Made by a program: the position numbers and the translations under genes
Source of the DNA: a virus
Reading direction: 5' to 3' (one strand)
DNA length: 46,092 nt
Virus record (IMG/VR): IMGVR_UViG_3300042731_004752
Location: 1 to 46,092 of that record
Part shown: piece after piece, positions 1-46,092 of the stretch
Layout of the letters: the number at the start of each line of letters is the position of its first letter
Numbering within the stretch: the stretch's first letter is position 1
Notes under the pieces: generated by a model
Seen by the model: the letters and a program-made list of their open reading frames with translations, nothing else
The model's database searches: none
What the model was told of the DNA's origin: nothing

Positions 1-69
1 CGTCGGCGATACGCGCGCCACCTGTTTGCCCTGACAAAAACGAATCAGTGAAAGTGAACTTGGTATCAA
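1..69. repeat. Terminal direct overlap (circular contig end), copy 1
   Basis: These 69 bases are identical to the last 69 bases of the window (46024-46092). An exact overlap of this length at both ends of a contig is the usual sign of a circular or circularly permuted molecule assembled by k-mers. The tail-fibre reading frame passes through the overlap without interruption, which supports true closure. A short biological terminal repeat is possible but less likely, because the cut falls inside a gene. Confidence 0.93.
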
Positions 70-955
70 CCGTGCCGTTGGTCGCGATGAAATCAAACGA
101 CGTCCCGGCGCCTTCTATCGTCCCGACAAACGAACCATTCGTGCTATTTTCGATCCGATACCCCGACAACGTTTTGAGCTGATTCCCCGTGGGGTCGTAG
201 GCGAAGTGTGACTCTTGCGCTATCCCGCCACCCACGCCCCCATACAAAACAGCGTAAGGTGTCAGCCCTGTAATATCTGTTGTCACTGTGGCGGGGGCCC
301 AGTAAGAGCCGTTCCAAACGAGAGACTGACCGCTCGACGGCGCCGACGTGGAGATGGGATACGTCAAGCTCGTTAACCAACCCGCGATTTGCGGATCGGC
401 CAAGCGGCCAGACAACCCTTGCACGTTCAGCTCGTCGGAGCCGCCGTCCTCATGGGTGCTCACGTGGTCAAGCAAAGAGATTGTGATCGTAGGGTCCGAC
501 GTCGACACGCCGATGTATGTGCTTCCCTGTATCACAACGTCGCCGTCCGCGCCGTTGACTGTCTCGACGCCCGTCACCAGTCCGGCAACGCCTGTAATCA
601 ATCCGAGTATCGATCTTTCCTCGCCGAATAAATCATAGGCGTCCTGCCACTCCGCTTGATTGGCGGAAAGGAGGATGCCGTCAGACGTCCAATCGCCGCC
701 CCCATCGGTGTGGAGGTAGCGATAGTAATCATCAACCCGAAGCGCTGTAGCACCGCGTAAGTCCGCCTGAAAATAGACATCGCCAGTGAACTGACGATCC
801 ACTCCCGCGGCCGTCGTCATGTAGTGGAGATGATCGTCGGCGTCCAGTCCGGTATGGTCAGCGTGGGAGTGAGGGGGCCACTCATTGCCGACGACAATGT
901 TTTCGAGACGCGGGAATTTATTTACAGCGACTTGGACTAAACTTTTGATCGTCAT
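1..955 (-). CDS. Tail fibre protein, N-terminal part (continues across the circle junction)
   Basis: The ATG at 955-953 opens a frame that reads without a stop to position 1 (318 codons) and then continues in frame at 46023 down to the stop at 44720, for 752 residues in total. The N-terminal part shows fibre motifs: a histidine-rich segment containing HADHTGLDADDHLHYM near residues 29-45, and a second segment, HEDGGSDELNVQGLSGRLAD, near residue 170. Both types recur in fibre and appendage proteins of many tailed phages. The gene begins 35 bases after the terminase stop and belongs to the minus-strand late operon. The role in host attachment is inferred. The receptor is unknown. Confidence 0.85.
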   Translation of the reverse strand, partial: MTIKSLVQVAVNKFPRLENIVVGNEWPPHSHADHTGLDADDHLHYMTTAAGVDRQFTGDVYFQADLRGATALRVDDYYRYLHTDGGGDWTSDGILLSANQAEWQDAYDLFGEERSILGLITGVAGLVTGVETVNGADGDVVIQGSTYIGVSTSDPTITISLLDHVSTHEDGGSDELNVQGLSGRLADPQIAGWLTSLTYPISTSAPSSGQSLVWNGSYWAPATVTTDITGLTPYAVLYGGVGGGIAQESHFAYDPTGNQLKTLSGYRIENSTNGSFVGTIEGAGTSFDFIATNGTVDTKFTFTDSFLSGQTGGARIAD

Positions 956-989
956 ATGAGCGCTCCTCTATTCCACTTGCCACGCGCCG

Positions 990-2555
990 TCATACTCTGT
1001 CAAATATGGGGACGCCTTTCCCGAGTAGAACTCCTATCGCATCAAACATCGGATCAAGTTGATCGTCGTGTTTGTGCGAATCGAATTTCGAAAACGCCGT
1101 TACTTCCGCGAGAAACGCCGGCACCCACGCCGCCGACTTCGGAATCCACACCCGCCCATGGGAGATCGGCAGAATGCAACCATATGCCCTCGACACTTTG
1201 TCCGTACCGCGCTGGACGTCGCACACCCGGGGCGCGTCAACAGTGCGTCGGAGCTGCTGTATGAGACTCGACCCCGAGCTCTTGTCCTCGATATAGATAT
1301 TCCGCCACCCATATTTTCGAGGCGGCTTGTGCGCGTACCGGCGCATAAACCGTTTCGTTTCGACCTCAAGTTCGGGCGCTTCCCATTTGCCCCGTAGCAG
1401 ATCTATCAGGTATATGTTTCTGTCCTCGCCCAAACCCCACAGCTCGAAAACAGTGTAGTCGTTCTGCTCGCCTTTCTTCTGTGCAGTGTCGGCGAAGATG
1501 CTCATGGTCTCGATCCGGACCTTCTCCCCGTCCCGGAAAACGTGAGGCGAGAAACCGGTGTCGACGTCAACCGAGTCGTAACGTTTGAACCAGCCGGCGG
1601 AGAAGAAGTCACCGCCGTGAATCTGAGGATTCTGGAAAAACTGTGCGGAACGAATATCCGGGGTTACCGACATCTGTTCGTCTCGCTCCGGTCCGTACTT
1701 CTCCGGCCAGATGTAGCCTTCGGGTAGCGTCAGTTCTACCGGGTCGCCATGATCCCAATCTGTTTTGTATCGTTCCCGGGCGCGCTCTTCGTCCGCCTCG
1801 TCTATCTTGGCGGGGATCCGAACATGAGTCCACCGCTCCCCACTCCCACCCCCCAGCAGGAAACCGGATAGATCGTTGTCCGCCAGTCGTTGCGCCTCCA
1901 CTATCATCGGGGTGTCTTCCGAGTTGAGCCGGTTGCGGTCGGTCGAGTTAAAAGTGTTGTTGGCGTGTTCCATCGCTGGAACGCTCTTGGCGTCAGCCGG
2001 TTTGACGGGGTCGGAGATAATAAACGCGCCGCCGAAGCCCGGAGCTAAGCGGCCCGCACCGAAGCCAGTTTTTTGGCCTTTGGTGGGGCTCACCTTCAAT
2101 CCACCCATCTCTTTCGTACGCCAGAGATTCTTCGCGTGGGAGTCTTCCCGCAGTTCCACCCCAAACAGAAACTGGATTTCTGGTAACGACAGAATGTCCC
2201 GAATCGCAACGGACATGTCGTTTATGAGATCTTTTGAATAACTTGTCTCGATAAAGTTGCACCGCGGTTCCCGGCAGAACCACCACGAAGGCCAATAGAT
2301 TGTGATCGTCTCGCTCTTACCCATCCGAGGCGGGGCGTTGATGATAACGCGTTTCTCAAGACCTAGATCAACGCGGTGTAGAGTGTAGGCGATGATGCGG
2401 TGTAGCGGTGACCACTGATATTCGGTCCCCCAGCGGAGCCAAAAAACGTAGTCACAAAAAAACGTAAAACACTCTCGAACGACCGTCCGGAAATGGGCAA
2501 GCTCAAAAGGACCCAGCTCCCGCAGATCGTCTACGCTGGGAAACGTGCGGGGCAT
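990..2555 (-). CDS. terL: Terminase large subunit (packaging ATPase and nuclease)
   Basis: This 521-residue protein packages phage DNA into the prohead. The ATPase half has a Walker A motif NAPPRMGKS at residues 73-81 and a hydrophobic strand with acidic residue (GGAFIISDP) near residue 175. The C-terminal half is an RNase H-like nuclease with acidic residues in FADTAQKKGEQND (about 352-366), IYIEDKSSG (about 425) and HDDQLDP (about 498). Length and domain order are normal for the family. It overlaps the upstream 98-residue gene by 25 bp and is followed by the tail fibre gene rather than by portal, which is an unusual order. Confidence 0.95.
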   Translation of the reverse strand: MPRTFPSVDDLRELGPFELAHFRTVVRECFTFFCDYVFWLRWGTEYQWSPLHRIIAYTLHRVDLGLEKRVIINAPPRMGKSETITIYWPSWWFCREPRCNFIETSYSKDLINDMSVAIRDILSLPEIQFLFGVELREDSHAKNLWRTKEMGGLKVSPTKGQKTGFGAGRLAPGFGGAFIISDPVKPADAKSVPAMEHANNTFNSTDRNRLNSEDTPMIVEAQRLADNDLSGFLLGGGSGERWTHVRIPAKIDEADEERARERYKTDWDHGDPVELTLPEGYIWPEKYGPERDEQMSVTPDIRSAQFFQNPQIHGGDFFSAGWFKRYDSVDVDTGFSPHVFRDGEKVRIETMSIFADTAQKKGEQNDYTVFELWGLGEDRNIYLIDLLRGKWEAPELEVETKRFMRRYAHKPPRKYGWRNIYIEDKSSGSSLIQQLRRTVDAPRVCDVQRGTDKVSRAYGCILPISHGRVWIPKSAAWVPAFLAEVTAFSKFDSHKHDDQLDPMFDAIGVLLGKGVPIFDRV

Positions 2556-2827
2556 GGGCCTATGTGTTGATCAAGGAAAGCGGCGGTCATGTCATCATCC
2601 CAAAACACCTGGATGCGTTGTGCAGTGTCATCAACCACTTCTCTGTCGAGTGCTTCTATCGCATGTTGGACGCGCTCCACGGCGATTGTGAGCTTTTGCA
2701 CCTTGTCGGGGTCTTGCAGGGGCGACACAATCTCAAGGTCAGCTAGGATGCGGGTGCGGAGGCGCAAGAGGGACTGCAGGTCCGCACGCCCAAGATCGTC
2801 AATCTCTGTTTTCGTCAACCCTGTCAT
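2531..2827 (-). CDS. Candidate terminase small subunit or packaging accessory protein
   Basis: This 98-residue, charged, mostly helical protein is encoded directly upstream of the large terminase and overlaps it by 25 bp, the usual place of a small terminase. The middle (about residues 30-75) looks like a coiled coil with heptad-spaced leucine, isoleucine and valine. No helix-turn-helix was recognised and there is no clear family match, so the assignment rests mainly on position. It is the first gene after the 818-bp repeat-rich noncoding region. It could instead be an unrelated small late protein. Confidence 0.55.
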   Translation of the reverse strand: MTGLTKTEIDDLGRADLQSLLRLRTRILADLEIVSPLQDPDKVQKLTIAVERVQHAIEALDREVVDDTAQRIQVFWDDDMTAAFLDQHIGPCPARFPA

Positions 2828-2890
2828 ACCGTGACTCTAATACGTGGGGTCAACAAGGCGCAAGCGAGAGAGAGGTAGGTGGAAAGACCC

Positions 2891-3008
2891 CGGAAGTAGT
2901 TCCGAAAGTGTTTCCGAAAGTGTTTCCGGAAGAATCCCGGAAGTGTTTCCGGAAGTAGTTCCGAAAGTGTTTCCGAAAGTGTTTCCGGAAGAATCCCGGA
3001 AGTGTTTC
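2891..3008. repeat. Two perfect tandem copies of a 59-bp repeat
   Basis: Copy 1 is 2891-2949 and copy 2 is 2950-3008, with no differences seen. Each copy is built of shorter degenerate units such as TTCCGAAAGTG, and includes the palindrome TTCCGGAA. The period is not a multiple of three, so coding use is unlikely. The position, immediately upstream of the terminase genes, suits a packaging recognition site or an operator of the late operon. Confidence 0.9.
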
Positions 3009-3046
3009 CAGCCCAAGCGGGAGGGGCGTCTACGTCCGAGGTTTCG

Positions 3047-3192
3047 AAAAGCAACCGTTACCTCCTAAGTAACCGAGACGATTGCGTTTTAGCGGAAGGG
3101 TGACGGTTGGTGACGGTTGGTGACGGTTGGAAAAAGCAACCGTCACCCCTTAAGTTACCGAGACGATTGCGTTTTAGCGGAAGGGTGACGGT
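3047..3192. repeat. Direct repeat pair of about 60 bp with iterons between
   Basis: The segment from about 3047 to 3107 recurs with few changes at about 3131-3192. Both copies contain CCGAGACGATTGCGTTTTAG followed by CGGAAGGGTGACGGT. Between them lie three exact tandem copies of the 10-mer TGACGGTTGG (3101-3110, 3111-3120, 3121-3130). The repeats form the left side of the candidate origin. Confidence 0.85.
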
Positions 3193-3399
3193 ATGACGGT
3201 TGGATCGCCATAATCTATATATCTCTTCTCCCCTATTTTTTCTTTTTCTCCTTCTTCTTTTCCATACTTTCTATATATTCCTTCTTTTCCATCTCTCTTC
3301 TCTCAATTTTCTTTTTTATAAAAAGAAAGAGATCAACCGTCATACCGTCACCCTTCCGCTATAAAACAATGATTACCGCGATTTAAGGGGTGACGGTTG
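3137..3399. repeat. Large interrupted palindrome around a pyrimidine-rich core (origin candidate)
   Basis: The 27 bases at 3176-3202 are the exact reverse complement of 3334-3360. The symmetry extends outward imperfectly to about 3137 and 3399, where both sides end in the iteron CAACCGTCACC or its complement. The enclosed core (about 3205-3330) is AT-rich and its plus strand is almost all pyrimidine between about 3221 and 3305. Such a core could melt easily and could form triplex (H-DNA). The layout of iteron arms and an unwinding element matches theta-type origins. Confidence 0.75.
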
Positions 3400-3642
3400 C
3401 AAAACCCAACCGTCACCCAACCGTCACCACCGTCACCCTTTTACACAAAACAACTGTAACTTTACAAAACATTGGTAAGCACTTAAAAAGTACGTCAAGT
3501 ATTCCATGTTTTCCATTTCGTCGATCCACTTTGTAAGATGGTTGTACTGCCTACAAAACATCTGTAATCGCGATAGAAAAATACCGTGTATTTGTGCAAA
3601 AAGGTGACGGTGGTGACGGTTGGGTTTTGCAACCATCACCCG
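3387..3642. repeat. Second inverted repeat pair, each arm itself a hairpin
   Basis: The 29 bases at 3389-3417 are the reverse complement of 3612-3640 with one mismatch. The similarity extends toward the interior to about 3447 and 3598, interrupted by one extra iteron unit of about 11 bp in the left copy. Each arm is also a hairpin, with TGACGGTTG facing CAACCGTCA. The 150-bp interior has three copies of a TACAAAACA-n-TGTAA-like motif (3441-3460, 3462-3478, 3552-3568), with a weaker fourth at about 3359-3375 in the left arm. Confidence 0.75.
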
Positions 3643-3645
3643 TTT

Positions 3646-5943
3646 TTAATACTCATCTATTTTATTTTCGTGGTGGGTTATCCCGGTAATTAACATCACT
3701 CGAGATTTTTTTGTGCGGATTTTTTCGACTTCGATGTCGTAGTCTTTTAGATGGGGTTCGAGGCGCTGCAGCGCCGCAGACACCCCCCGCGCCGACTTGT
3801 AAGCGCGTCTCTCATCGGGGTCGAGCAGATCAAGCAGATCGCTTGCGGTCCCTTCCCACGGTTTATTGATGCGCATGAGCGCCCGGGCAAGGGGGTTGTC
3901 TGACATATGCTCGTCAACTATTTTTTGTTTGTTGTCTGCGACCGCGTCGAACAGTTCCGTTGGCTCTAGCCCCAGCACCGCCCCGCCCGCGGCCGCGTAC
4001 TCCAACCAGTCGAGCAACCGATGCACGCGTGGAACATCGACCACACCGCCCCGTAGCGCCGCAGGCGTGGCGTCCAGCAGCGCGGCTCGTATCAACGCCG
4101 CCGTCCGCTTGACGTCGGTCTCTAGCGTCGATTCTTTTTTCTGTTGGGCGCCGGGCAGCGTGGCAACGTCCAGCGCGATAGACCGATTAAGCAAGTCTTC
4201 CCGCGAGACAGGTTGCACAATCGATGTGACGATCACACGGGAACGGAGCTTGACGCGCCTCATATCGCCGTCGGTGTATAATCGCCTAGCCTCCACTTCC
4301 CCCCCCGTGATGACCTGACAAAGCAAATCTTGAGCTTCCACGGGGATGCGTGAGACGTTGTCAAACACCGTCACCCCTTCCCGCCCGAACATATTTGTCA
4401 ACGTTCTGGCGTCATCGGTAAACGTCCTCAGTTGTGCGTCGATGTCGTCGGCGCCACTGGGGTCGAGTATCAACTTGAGCGTGGCGGCGAGCACAGACTT
4501 ACCACTCCCTTGCGCTCCGGACAGTACGAGCAACGGCACCCGCACCCGCGGATTAAGCGCCGACAGCGCCCAAGCCAGACATATACAGATCGATCCGTGG
4601 GTGAGGTTTGGAAACAGATTACTCATGAGTTCGACCGCGGTTTGGAAGTCTAGATCGGCGGCCGGGGTCACCCCCTGCGGCGGCCGGAAATAAATTCTGC
4701 TCTTGGCCAGTTCTGCAGCTGACCGGTGTTCTCTCCCCGCTGTGCTCAATACTGCCACGTCCTCCCCGCCAGAGTGGTAGTATACATTGCCGTTGACCGC
4801 GCCAAAGCGACCGAATACGGGCGCCTGCGGGTTCTGCGCCGCTTCAATCGATAGATTTTTAATCGCGTCGGACATTTGGTTCGTGGGCACTGGCCGATCT
4901 GGATGCGCACGGAGCCAACGCCCACCTAACCAATTCTCTGTCTCTCTACAGCCCGTCAGCTCGTACGTCGCGTGAGTCTCGTCGTCGTATAGATAGCTTG
5001 TATCGCCGGACGGAAATAGTGTTGTACCGAGTCTGGCCAGCTCGATCAATTGGTGTACAAGTGTTCCGTCCGCTTTTTCCCCGAGGGCATCTAGGGGCTT
5101 CGCCGCACCGTCTCGGGCGCTGTCGGCATATGTCGTCTCTATCTCGTCGGAGCCCAATCCGGTCTCATTGATAGCGTCTACCAGTCGATCACGCACGCAA
5201 TCAATCGATAGTCCTGCAGGCGCCGCAAACCCAGCCAGTTCTAGCACCGCGTCTCGCCACTTGTCCCGGCGCTCTCCTTCTTGGATTTTTGGTAGTTGCT
5301 CTAGCCAGTACGTCAATCGCTCGTAGTACCGACATGCGCTCGTCTGCGCCTTTTTACTACTCGCCAGCAGTCGCAGCACGGGCCGCGGGCAGATCGGCAG
5401 ATCGGCAGATCGGACAAGAGGCTTAGTCCAGTAGTAGCACCCCCCGCCGTCGACAGGCCCCGATGGCGCAACGGCAACAAGGATCTTTTTTAGATCGCCG
5501 TCGTCCCGTACCCCGCCCGCCTTGACGTCGACGTTGGGTACGAGCTTGACTTTTTGCCGTACCGTGAGCCCCGGGGGCGACCTAAACCAATCCCTTATTC
5601 CGCCTCCCGCTGATACGTCCGACGGACAATCTGTAGGGATGCTCAGTCCAAAAATCCCATAAAATAGCTCGCGTCGCTTTTTTACAGTCTCCAGCTTTTT
5701 GGCCTGATCGGTCCCGGGCAGATCGTGGGCGTCGAAATCGAGCACGACCGCACCATCGGGGAGCCAAACCCCTAACCAAGCTTTCGTCGTGGTGCTGAAC
5801 AGCTTGATCGCTTCTTGTGGATCCGACGCCGCCGCAGCCTCGAACGTCGCCGCTGCCGGCCGTTTTTTGGCGTTGATCCGCATCGGCCGATAGCCCAGCA
5901 TAGCAAGCTCATGAGCGGCCGCGGCCAACCGCTTATTTGTCAT
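3646..5943 (-). CDS. Primase-polymerase / superfamily 3-type helicase
   Basis: This 765-residue replication protein has an N-terminal archaeo-eukaryotic primase-like (prim-pol) region, with the catalytic-type motif VVLDFDAHD at residues 66-74. Its C-terminal half is a helicase ATPase, with Walker A GAQGSGKS near residues 475-482, Walker B VTVFDNV near 524 and a downstream arginine-bearing segment. The expected prim-pol GG-x-H-x-x-F motif reads GGIRDWF (114-120), with arginine in place of histidine. It is translated with the upstream HTH gene (11-bp overlap) and ends beside the candidate origin. Its likely roles are origin opening, priming and unwinding. The fold assignment comes from motifs only. 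Confidence 0.88.
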   Translation of the reverse strand: MTNKRLAAAAHELAMLGYRPMRINAKKRPAAATFEAAAASDPQEAIKLFSTTTKAWLGVWLPDGAVVLDFDAHDLPGTDQAKKLETVKKRRELFYGIFGLSIPTDCPSDVSAGGGIRDWFRSPPGLTVRQKVKLVPNVDVKAGGVRDDGDLKKILVAVAPSGPVDGGGCYYWTKPLVRSADLPICPRPVLRLLASSKKAQTSACRYYERLTYWLEQLPKIQEGERRDKWRDAVLELAGFAAPAGLSIDCVRDRLVDAINETGLGSDEIETTYADSARDGAAKPLDALGEKADGTLVHQLIELARLGTTLFPSGDTSYLYDDETHATYELTGCRETENWLGGRWLRAHPDRPVPTNQMSDAIKNLSIEAAQNPQAPVFGRFGAVNGNVYYHSGGEDVAVLSTAGREHRSAAELAKSRIYFRPPQGVTPAADLDFQTAVELMSNLFPNLTHGSICICLAWALSALNPRVRVPLLVLSGAQGSGKSVLAATLKLILDPSGADDIDAQLRTFTDDARTLTNMFGREGVTVFDNVSRIPVEAQDLLCQVITGGEVEARRLYTDGDMRRVKLRSRVIVTSIVQPVSREDLLNRSIALDVATLPGAQQKKESTLETDVKRTAALIRAALLDATPAALRGGVVDVPRVHRLLDWLEYAAAGGAVLGLEPTELFDAVADNKQKIVDEHMSDNPLARALMRINKPWEGTASDLLDLLDPDERRAYKSARGVSAALQRLEPHLKDYDIEVEKIRTKKSRVMLITGITHHENKIDEY

Positions 5944-6148
5944 CGCCCACCCCCTGCAGTACGAGCACCCCTCGTTCCGCCATGGCGCGCAGTACGTCGG
6001 TGCGGGGCCATTGCAGGGGCCGCCCGGGGGAGCGGACGGGCTTCATTCTGTGTGGCCCCCCGCCACAGCTCGACCACACGTGCAGAGTGGACACCGCGAC
6101 CCCGAGGAGTGCGGATACTTGATCGGTAGAGTAATAAACCTCGTTCAT
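5933..6148 (-). CDS. Small helix-turn-helix DNA-binding protein (MerR/AlpA-like)
   Basis: This 71-residue protein starts at an ATG preceded by GGAGGT six bases upstream. The pattern YYSTDQVSALLGVAVSTLHVWSS (residues 5-27) is a winged-helix/MerR-type helix-turn-helix, and the GRPLQW segment near residue 43 resembles the wing. Such proteins include excisionases and small regulators. No integrase is present, so excision is unlikely. It is the first gene of the minus-strand primase operon and faces the early operon across a 204-bp divergent promoter region, so a regulatory or replication-initiator role is plausible. Confidence 0.75.
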   Translation of the reverse strand: MNEVYYSTDQVSALLGVAVSTLHVWSSCGGGPHRMKPVRSPGRPLQWPRTDVLRAMAERGVLVLQGVGDDK

Positions 6149-6168
6149 GTTGATACCTCCAGCAGGGT

Positions 6169-6198
6169 TATATAATTCGTTACGCGGTAGGCGCGCAA
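6169..6198 (-). promoter_or_regulatory. Candidate sigma-70-type promoter for the HTH-primase operon
   Basis: On the minus strand, TTGCGC (6198-6193) is followed after 18 bases by TATATA (6174-6169), about 20 bases before the ribosome-binding site GGAGGT (6160-6155). The match to the consensus is moderate and the position is right. No experiment is implied. Confidence 0.45.
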
Positions 6199-6255
6199 GC
6201 GCAAATTTGTAAATTGTTGATTTTATTGGCGGAAAAAATTTTTTGAAAAAATTTG

Positions 6256-6284
6256 TTGACGGGGCGATTATATAAGCGCATAGT
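6256..6284 (+). promoter_or_regulatory. Candidate sigma-70-type promoter for the early plus-strand operon
   Basis: TTGACG (6256-6261) is followed after 17 bases by CATAGT (6279-6284). The upstream 40 bases are rich in A and T tracts, as in an UP element. A TATATAA at 6269-6275 is an alternative -10 hexamer but lacks a well-spaced -35 hexamer. The transcript would begin about 60 bases before the first early gene. Confidence 0.5.
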
Positions 6285-6313
6285 TCTCAGTGTGAGGCGG
6301 ACATAACGCCGAG

Positions 6314-6337
6314 AGAAACCGAGAAACCGAGAAACCG
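6314..6337 (+). repeat. Three tandem copies of an 8-bp leader repeat
   Basis: AGAAACCG is repeated three times in the 5' leader of the early operon, just ahead of the GAGGAG ribosome-binding site at about 6338-6345. It could be a translational enhancer, a protein-binding site or slippage-generated sequence. No function is visible. Confidence 0.8.
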
Positions 6338-6352
6338 AGAGGAGAAAAGAAA

Positions 6353-6562
6353 ATGACGTACTACATCAACGAAAAACAGAACGCAAACAGTCACAGAGAC
6401 GGTGCCAAAAAGACAAGTGCAATGACTCTCACTGCTGCAAAGCGAGCTGCATCGAGAGCACAGTTTTTCCGTGGGACTGTCGTAACAGTCGAAGATGCGG
6501 CAGGAACGACGCTGGCGTATAAAGAGCCCGGTGAAAATTGGGTAGACTTGGGCCGAAATTGA
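6353..6562 (+). CDS. Hypothetical early protein, 69 residues
   Basis: First gene of the plus-strand operon, with a strong ribosome-binding site (GAGGAG) in a purine-rich leader. The sequence includes AMTLTAAKRAASRAQFFRGT and then a short segment ending in ENWVDLGRN. The second half looks like a small beta-rich domain that repeats in many phage small proteins (a question-like readout of a parameter). No function was recognised. Being first after the early promoter, it is probably expressed immediately after infection, a place often used for host-takeover proteins. Confidence 0.7.
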   Translation: MTYYINEKQNANSHRDGAKKTSAMTLTAAKRAASRAQFFRGTVVTVEDAAGTTLAYKEPGENWVDLGRN

Positions 6563-6702
6563 GGATGCCGTCCCAAGCAGCTGGTTTGCGGCTGCCTGCA
6601 ATCGGTGCCTGCCGTGGGAATTGTGAGTAAGTGTACTGATGGAATCGGATACAAATCGGACGGAAAACAAGTACCCCCTTTGCGGCGAAAAAAACGAGAA
6701 CA
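6563..6702 (+). other. Short stretch with no convincing gene
   Basis: This stretch between early genes contains two very short frames, 6565-6630 (21 residues) and 6639-6716 (25 residues, containing PLCGEKNENNADN). Neither has a good ribosome-binding site. It may be spacer, leader sequence or the remains of a gene. Confidence 0.4.
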
Positions 6703-6828
6703 ATGCGGACAACTGATCGCGGTATGGTGTCGATGTGCGTCAATCCAAAGTGCGAAATTAGTGGTGACGTTTTGGATGCAACATTTCCACTCTGCGATGT
6801 CGTAATTACCGGATCGATCAAGGTATGA
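6703..6828 (+). CDS. Possible 41-residue early protein
   Basis: A small frame beginning ATGCGGACAACT and ending TGA at 6826-6828. It contains MCVNPKCEISGDVLDATFPLC, with cysteines spaced as in a small metal-binding knuckle (C-x4-C and a later C). It lies in line with other small early genes, 12 bases before the next start. No family was recognised. An internal ATG or GTG (from MVSMCVN) is an alternative start. Confidence 0.4.
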   Translation: MRTTDRGMVSMCVNPKCEISGDVLDATFPLCDVVITGSIKV

Positions 6829-6840
6829 AAGTGAGGCGGG

Positions 6841-6978
6841 ATGGAAACATCAATCATTTGGATAGCAGCTGTTGGGGTGACTGGATTGATGATCGCGCTG
6901 AACTGGTGCGCCCATCTACACGATAGGATCGACGATCTAACACGGCGAATAGCAGTGCTCGAAAGCGAGGAGAGATGA
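6841..6978 (+). CDS. Small single-span membrane protein, 45 residues
   Basis: The ATG at 6841 follows a GAGGCGGG ribosome-binding site. Residues 4-21 (SIIWIAAVGVTGLMIALN) form one transmembrane segment, followed by a charged, heptad-like tail (DRIDDLTRRIAVLESEE) that could be a coiled coil. The stop overlaps the next start (ATGA). This plan, one membrane anchor plus a short coiled coil, is common among small phage proteins of unknown role, including spanin- or holin-regulator-like proteins. The function is not known. Confidence 0.65.
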   Translation: METSIIWIAAVGVTGLMIALNWCAHLHDRIDDLTRRIAVLESEER

Positions 6979-7106
6979 ACTACACAGTAGACGATATTAT
7001 GGATCTCGAACCGTGCCCGGACTATCCGAGAGGCCGCGTCGAGAAGTTGTGGGCTGGCCGGGACAGTCTGAGCGAGCAAGAGATCGCCGAGCTGCCGATC
7101 CCATGA
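6975..7106 (+). CDS. N-terminal piece of a split phage family protein, 43 residues
   Basis: The frame contains DIMDLEPCPDYPRGRVEKLW and DSLSEQEIAELPIP and then a TGA. I recognise this as the start of a widespread phage and bacterial family whose members read (L)x-P-C-x-x-Y ... LTxxEILxLxIPxEDRLW and continue with alanine/tryptophan-rich repeats. Here the continuation, ADILWAL, follows immediately after the TGA in the same frame (see the next gene). The protein is therefore truncated relative to its family, unless the stop is read through. Confidence 0.65.
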   Translation: MNYTVDDIMDLEPCPDYPRGRVEKLWAGRDSLSEQEIAELPIP

Positions 7107-7115
7107 GCTGATATA

Positions 7116-7379
7116 TTGTGGGCGCTGACTGAACTGATGACGCCAAAGCAGCGGGGTGTGTACTCTCGCCGAGTGGCGCTGGACGTCGAGCCACTCTGGG
7201 ATTGCCCGAGTGCAACGCGGCATTGGCTCGAAACTGGCGACGCGGCATTGAGAGAGGATGCGGGGTGGGCGGCGGAGTGGGCGGTGGGGTCGGCGGAGTG
7301 GGCGGCGGCGTTGACAGAGGAGGGGGTTAGACAGAGGTATCTTGGCTGGGCCGTCGAAATTTTGGAGAGTGAAAAATAA
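7116..7379 (+). CDS. C-terminal piece of the split phage family protein, up to 87 residues
   Basis: This frame is the direct in-frame continuation of the 6975-7106 gene past its TGA (7104-7106). It begins with ADILWALTELM, has a cysteine/tryptophan segment, and ends in repeats such as GWAAEWAVGSAEWAAALTEE, like the alanine/tryptophan-rich tails of the family. Possible starts are TTG at 7116 and ATG at 7137, neither with a good ribosome-binding site. It could be expressed by reinitiation or readthrough, or be a decaying gene. A sequencing or assembly error is also possible. Confidence 0.55.
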   Translation: MWALTELMTPKQRGVYSRRVALDVEPLWDCPSATRHWLETGDAALREDAGWAAEWAVGSAEWAAALTEEGVRQRYLGWAVEILESEK

Positions 7380-7391
7380 AGGAGTAAAGAA

Positions 7392-7667
7392 ATGGCGACT
7401 TTTAAACAAAAACTGGAAAGTCATGATCCCGTTGCGTGCGGATGCTATGAAGCGGCAAAGCGCCTGACTACCGCTGTTATTACGGACGAAAGCGATAGGT
7501 CGGTTGTTGAGATCGTGGGAGAGTTTTTGCTCACATACCGGCGTCTCGTCGTTGCGGAACTTAGCGAAGCCTCCGACAGGAAATTGGACGCATACGCCAT
7601 GGGGTTACAAAGCGCCGTCATGTGTGCCGTTGATAAATACATGCACCAAACGGAACGAAAAAGATGA
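7392..7667 (+). CDS. Hypothetical early protein, 91 residues
   Basis: Preceded by AAAGGAG eight bases before the ATG. The protein is predicted to be mostly helical and has three cysteines, two of them close together (C-x-C at residues 17-19). It ends with a basic HQTERKR tail that overlaps the next gene by 4 bases. No family was recognised. Position suggests an accessory early function. Confidence 0.65.
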   Translation: MATFKQKLESHDPVACGCYEAAKRLTTAVITDESDRSVVEIVGEFLLTYRRLVVAELSEASDRKLDAYAMGLQSAVMCAVDKYMHQTERKR

Positions 7668-7930
7668 TCAAAAAATACGCAATATACAACGGGATGTGTG
7701 TCGATGTCATGGTCCCCGAATGGGCGGAGTGGATCGCAAAAGACGAGAATCATCAGATCTGGGTGCACGTGGGGAAACCAATCAAGAAAAACTGTTATCT
7801 CGGCGTCCGTGAGTTTGTAAGCGACAGGATGTACTTTGTACGTAATCACCGATTCAAATCTGACCCAGCTCCGCTTCTTGAAACACCGTGGGACAAATCG
7901 CTTCGGCGGTTGTACAAAGTAGAGGAGTAG
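7664..7930 (+). CDS. Hypothetical early protein, 88 residues
   Basis: Starts in an ATGA overlap with the previous stop. The protein is a soluble, tryptophan- and tyrosine-rich small domain with alternating hydrophobic strands (KKYAIYNGMCVDVMVPEWAEW at the start). No catalytic motif or family was recognised. Translational coupling suggests it works with, or is simply co-expressed with, its neighbour. Confidence 0.65.
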   Translation: MIKKYAIYNGMCVDVMVPEWAEWIAKDENHQIWVHVGKPIKKNCYLGVREFVSDRMYFVRNHRFKSDPAPLLETPWDKSLRRLYKVEE

Positions 7931-7935
7931 ACGAG

Positions 7936-8424
7936 ATGAAACACGGAGTGATCAAGCTCACCGTCAAGCCGTGCTCAATACGGGCCGCCGTAAAGTGGAA
8001 TGAACGAGTCCATCGAAAGCTCAAGAGGATACAGGGTGGAATGTGGGCCATTCAGGTGTGTGCTGACGGTGAGATGGTTGGAGTTGCCATCGTTGGCAAC
8101 CCGGCGAGGTCATGGCAAGGCACTGGCGTGCTTTCCATTTTGAGGGTTGCCGTTCTAGAGGGTCACCGGAACGCTTGCTCAAAACTGTACGGGGCTTGCT
8201 CGCGAGCTGCGCGTGCTATGGGGGCCACCGACCTTGTGACGTACACCCACGAAGACGAACCAGGGACGTCCTTGCGAGCAGCTGGGTTTGTTTTTGGCGG
8301 AATGACAAACGGAGGTGAATGGGGTAGGCGAGATAGACCAAGACAGAAACAATTATACCCAGAACCAAAAAAGCGTTGGTTTGCGCCATGGGGCGAGCGA
8401 GCCAAAACGAGGTGGCCGAGATGA
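7936..8424 (+). CDS. GNAT-like N-acyltransferase of the XF1762 type
   Basis: The ATG at 7936 is preceded by GAGGAG; an in-frame upstream start at 7888 lies inside the previous gene and has no ribosome site. The 162-residue protein carries the pattern of the phage XF1762 family: VGVAIVGNPARSW, an HRNACSKLYGACSRAARAMG helix and a YTHEDEPGTSLRAAGF segment. These are the acetyl-CoA-binding strand, helix and C-terminal motifs of a GNAT fold as I recall the family. The substrate is unknown. It may modify a host or phage protein or nucleobase early in infection. The stop overlaps the next start. Confidence 0.75.
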   Translation: MKHGVIKLTVKPCSIRAAVKWNERVHRKLKRIQGGMWAIQVCADGEMVGVAIVGNPARSWQGTGVLSILRVAVLEGHRNACSKLYGACSRAARAMGATDLVTYTHEDEPGTSLRAAGFVFGGMTNGGEWGRRDRPRQKQLYPEPKKRWFAPWGERAKTRWPR

Positions 8425-8777
8425 AAAATAGACCGACGAAGCCCGGGTTTTGGTGGTGCGAATTTCAGGGTGGCGAAAAGGCTGTCGTGAAAGTAATAGA
8501 AGTCGATGGATCGTTTTGCTATTTTCTTGATTTTGAGTCGAGAAAAACAAGAATTGAAGCCGACTTTAGAGACTTCAAATGGCTCGGCCCCGCGATACCA
8601 GCATCACAAGCTCGGGAGTATGCCCAGGAGTCGTTTCGTGATGGTAGTTACCGCGTCACCGATTCTTGCATTGATTGCGCATATGGCGACACCCCGCCGA
8701 CACACAACCCATGCGCGAAGTGTACCGATATTTTAAAGTCTGAATGGCGACCGATGGAGAATAAAAATGAAAAATAG
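8421..8777 (+). CDS. Hypothetical protein with PTKPG N-terminus (paralogue A)
   Basis: The start is the ATG at 8421 that overlaps the previous stop; an upstream in-frame start would lie within the acyltransferase gene. The 118-residue protein begins MKNRPTKPGFWWCEF, a short beta-rich module found at the start of many small phage proteins, and later has the motif WLGPAIP. The C-terminal part is cysteine-rich (C-x2-C and C-x2-C), as in a small zinc site. The gene and its downstream neighbour at 8767 share their first 27 bases exactly and the WLGPA segment, so they arose by tandem duplication. Confidence 0.7.
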   Translation: MKNRPTKPGFWWCEFQGGEKAVVKVIEVDGSFCYFLDFESRKTRIEADFRDFKWLGPAIPASQAREYAQESFRDGSYRVTDSCIDCAYGDTPPTHNPCAKCTDILKSEWRPMENKNEK

Positions 8778-9171
8778 ACCGACGAAGCCCGGGCTTTGGT
8801 TTTATGAAACCTCTGACAGGCACGAAAAAAAGTACAACCCAAAAGTACATCGTATATCGGAGCAAGCATACAACTCCAAAAACGTCAGTTTTGAGGAGTA
8901 CCTCTGTGAACTCGAAGAGGCGTTTAGTATCGTGCGTTGGCTCGGCCCCGCGATGCCGCCGCCAAAACCAAAGCCCGCAACAGTACACGAGATGGTTCCT
9001 CAGTGGCTCACACAGCGCGGGATTGATGGGTTATACAACGACGAGGAAGACCCGTGTGGTTGCGATGGGACCGCGCCTTGTGACGATGGGCCATATCCGG
9101 AGTGCAGGGCGGCTATGCTCAAAGACGACCTCTACTGGCCGATAAAGGAGGTTCCAGATGAAGAAAATTAA
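8767..9171 (+). CDS. Hypothetical protein with PTKPG N-terminus (paralogue B)
   Basis: This 134-residue protein starts MKNRPTKPGLWFYET and contains WLGPAMP, matching paralogue A at 8421; the middle regions have diverged. The C-terminal part (DPCGCDGTAPCDDGPYPEC) is cysteine-rich and may bind a metal. It overlaps paralogue A by 11 bp. A third relative with GVVPTKPGYYW lies at 12654. The role is unknown. Duplication and divergence suggest a function under changing selection, for example interaction with host factors. Confidence 0.7.
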   Translation: MKNRPTKPGLWFYETSDRHEKKYNPKVHRISEQAYNSKNVSFEEYLCELEEAFSIVRWLGPAMPPPKPKPATVHEMVPQWLTQRGIDGLYNDEEDPCGCDGTAPCDDGPYPECRAAMLKDDLYWPIKEVPDEEN

Positions 9172-9382
9172 GGAAATTAAGCGTGGGTTCAGCGACGGCA
9201 CTGGGTCATACGAAGTGCGTACCCTTGGGTTTATGGCTGGGGAACGCAGTTTCATCCTTGGCACTTATTATTTTGGTGTCGGAATGAGCCCAACGACGGC
9301 GGACAAATACGAAGAACTTGAGAGCGTCATTGATGAGATAGTAAGGAATTCAAAAAAAGAGAAAAATGGAAATGTTGAATAA
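9158..9382 (+). CDS. Hypothetical protein, 74 residues
   Basis: Overlaps the previous gene by 14 bp, with AAAGGAGG seven to eight bases before the ATG. The sequence suggests two or three beta strands (GSYEVRTLGFMAG, SFILGTYYFGVG) followed by a charged helix. No family was recognised. It is part of the small-gene early cluster. Confidence 0.65.
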   Translation: MKKIKEIKRGFSDGTGSYEVRTLGFMAGERSFILGTYYFGVGMSPTTADKYEELESVIDEIVRNSKKEKNGNVE

Positions 9383-9626
9383 AGATAAAAGCACCCCGGT
9401 GTTTAATTCGCGCATGTGTCGTCACAAGCTGCATGCTAACCCGTGGATCCGTGAGGTCGCAATGGATAAGGACGGCGCATGGCACGGGTACGGGATAGCG
9501 CATAACAGATGGTGCCAATGGAGAGGCCTTTTCGTGTTTTTGTATCAAGATACTCCATCTGATAAATGGCGGGAAACGAGAACCCCTTATCAACCAATGG
9601 AGCAAAACAGCTCCGAGAAAGGATAA
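9366..9626 (+). CDS. Hypothetical protein, 86 residues
   Basis: Overlaps the previous gene by 17 bp. The ATG at 9366 or the second ATG at 9372 may be used. The protein is rich in tryptophan, histidine and arginine, and includes WHGYGIAHNRWCQWRGLFVF. It looks like a compact soluble domain. No function was recognised. Confidence 0.6.
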   Translation: MEMLNKDKSTPVFNSRMCRHKLHANPWIREVAMDKDGAWHGYGIAHNRWCQWRGLFVFLYQDTPSDKWRETRTPYQPMEQNSSEKG

Positions 9627-9632
9627 TAAAAA

Positions 9633-10445
9633 ATGAGGATTGAATTTGAGCAGTGCGACAAGGAACTAATTTTGGACGTAGCCCGGGAGTTGATCGGTTT
9701 GTTCCGCAGGACGGAGCAACCGGAGCAACCGGAGCAACCAGAGCAACCGGAGCAACCGGAGCAACCGGAGCCGAAAGAAAATCCGGAAATGGAAGAGATC
9801 GAGGTCAAGATCAAGCCCCCGAAGAAGCCCCGCGGCCGTCCGGTGCCCGAGCGTGCCAAGGTGCACGAATCCCCGGGGGCGTGTTACGATTGCACCGCCG
9901 CAAAAGCGACGGACGCAGGATGGTATTGCGCAACGCATATGCGCGCATTGAGCACCAACGCCAAGACTTGTAAGGATTTTGTCGGCGACCCGAACACGCA
10001 ACCCGACAAGAGTGAGGAGAAGGCCACCGCGGAGAATGCCACCGCGGAGAATGCCACCGCGGAGAAGGCCGCCACGGAGAAGGACGCCACGGAGAAGGCC
10101 GCCGCGGAGAAGGCCGCCGCGGAGAAGGCCGCCGCGGAGAAGGCCGCGTCGGTTGATCTCGACAACACAGACGAACCGTTCGCCGATTTCGGGGGCGTCG
10201 CGGAGTCGGTGTCCGAGCCGGAGATCCCCGAGGCGGAGTTACGCGTTCTGCTCAATGACGCGTTGACCGCGTGGGTAGGGGCGTTGGGCGCTGACGGCCG
10301 GAAAGTGGTGGGGGCGTACGTCCGCGCCAACGGGTTTACAAATACAGCAGCGCCGTCGGACAAGAACAAGGGCGGGTGCCCTGCTGACATTCTGCGGCGC
10401 GTCTATGATGACGTACAGATGAAACTTGACGAGGCCAGAGGATGA
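9633..10445 (+). CDS. Low-complexity protein with EQP repeats, AT-hook-like motif and AEK repeats
   Basis: This 270-residue protein precedes and overlaps the DUF2800 nuclease gene by 4 bases, so it likely belongs to the replication module. After a short helical start it has six EQP repeats (residues 28-46), a basic PKKPRGRP segment like an AT-hook (62-69), and a cysteine/histidine cluster (C-x2-C ... C-x2-H ... C; about 84-112) that may bind zinc. A run of about nine AEKA/AENAT pentapeptides (about 129-173) follows, then a folded C-terminal domain. The layout suggests a DNA-binding protein with a flexible linker. No family is known to me. Confidence 0.7.
   Translation: MRIEFEQCDKELILDVARELIGLFRRTEQPEQPEQPEQPEQPEQPEPKENPEMEEIEVKIKPPKKPRGRPVPERAKVHESPGACYDCTAAKATDAGWYCATHMRALSTNAKTCKDFVGDPNTQPDKSEEKATAENATAENATAEKAATEKDATEKAAAEKAAAEKAAAEKAASVDLDNTDEPFADFGGVAESVSEPEIPEAELRVLLNDALTAWVGALGADGRKVVGAYVRANGFTNTAAPSDKNKGGCPADILRRVYDDVQMKLDEARG
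9712..9765 (+). repeat. Six tandem 9-bp repeats (encode EQP)
   Basis: CGGAGCAAC is repeated six times, one copy with a single change (CAGAGCAAC at 9739-9747). The array is in frame and encodes Glu-Gln-Pro repeats. Near-identical copies suggest recent expansion by slippage. Confidence 0.95.
10017..10151 (+). repeat. Nine tandem 15-bp repeats (encode E-K/N-A-x-A pentapeptides)
   Basis: The unit GAGAAGGCCGCCGCG and close variants are repeated about nine times in frame. The last copies are identical and the earlier ones are diverged. The product is probably a long charged helix or a flexible linker. Confidence 0.9.
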
Positions 10446-11602
10446 AGCGTTTACCTTTTTGGCCGTCAGCGGCTGAACAGTGGGTCAACTGCCAGGGTGC
10501 GGCGCGGGTAAATTTCCTCGCGCAAAAGCTGCCGCGCATGGAAAACCCATACGCCGGAGAGGGGACCGACGCTCACGTGTATCAGGAGGCGCTTCTAACC
10601 GCGCCGAGCGCCGACGCAACCGAAGTATCGGACAAAATGAAAGCGCTTGTCAGGAAGCAATTTCCGAACGTCCCGGACGAGAGTGTCGCACTGCTGGAAG
10701 ACATCGCCGACGAGGTTTACTACTGGAAAACGTTGGGTGGGTACGAGTTGATTGTCGAAAGGAAATTCCCGATCACTTTGGCGGGCACGAAACAAAACCC
10801 CAAGATCGATATTTTGCTGATCAACGAGTCGAGCGCGATCATTATCGATCTGAAGTGGGGCAGCGGGCAAGCGGTGCACGTGGTAGAGAACAAACAACTC
10901 CTCTTGTACGCGCTCGCCGTCGCCGAGTATTACCCCGGCCGGGTGTACCAAGTCGGCATCTACCAACCACGTGGTATTGGCGACGGTCTTGAAAAGTGGA
11001 TCGTGACAAAAGATCGATTGATTGACGCACGGATCGAGTTTGAGCGCGCCGCACGGGCAGCTCAAGAGAAGGAGGTAACATACACACCTGGGCGGCATTG
11101 CATGTGGTGCGCCGGTCGACGCTTCGGACTGTGTCCCGAGCTGCAGCGCTTGGCAATTGACGTCGCATGTGAAGCGGCCGATCTCAACGTCACGAAAGCG
11201 CCGAAGGGATCACCATACAAATGGGACCTGGATATAGCAGAACACGCTGACTCCCCGTGGTGGGTACTTGACGCGGGCGACCAAATCAACGGATTGATCA
11301 AGGGCGTTGGAGAGCGCGCAGACTACGAGTTGCGCGCTGGCCGTTCTGTACCGGGTTGGCAACTGGGGGAGAAAGAAGGGAAATCGACTTGGTTGAACCC
11401 CGAAGAAGTACCCGACGTTTTGTCGGAAATCCTTGGGGGCAGCGAAACGGAATACACGCGGATCAAAAAGACACCAATCACAATTACCGACGCGCGCCGA
11501 CTTGCGAAAAAGAAAGGGCGAGACATCGAAGAATTGACGCATAAGCCGAAATCATTTGTACGAGTAAGAGCAACCGGTCCCGCAGTGGAACCGGTAGAGT
11601 AA
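10442..11602 (+). CDS. DUF2800 protein: Cas4/RecB-like nuclease with probable iron-sulfur cysteines
   Basis: This 386-residue protein has PD-(D/E)XK nuclease motifs: Glu106 (ELIVERKFP), Asp123 (PKIDILL), Asp136-Leu-Lys138 (DLKWG) and QLLLYALA (152-159) as the QhxxY motif. Cys17 together with Cys220, Cys223 and Cys231 matches the one-plus-three cysteine layout of the Cas4/AddB 4Fe-4S cluster. DUF2800 genes usually stand next to DUF2815 and DNA polymerase genes in phages, as here, so a role in recombination or DNA end processing during replication is likely. The stop is followed after 16 bases by DUF2815. Confidence 0.88.
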   Translation: MKRLPFWPSAAEQWVNCQGAARVNFLAQKLPRMENPYAGEGTDAHVYQEALLTAPSADATEVSDKMKALVRKQFPNVPDESVALLEDIADEVYYWKTLGGYELIVERKFPITLAGTKQNPKIDILLINESSAIIIDLKWGSGQAVHVVENKQLLLYALAVAEYYPGRVYQVGIYQPRGIGDGLEKWIVTKDRLIDARIEFERAARAAQEKEVTYTPGRHCMWCAGRRFGLCPELQRLAIDVACEAADLNVTKAPKGSPYKWDLDIAEHADSPWWVLDAGDQINGLIKGVGERADYELRAGRSVPGWQLGEKEGKSTWLNPEEVPDVLSEILGGSETEYTRIKKTPITITDARRLAKKKGRDIEELTHKPKSFVRVRATGPAVEPVE

Positions 11603-11618
11603 GAAAGGTAAAGAGAAA

Positions 11619-12260
11619 ATGGATTTGATGAAATTAGAAGGCGTTTTCAAAACTGGCAAGATCAACAAAGACGAAGGAAAAATGATTGAGATCGTCACCC
11701 CCGTGTTTCGCGCGAGCTTCCCCCGCTTGGACGAACCGCAACAATTCCAGGGGCAGGGGGCGTATCGGTATCAAATCAGTATGCTGTTCAACACGGGCAA
11801 CCCCGCCGAGCCTGCCCACGTCGACATGAACGCGGTGATCCTTCGCGCACTGCAAAAGTGCGCAACGTCCAACGGGTTGCACCTGAAGGCGCCCGGGGTG
11901 AACCCGTTCGACAGTGGCGAAAAACTCAATCAAGAAGGGGAACCCCTCGCGGGTTACGACGAGTGGACCCACTGGGCGACGGCGTCGAAGTACCCCAAGA
12001 AGCCCGAGCACATTGTTCCGGTGTATGATGCGCGGGGGAACGCGACGACGCCCGACACGATCTATGGGGGCTGCTATGCGCGGGCTTTGGTCCAGTTCTA
12101 CAAACCGAAAAAGTGGAAACGGGTGAGCATCGGCTTGGGGTACGTGCAGTTTGTCGAAGATGGGGAATCGTTCGGCGGCGGTGATATGTCGTTCGACGCA
12201 CCCGACGCAATTCCCGGCGCCGATGCGGTGTCCGATGTCGGCGATGTGACCGAGTTCTAG
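11619..12260 (+). CDS. DUF2815 protein, single-stranded DNA-binding-like
   Basis: This 213-residue protein matches DUF2815 from pattern and context: an early segment around TPVFRASFPRLDEPQ, a strand YRYQISMLF, and later YGGCYARALVQFYKP with VSIGLGYVQF. The tail is acidic (DAPDAIPGADAVSDVGD), ending in an aromatic residue, as is common in single-strand-binding proteins that recruit partners through the C terminus. It lies between the DUF2800 nuclease and the polymerase. The role, coating ssDNA in replication, is inferred from family and context. Confidence 0.85.
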   Translation: MDLMKLEGVFKTGKINKDEGKMIEIVTPVFRASFPRLDEPQQFQGQGAYRYQISMLFNTGNPAEPAHVDMNAVILRALQKCATSNGLHLKAPGVNPFDSGEKLNQEGEPLAGYDEWTHWATASKYPKKPEHIVPVYDARGNATTPDTIYGGCYARALVQFYKPKKWKRVSIGLGYVQFVEDGESFGGGDMSFDAPDAIPGADAVSDVGDVTEF

Positions 12261-12273
12261 TAACGTTCTATCG

Positions 12274-12370
12274 GCGGGGGCGCCGTATTAATTCGGGGGT
12301 AGGTGAACACTCCGCCCTCATAATCGACGATTCTTCAAAAACGTGACCAGCGGCGCCCCCGCTTTTTTTT
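12274..12370 (+). terminator. GC-rich long-range hairpin with T-run; terminator or structured RNA
   Basis: Twelve bases at 12274-12285 (GCGGGGGCGCCG) are the exact complement of 12351-12362, which is followed by eight Ts (12363-12370). The loop is 65 bases, long for an intrinsic terminator, and contains smaller pairing options (for example AATC-gac-GATT at 12322-12332). The element sits in the only longer gap (130 bp) of the middle operon. It may attenuate transcription after DUF2815 or be a small RNA or riboswitch-like element. No known riboswitch was recognised. Confidence 0.5.
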
Positions 12371-12390
12371 CTGAGAAAGGATTTTTTAAA

Positions 12391-12660
12391 ATGAAATGTA
12401 TTGTTTGTAAAAAAGAAGCAGAGTTGAACGCTGATGGGAGTTGCGACGATTGCGCGGCGACCAATTACAGTTCGAAAACATTGATCCTCGAAGTGGATTT
12501 CGTCAGCCCAGCAAGTAAGGAACTCCATGGCGCTAAGTACATAATGCGCGTACAAGGGGCGAAGAGTTTCGACTATATCTGTGCGAACGATATCGAAATA
12601 GCTGATTTGTTTAACAGGGTGTATGAAGCACTGCATTCGGGAAAGGGCTCAGCATGCTGA
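12391..12660 (+). CDS. Hypothetical protein with zinc-knuckle N-terminus, 89 residues
   Basis: The ATG at 12391 follows GAGAAAGGA; an in-frame GTG at 12343 lies inside the hairpin and is less likely. The N-terminus has C-x2-C at residues 3-6 and C-x2-C at 18-21 (MKCIVCKKEAEL, GSCDDCAA), typical of a small zinc ribbon. The rest looks like an alpha/beta domain. It is the first gene after the hairpin element and overlaps the next gene by 7 bp. No function was recognised. Confidence 0.65.
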   Translation: MKCIVCKKEAELNADGSCDDCAATNYSSKTLILEVDFVSPASKELHGAKYIMRVQGAKSFDYICANDIEIADLFNRVYEALHSGKGSAC

Positions 12661-12869
12661 GAGACCTCGACACGATGCGGCGAGAATGGAGTGGTGGTAT
12701 GACCGGGGTTGTACCTACGAAGCCTGGATACTATTGGGTGTTCGTCCAGGAATGGCGTATGACGGAAGTTATAATCCGTGGTGGCCGATTAATAAGTAAA
12801 GCGTTCCCGGGTGACGAGGGTATGTTAGTTTCCCGAATATGCCCAGATAGATGGGGGTCCGAGTTTTGA
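12654..12869 (+). CDS. Hypothetical protein with PTKPG module, 71 residues
   Basis: A 71-residue frame containing GVVPTKPGYYWVFVQEW, the same short beta module as the paralogues at 8421 and 8767. The start is ATG at 12654, but the internal ATG at 12699 (MTGVVPTKPG) would begin closer to the module. It overlaps the polymerase gene by 19 bp. The role is unknown. Confidence 0.6.
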   Translation: MLRDLDTMRREWSGGMTGVVPTKPGYYWVFVQEWRMTEVIIRGGRLISKAFPGDEGMLVSRICPDRWGSEF

Positions 12870-14944
12870 CCCGGATAGCGCACATAGATTTTGAAACGCG
12901 GTCACACGCGCTACTGTCCCCCGCTAAGGTGTCGGTCGGGTCCTACAACTACAGCCTACACCCTACCACTCAATTACTTTGTGCGTGTTACGCGCTGGAC
13001 GATCTGCCCATACAACGGTTCGAACCATGGCGCAACGCTGACGGCGTTTTTGATGCGACTTGCGCGGCCACGTTCCGGCGCGCCCACATCTTACACAAAG
13101 AACGGTTCGCGTGTCCGGTCGATCTGCGGGAAGCGGTGCTAAGCGGCGCGCTGATATACGCTCATAATGCGATGTTCGAGCGGTTGATCTGGACGCACAT
13201 CTTGACGCCTTACTACGGGTGGCCAGCGGTGCGACCAGAGCAGTGGGTGTGCACGATGGCAATCGCACGCTACAACGGGCTACCCGGCGGATTGGGCGAC
13301 ACAGCCAAAGCACTTGACATCGATCTGCAAAAGAGTGACTCAAGCGCGATGAAAAAAATGTGTAAACCCCGCGCGACTTGGCTGAACAAAGGGCGCGGTA
13401 ATCCGTGGTTCGCCGACGACGATCTCTATAGAGAGCTGGTTGACTATTGCGTGATTGATGTCGAAGTGGAGCGCGCCATCGCTAAAAAGTGCCGACCGTT
13501 GCCACCGAAGGAGCGAAAGATATGGTTACTCGATCAAGAGATCAATCTTCGCGGTGTGCCGGTTGATCGGCCCTTGGTTGATGCGGCATGCGTCGAAGCC
13601 GACGCAATCTATGATGATGCAGGTAAAGAGCTTGCGACACTGACAAAGGGTGCGGCCGACCGGCCGACACAAAAGCAGCGGATCAAAGAGTGGCTACAGC
13701 GCCGAATGATTATCGAAGATATGCAAGCGGCGACGATAGAGCATGCGTTGACTAGACACCGAAACGAAAACCATCTGGACGACGACACAGTACGAGTACT
13801 GGAAATATGCCAGCTGGCAGGTGGTAACGCGTTGGCGAAGTACAAAGCGATACAGCGCTACGCAAACAACGGTCGCATCTATGACGCCTATCGTTATTAC
13901 GCTGGCCATACGGGGCGGGGTGGCGGACAAGGCGTACAAATGCAGAACCTCATACGCCCGCCGTTGAAACTCGAAATCGCCGAACAGTATATCCCATATT
14001 TGCTTGGGCATGAGATCTATCTAGGCGCTTTCTGTGACGGGCAACCCGTCAAGCCAGTACTGGATAGCTTAGTAAGGGCGTCGATATGCGCGCCCCCGGG
14101 CAAAACGTTGGTAGCGCTTGATTTCTCGAGCGTCGAAGCGCGGGGCGTCAACTGGGTGTCCGGCCAATGGGACGTGGTCGAACTGTTTGAAAAAGAAGAT
14201 GCTTTGAAAGCGGCAGGCAGATCGACGGAAGGCATGGGCGTCTACGAAAACATGGCGGGCAAGATTTTCGGGATGGACCCGATAGCAGTTAAAAAAGATA
14301 GTTTTGAAAGATTTTTTGGAAAAACTGTAGAACTCGGGAGCGGCTATGGTATGGGCCCCCCAAGGCTACAGGATAGCGCGCATGAAAGGGGTGTTGAAAT
14401 TGAATTGAGATTGGCGGAACGCGCCGTCAAAGCGTACCGCCGATCACACCGACGGGTAAGAGCGTATTGGTACGAGGTTGACGAAAAGGTGAAGCGCTGT
14501 ATCCGCACCGGAAAGAGCCTACAAATTGGGCGGAACGTTACTTGTCGTATGGGTGAGGTCGGGAACGTCGCTTGCTTAGCTATCGTGCTGCCGTCCGGGC
14601 GTAGTCTGTTCTACCCGCGGATACGAGTTGAATCCGACCGGATCAAATACTGGGGACGGCGGTTGAATGGTAGCTTAGGTTTTGTCGGCACCTGGGGCGG
14701 CGCGTTGGTAGAGAACATCGTGCAAGCGTTTTGTCGGGATCTGTTGATGGGCGCAATGTTGCGTATCAGTGAGCGTTACGAAATCATCATGCATACCCAC
14801 GACGAAGTGTGCTGCCTCGTCGACGAAGCGGACGCCCAAGCGGCATATGGTTGGATCGCCGACGTATTGACCGCGGTACCTTTGTGGGCAACGGGCATGC
14901 CCCTTGCGGTGGAAGGCTGGATCGGGCAGCGTGGGCGCAAGTGA
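12851..14944 (+). CDS. DNA polymerase, family A, with 3'-5' exonuclease domain
   Basis: This 697-residue replicative polymerase has exonuclease motif I at HIDFETRS (Asp13, Glu15) and an inner exonuclease region to about residue 210. The polymerase domain has motif A VALDFSSVEARG (Asp424), motif B-like KDSFERFFGKTVELGSGYG near 480-500, and motif C THDEV (His650, Asp651, Glu652). The length is normal for phage family A enzymes without a 5' nuclease domain. The start at 12851 overlaps the upstream gene. A TTG at 12866, overlapping that gene's stop, is an alternative and keeps the exonuclease motif. Confidence 0.95.
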   Translation: MGVRVLTRIAHIDFETRSHALLSPAKVSVGSYNYSLHPTTQLLCACYALDDLPIQRFEPWRNADGVFDATCAATFRRAHILHKERFACPVDLREAVLSGALIYAHNAMFERLIWTHILTPYYGWPAVRPEQWVCTMAIARYNGLPGGLGDTAKALDIDLQKSDSSAMKKMCKPRATWLNKGRGNPWFADDDLYRELVDYCVIDVEVERAIAKKCRPLPPKERKIWLLDQEINLRGVPVDRPLVDAACVEADAIYDDAGKELATLTKGAADRPTQKQRIKEWLQRRMIIEDMQAATIEHALTRHRNENHLDDDTVRVLEICQLAGGNALAKYKAIQRYANNGRIYDAYRYYAGHTGRGGGQGVQMQNLIRPPLKLEIAEQYIPYLLGHEIYLGAFCDGQPVKPVLDSLVRASICAPPGKTLVALDFSSVEARGVNWVSGQWDVVELFEKEDALKAAGRSTEGMGVYENMAGKIFGMDPIAVKKDSFERFFGKTVELGSGYGMGPPRLQDSAHERGVEIELRLAERAVKAYRRSHRRVRAYWYEVDEKVKRCIRTGKSLQIGRNVTCRMGEVGNVACLAIVLPSGRSLFYPRIRVESDRIKYWGRRLNGSLGFVGTWGGALVENIVQAFCRDLLMGAMLRISERYEIIMHTHDEVCCLVDEADAQAAYGWIADVLTAVPLWATGMPLAVEGWIGQRGRK

Positions 14945-15182
14945 GAAAGTGTGTCCAGTGTGCGGGGTGAGTTATGCTGACTTCCGAACAGGTCTCACGT
15001 TTGGAGAAGTACAGGCGGAGATGTTTGTTGGTAGTGACGACCCTGCCGAATGGGTGTATAAGAGGAGACATAGTGTGCTGGGCCGATGGAGGATGATTAA
15101 GTTGGCGATGTGGGAAACACATTTAAACGAATGCCAAACAGTATGCGCAACAGAAGAAAGGATCGAAGTATGGGACTATTGA
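14931..15182 (+). CDS. Small zinc-binding phage protein (CPVCG type)
   Basis: About 83 residues if the GTG at 14931 is the start (overlapping the polymerase end by 14 bp), or 77 from GTG at 14949. It contains CPVCGVSYADFRTGLTFGEV and a distal H-x3-C (THLNEC), which together make a C2HC-type zinc site, and a YKRRHSVLGRWRMIK segment between. I recognise this pattern from many small phage proteins of unknown function found near replication genes. It overlaps the next small gene by 13 bp. Confidence 0.65.
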   Translation: MGASEKVCPVCGVSYADFRTGLTFGEVQAEMFVGSDDPAEWVYKRRHSVLGRWRMIKLAMWETHLNECQTVCATEERIEVWDY

Positions 15183-15307
15183 ATAAGGAAGACTGGGAGC
15201 ACTTTATAAAGCCCGTTGTTTTAGTAAGTTTATCCATTAGTATAGGTTGGGCGGTTGGTACGCTTTTTGGTAAGCTTGGGCTTTGGCTAGACTCTTTAGT
15301 ATTTTGA
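15170..15307 (+). CDS. Small membrane protein, 45 residues
   Basis: The ATG at 15170 is preceded by AGAAAGGA. After a short polar start, residues about 16-41 are hydrophobic (VVLVSLSISIGWAVGTLFG and following) and can form one or two membrane segments. No positive family match. Its place ahead of lysis-type genes makes a holin-related function possible, but this is a guess. Confidence 0.6.
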   Translation: MGLLNKEDWEHFIKPVVLVSLSISIGWAVGTLFGKLGLWLDSLVF

Positions 15308-15320
15308 AAGGAAGGGAAGC

Positions 15321-15842
15321 ATGAAACGAGCATTACGAAAAATTAAAACACCGTACTGGGGGAATCTCACCAACGTTAGTGGAAATCTCACCGACGTGCG
15401 TGGAAATCTCACCGACGTGCGTGGAAATCTCACCGGCGTGTGGGGAGATCTCACCGGCGTGCGTGGGGACCTCACCGGCGTGCGTGGGGACCTCACCAAC
15501 GTTAGTGGAAATCTCACCAACGTTAGTGGAAATCTCACCGACGTGCGTGGAAATCTCACCGACGTGCGTGGAGATCTCACCGGCGTGTGGGGAGATCTCA
15601 CCGGCGTGCGTGGGGACCTCACCGGCGTTAGTGGAAATCTCACCGACGTGCGTGGAGATCTCACCGACGTGCGTGGAGATCTCACCGACGTGCGTGGAGA
15701 TCTCACCGGCGTGCGTGGGGATCTCACCGGCGTGTGGGGAGATCTCACCGGCGTGCTGGGAGACCTTGATAAGTGTGACATTTCCGACGCAGATAGAGCC
15801 GCGGGAGTCAACATTAACGATTTGATTGGAGGAGAAGAATGA
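15321..15842 (+). CDS. Heptapeptide-repeat protein (about 20 copies of G-D/N-LT-x-V-x), probable beta-solenoid
   Basis: The 173-residue protein begins with a basic MKRALRKIKTPYW and then consists of about 20 tandem heptads (residues 14-153) of the form GDLTGVR, GNLTDVR, GNLTNVS or GDLTGVW. A short cysteine-bearing tail follows. Regular leucine and valine every seven residues with polar loops resembles pentapeptide-type beta-helices and suggests a rod-like solenoid. Many copies contain RGD. The gene has AAAGGAAGGG upstream and overlaps the next gene by 4 bases. The function is unknown. DNA-mimic and interaction-scaffold roles are known for related solenoids, but there is no direct evidence here. 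Confidence 0.75.
   Translation: MKRALRKIKTPYWGNLTNVSGNLTDVRGNLTDVRGNLTGVWGDLTGVRGDLTGVRGDLTNVSGNLTNVSGNLTDVRGNLTDVRGDLTGVWGDLTGVRGDLTGVSGNLTDVRGDLTDVRGDLTDVRGDLTGVRGDLTGVWGDLTGVLGDLDKCDISDADRAAGVNINDLIGGEE
15360..15779 (+). repeat. About 20 tandem 21-bp coding repeats with a 147-bp higher-order period
   Basis: The 21-bp units encode the heptapeptides. Units 1-6 and 8-13 carry almost the same order of variants (NVS, DVR, DVR, GVW, GVR, GV-), showing duplication of a block of seven units. Because 21 is divisible by three, several other frames also stay open; these antisense frames are shadows. Confidence 0.9.
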
Positions 15843-16135
15843 ACGGGTATCCAGATTTTTTTGAATTTTTGATCGGCTTCGTTTTTGGCGTAGCATTCGG
15901 CGTTATGTCGGTGTTTTTCTTCGGATGCGATGAAAGCGACAGATGCCCCGATGTCGGAGCGACAAAGTGCGAAGACAACGCGGTTATGTACTGCGCACCG
16001 AATCACGAGTGGGAGGTTGACCACGACTGCCTAGAGCTGATCAACTTCGACGGGGAAGTCACCCCCGCGGTGTGTTGTGAAGTTGGCTACGCACGGTGCC
16101 AAGAAGGTACTACGTGCAACGAAAGGACGTTCTAA
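15839..16135 (+). CDS. Membrane-anchored cysteine-rich protein, 98 residues
   Basis: Residues about 8-29 form one hydrophobic segment (FEFLIGFVFGVAFGVMSVFFFG), followed at once by Cys30, in a position like a lipobox but without the usual small residue pattern. The outer part has nine or more cysteines, e.g. C-x6-K-C, MYC, DC, CC and C-x5-C. Such spacing resembles the small disulfide modules found in secreted proteins of Myxococcota-type bacteria, a possible but weak hint to the host. It is probably located at the inner membrane with an oxidised periplasmic domain. It overlaps the next gene by one base. Confidence 0.65.
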   Translation: MNGYPDFFEFLIGFVFGVAFGVMSVFFFGCDESDRCPDVGATKCEDNAVMYCAPNHEWEVDHDCLELINFDGEVTPAVCCEVGYARCQEGTTCNERTF

Positions 16136-16716
16136 TGTTGAAAGTGCCGAACGAAAAACAAACAAAACGGATTTGGAAATCGACGCTAAAGAAGTACGGA
16201 TTGAAACAAATCACTTGGCGTCGGTTCTTCCGGCGCGGACCCCAACGCTATCTTGAGATGGTACTGAAACACGCGGGTCTCGATCTGCGGGGGCGTTCGA
16301 TGGTCATACCGTACAAGGATGAGTATTACTTACTCACCCCGTCGAAATTGTTCAAAGGTTTGGGTTTGGCGGTCAACCGTATAGGTCTGCTCGCCCATCT
16401 CGCCCATGAGCTAGAGCACCGGTTTCAAGCAGACTCCTCATTTTTAATGCTATATGTGTTTGACCACCGAATGCGTGCTTACTTTGAAACAGAATCGCTT
16501 CTCGCGGAAGGTGACGTGTACCATGCCTTGGGTAGGCCGAAGCGGACGCCCCGCATCGACGACAACTTTCTAGGCTTCTACGCGCTACAGGAAAAGGACG
16601 TCGTATTCGCCCGCCAAATGTATGAGCGCAGATCGAGATCGTGGCGAGAAGGACACGCCGCCACAAAGGCGGGCGGCGCGGTACTGCAACAGATACGAAA
16701 GGAACTTGAACGTTGA
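16135..16716 (+). CDS. Putative zinc metallopeptidase-like protein with HExxH motif
   Basis: The ATG at 16135 overlaps the previous stop (TAATG). The 193-residue protein carries HLAHELEHRFQ, with His91, Glu92 and His95 forming an HExxH zinc site, and an acidic YFETESLLAEGD (Glu118/Glu120) about 25 residues later that could give the third ligand as in gluzincins. The surroundings are basic and helical. It lies directly before the transglycosylase and after the cysteine-rich membrane protein, so it may help degrade host envelope or cytoplasmic proteins. No named family was recognised. Confidence 0.65.
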   Translation: MLKVPNEKQTKRIWKSTLKKYGLKQITWRRFFRRGPQRYLEMVLKHAGLDLRGRSMVIPYKDEYYLLTPSKLFKGLGLAVNRIGLLAHLAHELEHRFQADSSFLMLYVFDHRMRAYFETESLLAEGDVYHALGRPKRTPRIDDNFLGFYALQEKDVVFARQMYERRSRSWREGHAATKAGGAVLQQIRKELER

Positions 16717-17171
16717 TCGCACAAATCGCAGTACTAATCTTGCATCTACTCGCCCCCGCGCCGAAACATCTTGTGAACCGCAACGCGGAACTCCGCCACG
16801 GTATCGCTAGCGCTCTTGTCGACGCGGGGGCGAAATACAACCAACCGCCCGACCTCATGGCGATTTGGTTCTTCAGGGAAAGTTCGCTTAACCCACGCAA
16901 GCGCGGCGCGTTGGGCGAGATCGGGGTATCACAGATCCACCCTTGCAATTGGCGTAAGTGCAAGAACGCGGGGTACGACGTCAAACACTACCGCGGACAG
17001 ATAATGTGCGGAGCTATGCTCGCCGACTTGGGGCGGCGCAAGTGCGGGTCCCTCGAAGGTGGTTGGCTTGCGTACGCGTCCAAGGGCGGGACGTGCGAAG
17101 GTACACCAAAAGCGCGGCGTATAGTGCGCCGGCGTTTTAAACAATGGAAGGGGTGGAGAGATGCAATTTAA
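16713..17171 (+). CDS. Lytic transglycosylase (SLT-type endolysin) with N-terminal signal/anchor
   Basis: A TTG start at 16713 overlaps the previous stop, with AAAGGAA about ten bases upstream. The 152-residue protein has an N-terminal hydrophobic segment (IAQIAVLILHLLAPAP, residues 2-17) that looks like a signal anchor, then a lysozyme-like domain with the catalytic Glu56 in WFFRESSLNP and GEIGVSQIHP (68-77), the SLT consensus. It probably cleaves peptidoglycan for host lysis after export by the Sec path (signal-arrest-release type). A role in DNA entry is less likely because the gene is in the early/middle operon. Confidence 0.85.
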   Translation: MIAQIAVLILHLLAPAPKHLVNRNAELRHGIASALVDAGAKYNQPPDLMAIWFFRESSLNPRKRGALGEIGVSQIHPCNWRKCKNAGYDVKHYRGQIMCGAMLADLGRRKCGSLEGGWLAYASKGGTCEGTPKARRIVRRRFKQWKGWRDAI

Positions 17172-17412
17172 AGAAGCAAAAAAGATGCTTATCGAATCGG
17201 CGCGGTTGTTAGGCTACGGCGCCGCTATGAACGCGATCAACCGGGCATGGCAAAAAGATCTAGGCGGTCTCAAGGGCGCCGCGTTTTCCGTGGGACCTTG
17301 TGAAGCGGAGATGGTTGATTGTGACTGCGACAACAAATTGGAATGCGATTGGTGTTGCGGTACGGGGCGCGTAACTGAAAAAGTTTTGGAAGTGAAGCAT
17401 TCAATGAAATGA
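17161..17412 (+). CDS. Small protein with DnaJ-like cysteine knuckle, 83 residues
   Basis: The start overlaps the transglycosylase end. The N-terminal half is helical and the C-terminal half has DCDCDNKLECDWCCGTGRV with cysteines at 54, 56, 62, 65 and 66, reminiscent of the C-x2-C-x-G-x-G zinc finger of DnaJ. No J domain is present. The role is unknown. It may be a zinc-binding adaptor. Confidence 0.6.
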   Translation: MQFKEAKKMLIESARLLGYGAAMNAINRAWQKDLGGLKGAAFSVGPCEAEMVDCDCDNKLECDWCCGTGRVTEKVLEVKHSMK

Positions 17413-17433
17413 AGGGTTGTGAAAAGGGGTAAC

Positions 17434-17739
17434 ATGGAAACATGGGCAGAATGGGAAAAACGGAATAAGAGTATATACTATGACGGCTTGCTTAAGTCGA
17501 TGAAAAGAAGGTACGGACCGAAGCTCGGAACATTTCTCACCAACCGATTTGCAAAGCGAATCAAGAGGACTGGCGACTGCCTTATAACAGATGTTAGGGT
17601 AGCCAGACGTAGAAACTTGTTCGAGGTATTAGACTTCTGTTGTTCCCGCGGGTGTTGTGCCTCCTTGGAATGGGAGGAGACATTTTACGATAATGGGAAG
17701 AAAGTTGTATACCTCTTAGGGTTCAACTATGGGCATTGA
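17434..17739 (+). CDS. Hypothetical basic protein, 101 residues
   Basis: The ATG at 17434 is preceded by AAAGGGGT; the upstream ATG at 17419 is less well placed. The N-terminal half is rich in lysine, arginine and tyrosine, and the C-terminal half has a cysteine cluster (DFCCSRGCCASLEW). No family was recognised. Confidence 0.6.
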   Translation: METWAEWEKRNKSIYYDGLLKSMKRRYGPKLGTFLTNRFAKRIKRTGDCLITDVRVARRRNLFEVLDFCCSRGCCASLEWEETFYDNGKKVVYLLGFNYGH

Positions 17740-17763
17740 AATTATAAAGGAAGGCATTGAAGA

Positions 17764-18087
17764 ATGAAAAAATTAATTTACTTGGCTGGCCCGTATTCGG
17801 CGACCAGTAGGGCTAAAGTACTAGGGAACATCCAAAGAGCTGTCGAGGTAGCGTCTGAGTTGCGGCGCGTTGGGTATGTCGTTTTTGTACCACACCTTGA
17901 GTCGATGTTTGGGGAGGACGCCCTCAACGAAGATGAATGGGTTCAGCACGGGATCCGCTTACTCGAAGCTTGTGAAGAAGTTATGGTGCTACCCGGGTGG
18001 GAACGTTCGCGGGGCACCAAGAAAGAGATTGAGTATGCAAAGCGGATCGGGTTGCCGATCAAATACTGGAAAGGAATTGAAGAATGA
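17764..18087 (+). CDS. DUF4406 / nucleoside 2-deoxyribosyltransferase-like protein
   Basis: This 107-residue protein starts KKLIYLAGPYSATSRAKVLGN, the typical Rossmann-like strand and loop (YLAGPYS) of DUF4406 and the nucleoside 2-deoxyribosyltransferase superfamily. The late part, VMVLPGWERSRGTKKEIEYA, fits the conserved W-x-x-S-x-G-x-x-x-E substrate-binding motif; its Glu is the usual catalytic residue. The likely role is handling nucleotides or nucleosides for phage replication, possibly base exchange. The substrate is unknown. The stop overlaps the next start. Confidence 0.82.
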   Translation: MKKLIYLAGPYSATSRAKVLGNIQRAVEVASELRRVGYVVFVPHLESMFGEDALNEDEWVQHGIRLLEACEEVMVLPGWERSRGTKKEIEYAKRIGLPIKYWKGIEE

Positions 18088-18251
18088 AAAAGTCAAAATG
18101 GAAATCAAAGACAATCTGGATGGGTGCCATAACTATACTCGGCTCCGTTATCACGGGTCTTGAATCCGGCGCGGACACAAAGACTATTATCATCGGCGCC
18201 CTTGGCGCGGTCATGATCGTATTGCGCAAGATGACAAAGGAGGCGATATGA
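18084..18251 (+). CDS. Putative holin-like small membrane protein, 55 residues
   Basis: The ATG at 18084 overlaps the DUF4406 stop and the TGA at 18249 overlaps the next start. A basic start (MKKSKWKSKTIW) is followed by two hydrophobic segments, MGAITILGSVITGL and TIIIGALGAVMIVLR, separated by a short polar turn, and a charged end. This plan matches many small phage holins and holin-like proteins. The transglycosylase lies about 0.9 kb upstream. Membrane permeabilisation is inferred, not shown. Confidence 0.6.
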   Translation: MKKSKWKSKTIWMGAITILGSVITGLESGADTKTIIIGALGAVMIVLRKMTKEAI

Positions 18252-18832
18252 GTATTGTGGAATGCCCTTGCGGGGCGTACTATGAGCATATACCGGGGAC
18301 GCGTGAACCATGCCCGAAATGCGGTGGCGGGCCCTATCACACTCCGGATCGCAACTCGGAAGCCTGCGGTGGTTATGTTGACAACGGCTCCGGCGTGTGC
18401 GAGTTTTGCAACCTACCGAAGGAAGCGCACAACGTCAGCCCGGGAAACGAGGACGGCCACTACTCGGGCGAGTATCAGCCGAAAGACTGGGGCGCCCAGT
18501 ATGGGACGCCGGTGTATCAACTCGCCAAAATCATCAAGTACCTCGCTCGACACAAGAAGAAAGGGCGTGCGTTGGATTTGGATAAAGCGATATTCTTTGC
18601 CCGGGAACTCGAAGGTGCCGAGCCTGTTAGCCTGCACAACTTTTTCAACCGGCGATCGAATGCGTTTTTGCTTGACGCGCTTAGAGTAATCCCGGGATCT
18701 CTTGAGCGTGGTGTATTTGGTGCGTTATTCATTATGCTATGGTGTGGGCCTGGGACGCACATCGAAGCAATAAGTGAATTTATCAAGGGGGTAGAAAGCT
18801 TGAAACAAGTACTGTATGGGAGCGACGAATGA
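18248..18832 (+). CDS. Zinc-ribbon protein with DUF3310 domain
   Basis: This 194-residue protein has cysteine pairs at the N-terminus (Cys6, Cys8, Cys22, Cys25 and Cys40, Cys51, Cys54), probably one or two zinc ribbons, then a DUF3310-like helix pair GTPVYQLAKIIKYLARHKKK with the downstream DLDKAIFFARELE (residues 87-122). DUF3310 occurs in small phage nucleotide-metabolism-associated proteins. The third part (125-194) is helical and not assigned. Start and end overlap both neighbours, indicating tight coupling. Confidence 0.72.
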   Translation: MSIVECPCGAYYEHIPGTREPCPKCGGGPYHTPDRNSEACGGYVDNGSGVCEFCNLPKEAHNVSPGNEDGHYSGEYQPKDWGAQYGTPVYQLAKIIKYLARHKKKGRALDLDKAIFFARELEGAEPVSLHNFFNRRSNAFLLDALRVIPGSLERGVFGALFIMLWCGPGTHIEAISEFIKGVESLKQVLYGSDE

Positions 18833-19146
18833 CACCCGAAGGAAAGGTTAAAAAACACTTACGAAAAGAATGTGAAAAACGAGGCTGGTATTGTCTGGCA
18901 CTCGAAGCGCGTAGCGTGAAAGGGTGGCCAGACAATACCATTCTCATCCCGTCGCGACAAGGCCGCGGTAGAGTTGTTTTCATAGAAGTAAAGGAGCCTA
19001 ACGCTCGAACAGACGTTGAACACTTGAACAGACAGCTTGCGGTGCTAGGCACACTGACGAGTTACGGATACCCCGCGTACCTGTGCAACAGTAAAGAAAG
19101 CGTTGATTGCACTATCAAGTTGATCGAAAGGAGTTTGGCAGAATGA
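18829..19146 (+). CDS. VRR-NUC domain endonuclease
   Basis: This 105-residue protein matches a stand-alone VRR-NUC domain: an N-terminal helix with Glu4 (TPEGKVKKHL), then KGWPDNTIL with Asp35, FIEVKEP with Glu53 and Lys55, and a later LNRQLAVLGTL helix and final YPAYLCNS strand. These are the PD-(D/E)XK catalytic residues of the family. In phages it commonly lies next to an SNF2-type helicase, as here 0.4 kb downstream, and probably resolves or cuts branched DNA. Confidence 0.9.
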   Translation: MTPEGKVKKHLRKECEKRGWYCLALEARSVKGWPDNTILIPSRQGRGRVVFIEVKEPNARTDVEHLNRQLAVLGTLTSYGYPAYLCNSKESVDCTIKLIERSLAE

Positions 19147-19376
19147 AAAAAGAAAAAAGTTTTGAGCCGATAATCCGACAAGAGATGTGGCACGATAGCA
19201 GTAACGGTTCAGGGGATATGAAGCTTGAAAACGTTGTGCTCAGGCGTTTAAAGAGGTTATTCAAAAGCGTCGAGTATGGAACTCCCCCTGTTTACATCGT
19301 GATCGACAACGCTCAAGAGGTCGAGTACCTCTTGAAAATGCTTCGGACGGGAGGGGGCGACTATGACGGTCTTTAA
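19143..19376 (+). CDS. Hypothetical protein, 77 residues
   Basis: The ATG at 19143 overlaps the VRR-NUC stop (ATGA). The protein is charged, with a helix NVVLRRLKRLFKSV and a strand PVYIVIDNAQEVEYLLKML. No family was recognised. Overlap with both neighbours suggests coupled translation in the nuclease-helicase module. Confidence 0.6.
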   Translation: MKKEKSFEPIIRQEMWHDSSNGSGDMKLENVVLRRLKRLFKSVEYGTPPVYIVIDNAQEVEYLLKMLRTGGGDYDGL

Positions 19377-19584
19377 GCACTGGGCGTGCAGATTACTCGG
19401 GCACAAGCTCGGGCACAACGCCCACGGGGAACCCGGTTATTATTGTAAAAGATGTGGTTACCCTCTAATGCTCGGGCTTGCGTACGCAATAGCAGCGCGT
19501 ATCGCTCGGATGAATCAGCTATGCATTGAAGGAAAGCTAGACCTCAAACCAGAAACGAACAATGCCGATTCTGAAACCCCATAA
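19363..19584 (+). CDS. Small zinc-finger-like protein, 73 residues
   Basis: Overlaps the previous gene by 14 bp and the helicase by 23 bp. The segment CRLLGHKLGHNAHGEPGYYC with the following KRCGY gives cysteines and histidines (C9, H14, H18, C28, C31) that could bind zinc. It is followed by a hydrophobic helix (LMLGLAYAIAARIARM). The role is unknown. Confidence 0.6.
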   Translation: MTVFKHWACRLLGHKLGHNAHGEPGYYCKRCGYPLMLGLAYAIAARIARMNQLCIEGKLDLKPETNNADSETP

Positions 19585-20914
19585 GTATCAAATTGAAGCC
19601 GCGTACCATCTTTACCTGAACCCGTACACCGCGCTATTCGCGGACCCCGGGACGGGGAAGACTGCTATTTTGTTGATGGTTCTACATGAGCTTAAGAAGC
19701 GCGGCCACTTACTGCCCACTCTCATCGTGTCGACCTTGCGCATCGCCACCCAAGTATGGCCAGCCGAGATCAAGAAATGGAACCAGTTCCAGCATTTCTC
19801 CTATTCCGTTATCCAGGGCTACAACAAAGAGAAGAAAGCCAGCGTAGAAGCCGATCTGCATATTACGAATTTCGAGTCTTTGAAGTGGTTGAACGAAAGG
19901 GGGCTATTAGATCGATATAAGATACTTGTGATCGACGAATCGTCGAAAGTTAAAAACTGGTCCGCACAACGAACGAAGATATTGAAACGGCGGGCGCCTT
20001 TCTTTGTTCGGCGCTACGCCTTGACAGGCACCCCCACCCCACGGTCAATGCTAGACCTTTTCGCCCAGATGTACTTGGTCGATTGCGGCGCGTCCCTCGG
20101 TCGTTATATTTCCCACTTCCGCATGCAGTATTTTGAGAACAAGGGCTATGGCGTTTATGCGGATTGGCAGCTAAAGCAGAACGCCGACGAAGCGATTTAC
20201 AAAAAGATCGAAAAGCATTGTTATCGCTTGGATGGTGACAAGCTTTTGGACATGCCGCCGTTGATCGAAAACAATATAGAGATCGATCTACCCCCAAAAC
20301 AGATCAAGCAGATCAAAACACTGCTCGACAAAATCGACCTCGAAGCTAACGGATTGAAGACGTTGAACGCGGGGTCGGAGTACATGCAAGCGCGCCGCAT
20401 CGCTGGGGGCCTAAGTGCTGACGGTACTTTGTTGCACGATCTAAAGTTTCAAGCGCTGGACGATCTGCTTAGTGAGTTACAGGGGAAAAACGTGTTGTTG
20501 TTTTTCCACTTCCGCACCGAGGGCGCCGAGCTGGCACGGCGCTACAATGCGCCATTGATTTGGGGCGGTACCAAAGCGACAGAATCTACCAGATTGATCG
20601 ACACGTGGAACGCCGGCGAGTTGCCCTTACTGTTGATGCACCCCCAAGCGACGGGGCACGGTTTGAACTTGCAAGCGGGCGGAAACGATCTGATATGGTT
20701 TAGCCTAACCGACAACTACGACGACGACTATCAAGCTGTCCGGCGGGTATGGCGACAAGGAGTAGAGGGTACGGTGCGCGTGCATCGCTTGATCGCTAAG
20801 GGATCGATTGACACTCCCATCATGAAAGGTCTAGCGTGTAAGGGTGATCGACAAAAGGCTTTGTTAGACGCAATCCGAGAACTGAAGGAAGGGAAAGCAC
20901 ATGAGTCTGAATAG
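19562..20914 (+). CDS. SNF2/DEAD-type superfamily 2 helicase
   Basis: This 450-residue ATPase has Q-motif-like PHKYQIEA (6-13), Walker A FADPGTGKTA (26-35), motif II VIDESSKVKN (123-132) with the DES(S) variant, motif III LTGTPTP (154-160), a motif V-like HPQATGHGLNLQ near 362-373, and a C-terminal QAVRRVWRQGVEG motif VI with arginine residues near 395. Phage helicases of this kind remodel DNA forks or Holliday junctions together with VRR-NUC nucleases. It overlaps the next gene by 14 bp. Confidence 0.93.
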   Translation: MPILKPHKYQIEAAYHLYLNPYTALFADPGTGKTAILLMVLHELKKRGHLLPTLIVSTLRIATQVWPAEIKKWNQFQHFSYSVIQGYNKEKKASVEADLHITNFESLKWLNERGLLDRYKILVIDESSKVKNWSAQRTKILKRRAPFFVRRYALTGTPTPRSMLDLFAQMYLVDCGASLGRYISHFRMQYFENKGYGVYADWQLKQNADEAIYKKIEKHCYRLDGDKLLDMPPLIENNIEIDLPPKQIKQIKTLLDKIDLEANGLKTLNAGSEYMQARRIAGGLSADGTLLHDLKFQALDDLLSELQGKNVLLFFHFRTEGAELARRYNAPLIWGGTKATESTRLIDTWNAGELPLLLMHPQATGHGLNLQAGGNDLIWFSLTDNYDDDYQAVRRVWRQGVEGTVRVHRLIAKGSIDTPIMKGLACKGDRQKALLDAIRELKEGKAHESE

Positions 20915-21452
20915 AAAACAACGTTGGTTAAAAATGGAACCCGTAAAGGTGCGTTACATACGCTATCAATTGGGGGCGAAGAAGATAGCCGATCCACTTT
21001 GGGAGTGCCAGACGGAAGGGTGTACAGCGCACAAGACACGGGGCGCCTTGCGCTCCGGTATTGATGGGGTGTGGTGCGCGGCGTGTTTCTTTGCGGCGCC
21101 CTCTTGTTCGGTGTGCGGCGCGGATAGGCCGTCACTTGAGTTAGACATCACCGACGGTGTTGCGATGTGCCGGGACTGCTGGCAAGATATTTTTGGCGAG
21201 ACGGAGCCCAGCAGAGTCCTATCGATGCTAGCCCTTGCGGGGGACTCCCCGGAAGAACATCCCAATTTACACTATGGCAGAATAAAAAAGCCGAAGCCGT
21301 TGGATCGCAAACCGGAAAAGAGTTGCTATGCTCGGGCGGATGGGTTGACGGTGCACCGATTCGCCCCGGGGGGTATGACGTGCGCGTGTGGCCTACGAAG
21401 CGTAGAGACTCGCAATGAACGTGATAATAGATGCCGCTACAGCAGCAAGTGA
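20901..21452 (+). CDS. Cysteine-rich putative zinc-binding protein, last gene of the early operon
   Basis: This 183-residue protein has several cysteine pairs: C-x4-C and C-x2-C (ECQTEGC, CAAC), C-x2-C (CSVC), C-x2-C (MCRDC) and CAC near the end, which suggest two or three zinc sites. Its start lies inside the helicase end. Its last 60 bases overlap the 3' end of the minus-strand gene at 21393-21653, so the two operons meet tail to tail with an overlap rather than a gap. No visible terminator separates them. The function is unknown. Confidence 0.65.
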   Translation: MSLNRKQRWLKMEPVKVRYIRYQLGAKKIADPLWECQTEGCTAHKTRGALRSGIDGVWCAACFFAAPSCSVCGADRPSLELDITDGVAMCRDCWQDIFGETEPSRVLSMLALAGDSPEEHPNLHYGRIKKPKPLDRKPEKSCYARADGLTVHRFAPGGMTCACGLRSVETRNERDNRCRYSSK

Positions 21453-21653
21453 GATCGCGATCCCTGTACTCCATCGGCGCTTTGATTCTTGCTTACTCTG
21501 GCAACTGGAAATTGCGCCGGCTATGTGGTGGGGGATCTGGGCGATTTCGATTTGTAGCTCATTCATCGCTTTGACCGTTCGCAACTCCATCTCCGCTACG
21601 GTGGCGCGCACAATCTCTCTCACTTCGTTTCGCGTCTTCTCGTCAAGGCTCAT
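21393..21653 (-). CDS. Membrane-anchored coiled-coil protein (XhlA-like), 86 residues
   Basis: The ATG at 21653 lies within the end of the upstream gene, with GGAGG about 12 bases away; a TTG at 21665 is an alternative. Residues 1-58 are helical and charged (coiled coil), and residues 64-84 form one membrane span (GIAISLAAVAASIITFIASLY) close to the C terminus. This plan resembles XhlA-type haemolysin/holin-associated proteins. As the last gene of the late operon it may take part in lysis timing. This is inferred from topology only. Confidence 0.65.
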   Translation of the reverse strand: MSLDEKTRNEVREIVRATVAEMELRTVKAMNELQIEIAQIPHHIAGAISSCQSKQESKRRWSTGIAISLAAVAASIITFIASLYAS

Positions 21654-21810
21654 AGTCCGCGTCAACCTCCATCAATTCGGCGGTGTCGACGGTGTACACC
21701 ATCTCCCCGGAGTCAGTCACTTCTACTGTGGCGTCCGCAAGAGCATCTTCCTTATTGCGTCTCACGGGGCCATCGTTCCAAGACCAGCCATTTTCGTGGG
21801 GTATCAACAT
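21643..21810 (-). CDS. Hypothetical late protein, 55 residues
   Basis: The ATG at 21810 has AGGAGG seven bases upstream, which decides the start; a longer frame from 21882 would overlap the fibre gene by 61 bases. The protein begins LIPHENGWSWNDGPV and is acidic at the end (MEVDADYEP). No family was recognised. Many phages have a small gene of this kind after the last fibre gene, sometimes a fibre chaperone. Confidence 0.6.
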   Translation of the reverse strand: MLIPHENGWSWNDGPVRRNKEDALADATVEVTDSGEMVYTVDTAELMEVDADYEP

Positions 21811-21821
21811 TGTGTAACCTC

Positions 21822-23213
21822 CTATCGCAAAGCGGGGTTTGTGATACGGACCACGTACCCGCCGTTGGTAGACAAGAACCAAAGGTCGCGACCGTCGAAC
21901 TCGAAAAACCCAAGGGCTATGTTGTCATAGTCGGTATCGTCGAGAATGGAAATCCTGTTTGCGACGTAATCATAAAACGTGGATCGGCCTGATTCGGAAC
22001 CGGCCATACTCGCCGGTATCTTGTAAAATGATAGGGCATAGACGCCCTTTACATTTTCCGTTCGGGCGGCAACCCACAGATTGAAGTCGTCGAACCCAAC
22101 CGCGCCGCCATGGTTGTATGCGTCAGCGGACGTCGTGGGTGTGACGTTTACGGACGGGTCTATCCGATCAGTGGCTTGGTCAAAGACGTACACTCTACCC
22201 GATGGGGTGACAACGTTGACGCAGTTGTGACGGGCTAGAACCGCTTTGGGGTGGTAGTAAACGTCGGCCGTAGCTTCGGTCGCTATCGCCGCGAGTGTAT
22301 AGTCGGACGTCGACAGATCGGACAGTTTGGCGGACGCCAGATGGAACACCGTGTCGGACCCAGACACCGCGGACTGTAACCAGTACACGTGCTGCCCGTC
22401 GGACGATAGGCTAATGATAGCGTGGTCAACGGCCGTCACCGTGGCATTACCTGTCCCACTATCAAACCCGGTCCCGTCGGTACCGAGGACGCCGATAAGT
22501 GTGCCACTACTCTCTACCCAAAAGAAGGCCAGTGTATCCGCATCGGCGAGGATGAGACGCATCGATTTGTTGATGGGCGCCAACGCGTGAGTGAGGCCCG
22601 TTGCATACGTCCAATCGGCCGCAGTACTGAACGTCGCCCCCGATGCGGCGTAACGCGAGACGTGGATCTCGTCGTCCGCATCGGCCCACCATAGGACGTA
22701 CATGTAGGAACCATCACAGCAGATCGCGCCGATGCCGCCCGCCGTTTCGGGAAACACGGGGGTAAACGCAGTGCCAAGGGACAACGCCTCGTCGGGCTGG
22801 TAGCACTGGCTGATTGGTCGAATAGTGTCGTCGGTCGTCAATACCCACAGAACGGGTCTTGGCCCGGTTTCGCTATCGCCGTCCGCATCCCATCCAAGAC
22901 ATGAACCCCGGATACCGGTGCCAATAGCGAGGGTGTGAAGCCCCCACCCTGGGTCAACGTGCTGAAAGCTTCCTGTGTTCAACCGCCCGCAAAGGGCTTT
23001 GGGTGTTTTCGCCGCCGAACGGGACCCCAGCTGGGTAACGGCGAGGGAGTTCTCGTTGATACGTTTATCCCGTGCGTTCTCCTGATAGTTCCACTCGTAC
23101 CACCTCGGCGGCTCCCCAAGTTTCCACCCTTGCGCGATCTTGGTATCGCTTCTTTCGGATCGTGTCCCCGCGTCCGTCGCCCAAACTTTCAACCAACTAA
23201 ATAAATTTTTCAT
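21822..23213 (-). CDS. Second tail fibre / baseplate appendage protein (possible beta-propeller)
   Basis: This 463-residue protein begins with a phage fibre anchor-like segment, DTKIAQGWKLGEPPRWYEWNYQ and onward to DKRINE (residues about 23-54), often found at the start of tail fibres that follow the gpI-type baseplate gene. The rest is beta-rich with repeated GSYMYVLWW, GQHVYWLQS, GRVYVFDQ and FDGRDLWFLS-like strands, suggesting a propeller of about six or seven blades. The start has GGAG seven bases upstream. It may bind a receptor or carry the fibre. The specificity is unknown. Confidence 0.75.
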   Translation of the reverse strand: MKNLFSWLKVWATDAGTRSERSDTKIAQGWKLGEPPRWYEWNYQENARDKRINENSLAVTQLGSRSAAKTPKALCGRLNTGSFQHVDPGWGLHTLAIGTGIRGSCLGWDADGDSETGPRPVLWVLTTDDTIRPISQCYQPDEALSLGTAFTPVFPETAGGIGAICCDGSYMYVLWWADADDEIHVSRYAASGATFSTAADWTYATGLTHALAPINKSMRLILADADTLAFFWVESSGTLIGVLGTDGTGFDSGTGNATVTAVDHAIISLSSDGQHVYWLQSAVSGSDTVFHLASAKLSDLSTSDYTLAAIATEATADVYYHPKAVLARHNCVNVVTPSGRVYVFDQATDRIDPSVNVTPTTSADAYNHGGAVGFDDFNLWVAARTENVKGVYALSFYKIPASMAGSESGRSTFYDYVANRISILDDTDYDNIALGFFEFDGRDLWFLSTNGGYVVRITNPALR

Positions 23214-23214
23214 G

Positions 23215-23826
23215 TTATAGCTCCGGATACGTGGGGATGCTTAATTCAACCCCCGCCAAGATCGGCGCGTATTCTTCGAGGTAGCGCCGTTGTCTCAAAT
23301 CATAGTCGCCGTCTAACTCAATCCGCACTTGTCGCAGACCCACAACCGACACGGCGCAGTCGAGACCGTAAGCACTACGGACAAAGCGCGCAAGGCCGGG
23401 AACGCTGGCGTCCCCGCTGTATGGGCTCGTGCCCGCTATCTTTGCCTTGATCACTTCCTTGTAGTCGGTGTCATCTTCCAGACCGTCTTTGGGTACACCC
23501 CAGCGGCCGGATAGAAAGCCGCCGATAGTCCCGCTGCTATTCGCGAAACCGTGTAGCGGGTCATACGTCGGATCGTCCGCACCGCTGCAGCGAAACACAC
23601 GCTCTAGTTCTTCATTCCCCGGCCGATCTGCCCCTACTATGTCGCCGATGCGATCAACCCATACGCCCTCTGATTCATCCAACCATGTGAGCATAAGCAG
23701 GTAAAGGGCGGCTTCGATCACTTCCTCAAACTCGTCGGCGATCCACGATATGATCGCTTCCCAGTTTGGACCGTCGACAAATTGATCAAGCCGACCGGAT
23801 AACAGATCGTCTTTTAACTGGCCCAT
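23215..23826 (-). CDS. Baseplate protein, DUF2612 / gpI-like
   Basis: This 203-residue protein has the features of DUF2612 and gpI-type tail proteins: an N-terminal helical region with WLDESEGVWVDRIGDIVG (residues about 48-66), then a region with KIAGTSPYSGDASVPGLARF and a final beta domain. It lies between the amidase-like gene and the fibre gene, downstream of baseplate J, which is the normal place for gpI. It likely closes the outer baseplate and docks the fibre. It overlaps the upstream gene by 13 bp. Confidence 0.8.
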   Translation of the reverse strand: MGQLKDDLLSGRLDQFVDGPNWEAIISWIADEFEEVIEAALYLLMLTWLDESEGVWVDRIGDIVGADRPGNEELERVFRCSGADDPTYDPLHGFANSSGTIGGFLSGRWGVPKDGLEDDTDYKEVIKAKIAGTSPYSGDASVPGLARFVRSAYGLDCAVSVVGLRQVRIELDGDYDLRQRRYLEEYAPILAGVELSIPTYPEL

Positions 23827-24293
23827 ACTAGAAAACCTTTCGCTATCGCTTGCGCTATAGACAAGCGCCCGTCCGCGGATCGTAATACTTGGGAGTCATG
23901 CCAGTGTGTGATGTAGCCACAATGTAGCACCGCAACGGCGCGCTCCGGCTGCCGGGTGATTAGATACAAAGAGCTGTCGCTCGACTGCGATCGCCAGAAC
24001 GGGACATTAGAGAATGAATCGAACAGGGACGCTCCGAGGGGATCGGTATTGGTGTAGATACCAGCCCCATGAGACCCGCGGGTGTCGCTCCTAACTTGAA
24101 TCGATAGGTAAGCGTCAGCGCGTAGGCTACCCGCTACTTCTACCCTTGCGCTGATAGGCACGAACGCGTCAAGCGCTATTGCAACGTGCCCAGCCCTGGA
24201 TAATGTCTCAACTACACCCCGTGCTATCTCGCCGGCGATCTGGGCACCTTCCGGATTAGACCGCGGCATCCCCGAGTCTAATACCACGCGCAT
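23814..24293 (-). CDS. Degenerate Amidase_3-fold protein in the baseplate operon (probably non-catalytic)
   Basis: This 159-residue protein follows the order of an N-acetylmuramoyl-L-alanine amidase of the Amidase_3 type: LDSGMPRS (5-12) in place of LDPGHGG, IARGVVETLSRAGHVAIALD, VPISARVEVAGSLRADAYLSIQV (46-68), and VLHCGYITHWHDSQVL (122-137) with SIAQAIAKG (145-153). Key residues are changed: histidine of GHG is Met9, histidine of SIH is Gln66 and the catalytic glutamate of VE-x-GF is His124. Catalysis is therefore unlikely. It lies two bases after baseplate J. A structural or wall-binding role in the tail is inferred. Confidence 0.65.
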   Translation of the reverse strand: MRVVLDSGMPRSNPEGAQIAGEIARGVVETLSRAGHVAIALDAFVPISARVEVAGSLRADAYLSIQVRSDTRGSHGAGIYTNTDPLGASLFDSFSNVPFWRSQSSDSSLYLITRQPERAVAVLHCGYITHWHDSQVLRSADGRLSIAQAIAKGFLVWAS

Positions 24294-24295
24294 CC

Positions 24296-25534
24296 TTACA
24301 CCCCCACAACACTGATTAGGGCCAGCTCAGAGACACCCCTTTCGTCCGGGCTCATGAGGATGTCTGCCGACCCTGTAGGACTGGAGCTTAAGCCGATGCG
24401 GATCTCTTGTATATTGTGGCTTGGGACGATATTGGCGGGAGTGTATAGCCGCGCCGCGGTCACCGTTTCGCCACCCGCAAAGGGGATCTGCGGAGTTTCT
24501 ACACCATCAATCTCCAACACAAGGTCACCGTCGAAAAATTTCTCAATCGCTTGCCGGATACGGGTGTCACCGTCGGACGGGTAACCCGCTTGCTTGCGCG
24601 TCCTCACCTGCACATAGATCGGAACGTCGGTGCCCACTGAGTACGAGACGTCCCCCGTCTGGTCAACGTCGGTATCAGTAACAGATACGGTGGTTGACCC
24701 CCAGCTTGATATACCCGCGCCGATAGCGCCAAACCCGGCGGGGGTTTGCGCGCCCGACACGCCAAACAACGTTTCGACGATCTCCGTTTCGTCACCGCCC
24801 CACACTATTGGCCAAATACTCCCCGCGGGTTGACCGGAGCCGAGAGCTTCTTGGGTTGCGTTGACGATAACTTTCACCTCTTCAACGCCGTTCAAATCCA
24901 TCAGTGCGCGCTTGATCGCACTTGGATGATGCATCCCAACGCCGCGAGCGGCCAACCAACGCCGTCGGCGTGCGGCGGGGTCCGTCTCTGTCAACCTGCC
25001 GGGAGTGGACGCTAAGGGGTTCGTCACGCTTCCCCAACCATATTGGGGGGTAACGATCTTAGTCACTTCCCCGGCGCCCACATTGAAGGCGCCTTTCTCC
25101 ACGGACCGTGCAGAGTAAAGCGCGCTCGCCAATGGGGCTAAGCTTATGTCTTCAGTGATCACAAAGTTGACGCCCGCCTCGGTGCCCGCTATCGCTTCAC
25201 CTGCGGGGACGTCCATAGCGCCCGCGTTCGCAGTGACTGTGAGGGATACAGTAGAGTATTCCGATTCGTTGCGCGTTATGCCGTTGAAGCGCATTAGTTC
25301 CGTGAGGAACTCCCCCGACGACGTTCCCGGCAACAATGCGGAAACGACCTCTTGTAGCGCTGCAAGGGTCTCGCTCTTTGCCTCGGACAGCATGGATACG
25401 AGAAGCCTGTAAGCGTTGGACGAGGGATTGGCGCGTAACTTTCCCTCTAGGGCGGTCTGTAGGCGCTCCTTCGCGAGCTCCGCGATCTCTGCCTGCGTCG
25501 GTATCGTCAATCCATTTTCGTCGATATAGCTCAT
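24296..25534 (-). CDS. Baseplate J-like protein
   Basis: This 412-residue baseplate wedge protein matches the J family: an N-terminal YIDENGLTIPTQAEI segment, RLLVSMLSEAKSETLAALQEV, LLPGTSSGEFLTELMRFNGI, VPAGEAIAGTEAGVNFV (beta domain, about 110-130) and TETDPAARRRRWLAARG with the downstream NGVEEVKVIVN. In contractile tails it joins the hub to the fibre-bearing periphery. The start overlaps the gp25-like gene's stop (ATGA). Confidence 0.92.
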   Translation of the reverse strand: MSYIDENGLTIPTQAEIAELAKERLQTALEGKLRANPSSNAYRLLVSMLSEAKSETLAALQEVVSALLPGTSSGEFLTELMRFNGITRNESEYSTVSLTVTANAGAMDVPAGEAIAGTEAGVNFVITEDISLAPLASALYSARSVEKGAFNVGAGEVTKIVTPQYGWGSVTNPLASTPGRLTETDPAARRRRWLAARGVGMHHPSAIKRALMDLNGVEEVKVIVNATQEALGSGQPAGSIWPIVWGGDETEIVETLFGVSGAQTPAGFGAIGAGISSWGSTTVSVTDTDVDQTGDVSYSVGTDVPIYVQVRTRKQAGYPSDGDTRIRQAIEKFFDGDLVLEIDGVETPQIPFAGGETVTAARLYTPANIVPSHNIQEIRIGLSSSPTGSADILMSPDERGVSELALISVVGV

Positions 25535-25893
25535 TTGTTCGTCGCCTCAATCTGACCATATATCGTGTTGGCTACAAAGACAACTTGAACCGGGTCTCCT
25601 TTATGGTCGCCCCCGTTCAATGTCAGTATCGGCACGGATGGGACTTCTGGAATCGACAAGAAGTCACGCCTCAAAAGTAGCTCTTGCAGTGTGGTATTCT
25701 CGGCATGATCATACATCGACTTTTCGCCGAACCATTTGATCCCCGTCTCCGGCGCGTACCGGTCCTCATCATACAGCGTGAGCGTTTTGGTTTTCAAGAC
25801 CTGCGCTACTTCTTCGATGTCGTCGACAAACTCTATATCGCCCGTCGACAAATCGATGTCCCCGTAGATGTCAACTTTGATGTCTCTTGCCAT
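25531..25893 (-). CDS. Baseplate wedge protein, gp25/W-like (DUF2634)
   Basis: The ATG at 25893 is preceded by GGGGAG; a longer frame would run into the upstream gene. The 120-residue protein begins ARDIKVDIYGDIDLSTGDIEF and has KTKTLTLYDEDRYAPETGIKW, typical of DUF2634 and gp25-type wedge proteins which bind the sheath ring. The neighbours, spike upstream and J downstream, agree with this. Confidence 0.82.
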   Translation of the reverse strand: MARDIKVDIYGDIDLSTGDIEFVDDIEEVAQVLKTKTLTLYDEDRYAPETGIKWFGEKSMYDHAENTTLQELLLRRDFLSIPEVPSVPILTLNGGDHKGDPVQVVFVANTIYGQIEATNK

Positions 25894-25897
25894 AGCA

Positions 25898-26500
25898 TTA
25901 ACTCCCCGGGTTCGGCAGCCCAGTGTTACCACCGCTCAATGTGCCACCTGTATGTGTATGCGTCAAAAGCGAAACTTGGGTTGCGGGAGTCGCGGTTCCA
26001 GCTGTAATGTTACCCGACGCTGTAATGTTGCCTGACGCGGATACATCCCCGTCAACATCTAGGTTGCCAGTCGCCGCGATCCCCGTGCTGGTCATTTCGA
26101 TCTGCACACTGCCGTCTGATTTCCGCAGTGTGATTCCCGCGGATGTCCCGGCCGAATGGATACGGCGGCGGGGGAGCACGGGGATCGCTACGGCATAGGC
26201 GAGACGGGGCGGCTCCCTCGTCGGCGCGGGCCCCGAACCTGTCAGCCAGTGGTAGATCTCTTGCCCACAAAAGAGGACAAGGACCCGGTCACCGTCGGCG
26301 GGGTGGATCACTATATCCCAGTCGCCCCCACAAGGTAGTAATAGAGGAACTTCGGTCAGTGCCGTGGTAACGTCGCCGTCATACACCCGTACCGTTGCGC
26401 GTTGGGTGCTGGCGTCCCAAGCTTCTACCGTCCCGGGGAGTGGTGGTAACATCCGTTGCCCTTCAAGGATCTCGGAAAGTATGTTCTCAATCCGGTCCAA
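25898..26500 (-). CDS. Baseplate spike protein (gpV-like)
   Basis: This 200-residue protein has an OB-type region (TVEAWDASTQRATVRVYDGD and CGGDWDIVIHPADGDRVLVLF) and a C-terminal beta-helix of GNLDVDGDVSASGNITASGN type ending in LLTHTHTGG. The HxH end is the usual metal-binding tip of contractile-tail spikes and gpV proteins. It pierces the host outer membrane as a trimer. The length is typical. It overlaps the upstream hub gene by 14 bp. Confidence 0.88.
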   Translation of the reverse strand: MDRIENILSEILEGQRMLPPLPGTVEAWDASTQRATVRVYDGDVTTALTEVPLLLPCGGDWDIVIHPADGDRVLVLFCGQEIYHWLTGSGPAPTREPPRLAYAVAIPVLPRRRIHSAGTSAGITLRKSDGSVQIEMTSTGIAATGNLDVDGDVSASGNITASGNITAGTATPATQVSLLTHTHTGGTLSGGNTGLPNPGS

Positions 26501-27332
26501 GTTCCCTCCCCGTTATGGTTGCCTGATAATCGCTACTCGAGAATACAACCCGCTCGATTAAGTACACCGCGCTTGGTTTGATGGGCGCGCTCCGGCTCCC
26601 AAGCGTTGATTCGGTTTCGATGATACAACGCCCACCCGGTGCCAAGTTAGCGTCCAAAGAAGTGTTCGCCGTCACCTTCACGCGCTTACCTTCTACCGCG
26701 CTTGTGGGCACGCCGCGCAATCCCGTTTTGGAGTTGACAACTGGCACTTGCGCAACGTCAAGCGGGGCGTCCGTGTCGGTGACTATCGCAACGCCCGACA
26801 CGATCTGATACCGGAGCCCATATAGCGTACAAGTCTCTTCGAGTAGCGCGGCGGGCGCGCCAAGCAAGGGCAGCGGGGCGTTTAGCTTCGGCGTTGTCGT
26901 TTGGATGTCAAGCGGTACACCGCCTGCAATCGCTAAGTCGGACAACACCGACGCGACTGTCAGCCCCGCTCTGAAAGATCGGCCGATCACTTTCTCCCGC
27001 AGATCGCTTTTCGTGTCTTCCGCATACACTGTGCAGTCCTGGTCAACATGGTCACTAGAGCGTGACACCGTGGCGTCCGTGACGACACCCTTAAAAAGCA
27101 ACGGTAGCAACGCCTTATCAGTACCGCAGTAAACCTCCAACCCGACGGCGGTCAATCCGACTTTGCGCCGGATGGATGGGTGTAAGTTTTTGATCGTCAG
27201 CTCCGCCGAATCGGGTTTGCGCTTGAACGTTTTATCGATCACAAAATTCATCCTGAACGGGCTATTCGCTTCGACGGCGTCGCCGTTAGCATCGATGAAA
27301 ACCGCGCGGGTATAGAATTCAGGCGCTCGCAT
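26487..27332 (-). CDS. Baseplate hub protein (gpD/gp27-like)
   Basis: The ATG at 27332 has GGAG eight bases upstream and begins RAPEFYTRAVFIDANGD. The 281-residue protein has a segment FVIDKTFKRKPDSAELTIKN, typical for the beta-barrel of tail hub proteins, a middle region around GRSFRAGLTVASVLSDLAIA, and a C-terminal barrel with RGVPTSAVEGKRVKVTANTS. It sits between plug and spike genes. It forms the hub ring that links tube and spike. Confidence 0.78.
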   Translation of the reverse strand: MRAPEFYTRAVFIDANGDAVEANSPFRMNFVIDKTFKRKPDSAELTIKNLHPSIRRKVGLTAVGLEVYCGTDKALLPLLFKGVVTDATVSRSSDHVDQDCTVYAEDTKSDLREKVIGRSFRAGLTVASVLSDLAIAGGVPLDIQTTTPKLNAPLPLLGAPAALLEETCTLYGLRYQIVSGVAIVTDTDAPLDVAQVPVVNSKTGLRGVPTSAVEGKRVKVTANTSLDANLAPGGRCIIETESTLGSRSAPIKPSAVYLIERVVFSSSDYQATITGRELGPD

Positions 27333-27639
27333 CGACTTCACTCCGTGTCTGGTACAGCAAAACCCAACGAGTCCCGAGCCCTTCATATGTTGGGTCCTCA
27401 TCCCCTGCGGTGTCGAGTAAGAACAGGCGACCCATGCGGCCTAACGTTCGATTCGCCAAGATGTCTCGCCCCGTTACAAGCGCAAACCCGCGGGAGTCTA
27501 AACCGACTTCGGCGCAAGTGACGTCAAGATACCAGCGCCCCGCCCACGTTTGATAATGCTGCCGAAACGTCACACGGTAGCCGTCAAGAGTTGCGCGGAA
27601 GACATGGGCATCAATTGGCTCTAGAGGTATCAGTTCCAT
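27319..27639 (-). CDS. Baseplate plug protein (cyanophage/Pam3 gp18 type, DUF6983)
   Basis: This 106-residue protein begins ELIPLEPIDAHVFRATLDGY and contains YQTWAGRWYLDVTCAE and RGFALVTGRDILAN, a pattern of the small plug proteins of contractile tails. GRMGRLFLLDTAGDEDPTYEGLGTRW continues the beta-sheet part. Its stop overlaps the hub start. It likely closes the baseplate lumen next to the hub. The family name is from memory of the motif. Confidence 0.72.
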   Translation of the reverse strand: MELIPLEPIDAHVFRATLDGYRVTFRQHYQTWAGRWYLDVTCAEVGLDSRGFALVTGRDILANRTLGRMGRLFLLDTAGDEDPTYEGLGTRWVLLYQTRSEVDASA

Positions 27640-28241
27640 TACTGGTCTCCCGAAATGAAGCTCTTGAAGTATTTATATCCCGCTTCGGCAATCGTTTTCG
27701 AGTTCACTTTTTTCGTCGCGGCCTCAGTTTGTTTTTGTCCGCCGTCCTTCGTCTCCTCTTGCTGTTGCGCCGCTTTGGTTTTCGCCGCGTTCTTCTTTTT
27801 CTTTATACGGTCAAGCGGCACTTTCTTTGTGGTCGTTTCGGCGGTGCGGACCTTTTGCAAAATCACCATGGGTTGATAAATACTCGCGTTGTCTTCGTTC
27901 GCCTGAATATCAACTATTGCAAAAGAGGGGTAGAAGTCGTCCGGCATAACAACATTGACAATTTCTTTAGAGTCTTTGATCGCGAGCAACGCTTTGCGTT
28001 TCGCATCTTTCGACGTTACACGGTTTTGCGCCTTTATCAATGCATCATCGGAGCCGAAGTACGCCTGGTTGTCGTCCGCCAATGTCACGTCAAGGACTAA
28101 TGTCTCAACTTGCTCTTCCACATGATTGGCCAGCTGGGACCCGTCCTCTATTGTATGTGTCGTAATAGTCAGCGGCGCGGAGTGGGCACGCCGGGTAACT
28201 ACGTCAACATACAAATCGCCGATGAGAGTAGGTGTACCCAT
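27639..28241 (-). CDS. Dit-like tail protein
   Basis: This 200-residue protein starts GTPTLIGDLYVDVVTRRAHS and has APLTITTHTIEDGSQLANH and EIVNVVMPDDFYPSFAIVDI, like the Dit-like proteins of contractile-tail phages. It then has a lysine/alanine/glutamine-rich region (about 135-175) of low complexity. Its start overlaps the tape measure stop (TAATG). It probably forms the ring at the end of the tube. Confidence 0.78.
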   Translation of the reverse strand: MGTPTLIGDLYVDVVTRRAHSAPLTITTHTIEDGSQLANHVEEQVETLVLDVTLADDNQAYFGSDDALIKAQNRVTSKDAKRKALLAIKDSKEIVNVVMPDDFYPSFAIVDIQANEDNASIYQPMVILQKVRTAETTTKKVPLDRIKKKKNAAKTKAAQQQEETKDGGQKQTEAATKKVNSKTIAEAGYKYFKSFISGDQ

Positions 28242-29974
28242 TACCGCCCCGCGTTCTTTCTCACTCGCTCAAGTGATCGTTCCATCGATTGCGCCGCAAC
28301 AAACCCGATACGCTCCGGCGACGCGTTGGATTCGACCTGCACGGTTTGATTGATAGTCACCGGCGCGCCGTTCGCCGACGAGGGGCTTACGAAACCGGGC
28401 CCTAAAGCAAGGACCCCTTTCCGTGTTAACTGTCTGGGCTGGGAAGCTTCGGACAAGTAATTACTAAAAGAGTTTTGTTTTATCCGAGGTAGATCGACCC
28501 CTAACTTCGAAACGTAGGGGCGCAACTCGTCAAAGACCGCATTGAATGCGGATACCAAACCCTGATAGATCTTATCAGGGATCAACAGAAAAAGTTTCAA
28601 CGCTTTATCCGCCCAGCCGTTTACCGCCGACAACATGGAATCCAAGAGATGTTTGAAATTGACGTCCATATTGTCGAAAATGTACTGCAACGCCGCCCCG
28701 AAGCCGTCTTGCGTCAAACGTAAATAGAATTCGTCGACGTTTACTCCTGCAAGTAGCGCCACAAACTCAGTCATATCGTGCAAAGCGTCGGACAGTCCAA
28801 GGCTCTTTTCAATCCGTCCGCCCAAAGAGTCCTTGCCAGTCAGCGACCCGTGAATGTCGTCGATCAAAAGAAACGCCGCGGCGATGCCCAGCGCGAAGGG
28901 GGCCCACCCCGCCATTGCTGTTGATCCGGCCGCGGCCAGCGCGGCGCCTACGTTGGGCGCAAGTGCGATCACACTTTTCAACCCGAACAGCAGAGGCGCA
29001 AATTTGATCGATACCAAAGCGATACCGATCAACTTAAGAGTGTTCCCAAGCCCTCCGAGGGTGTCTATAAAAGATCGTAGAAAAGACCCGATTGAAAGTA
29101 GCAGTTTGAAAGCAGACGTTAGGTCCCGCACGAAATCGATGAACCCCGCCTCAATAACGCTCTTGTTCGCAACCGCCCATTCTTTGGCTTGCTGTATCAG
29201 CCCCGTGAGGTACAGCGTTACGCGTTTGAGTTCCGGCGCCAATGCGGAACCTAGTTCGGCGTTTAGAATTGTGACGTTATCCATGAGAGTGGACAAGCGC
29301 CCCGTGAGGGTACGGGATGCGATCTCCATACCCTTGTAATAGATGCCCCCCTCACGTGTCATATGCCGGAACGCTTCGGTGAGATCGGCCGCCGACACCT
29401 TGCCAGCGGAAATACTCTTCGTTAAAGCGGTTCCGGTTTTTCCCACCACTTCGCCAAGGGCTTGTAAGATTGGGACCCCGCCACCCTCCATGATCATGTT
29501 CAGGGATTCCATATCCACCTTCATTTTCAAGATAGACTTATTGTAACCCCGGGTAATGGATTCCAGTTTTTGCGCGTTCCCCTGCGCTGTATCCCCGAGC
29601 ATGCGGACACGGTTGATCGTCTCTTCGATGTTACCACCCATGGAAGGTAGCAACAGTTGCGCGGCGTCGGCGAGGTTTTGAAAACGGAATGGGGTTGTGG
29701 CCGCGGTGTCGTTCAACTGTTTGACAAGTTCTTTGGCGCGTTCAACGCTTCCCAGTAGCGGTGTAAACGCCGCTTCAGAATCTTCAATGCGAGAGAAGGA
29801 CCGAGCTAGGAGAGCAACGGCGCCGGCGCCGGCGGTTGCCGTTATCACTATGGCGCGCTTGACGTTTCGAACCGTCGAACGCAAGTTGGTCACACCGCGC
29901 TTGAATTCGGAAAGCCCTTGGTTGTTTACGTCCCAACCAAGTTTCGCAACGAATTCTTCAATTACGGTTGTCAT
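28241..29974 (-). CDS. Tape measure protein
   Basis: This 577-residue protein carries the tape measure core (RIEDSEAAFTPLLGSVERAKE and FQNLADAAQLLLPSMGG, residues about 62-115; EGGGVPILQALGEVVGK near 162) and several hydrophobic helical regions (about 40-58, 315-375). It sets tail length and passes through the tail lumen. Five hundred seventy-seven residues suggest a fairly short tail. It follows the chaperone genes, with the 52-residue chaperone gene overlapping its start by 17 bp. Confidence 0.9.
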   Translation of the reverse strand: MTTVIEEFVAKLGWDVNNQGLSEFKRGVTNLRSTVRNVKRAIVITATAGAGAVALLARSFSRIEDSEAAFTPLLGSVERAKELVKQLNDTAATTPFRFQNLADAAQLLLPSMGGNIEETINRVRMLGDTAQGNAQKLESITRGYNKSILKMKVDMESLNMIMEGGGVPILQALGEVVGKTGTALTKSISAGKVSAADLTEAFRHMTREGGIYYKGMEIASRTLTGRLSTLMDNVTILNAELGSALAPELKRVTLYLTGLIQQAKEWAVANKSVIEAGFIDFVRDLTSAFKLLLSIGSFLRSFIDTLGGLGNTLKLIGIALVSIKFAPLLFGLKSVIALAPNVGAALAAAGSTAMAGWAPFALGIAAAFLLIDDIHGSLTGKDSLGGRIEKSLGLSDALHDMTEFVALLAGVNVDEFYLRLTQDGFGAALQYIFDNMDVNFKHLLDSMLSAVNGWADKALKLFLLIPDKIYQGLVSAFNAVFDELRPYVSKLGVDLPRIKQNSFSNYLSEASQPRQLTRKGVLALGPGFVSPSSANGAPVTINQTVQVESNASPERIGFVAAQSMERSLERVRKNAGR

Positions 29975-30116
29975 TGCGTTCGGCTTCCCTTCTTTCGTCC
30001 GCCACTGCTTGAACTTCCAACGATTCCAGAACGTCCAAGTATAGCGCGTTGGGCCAGCGTAGAACAGAGACGGGGTCGCAGTGGAAACGTTCGGCCACTG
30101 CGATCACTGTCATCAT
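29958..30116 (-). CDS. Second tail assembly chaperone (gpGT-like extension), 52 residues
   Basis: Start ATG at 30116 overlaps the stop of the upstream chaperone (ATGA), and the stop at 29958 lies inside the tape measure start. The protein contains VAERFHCDPVSVLRWPNALY and LDVLESLEVQAVADERREAE, a short helical pattern with a W-P motif as in the small second chaperone of lambda-like and Mu-like phages. In many phages this second part is made by a ribosomal frameshift; here an ATGA restart seems enough. No slippery heptamer was identified. Confidence 0.7.
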   Translation of the reverse strand: MMTVIAVAERFHCDPVSVLRWPNALYLDVLESLEVQAVADERREAERNDNRN

Positions 30117-30640
30117 TCGGTTGCTGACCCTTCTTTCGATCCCTTCGGTATAATCCCGCCCAAGCGCTCGACTAAACCGGCGGCAAACGCCTGGGCGTTG
30201 GAAAAATACCCGGGGAACGAAATATCAACGGCGTGGATCAATACTTCGATGCGCTCCGGCCAGCGGCCCTTAAAGTAGGGCTCCGCCCAACCGTCCTTGA
30301 CCATAACCGCTGTTCCACCGTCGGGGTCTTCATTCTCATCAAGAATGACCAAACCATTAAGCAGCTTGCGCGATAGCCACTTGAGCGAGTCTCGCGGGAT
30401 AGCTTGTAGCACTCCGGCGGGGAGGTTGGTCAAGGCCCGCAAATCGTCAGCGGTGATTTTTGCGCGCTCGCGAAACACTTCTTCAATCCCCGGACCCGCT
30501 TTGCTGACAACGTCAGCGGCGACTCTCACGAGCTCGTCTTCTACGTCCATCGCGCTTTCAACGTCCATCGGCGCAAAAGAAAAGACGCGCTTCTTTCCGT
30601 CGAAGCATTTGATCAATCTCTGTTCTTTGCTTAGTCTCAT
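30113..30640 (-). CDS. Tail assembly chaperone
   Basis: This 175-residue protein starts RLSKEQRLIKCFDGKKRVFS and continues with helical, charged segments. It lies between the tube gene and the tape measure, where the first tail assembly chaperone (gpG-like) is always found. The start has GGGAGTGG upstream. It binds and protects the tape measure during tail assembly. Assigned mainly by position and general composition. Confidence 0.72.
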   Translation of the reverse strand: MRLSKEQRLIKCFDGKKRVFSFAPMDVESAMDVEDELVRVAADVVSKAGPGIEEVFRERAKITADDLRALTNLPAGVLQAIPRDSLKWLSRKLLNGLVILDENEDPDGGTAVMVKDGWAEPYFKGRWPERIEVLIHAVDISFPGYFSNAQAFAAGLVERLGGIIPKGSKEGSATE

Positions 30641-30659
30641 GGTACCACTCCCTTATTGA

Positions 30660-31103
30660 CTACACCCCGTAAACGCGTTGCCCACCGTGGATGATTTGGC
30701 CTTTGGTCGCTTCAAGCTCGAACGTCACTTCCATGGGTTTGTTGCTCCCGCTCCACTGGCCGACCGTCTTGATCGCCACGTTCGACGCGGTAAACGCAGA
30801 CGTTGACGATCCGAGGTTACGACCGTTGAAAGTCACGAAGGGCTTACGCAATTCTATCTGAGCGTGCATGCGCGCCAAGTCCGCGGTTGCGCCGACCATG
30901 AATTTCAATTGAATTCGCAATTTCCGTTTCGGGTTCTCGACGTGAACTCCGTTGTCACCGTTTCGGTCTACCACCGAATCATGATACAGTGGCTCGATAT
31001 ACTCTACCGTTACGGCGTCATCTGCTTCGGACAATCCGCGGAACGGTAACCCGTCCCCCGTGATAACGATGTCCCGGCCACTCCATTGTTGTCTACTCGG
31101 CAT
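30660..31103 (-). CDS. Tail tube protein (DUF3277-like)
   Basis: This 147-residue protein contains WSGRDIVITGDGLPFRGLS and later KLRIQLKFMVGATADLARMH and KPMEVTFELEATKGQIIHGG. It follows directly after the sheath gene, the universal place of the tube gene in contractile-tail operons, and has the beta-strand-rich composition of tube proteins. AGGAG precedes the ATG. It forms the inner tube. Confidence 0.85.
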   Translation of the reverse strand: MPSRQQWSGRDIVITGDGLPFRGLSEADDAVTVEYIEPLYHDSVVDRNGDNGVHVENPKRKLRIQLKFMVGATADLARMHAQIELRKPFVTFNGRNLGSSTSAFTASNVAIKTVGQWSGSNKPMEVTFELEATKGQIIHGGQRVYGV

Positions 31104-31115
31104 GATGCTTATCTC

Positions 31116-32555
31116 CTATCCCAAATCAATGGACCCATTGATGGTAAATGTATGCGCCTCAAAAATGCCGTTCGCACGGAACGCTTTCACAAGCGACATA
31201 TCTCCGCTCGCCTTTTCGGCCGCCGTGAATTCTTCGACCGTCGGGAGCGTGATTTCGTAATCGGAAATCAGCCGGCGTTCAACACCGATGTCCAACCAGC
31301 GCCGGAAGATGCCGTCGATTGCGCCAAGGGTTTCCTTGTCGAACCCAAGTAGGTCCTCGTTCATATCGAGCGCTTGCAGATCGTTTTGAATATTCGCTTC
31401 GAGCCAATCGGCCCCGAGCTTCATTCGTTTCTCTACGCCGCCCGCGGTTTTCCCACGATGAACGAAAGTGTATCCGCCCGTAGTCACAACGTAGTTGCAA
31501 CCCTTGGCGTCCAACGCCGCCTTTTCTGTCGGCGTCAAATCGTTGTCTGGGCCCACTGACCCGCTTGCCAGAACACCGGTCAGCGGGGTGTGACCGTAGC
31601 TCCGGGAGCCGGGGTCCGCGGGTAAGAAAGCGCCGTCCGCGGCGAAATCCGGATAGTCCGAATGGGACGAATAGATAACCGTGGTACGGTCATACCCAAG
31701 CGTGGACAACCGGGACTGCAGATCGTCGGTCTCCCCCGCATCGGGGGCGTGACTCGAACCGTCGACAATCGTCATTTGATGTCGTTCGGTTTGAATCTGC
31801 GCGGCAAGGGCCACAATCTCGTCATCGTTCGACGCTCCGCCCCGTTCAAGCAGTGCTACGTTGTAACCGTCGAGCAGGTTCTTGGCCGCGGCGCGTGCGG
31901 TGAGCAGCGTTTCAACCGCGTTACCGGATACAGACTCCCCGTCTGTTGCGGACTGCACTCCGAGGAGATAGGCTATCGTCGCCGGGGTCGCGCTGTAAGT
32001 GATCGTGATAGTCGGGTCCCCGTCGTCCTGCCCCGCTGGCATATTGAGAACGGGTTTACCCGCATAATCCAGCGCGAATTCCGCGGAGTCGAGCCCAACG
32101 ACGTCGGGGCTGGAAAGGTCCGCAAGCCCCGCATTGAGAATCGGTAGCACTTGGGAGAACGACGTCACGCCTGTGAAAGGACCACAAGTGACCACCGTCG
32201 AATTGGTGTCGCTATCGGTAACCGTGAAAGTGGCGGACGCCCCCAGCGCTGCCCAGTTCGCGGCCGTTGTGTCAACCGTCCCGCAAACGAACGCGGGCGG
32301 AATCGCCGTCTTGGCAACCCTCGCGAGAATGAGCTGATCGGCTTTGTCGGCTTGTCCGAAAAACGCCGTCGCGATTGCGCGCGCGTCGCCACCCTCTTCG
32401 AGGTCAGAAACCGCGTCCGGTGTAATCACCCGCACCCGATCATAGATTGGCACTTCGTCAGAATCCAACAACGCCAGTTCTTTATCAAACTGTACTTGTT
32501 GCGGGTACGCTGCCCGCAGATTGACCGTTACATCATAAAAAAGTTTTTGGTCCAT
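31116..32555 (-). CDS. Tail sheath protein (DUF3383-like)
   Basis: The ATG at 32555 is preceded by GAGGGAAG; a longer frame to 32591 enters the upstream gene. The 479-residue protein begins DQKLFYDVTVNLRAAYPQQV and shows the DUF3383 pattern, with EEGGDARAIATAFFGQ near the N terminus and a conserved C-terminal DLGG/INGSIDLG-type end. The sheath contracts around the tube. Its presence shows that the virus is a myovirus. Confidence 0.9.
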   Translation of the reverse strand: MDQKLFYDVTVNLRAAYPQQVQFDKELALLDSDEVPIYDRVRVITPDAVSDLEEGGDARAIATAFFGQADKADQLILARVAKTAIPPAFVCGTVDTTAANWAALGASATFTVTDSDTNSTVVTCGPFTGVTSFSQVLPILNAGLADLSSPDVVGLDSAEFALDYAGKPVLNMPAGQDDGDPTITITYSATPATIAYLLGVQSATDGESVSGNAVETLLTARAAAKNLLDGYNVALLERGGASNDDEIVALAAQIQTERHQMTIVDGSSHAPDAGETDDLQSRLSTLGYDRTTVIYSSHSDYPDFAADGAFLPADPGSRSYGHTPLTGVLASGSVGPDNDLTPTEKAALDAKGCNYVVTTGGYTFVHRGKTAGGVEKRMKLGADWLEANIQNDLQALDMNEDLLGFDKETLGAIDGIFRRWLDIGVERRLISDYEITLPTVEEFTAAEKASGDMSLVKAFRANGIFEAHTFTINGSIDLG

Positions 32556-32565
32556 TGCTTCCCTC

Positions 32566-35337
32566 TTACACGGCAACGCCGTCGATCTCATCTATGTTTT
32601 GGCTCGCTATACCCATGATTGACTCTATATTTTGTACGTCCACTCCGTCAATTTCGGACACGTTACCCCATACGCTATCCCGTATCGACGCCGACGCGGC
32701 GCCCTGGCCTACTGTCGGCGTCTGCCCGACGCCCGTCGCCTCCACCGGTCCAGATATGGAAACGCCCGCATCGCCTTGATCGATCGACGCCGATTGACCC
32801 GCTCCGGTTACGTCGATGGGCGCTGCTGTGTCCGCATCGCCTTGATCGGTCGACGCCGTCTGCCCCGCTCCGGTCGCGTTGACCGGGAGGGAGGCGACCC
32901 CCTGGTCGACGGTCGGTGACTGCCCCGCCCCAACCGCGGCGACCGCCCCGCCCGCTTGCGCCGCGGCGCTACCTGGGGTGACCGTCGCCGTCTGCCCCGC
33001 TCCGGTTACATCGATGGGCGCTGCTGTGTCCGCATCGCCCTGATCGGTCGACGCCGTCTGCCCCGCTCCGGTTACATCGATGGGCGCTGCTGTGTCCGCA
33101 TCGCCCTGATCGGTCGACGCCGTCTGCCCCGCTCCGGTTACGTCGATGGGCGCTGCTGTATCCGCATCGCCTTGATCGGTCGACGCCGTTTGCCCCGCTC
33201 CGGTTACGTCGATGGGCGCCGTCACTCCCGCATCACCCTGTGACTCGCCTACTTCCTGCCCCGCCCCGGTCGCATCGATAGGCGCCGATGCGCTCCCAAC
33301 CCCCTGGTTGACCGTCGGTGCCTGTCCGGCGCCGGTTACGTCGACATTCCCAACCCAAGCGGAGTCATGGTCGGCCGCAAGCGCCGTTGCGCGTGCGCCG
33401 ATCTCGGTCGCACCAAAGGCCCGGTCGTATACCGCGCCATATCCGACCTGGCCCCGGGGGGTGCCGCCGTTCGGATACGACTCACAACCAACGCTGATTT
33501 GAACTTCGTAGTTGCCCGTTCCGGACGAGAACGGCGTCAAATGGATCTCCGCGTTCAGCGGCACATCTTGGCCGCCGTGGAACAGTGGGGCTGTCGGGTG
33601 ATCGTACCCGTTCCACGAATCGAGCGCATACCGAGTTCCGTCAATCCAGAGCTGTATTCGGTCGATAGCGTTCGGTTGCGTCGTATCAACGACGAAATGC
33701 ACAACGATAGTTCGTTCGCTCGTTTCGTAAAAATTCTCATTTGTCCCGCCACCGTATGGCGGGGCGTCATCAAGTTTTACGTTGCGGTTAAAATAGTGCT
33801 CGTAAAAAGTTGTTGGATCGGTGTGGTAGTCAACCGTGCCTATGGAGTTGAACGAAATTTGTAGTGTGTCCCCACTGTTCACGTCATAGTGCCCAGCGTA
33901 CCCATAGATTCCGTTTTCGACCCCCTCGAAGTCCTTCTGGCATGCCATCATAAGAGGGAACCCGCGGCGGTAGTCGTTTTGGGTAGGAGGCAGCCTGTAT
34001 ACCAATTCCCACGTCACTTTTTTTGACCCGTGCAGCGCGGTGTGGACTTTGTGCCCCGTCGTCACTGGGCCGTGATTTGCACGTAGCCTGGACTCTGCTG
34101 TATGGTCGTCGCCGAAATCGAGGAGCCGCCCGCCGGTGTCGGTGTCATACACCGGCTCACTTGAATCATAGGTGATCGTCAGATCCGCGGCGTTCGGTCG
34201 CTGGTCCTCGACGGTTCCGGTCCCGGCTCCGCTCGCCGCCTCGTTGAATAAGTACTCTGCAACGGGACCTGTAGAAACACCCGCTTGCGCCGCGGCCGTC
34301 CCCTGGTCTACCGTCGGCGACTGTCCTGCCCCGGTCGCTGACACTGGCGCCGATGCACTCCCAGTCCCCTGGTCTACCGTCGGAGTCTGTCCGGCCCCAG
34401 TCGCTTCGACGTCGGAGCCGACTTGCGCCGCGGCCGTCCCTTGATCTATCGCCGGTGTCTGGCCCGCGCCAGTTGCATCGATGGGCGCCGATGCGCTCCC
34501 GGTCCCTTGGCCTATCGTTGGAGATTGTCCGGCTCCGGTTGCTTCGACGTCCCCACTCACCGCGGTAAACGAAAACGAGTGTCCAACGGCATTGTGCTGC
34601 CCGCTATCGGTCTCCACCCACGCATAAACGGGGCCGGTTTGAAGAGTCCCCGGGGTGACGTTGAATATGACAAAGGCGTCGGTCCACGTTGTCACGTTCG
34701 TCTGCTCAACCACTGTGCCAAGGCCCCACGTAGCATTATCCGAGAGATACACCTTGCCGTCACCCTGGGCCGCTTCTAAATCGGCACCAAACAACGTTAC
34801 GTCGGTATCAGTGGCGCCAAGGACGCCGCTTCGGTCATCACTCGAAATTGTTGGTGGGATGTATCCCCAAACCGCTATCCCGAGGTCATATGGATCGTCA
34901 CTCCCCCACCCGGAGGTATCTAGGGGATCCGGTGCGGTATGGCTCGAAAATGAAGAGGGCTGATAATACTCTTGACCGGTGGCCTCACCCCCGTAGTAAC
35001 CCCCTATAAGATTGTCCACTTCGGCGACTAAGCTCAATCTGTATATGGTTGAATCGGTGATCTCGAGATCCGAAATAGAAAAGGCATTCCATCCAGTAGA
35101 CGCCAGCTCAAGATCGCCGCCAGACGAAAAATCGCGTAAGAGGCCCCCGTTTGATGCATGAATATGTGCTTTGACTGCTGCCGCGCCCGTAGAAGGGTTG
35201 CGATAGACGCGGAGTTCTTTTCCGATTCCGCCAGCCACCGAAACCTGGTCGACTACCAAATGATAGTCGTCTGGTTCCGCTAGATAGTTCGGGGTACCGA
35301 GGGATTCATCATACCCATGTAGACGGCGGAGGGGCAT
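32566..35337 (-). CDS. Large repetitive virion adornment protein with TGAGQ repeats and a ConA/laminin-G-like middle domain
   Basis: The start at ATG 35337, 12 bases after the preceding stop, gives 923 residues; a longer frame enters the neighbour. The N-terminal half has a beta domain (VVDQVSVAGGIGKELRVYRN, residues about 27-46) and an IPT-like segment, then TGAGQ repeats, then a domain with WELVYRLPP, TIVVHFVVDT and RIQLWIDGTRY (about 440-610) resembling concanavalin/laminin-G lectins. A second run of TGAGQ repeats follows. The end has NVSEIDGVDVQNIESI and QNIDEIDGV, a motif of phage tail proteins. It lies between the head/tail adornment genes and sheath. A host or carbohydrate-binding role is inferred. 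Confidence 0.7.
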   Translation of the reverse strand: MPLRRLHGYDESLGTPNYLAEPDDYHLVVDQVSVAGGIGKELRVYRNPSTGAAAVKAHIHASNGGLLRDFSSGGDLELASTGWNAFSISDLEITDSTIYRLSLVAEVDNLIGGYYGGEATGQEYYQPSSFSSHTAPDPLDTSGWGSDDPYDLGIAVWGYIPPTISSDDRSGVLGATDTDVTLFGADLEAAQGDGKVYLSDNATWGLGTVVEQTNVTTWTDAFVIFNVTPGTLQTGPVYAWVETDSGQHNAVGHSFSFTAVSGDVEATGAGQSPTIGQGTGSASAPIDATGAGQTPAIDQGTAAAQVGSDVEATGAGQTPTVDQGTGSASAPVSATGAGQSPTVDQGTAAAQAGVSTGPVAEYLFNEAASGAGTGTVEDQRPNAADLTITYDSSEPVYDTDTGGRLLDFGDDHTAESRLRANHGPVTTGHKVHTALHGSKKVTWELVYRLPPTQNDYRRGFPLMMACQKDFEGVENGIYGYAGHYDVNSGDTLQISFNSIGTVDYHTDPTTFYEHYFNRNVKLDDAPPYGGGTNENFYETSERTIVVHFVVDTTQPNAIDRIQLWIDGTRYALDSWNGYDHPTAPLFHGGQDVPLNAEIHLTPFSSGTGNYEVQISVGCESYPNGGTPRGQVGYGAVYDRAFGATEIGARATALAADHDSAWVGNVDVTGAGQAPTVNQGVGSASAPIDATGAGQEVGESQGDAGVTAPIDVTGAGQTASTDQGDADTAAPIDVTGAGQTASTDQGDADTAAPIDVTGAGQTASTDQGDADTAAPIDVTGAGQTATVTPGSAAAQAGGAVAAVGAGQSPTVDQGVASLPVNATGAGQTASTDQGDADTAAPIDVTGAGQSASIDQGDAGVSISGPVEATGVGQTPTVGQGAASASIRDSVWGNVSEIDGVDVQNIESIMGIASQNIDEIDGVAV
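32750..33300 (-). repeat. 66-bp (22-residue) coding repeats, TGAGQ array 2
   Basis: Units of 66 bp, for example between 32991 and 33057, repeat with only a few changes. They encode 22-residue repeats starting TGAGQTASTDQGDADTAAP. Three to four central copies are almost identical at base level, indicating recent expansion. The array lies at the C-terminal side of the 923-residue protein. Confidence 0.85.
34290..34570 (-). repeat. TGAGQ array 1 in the same gene
   Basis: Four imperfect coding repeats (TGAGQ-S/T-PTV/I-DQG type) lie in the N-terminal third of the protein, before the lectin-like domain. They are more diverged than the second array. Confidence 0.8.
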
Positions 35338-35348
35338 ACATCGGAGCC

Positions 35349-35945
35349 TTATGCGGCGCGCGAAAGCAGTCGCTGTCGGTTCGGTAGAACGCAGTCCCAC
35401 CGTTCTGCACCCAATTGGATCACCCCCTCGGGCAACGTCAGCGATGCGGTGGTCGTGATGGTCAACAGAGTCGTGAGGGTGAGGGTGAGATCCTGTCCGT
35501 CCGCTACAGTAAATTCAGACCCATAGTCCCACCAGCCCACAAGCAGATCGTTGGTGGACGTATCAGAATAAAGCACAAAGTAGCGCGCCGGTCCGATAGA
35601 CCCGCTCGACGCCGTCCAACTCACCGTATCGCCGACCCACGTCATCGCTCCGGTAGTTTGGGACAAACTCTGCGTGGCCATCTCGGCGCCGCCCGCGGTG
35701 TATCCATTACCTCCGCTGATCTCTGTCACCTGCGAAAACTGGGTCCAAGACGCTGTCATCGCGGTGTTGGAGAGCGCCACCTTGAACGTGTCGCCCCCGT
35801 TGCCCGTGGTGTCAACGTTGATGTCGCCACCGTGAACCGCCGTCTCGAAATTGTGGAAGATGTGGAACGTCAGCTGTGCATGGGAAACCCCCGGCATAGC
35901 AAACAGTCCAACCGCCAAAGCGAAAATTGCAAAAAACCGTCTCAT
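35349..35945 (-). CDS. Virion-type beta-sandwich protein with a Sec signal peptide
   Basis: The ATG at 35945 follows AAGGAAA. Residues 1-23 are a clear signal peptide: basic MRRF, hydrophobic AIFALAVGLFAMPG and SHA|QL as cleavage site. The mature part has segments such as FKVALSNTA, RYFVLYSDTSTNDLLVGWWDYG and VADGQDLTLTLTT, a pattern of a family of phage head/tail adornment proteins (LYNDT ... LLAYWDFG). Such proteins are normally cytoplasmic before assembly, so a Sec signal is unexpected. The last about 30 residues (RWDCVLPNRQRLLSRAA) do not look like the usual end. It could be an exported copy or a recombinant gene. Confidence 0.72.
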   Translation of the reverse strand: MRRFFAIFALAVGLFAMPGVSHAQLTFHIFHNFETAVHGGDINVDTTGNGGDTFKVALSNTAMTASWTQFSQVTEISGGNGYTAGGAEMATQSLSQTTGAMTWVGDTVSWTASSGSIGPARYFVLYSDTSTNDLLVGWWDYGSEFTVADGQDLTLTLTTLLTITTTASLTLPEGVIQLGAERWDCVLPNRQRLLSRAA

Positions 35946-35946
35946 G

Positions 35947-36186
35947 TTATTTTCCTTTCACAACCGGAACCTGTCCAGCCCCGGTGATAACCAAACCCCC
36001 GTTAGGAGCCTCGGTATCTTCGTCCATTGCGTCGATCACTTCGCCCGCCACCGCGTCAAGGCTTTGACCAATCCCGTCCAACACGATTGGATCGGTTACG
36101 GTCTCTGTCGCTTTCAGTAGACCCAAGATGGCGGTGACGATTACCGCAACAATAGCGGCGATCATTTTCTTTTTTTTCTTAGACAT
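35947..36186 (-). CDS. Small membrane protein with TGAGQ tail, 79 residues
   Basis: The ATG at 36186 follows AGAAGG by six bases. The start SKKKKKMIAAIVAVIVTAILGLLKA is a basic segment and one transmembrane helix (8-24), followed by a soluble acidic part. It ends GGLVITGAGQVPVVKGK, which matches the repeats of the 923-residue protein encoded 0.6 kb downstream. It could be a holin-like or membrane-anchoring protein. The shared motif is unexpected. Confidence 0.65.
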   Translation of the reverse strand: MSKKKKKMIAAIVAVIVTAILGLLKATETVTDPIVLDGIGQSLDAVAGEVIDAMDEDTEAPNGGLVITGAGQVPVVKGK

Positions 36187-36814
36187 CACTAACCTTCTTC
36201 ACCAAGGCCCCTTGGGGGCGAAAATAGATTGTGTCCGCTGACACCGCGCGGCCGATGCACTTGACGTATGCCGGCGCCGCGGGGATCGATTGCACTATCA
36301 CGCCGTCTGTGGTGTCGATCCAAAGCGCCCCACCCGGTGTCCATGTCCAGCCCGCTTTGCGATAGTAACACTCACGGGTTACTATCTTGGCGCCAACGCC
36401 ATCTTCAAGAGCGAGACACAGATCGGCGGTTTGTGCGTCGGCGTCCGTCGATGCGTTGGCCATGTAATAGCCGCCGTCCGCATCGGACACCGATAGCACC
36501 GCCCCCGCCCCAACGGTGTTTTCGGCGACCGTCACTACTTCGGGGGCGTCCAATGATCGATACTCCCCCGCAGACAAAGTCGCCGGGTCAAAGGGTTGAT
36601 TGACGATAGTGATCTGGGTCCACACCGCGGGGGCCGTCGATACCAAGTACCAAAGCGAATCGTTGTCTTGTTGCCACGCGATACCGCCGATCCGCGGGTT
36701 GCCATAAACGTCCAACCCGGTTAGCGCGGCGCGCTCTGCGGCATCCGCAACAGTCCAGTTGATCGGCGGGTGCCTCGATTCTAACGGTTCATCCTTGTGG
36801 TATCGCTGGCCCAT
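36179..36814 (-). CDS. Virion structural protein (fibre or capsid decoration-like)
   Basis: The ATG at 36814 overlaps the upstream stop. The 211-residue protein has an N-terminal WTVADAAERAALTGLDVYGN part and a C-terminal TPGGALWIDTTDGVIVQSIP followed by KCIGRAVSADTIYFRPQG. The latter pattern (G-x-L-W-x-S/D-T-T-x-G ... V-G-x-A-x-S/T-x-D-x-I-Y-F) is common in fibre and capsid-decoration proteins of Mu-like and other phages. The exact place in the virion is not clear. Confidence 0.68.
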   Translation of the reverse strand: MGQRYHKDEPLESRHPPINWTVADAAERAALTGLDVYGNPRIGGIAWQQDNDSLWYLVSTAPAVWTQITIVNQPFDPATLSAGEYRSLDAPEVVTVAENTVGAGAVLSVSDADGGYYMANASTDADAQTADLCLALEDGVGAKIVTRECYYRKAGWTWTPGGALWIDTTDGVIVQSIPAAPAYVKCIGRAVSADTIYFRPQGALVKKVSDV

Positions 36815-37422
36815 CAATCAACCTCCACTGAATGCAGCCTATCACCTGACGCCCCGACTAGTACAGCGTCAAGATGACCTATCAGTAGGGCACCTCGGGA
36901 CGGCGCCGGTGTAGGCGTCTTAAGGGTCTCGTCGAATGTCAAGTGATTATCTCCTACGTCCCCATCGGAGATGATGCGCCGCACCCTTCGTTCGGTGTAC
37001 TCGTTCGTATGTTGCGTCCGAAACATGAATTCGGACATATACCGCGGGGAAAAACCAGTATCGTCGAAAAACGCGGGACCAAAGATGGGGCCCGCCGTTG
37101 CAAGAATCGGACGCCCGACGGCGGGAGGTAGGCTCCCCCTCGTTTTCAAATCTTCCAGAATTTCGTGGCCGTTCGCCGAATACACCGACACGTCAACGGA
37201 CAGCTCTATCGAAGTATTCGCGGAGTAAATCACGTTGTTCGGGTCGTCCGGGTCCGGCCGCTTATCGATGTAAGGGTAAACACTTTCGACACTCGACACA
37301 TACGCAATAGAGACGTAGTCCCCTTCCGGAGCCGGCGCGTTTTGGTGCGACTGCACAACGGGGATCGCGCCGTCCAGCATATCAGAGATCCACTCTACGA
37401 TCTGGTCAAGCGTCGGTGTCAT
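36814..37422 (-). CDS. Neck terminator protein (gp12-like)
   Basis: The ATG at 37422 overlaps the upstream stop (ATGA); an upstream frame would enter the neighbour. The 202-residue protein begins TPTLDQIVEWISDMLDGAIP and contains VSIAYVSSVESVYPYIDK and later TERRVRRIISDGDVGDNHL. The first region and the position after head-closure genes fit the neck/tail terminator proteins of contractile phages. It closes the tail end that meets the head. Confidence 0.7.
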   Translation of the reverse strand: MTPTLDQIVEWISDMLDGAIPVVQSHQNAPAPEGDYVSIAYVSSVESVYPYIDKRPDPDDPNNVIYSANTSIELSVDVSVYSANGHEILEDLKTRGSLPPAVGRPILATAGPIFGPAFFDDTGFSPRYMSEFMFRTQHTNEYTERRVRRIISDGDVGDNHLTFDETLKTPTPAPSRGALLIGHLDAVLVGASGDRLHSVEVD

Positions 37423-37745
37423 TGCTGGTTTTCCCTCATGAGCGCCTTGCAAAACTCGCCGTCATCTTGATAGTCCGGCACTAGTACCACGCGGTACTCA
37501 ACGCCCTTGTACGTCAACAGATCGCCGACGTTCAAAACCGTTTCGGTCCACGTTTTCAGGTGCGTGTATACGCGCTCCCCCTCGGGTAGGTTTTGCAATT
37601 CCGAGCCGCGGGCGGGTTGCGGTTTTACGATCTTGATCGGCACAGGGTCGACGCTGGCAGGCACCCAACGCCCCGCGGCGTTGTACGCGCCACCCGGCCG
37701 AACCAATGACGCGGCCACTTTTGGAAACGCAGTAAGTAGTCTCAT
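37419..37745 (-). CDS. Head closure / neck protein
   Basis: This 108-residue protein begins RLLTAFPKVAASLVRPGGAY and has beta segments such as GDLLTYKGVEYRVVLVPDYQ. It sits between the gp10-like completion protein and the terminator gene. No strict family match is visible, but size and place fit a head-tail joining protein. It overlaps both neighbours by four bases. Confidence 0.65.
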   Translation of the reverse strand: MRLLTAFPKVAASLVRPGGAYNAAGRWVPASVDPVPIKIVKPQPARGSELQNLPEGERVYTHLKTWTETVLNVGDLLTYKGVEYRVVLVPDYQDDGEFCKALMRENQQ

Positions 37746-38209
37746 ATCCCGCCCTCAACTTGACTCTGTATTGATTGGCGCAAATGTCCCGTATCAACAA
37801 GAGGCGTTTCCTTGCGGCCGCTTGAGGTCGACTTCCGGATGATGGTTGACTCCGCGTTGGGTTCAAACTCACCGCTTGAGATCTTATTTCGCACGTCCGC
37901 GGCCGCCCGCTCTCCCAGTAACTTCAGATCAAGGATAGGGCTTGTCCCGGACAATAGATGATCTTTCAGCACTCGCCCCAGCTCGGCGCGATAGTAGTTG
38001 TGCTCCCTCACTGTGTTTCGCAGGAAAGGGCGCGCTGGGGCAGTCGCAGTACCGAATTCGTTCCACGCCGCCACAAGCGCCGTTGTGACTCCGGCGGGCG
38101 CGTTGGGATGATCGCCCGTCCCGCGGAGTACTCCGAATTTTACCGTCGCCGCGGCGAAATCGAGAAGTGCTTCAATGCGGCGCCCCTTATATTTTGCTTC
38201 GACTTCCAT
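37742..38209 (-). CDS. HK97 gp10-like tail completion protein
   Basis: The ATG at 38209 overlaps the preceding stop. The 155-residue protein has NEFGTATAPARPFLRNTVRE and PLVDTGHLRQSIQSQV, the central and end motifs of the gp10/completion family (P-x-R-P-F-L/M-R ... L-x-D-T-G-x-L-x-x-S-I). It completes the neck and joins the tail to the head. Confidence 0.85.
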   Translation of the reverse strand: MEVEAKYKGRRIEALLDFAAATVKFGVLRGTGDHPNAPAGVTTALVAAWNEFGTATAPARPFLRNTVREHNYYRAELGRVLKDHLLSGTSPILDLKLLGERAAADVRNKISSGEFEPNAESTIIRKSTSSGRKETPLVDTGHLRQSIQSQVEGGI

Positions 38210-38562
38210 CAAACCACCAACGGTCCGCCTTGGTGGATACGGCGTAACCGTAGGAACGCTTGCCCGTATGTGGTGCGGTGCATCCCATCCACCGATTTAG
38301 TGGCGAGGTAGGCCGCGGACCGGACTTCGACGTCACCAATCTTTCTATGATTGATCGGTCCTGCATCCGCGGCCCCCTCTTCGGGAGTGGTAGTCTGTAT
38401 GATGTGCGCCGTTAGATACAGCAACCCCAAATCGTAATCGGAGCCCCACACCGTTTCGGAGATCTGCCCCGCCGCTTCGGCAATTATCAGCTCGATAAAC
38501 TCGTCCGAGTAATCGTCGAAATCGCCGGGGAAGCGGGTCTGTAGTTGAGTGGGGGTGATCAT
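38209..38562 (-). CDS. Head-tail connector, DUF4054-like
   Basis: This 117-residue protein has FPGDFDDYSDEFIELIIAEA and GLLYLTAHIIQTTTPEEG, with later RTTYGQAFLRLRR. This pattern is that of DUF4054 and gp6-like connector proteins, in which helices form the ring under the portal. It stands after the capsid genes and before gp10-like, the expected order. Confidence 0.85.
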   Translation of the reverse strand: MITPTQLQTRFPGDFDDYSDEFIELIIAEAAGQISETVWGSDYDLGLLYLTAHIIQTTTPEEGAADAGPINHRKIGDVEVRSAAYLATKSVDGMHRTTYGQAFLRLRRIHQGGPLVV

Positions 38563-38574
38563 GATAGGGGCTGC

Positions 38575-38805
38575 CTATCCGAAATCGACGGTATCGCTCT
38601 TCGATTTCTTCTTCGGGGCACTGACAACGGCGAGGGACTTTCGGTTCACTCGCTTTTTGACAAAGGGAGTGTCTTTGATCTTGTTCCACACCGCATCATC
38701 GATCTCGTTCTCCCCGGGGGTGATCGAGACACGAAGCGCTTTTCCGGCTTTGCCTACGTGATGCACGATGTACACCCGCGCGTCATTGTTCATTACAGTG
38801 ATCAT
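38575..38805 (-). CDS. Hypothetical head protein, 76 residues
   Basis: The ATG at 38805 overlaps the major capsid stop, and the longer frame is not needed. The protein is a small beta-rich basic domain (NDARVYIVHHVGKAGKALRV, KKRVNRKSLAVVSAPKKK). Small genes of this type between capsid and connector are frequent. The function is not recognised; it may be an internal head protein. Confidence 0.6.
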   Translation of the reverse strand: MITVMNNDARVYIVHHVGKAGKALRVSITPGENEIDDAVWNKIKDTPFVKKRVNRKSLAVVSAPKKKSKSDTVDFG

Positions 38806-39839
38806 GCCTCTTTCGCTCCTTCCCCCTGCAAGAACCACAAGGGCTGCTTGACGTGCAACCCGGCAACGCAGGTTACGAAGGGCTGCTCAATCGTCATACC
38901 CCTGTCGTCCGGCGGCATACGCTCTGCGTCCATCGAAATGGGGACGCAGATCGCCTCGTCAGTGTCGAACGGACCAAACGAGATGTAATCGTCCGATCCG
39001 CCGTCGGTCGTTCCGTGCATCGGGGATTCAATAAACCCGCCGAATTTCGGATCGGTCTTGAGCAGAACGGTTTCAACCGTCTCGTTGGTATACGTGTTCG
39101 CGATAGTCGTGGTCCCGATGCGGTACATAACCGGGGAGCACATCGCGTAGATCTTCTTCCCTCGGAAGTTGCGGGCGGCGTTGGTCGCGTCGACGATAGT
39201 CGTGATCGCGTCCTTGACGTCCTGCATGATATTAGCCGCCGTCGTGGCCGCCGCGTCCCAATCTCCGTTGGTAAGATTGGCTTGCGTGATATTGGTGTGG
39301 TCGATCAAACCGATGTAGTTTTTCGCGGCCTCACCGATAAACATCAAGTCTTCGATCTTGTTGTCGAAGCCTTCGAGCACTTTGGCAAACTTCATCGCCT
39401 CAACACTCACGCCAGCGTAGCTCGCCCCCATCATCTCAAGAGATGACAAGGTGAACGAAGTGGACATGTAGTCGAAAGTGATCGGCACTTCGTGGGATCC
39501 CACCGCGACGTTGGGATGCTTCGCGCCGTCGCGATACCACGCGGCGAGGGCAGACCCGCTCCACACCGTATAGATCTTGGTGCGGGCGCCCTTGGGCATA
39601 TCGCGGTCGATCGGGAAAACTTCCCGCCATACCGTCGCGGTTGTAGCCTCCATAACCCCCTGCGAGACCGCGTACTCCAACGCGCGCCGCATGAGCGTTG
39701 CGGGCACGGCGTCGGAAACGGAATGCTCCGCTTTATGCAGCGACAGCTCGCGATTGAGGGCGTCCCCCACTTGAACAAGAACCGCCCTCGCGTCCTCAAT
39801 CTTTTGGCGCTGGGCGTCGGTCAATTCTCTTCGTTTCAT
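38802..39839 (-). CDS. Major capsid protein (DUF2184, HK97 fold)
   Basis: This 345-residue capsid protein starts after GGAGGA. Features of the DUF2184 capsid family: EATTATVWREVFPIDRDMPKG (about 79-99), WSGSALAAWYRDGAKHPNV, EVPITFDYMSTSFTLSSLEM, and a late MDAERMPPDDRGMTIEQPFV and VAGLHVKQPLWFLQG. It assembles the head shell and is supported by the protease/scaffold and cement genes upstream. Confidence 0.9.
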   Translation of the reverse strand: MKRRELTDAQRQKIEDARAVLVQVGDALNRELSLHKAEHSVSDAVPATLMRRALEYAVSQGVMEATTATVWREVFPIDRDMPKGARTKIYTVWSGSALAAWYRDGAKHPNVAVGSHEVPITFDYMSTSFTLSSLEMMGASYAGVSVEAMKFAKVLEGFDNKIEDLMFIGEAAKNYIGLIDHTNITQANLTNGDWDAAATTAANIMQDVKDAITTIVDATNAARNFRGKKIYAMCSPVMYRIGTTTIANTYTNETVETVLLKTDPKFGGFIESPMHGTTDGGSDDYISFGPFDTDEAICVPISMDAERMPPDDRGMTIEQPFVTCVAGLHVKQPLWFLQGEGAKEA

Positions 39840-39848
39840 GGTATCCTC

Positions 39849-40337
39849 CTACACCCCGAACGCGTTGCGGTCGAGTCGCAAGCGCGCCACGCCGGCCGCG
39901 GCCATGGTGGTCTCGAGTTTGATTCCGGTCAACGCGGTTTCGCCGGTATCCGCGGCGCCAAGGTCGATAGCCCCAGTAGTGTCGTTGGCGTTGATCGTCG
40001 TCGCTCCGGCGGAACCGGTCCCTGTCACGGTTGCCCAAATCTCACCAGCGCGCAACACGGCGATAGTGTCATACTGAGCGTACACCGGCGTGTTGGTCGA
40101 TTCGGAGCCATCGGCGCCCGCGTTGTCCCCGGTCCGCACGACGATCCCCAGCACTTCCGTGCTGACGCCGACGACGGCTTGATTTTCCGCGGTTCCCCGG
40201 GACACAACGACGCCGGGGGAAACCGAAGTGGACTCAAGGATGAACGTCTCGATGTCCGCTTTATGTTGATCGACTACTTGCCCAGAGACGGCTTCGGCCG
40301 CGCGGGCAACTGCAGATTGAAAAGCACCAAGTGTCAT
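39849..40337 (-). CDS. Capsid cement/decoration protein (Gp24/DUF2190-like)
   Basis: This 162-residue protein has AENQAVVGVSTEVLGIVVRT and TVTGTGSAGATTINANDTTG in a beta-rich body, the style of phage cement proteins that bind the shell. It lies between the protease/scaffold and the major capsid gene, the usual position. GGGGGTT precedes the ATG. The family assignment is from pattern and place. Confidence 0.75.
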   Translation of the reverse strand: MTLGAFQSAVARAAEAVSGQVVDQHKADIETFILESTSVSPGVVVSRGTAENQAVVGVSTEVLGIVVRTGDNAGADGSESTNTPVYAQYDTIAVLRAGEIWATVTGTGSAGATTINANDTTGAIDLGAADTGETALTGIKLETTMAAAGVARLRLDRNAFGV

Positions 40338-40346
40338 CTCAACCCC

Positions 40347-41375
40347 CTATCGCACCAAGGCCCGGAGGTCTTGATAGCTGGGCACGGAATCGCCAAACGC
40401 GTTGGGCCGTTCCGAGCTAGTTCGGATTTTCGGAGTGGCGACCGGCTGCAGGGAATCGAACATCCCCCGCACGAAATCGTCAGACTGCCCGTCAAAAACG
40501 ACGTCCGACCGATGCGCCTTGATCGCCTGTTCCATGATCGTCCGCTCGGAATCGGAATCCGAAACGGTCAAACGCGGGGCGAGCTGTTTCGCTTTGTCGA
40601 CCACTCTTGCCCGGGAGTCCCGCGCGGCCAGCTCCGCGGCCACGCCGTCGGCGATCCGTTTCTTGATCTCTTCGTCAGACACCGCCGAACCCTTCAGCGC
40701 TTCGACTTCCCCCGCGAGGGAGTCACGCTCTTTCTTGAGAGCGTCAAGCTGTAGAGTCATATCGGCGTGCTGCTGTTTCAGCTCGCCAAAAGCGACGGCG
40801 TCGACATGCGTCTTTTCGTCTGCCATGTCTTTTGCTCCATCTGTTACGGCGACTGTGTCACCTAATTGTGCGGTTCCCGCTCTACCAGCGGGGACTAAGG
40901 CCACGTGGTTCCCCACGATCTTAGTTTGTCTTCCATCATACGGCGTGCCGTCCGGGGCTCGTCCGGGGGTCATGTCCAACACGGCCGTGTACCCCGCTGA
41001 CAGCTGTGTTTGCCCGCGCCGGAACAGCTTGATACTTTGATCCGACATGAGCTGCACTTTGGTTCGGGTGTGCGCCCCGTCCGCGACCACCGGCGCGCCG
41101 ATTACCCCGTGCATCAAATCGCGGAACGATCCGCGATCTACTTGCTTCGACGGGTGTTTAATGGTCGCTGGTTTCAGCTCAAAACTTTTCAGCGCATCGG
41201 CGTCGAATACTTCTTTTCCGTCCCGATAGATCCTAACGATAGCCTCGTTCGGCACCTTGTCGGCTATCGGAACTCCCATGCGGCGCATCTCGCCCGCGGA
41301 GTACTCATAGATCCCCGTCCGCGACAATGTCGCATCGACGACCAAGTATCCCTCGGGTGTTTCGTAAACCGCCAT
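40347..41375 (-). CDS. Prohead protease fused to scaffold region (DUF2213)
   Basis: The N-terminal half (residues about 1-180) matches DUF2213 phage proteases: VDATLSRTGIYEYSAGEMRR, IKHPSKQVDRGSFRDLMHGVIGA, QLSAGYTAVLDMTPG (with Ser at AGYTA region) and IVGNHVALVPAGRAG. The C-terminal half has a long coiled coil (about 190-250: LKQQHADMTLQLDALKKERD and on) and a tail ending PSYQDLRALVR, typical of a scaffold. It cuts scaffold and capsid during head maturation. Confidence 0.85.
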   Translation of the reverse strand: MAVYETPEGYLVVDATLSRTGIYEYSAGEMRRMGVPIADKVPNEAIVRIYRDGKEVFDADALKSFELKPATIKHPSKQVDRGSFRDLMHGVIGAPVVADGAHTRTKVQLMSDQSIKLFRRGQTQLSAGYTAVLDMTPGRAPDGTPYDGRQTKIVGNHVALVPAGRAGTAQLGDTVAVTDGAKDMADEKTHVDAVAFGELKQQHADMTLQLDALKKERDSLAGEVEALKGSAVSDEEIKKRIADGVAAELAARDSRARVVDKAKQLAPRLTVSDSDSERTIMEQAIKAHRSDVVFDGQSDDFVRGMFDSLQPVATPKIRTSSERPNAFGDSVPSYQDLRALVR

Positions 41376-41412
41376 ACTATACCGTTATCGTGGGGCGGGG
41401 CGGCGGGTCAAA

Positions 41413-42213
41413 TCACTGCAAAAACTTTGCGCTCGACGTATCCGGATCGGCAACACACCGACACTGTATATCTTCCCCGGGGTGTCCGACGTCGGGAGGT
41501 TTTGACCATTCAAACGTTAGATCGCGTAATTCGTAGTGAGAGTCTCTAACGGCGCCGTCACCCACGGTACGCCAGATGTAGCGTTCAATCCCTAAATCTT
41601 CTTGTCGGGTTTGAGAGAGATTAGAAAACAGTTTGGCCGTTTGGTCCCGGGCTATCAGCTTAGCGCGCCACGACGGATAGCCGGCTTTCCGTTCCAAGAT
41701 GAACCGGCGCAACGCTCCGCGGTTCTCACCTATCGACACCCCATTCCAAATCTCCCGGGCAAGGCGCACTTTCAAATCTTCCTCAAGCGTGACGATCAAA
41801 TCTATAGACGCTTTCAAGCGTTTCTGTACGTCCTTCCGCGCCCGCTCTTCTTTCAATAGCGATGTCGCGTCGACCCCGAGCGCTCGTTCCATCTCGTACA
41901 GATACCGGGCTTTATGCTCTTCGTTGCCCCGCTCGTACGCCGCTTTTAGTTTTCGATCCAACGACGTCAGACCAGAGTAAGACCGATAGATCTTGTTAAT
42001 CGCTTTGCTGATCTGGCGTTGAGATACGTCGGCGATGTAGTCGCCCACGGGGACAATCTTCAGCGCAGCTTCGGCGGCGCCCTCCCAACGCTTCATTACG
42101 AAGGGTTCGACGATGCGTTCGGCCGCGAGTTCAGCCGACGCCGGGACGGAAACACCTTTTGCGCGGCGCGCTTTTCGAAAAGCGCTCTCTAGTTTCTTCC
42201 TATTGATCGCCAT
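41413..42213 (-). CDS. Phage minor head protein (Mu gpF-like)
   Basis: This 266-residue protein ends with YIWRTVGDGAVRDSHYEL and GHPGEDIQCRC, the signature of the minor head / SPP1 gp7 / Mu gpF family (W-x-T-x-x-D-x-R-x-x-H ... H-P-x-C-R-C). The helical N-terminal part includes SRRGALRRFILERK-like segments. It binds portal and is packed inside the prohead. It overlaps the portal gene by 14 bp. Confidence 0.9.
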   Translation of the reverse strand: MAINRKKLESAFRKARRAKGVSVPASAELAAERIVEPFVMKRWEGAAEAALKIVPVGDYIADVSQRQISKAINKIYRSYSGLTSLDRKLKAAYERGNEEHKARYLYEMERALGVDATSLLKEERARKDVQKRLKASIDLIVTLEEDLKVRLAREIWNGVSIGENRGALRRFILERKAGYPSWRAKLIARDQTAKLFSNLSQTRQEDLGIERYIWRTVGDGAVRDSHYELRDLTFEWSKPPDVGHPGEDIQCRCVADPDTSSAKFLQ

Positions 42214-43510
42214 TGTCGGGTTCTTCTAATGGGAGCTTCGGCGGCCCACCGTCCAGCCCGTCACGCTCCCTCAAGTATTCGAGATACTCTTCCCCGATGT
42301 CGAACGTCGGATCGCTCGCCAAGTACTCGGCGACGTGAGCGGGCGTGATAGCGCCGATTCGGTGTAGCTTCTCCATCGCTTCGGCGAGTATCTTTAACGT
42401 CTCTGCCCTTTCTTTCGCCGTCGGCTCCCCCAGCGGAACCCACTCATACGTCAACCCATCGGGGACGGACCCATACACGGATAGGCACAAGAGCGGGTCG
42501 AGGACGGAAAGCCCCGGGGTGTAGCGGGTGTGTTGATGCCCCGACACCATGGCGTGATAGTCGTCCGCGTTGACGTCGGCGGACGTCGTCAACCCGCTTG
42601 CGAGTTTGCCATACAACCGGGACATGGGGATGTCTACTTCCGCGGCGATGCGCGCCGCGTTCTTTTCGAGCAGCGGCGCAAGCCCCGACAGTGCAGCGCC
42701 CGTCCCGCGGGTCTCCCACGTCTCACTCGATTTGTCATAGATAAAAACGTTGTGGTTCGATGATAGTGTTTTCCCAAGTCGGTATCTATCTTCGAACTTC
42801 TGTTGCCTTGTCCCGCCGTCGAGATACATCGACAAATCGTCAACCCCCACAACGTCGACATGCGCTTCGTGTATCAGCGCGCCGATCTCTTGTGCCGTCG
42901 TGCATTCGTTCAGCAGTGACCGGTATGGCCGCGCGAGGATGCTCTCGCCCCAACCCCTGTTCGACTCCCTCAGTTGCCGGGGGAGGGGCGCGCCGAAGAA
43001 GGGACCGATCACGCGCGATTCGTGCCACTTTACCCCATCCGTCAAGTCGGTGTAATAGTCGGCGCGCATCGTGCGCTTGTCCAGTAGCCCCGGGGCGATG
43101 TCAAACTTATCCCGGACAATGAGACCGGTAACCGGTTTGTTAGGCGACACTGTCTTGACGTCCAACGGCTCTGTCGGATCGTCCCCCTCAATGTCGATGA
43201 GGATGACTGCGCCGCCGTAGAGCCGCGCCCATCGATTGGCTTCGACAAAAGCAGACGAGACCCCAAGCTCATTCTCGAGATCAAGAAACGGCTTGGGGTC
43301 TTGTTCTGGTATCGTCATTCGACGCCACTTGCGCCCGCAGTCTTCCGGAACGCAGTCCACGATCTTTCCGCCGACACCCCCCGACGTATACACCGCGTCG
43401 AGAGACGTTTTGTCGAGTAACAATCGGACGAAAAACGAATGCATCGCTTTGTCATTGTCGCCGCCCATGTTGGTAACAAAGTTCTGCAGATTGTCGGCGA
43501 AATCAACCAT
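42200..43510 (-). CDS. Portal protein (DUF1073)
   Basis: This 436-residue protein carries the DUF1073 portal pattern: an N-terminal GGKIVDCVPEDCGRKWRRMT (about 47-67), EANRWARLYGGAVILIDIEG (about 90-109), AQEIGALIHEAHVDVVGVDD, IPMSRLYGKLASGLTTSADV, and YTPGLSVLDPLLCLSVYG. It forms the dodecamer at the head vertex for DNA entry. Some DUF1073 proteins are annotated next to anti-CBASS Acb1, but here no such nuclease motif was recognised. Confidence 0.92.
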   Translation of the reverse strand: MVDFADNLQNFVTNMGGDNDKAMHSFFVRLLLDKTSLDAVYTSGGVGGKIVDCVPEDCGRKWRRMTIPEQDPKPFLDLENELGVSSAFVEANRWARLYGGAVILIDIEGDDPTEPLDVKTVSPNKPVTGLIVRDKFDIAPGLLDKRTMRADYYTDLTDGVKWHESRVIGPFFGAPLPRQLRESNRGWGESILARPYRSLLNECTTAQEIGALIHEAHVDVVGVDDLSMYLDGGTRQQKFEDRYRLGKTLSSNHNVFIYDKSSETWETRGTGAALSGLAPLLEKNAARIAAEVDIPMSRLYGKLASGLTTSADVNADDYHAMVSGHQHTRYTPGLSVLDPLLCLSVYGSVPDGLTYEWVPLGEPTAKERAETLKILAEAMEKLHRIGAITPAHVAEYLASDPTFDIGEEYLEYLRERDGLDGGPPKLPLEEPDNGDQ

Positions 43511-43513
43511 GGT

Positions 43514-43999
43514 CTATTCTCCCTCGATAATGAGGAACACCGCGGCCATCTTGGCATTCAAATCGGGGCTCCCAAAATCGTTACTCATCTTCTCTTCGTT
43601 GTAGTGATACGGCTCAAAACCGTTGACTTCGTCAGTCAACATAGCGTTGATCTTTTCCGCGCCGCGCTCAAGTTGACCTTCCTCTAGGCTGTCGAGAAAA
43701 TCGACGTAGGGTTTGTACCGTTCGTAATACTCGATCTCCGGGGTACCCTTCTCCGCCTTGCTCGACTCGTCGTATTTGTCCGGGTCAAAACCCGACGACA
43801 TAACGGCGTAATCCTGATTCTTCACGAACGCCGCCATGTCCGCGTCGCTCTTGATAAGGTCCCGAGGTTCTTTCAACGCTGCTTGTATACGCGTCAAGTT
43901 TCGCCCCGTCGCGATATTGGTGTGCACGTTACCCAATCCTGCCAAGGGTTTGAGCAACGCTTCCAAATGCATTAAAAGACCGTTTGTCACCTTTTCCAT
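43514..43999 (-). CDS. Hypothetical late protein, 161 residues
   Basis: The ATG at 43999 is preceded by AGGAGTGG, deciding against a longer frame that enters the neighbour. The protein is helical and acidic, beginning EKVTNGLLMHLEALLKPLAG and containing YYERYKPYVDFLDSLEEGQL. It is three bases ahead of portal, so it may be a head-assembly helper or be placed by chance. No family was recognised. Confidence 0.6.
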   Translation of the reverse strand: MEKVTNGLLMHLEALLKPLAGLGNVHTNIATGRNLTRIQAALKEPRDLIKSDADMAAFVKNQDYAVMSSGFDPDKYDESSKAEKGTPEIEYYERYKPYVDFLDSLEEGQLERGAEKINAMLTDEVNGFEPYHYNEEKMSNDFGSPDLNAKMAAVFLIIEGE

Positions 44000-44015
44000 G
44001 TTTACCACTCCTTTG

Positions 44016-44717
44016 TTATGGACACTCCACTGTGTCAACTGAAACCATAATACTTGCGCACCGACCTGCGTTATACAGTCCAGACGGTTCCCAATAACCA
44101 CCCGTCGACACACTTCTATAACGCCTATGGCGATTATGGGAAGCGTATGTGTACTCGTAGTTCCCGTCTTTTATCAGTGTTCCACCGAATTCGTCAATCT
44201 CGGTACCATCCTTAGCACCTAGATTCCCAAGCTGTGATCCTTTGATTATACTGGACACCCCGATAAAGGGCGATGACCCTTGTTTCGACATTAGCGCGTT
44301 ATACCAGGCAATGCCGTCGGCATTGTCCTGAATCGAATCATGATCAAAGTACTTTGCATTAGACAATGAGTACACGATTGTTCGATAACCGTCGTCGTTC
44401 CCAGCCCCACCAGAATTAAGCACAACAGTACCACGAGATGTGGGGTATGAATACCAGGCATAAATAACAGTGTTGATATAGTCCGGGCCTTCACCGGCGA
44501 CATAAGCAAGGCTTGCATAAACACCAGTGGTTAGATTCCACGTACCACCACCGCCAGATGGCGCGGACCGCGTAGGAATACCCGACCCGCCAGACGAATA
44601 ATCTTCATTCCATGCTGTCGAAAAGGCGAGCAGCATGTAATCGTGGCGACCGTTAGGGATATAGACCGACACAGTACTGTTTGTAGACTCCCCAACGTCA
44701 TGGATTAAAACCGGCAT
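44016..44717 (-). CDS. Tail appendage / fibre-associated protein, 233 residues
   Basis: The ATG at 44717 follows the fibre stop by two bases, with GAGGTG as ribosome site. The protein is rich in Gly, Ser, Thr, Tyr and Asn with beta strands (NSTVSVYIPNGRHDYMLLAF, YINTVIYAWYSYPTSRGTVV), like short phage fibre domains of a C1q- or jellyroll type. Its place after the large fibre gene suggests a fibre tip, partner or distal receptor-binding part. No family was recognised with certainty. Confidence 0.62.
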   Translation of the reverse strand: MPVLIHDVGESTNSTVSVYIPNGRHDYMLLAFSTAWNEDYSSGGSGIPTRSAPSGGGGTWNLTTGVYASLAYVAGEGPDYINTVIYAWYSYPTSRGTVVLNSGGAGNDDGYRTIVYSLSNAKYFDHDSIQDNADGIAWYNALMSKQGSSPFIGVSSIIKGSQLGNLGAKDGTEIDEFGGTLIKDGNYEYTYASHNRHRRYRSVSTGGYWEPSGLYNAGRCASIMVSVDTVECP

Positions 44718-44719
44718 GC

Positions 44720-46092
44720 CTACACCTCGGTCACAACTTTGACGTCCCACCCGATTGTCGCGCCATGAAACACCATTTCAATTAGCATGACTTGCCCATT
44801 TAAAATTGATAATGGTTCATCGTTCAGATTGTAATTACCCACAAATGTGAACGGCGTCGAAGTCGCCGACGTGAAGTTGCCCACCGAACGCGTCCCGCCA
44901 TCCGCTTTAATCCGTATGCGGAATACGCCCACGCCCACGGGGTCTACTACCGCAACCTCTGTTATATTCTCGTCAGCATTGCAATACCGGGTTTGAGTTA
45001 CAGTTGTGAAGTCCGCATCAAGAACGCCCGAAGAAAGACCCATGATATAGGATGCGGACCAGCCTAGATATTGACTAGCCCCACGGAAACGCCCCGTGCA
45101 GTAAATGTCGCCGTCGCCCAGCAATTCGATCTTTTGCGTTGAACAGTAAAGACCCACGCCCGCCCCTACAGACCCGCGCAACTCCGCCCCGTTCTCAGAA
45201 CTAAGTACTAACCTCGCGTACTCGGTCTCTGTATCATCTTGGGCAATTAGAGTCGCGTTTGTATACTCCCCCGTCTCGTCCGCCCAAAAATTCAGATATG
45301 CGTTGCCATACGCCCCCAAAGAGCTTTCGTATGTCGCTGCCCCCGTGTTGTGAATCAAATGCCCGAAGCCCGAGAAATCGTCCGTCCCCGTCGGACCGTT
45401 TATGTCAATCGCATTGCCCGTCGACTGATTGTAGATACTTACGAGGTTAGAACTCGCACCCGAATTTTGGTTTGTGATAGCCAGACACGTTTCATCTACG
45501 TCTGAAGGACAGAACAGCGATACCGCACCAGATACACCCACAAGCGAAGCGATCGTTATGCTACGCCCAGCCCCCGCCCCGCCTTGGTTGTACGCTTCCT
45601 CAAGAGTGTTACCGCCGGCGGCCGCGTTGATTAAGTCCCACACCGAACCCACCGAATCACCAAGGGCGGCGTACGCTTCGGACCACTGCGCGGGAGAGGA
45701 AAAGATCTCTATCCCCGATGCGGTGGGCCAGTTGGACGACACCACATGCTCGTCGGTGAAGCCGGCGGTCACCCCCAACTTACCATCAATAAACACGCCG
45801 TCGCCTTGCGACAGTACCCCCATGTAAGCGCCGTGCACCCACAACTGTGTGTCAGTCCATGCAAGGTTGATGTCCTGTTCAAACCCGCCGTCCGCCGCAC
45901 CGAACACCAAACGATTTTCGACCAGTGTAACCGGGGTTCCTATCGCGTCGTAGGTTTGATTAATCGCGTCATAGATCGATGTATTGCCGAACGTCGCTAC
46001 AAAATCCGTCACGTCAGCGTCGGCGTCGGCGATACGCGCGCCACCTGTTTGCCCTGACAAAAACGAATCAGTGAAAGTGAACTTGGTATCAA
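44720..46092 (-). CDS. Tail fibre protein, C-terminal part (continues from position 955 across the circle junction)
   Basis: This is the 3' part of the 752-residue fibre that begins at 955. The frame is open to the end of the window; the apparent start TTG at 46060 is internal and only looks like a start because the circle was cut. The region has long beta-rich stretches (SGASSNLVSIYNQSTGNAID, YARLVLSSENGAELRG) and a C-terminal domain with VFRIRIKADGGTRSVGNFTS. The C-terminal end probably binds the host surface. The last 69 bases repeat 1-69. Confidence 0.85.
   Translation of the reverse strand, partial: DTKFTFTDSFLSGQTGGARIADADADVTDFVATFGNTSIYDAINQTYDAIGTPVTLVENRLVFGAADGGFEQDINLAWTDTQLWVHGAYMGVLSQGDGVFIDGKLGVTAGFTDEHVVSSNWPTASGIEIFSSPAQWSEAYAALGDSVGSVWDLINAAAGGNTLEEAYNQGGAGAGRSITIASLVGVSGAVSLFCPSDVDETCLAITNQNSGASSNLVSIYNQSTGNAIDINGPTGTDDFSGFGHLIHNTGAATYESSLGAYGNAYLNFWADETGEYTNATLIAQDDTETEYARLVLSSENGAELRGSVGAGVGLYCSTQKIELLGDGDIYCTGRFRGASQYLGWSASYIMGLSSGVLDADFTTVTQTRYCNADENITEVAVVDPVGVGVFRIRIKADGGTRSVGNFTSATSTPFTFVGNYNLNDEPLSILNGQVMLIEMVFHGATIGWDVKVVTEV
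46024..46092. repeat. Terminal direct overlap, copy 2
   Basis: Identical to bases 1-69; removing one copy gives a 46023-bp circle. See copy 1. Confidence 0.93.

What the first reader, a model, noticed from the sequence alone, without database searches (positions are those of the whole stretch)
3137..3399. Nested palindromic, iteron-lined pyrimidine core: candidate phage replication origin
A gene-free region next to the primase-helicase gene has 27-bp exact inverted arms (3176-3202 against 3334-3360) with weaker symmetry out to about 3137 and 3399. Each arm carries TGACGGT-type iterons in mirror orientation. Between them is a core of about 125 bp that is AT-rich and almost pure pyrimidine on one strand. 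This combination of symmetry, iterons and a melting or triplex-prone core is origin-like. I do not recognise the iteron sequence from a described phage.
Basis: partly seen in the sequence, partly recalled or inferred. Interest (0 to 1): 0.75.

Follow-up and report, generated by a model that had tools for sequence, protein, structure and literature searches.

The report
Phage replication origin beside its helicase
A 600-base stretch of this phage genome very probably is where its DNA copying starts: short repeated docking sites for the neighbouring primase-helicase point from both sides at an easily melted centre, a layout I also found next to related helicases on plasmids and in other phages.

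Summary
Exact inverted arms of 28 bp (3175-3202 / 3334-3361) are the longest inverted repeat in the circular 46-kb phage record (shuffles reach 12-14). 14 of the genome's 21 TGACGGT copies lie in 3090-3650, and the enclosed 131-bp core is the genome's least stable, most AT-rich and most pyrimidine-rich 125-bp segment. The element sits directly 3' of a Prim-Pol/AAA+ helicase gene whose predicted fold best matches the SaPI5 primase-helicase.

Distant relatives of this helicase (Streptomyces-type plasmids including pFP11, other viral contigs, bacterial genomes) also carry iteron arrays directly 3' of the gene. Most share a [T/G]GACG core, and the nearest iterons read that core towards the AT-rich segment on 23 of 26 flanks. 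Published work on SaPI, SCCmec, pRN1 and pWTY27 places a bound or required origin next to such genes.

Best explanation (0.86): a bidirectional theta-type origin, in which two helicase assemblies load on facing iteron pairs and melt the core. Triplex formation is unsupported and GC skew is uninformative. This is a new member of a known kind. The same iteron and layout recur beside VapE-type helicases, the most interesting lead, but weakly tested.

The parts
3040..3124 (+). outer left module; tandem copy (85-bp offset, 90% over 68 bp) of the left-arm module, with a degenerate leftward iteron at 3051-3063
3099..3129 (+). three iterons GGTGACGGTTG at 10-bp spacing, reading towards the core
3119..3147 (.). 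iteron and inverted iteron around a 7-nt loop; strong potential hairpin (DNA fold -12.8 kcal/mol, z -5.2)
3175..3202 (+). left exact inverted arm (3176-3202 reads AGCGGAAGGGTGACGGTATGACGGTTG); holds the inner tandem iteron pair (TGACGGT at 3186 and 3194, 8 bp apart) facing the core
3203..3333 (.). AT-rich, pyrimidine-strand core: contains the least stable, most AT-rich and most pyrimidine-rich 125-bp windows of the genome; proposed DNA unwinding element
3334..3361 (-). right exact inverted arm with the mirror-image inner tandem iteron pair (ACCGTCA at 3336 and 3344) facing the core
3389..3418 (.). right hairpin-forming inverted iteron pair (DNA fold -14.4 kcal/mol, z -5.3), mirror of 3119-3147
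3407..3437 (-). outer right iterons (3407, 3418, 3429), mirror of 3099-3129
3438..3602 (.). second AT-rich segment with TACAAAACA-type repeats and two weak DnaA-box-like sites (3439 +, 3593 -); role unknown
3603..3641 (+). distal iterons (3603, 3612) and a degenerate inverted iteron
3646..5943 (-). primase-helicase, 765 aa: N-terminal Prim-Pol, AAA+/D5-type helicase (Walker A about 471-484), C-terminal winged-helix-like domain 684-753; proposed iteron-binding initiator
5933..6148 (-). small HTH_17 gene overlapping the primase-helicase start; same HTH, Prim-Pol, helicase, iteron order as some actinobacterial plasmids

Best explanation
The segment at about 3040-3641 is the phage's replication origin, acting in cis for the primase-helicase encoded immediately beside it. 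Proposed steps: (1) the C-terminal winged-helix-like domain of the protein binds TGACGGT iterons; (2) the tandem pairs that face the core from both sides position two helicase assemblies in opposite directions; (3) the AT-rich core, the least stable segment of the genome, melts; (4) the two helicases load on opposite strands, the Prim-Pol domain primes, and the phage's own polymerase (12851-14944) extends both forks, giving bidirectional theta-type replication. Shown here: the anatomy, the enzyme's fold class, and the conserved position and orientation next to related helicases. Inferred: binding, melting and bidirectional priming.
For: Anatomy: longest inverted repeat, iteron cluster and melting minimum of the genome coincide. 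Neighbour: Prim-Pol E 4e-8; AF2 model with 37 sequences best matches SaPI5 primase-helicase 7ola, E 1.3e-8, then AsfvPrimPol, NrS-1 and the D5/E5 helicases; C-terminal elements H-E-H-H-H-E-E at 684-753 fit a winged helix. Relatives: significant repeat arrays at or within 0.9 kb 3' of the helicase gene's end in 23 of 137 loci, covering 8 of 17 sequence clusters; 5' of the gene only 2 clusters. Six of 8 clusters share GACG in the iteron (shuffled consensus mean 0.77, maximum 4 in 5000). Layout in gene orientation: window ..47>8>142<8<47..; Actinacidiphila plasmid ..67>8>75<8<67..; pFP11 48>8>74<8<; viral contig L037 >9>140<9<. The nearest iterons face the AT core on 23 of 26 flanks. L127, a 40-kb contig carrying a TerL, has TGACGGTCA iterons 3' of its fused Prim-Pol/helicase. 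Literature: SaPI and SCCmec origins lie directly 3' of the helicase gene and the Cch2 C-terminal domain binds the origin (PMC7581432); pRN1 needs a structure 3' of orf904 (PMC4234260); pWTY27 RepA footprints a 105-bp inverted repeat of iterons, with a Prim-Pol partner (PMC3583192).
Against: No experiment on this phage. Helicase identity to relatives is only about 18-31%. The large marine 490-aa helicase clade lacks 3' iterons and some members have repeats 5' of the gene. Cumulative GC skew turns near 6 kb, not 3.3 kb, although skew follows gene direction. Seeds and regions for the orientation test were chosen after looking at the arrays; only the AT core was picked automatically. That the pFP11 iterons in L090 are exactly the published Rep-bound ones could not be read, because the paper is not held.
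Confidence: 0.86

Rival explanations
1. Packaging site (pac/cos): the repeats are binding sites for the small terminase, and the region lies just upstream of the terminase genes.
For: TerL at 990-2555 and a possible TerS at 2531-2827 are close by. A separate array of 12-bp repeats (2888-3010) sits between the TerS-like gene and the element.
Against: The same iteron core and facing layout occur beside the helicase genes of plasmids that package nothing. The element adjoins the helicase gene; the 2888-3010 array is the better pac candidate.
Confidence: 0.05
2. Transcriptional operator: iterons are sites for the small HTH protein (5933-6148) or another regulator, controlling the early operon.
For: A HTH gene overlaps the primase gene; replication operons often have a repressor (Orf56 of pRN1, PMC4234260).
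Against: The element lies 3' of the operon, with one weak promoter-like match, no more than shuffled sequence gives. In relatives the neighbouring regulator varies (GntR, HTH) while helicase and iterons stay together.
Confidence: 0.05
3. Host-initiator origin: DnaA boxes in the right half recruit host DnaA, and the phage iterons are accessory.
For: Two of the three TTWTNCACA matches in the genome are at 3439 and 3593.
Against: No strict box; both are weak T-variant matches outside the inner arms. The phage encodes its own Prim-Pol/helicase, polymerase, exonuclease and ssDNA-binding protein.
Confidence: 0.03

Closest known systems
SaPI (SaPI5) Rep/ori and SCCmec Cch2/ori
   Same: Initiator helicase with a DNA-binding C-terminal domain; iterons directly 3' of its gene (PMC7581432); SaPI5 is the best fold match in the PDB.
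   Different: Different iteron (AAGTG for Cch2); no detectable single-sequence match to PDB chains; here a full-size phage with its own polymerase.
Streptomyces theta plasmids pFP11 / pWTY27 (Prim-Pol + RepA-type ATPase + iterons)
   Same: pFP11 ATPase is a sequence relative (E 6e-8); GACG iterons 3' of the gene; inner pair 8 bp apart facing an AT-rich core, with a 48-bp outer gap. pWTY27 RepA binds a long inverted repeat of iterons (PMC3583192).
   Different: Prim-Pol and helicase are separate genes there; iteron is AGGGACGCAC in pFP11, not GGTGACGGTTG; its inner pairs are 74 bp apart, not 142; pWTY27 itself was not aligned here.
pRN1 orf56-orf904 and its downstream origin
   Same: HTH gene, then fused Prim-Pol/helicase/winged helix, then a required inverted-repeat element 3' of the gene (PMC4234260).
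   Different: pRN1 has one stem-loop and no iterons.
Phage P4 alpha protein and ori
   Same: Fused primase-helicase with a winged helix that binds origin repeats (as described in PMC4234260).
   Different: P4 has a Toprim-type primase; sequence relation was not tested here.
VapE-like helicase phages with TGACGGT arrays (L270/L271, L234, L251)
   Same: TGACGGT iterons 1-3 bp 3' of the helicase gene, facing pairs 6-10 bp apart around an AT core of 62-82%.
   Different: Helicase family PF05272 with only a P-loop match to this one.

Membership tests
Iteron origin of a self-loading (primase-)helicase | helicase gene of the D5/SF3-like AAA+ class in cis | tested here: met
   AF2 model matches 7ola, NrS-1 CTR, D5/E5, AsfvPrimPol
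Iteron origin of a self-loading (primase-)helicase | multiple short iterons directly next to (3' of) the helicase gene | tested here: met
Iteron origin of a self-loading (primase-)helicase | AT-rich unwinding element flanked by iterons | tested here: met
Iteron origin of a self-loading (primase-)helicase | initiator binds the iterons | not testable with these tools
   needs EMSA or footprinting
Iteron origin of a self-loading (primase-)helicase | element supports replication in cis | not testable with these tools
   needs plasmid assay or marker frequency
pFP11-type Prim-Pol/ATPase replicon | helicase sequence relationship | tested here: met
   tblastn E 6e-8 for pFP11; shared motifs
pFP11-type Prim-Pol/ATPase replicon | GACG iteron core and inward tandem pairs 8-9 bp apart | tested here: met
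pFP11-type Prim-Pol/ATPase replicon | Prim-Pol and helicase as separate genes | tested here: not met
   fused in one 765-aa frame; L127 also fused
pRN1-type origin | single stem-loop, no iterons | tested here: not met
   iterons and several hairpins present
pac/cos packaging site | recognised and cut by terminase | not testable with these tools
   needs virion end mapping

The most novel reading that the evidence does not exclude
There is a common grammar for origins of phage and plasmid self-loading helicases: a tandem pair of [T/G]GACG iterons 8-10 bp apart on each side, reading towards an AT-rich core, placed directly 3' of the helicase gene. It and even the same heptamer TGACGGT are shared between helicase families with no detectable sequence relation beyond the P-loop (Prim-Pol/D5-type and VapE-type), so an origin could be found, and its initiator and direction predicted, from sequence alone.
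Probability: 0.35. Interest if true: 0.65.

Novelty: new member of a known kind. Interest (0 to 1): 0.48.

Why it matters
To my knowledge experimentally mapped origins are few for tailed phages with Prim-Pol/helicases. This one is compact, sits beside its likely initiator, and makes sharp predictions (iteron, facing pairs, melting core, bidirectional forks). The orientation rule, seen in plasmids and phages of different hosts, gives a simple way to find such origins in unannotated viral genomes and a testable model of how two opposing helicase rings are set in place.

Tried and rejected
Close relatives by primase, polymerase or DNA in IMG/VR, phage and plasmid collections: none; the low-score DNA hits look like simple-sequence or chance matches. 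Single-sequence AF2 model: useless (pLDDT 37). Sequence search of PDB: no hit for the single protein; the profile hits shown are mostly ABC-transporter P-loops. GC skew as an origin test: rejected as confounded by gene direction. Triplex reading: no evidence for it beyond composition; dropped. TerL-related loci were not pursued.

Full report
WHAT WAS CHECKED. The window is a whole virus record whose first and last 69 bases are identical, so it is probably a complete circular (or circularly permuted) genome. The reported element is real and larger than stated. Exact inverted arms of 28 bp (3175-3202, 3334-3361) are the longest inverted repeat in the genome; eight second-order Markov versions of the genome gave 12-14. 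Five of the six exact inverted repeats of 16 bp or more lie here. Imperfect symmetry runs 3096-3440, a tandem copy of the left module begins at 3040 (85-bp offset, 90% over 68 bp) and distal iterons reach 3641. Of 21 TGACGGT heptamers in the genome 14 lie in 3090-3650 (0.26 expected if uniform). The 131-bp core contains the least stable, most AT-rich and most pyrimidine-rich 125-bp windows of the genome. 'Almost pure pyrimidine' is too strong: the core is 76% pyrimidine, with one run of 42 broken by a single purine.

THE NEIGHBOUR. The gene 3646-5943 (-) ends 5 bp from the element. Its 765-aa product has a Prim-Pol domain (Pfam E 4e-8), a Walker A motif near residue 476 and a C-terminal domain with a W.GTASDLL motif and following helices and strands that are conserved in relatives. 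A model built with 36 viral relatives (mean pLDDT 66, about 85-94 over most of the helicase) matches the SaPI5 primase-helicase best (7ola, E 1.3e-8), then AsfvPrimPol, NrS-1 and the D5/E5 helicases. A HTH_17 gene overlaps its start. The phage also carries a DNA polymerase, an exonuclease and a ssDNA-binding/annealing protein.

RELATIVES. No close relative was found in IMG/VR or in the phage and plasmid collections. The helicase half has distant relatives on plasmids, in viral contigs and in bacterial genomes. In 23 of 137 loci, from 8 of 17 sequence clusters, a repeat array beyond shuffled expectation lies in the interval from 250 bp before to 900 bp after the helicase stop; upstream arrays occur in 2 clusters, mainly one marine clade. 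The iterons differ in length and flanks but six of the eight clusters have GACG in the consensus (mean 0.77 and at most 4 in 5000 shuffles): GGTGACGGTTG here, GGTGACGCAG/C and GGGGGACGCAG in Streptomyces-type plasmids, AGGGACGCAC in pFP11, TGCGGACGATC in viral contig L037; L127 has TGACGGTCA. L127 is a 40-kb contig with a terminase large subunit (E 6.8e-93), so at least one other phage-like record has the same heptamer in the same place, although it is only 28% identical in the helicase and 25% in TerL.

LAYOUT. Written in gene orientation with > for the strand reading GACG, the central part of the window is >9>11>18<47>8>142<8<47>18<10<10<; an Actinacidiphila plasmid is >19>11>12>67>8>75<8<67<12<11<19<; pFP11 has 48>8>74<8<; L095 48>8>95<8<; L037 >9>140<9<. 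When the AT-richest iteron-free 50-mer is taken as the core by rule, the nearest iterons read towards it on 23 of 26 flanks in 17 loci; the exceptions are L103, with few scattered copies, and one distant single iteron in L091. Iteron seeds and regions were set by me after inspection, so this is a strong description, not a blind test.

A WIDER LEAD. Several have dense mixed-strand TGACGGT arrays: L270/L271, L234 and L251 start 1-3 bp from the 3' end of a VapE-like helicase gene and show facing pairs around AT cores; L252 and L238 lie near AAA_25 genes. A shuffled heptamer gave one array that dense in 120 loci, also 3' of an AAA_25 gene. Profile comparison found only a P-loop match between the VapE proteins and this helicase family. 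The recurrence of the heptamer across families is therefore suggestive, not established.

MECHANISM. Published systems supply the missing steps. SaPI Rep recognises iterons directly 3' of its gene with its C-terminal domain, and SCCmec Cch2 binds its downstream repeats and is a helicase that needs them (PMC7581432). pRN1 needs a 100-bp stem-loop 3' of its HTH/Prim-Pol-helicase operon (PMC4234260). pWTY27 RepA, partnered with a Prim-Pol, footprints a 105-bp inverted repeat of iterons, and its authors infer bidirectional replication (PMC3583192). By analogy the iterons here bind the primase-helicase, the facing inner pairs set two assemblies head to head, the core melts and two forks leave. Binding, melting and direction are inferred.

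ALTERNATIVES. A packaging site is possible because the terminase genes are close, but plasmid relatives share the layout and a separate 12-bp repeat array (2888-3010) lies nearer the TerS-like gene. An operator is unlikely 3' of the operon without a convincing promoter. DnaA involvement is possible but weak: two of three TTWTNCACA matches in the genome lie at 3439 and 3593. GC skew turns near 6 kb but four-fold-site skew mostly follows gene direction, so it does not decide.

VERDICT. It is a new member of a known kind, with a clear anatomy. The orientation rule and shared heptamer are the parts a specialist would want to test.

Noticed in passing
window 2888-3010: Array of about ten 11-12-bp repeats (TTCCGGAAGTGT type), itself a 59-bp duplication, between the TerS-like gene 2531-2827 and the origin; candidate packaging site.
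   Followed up: partly
window 7888-8424 (+): Mom-like DNA modification protein (phrog_1384, E 2.9e-24): the phage may modify its bases.
   Followed up: no
window 3439-3447 and 3593-3601: Two weak DnaA-box-like sites in inverted orientation inside a second AT-rich segment with TACAAAACA-type repeats.
   Followed up: partly
L046-L048, L077, L078, L142, L143, L152: Marine viral clade with a 490-aa helicase has GCCGAGAC repeats within 1.2 kb 5' of the helicase gene instead of 3' iterons.
   Followed up: no
L016:812-1003: Archaeal plasmid pH6Ac has a tandem 11-bp array (AAGTTCGAGCA) 5' of its helicase gene.
   Followed up: no
L270:4247-4601, L234:6517-6692, L251:3111-3282: Origin-like TGACGGT arrays with facing pairs and AT cores directly 3' of VapE-like helicase genes.
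   Followed up: partly
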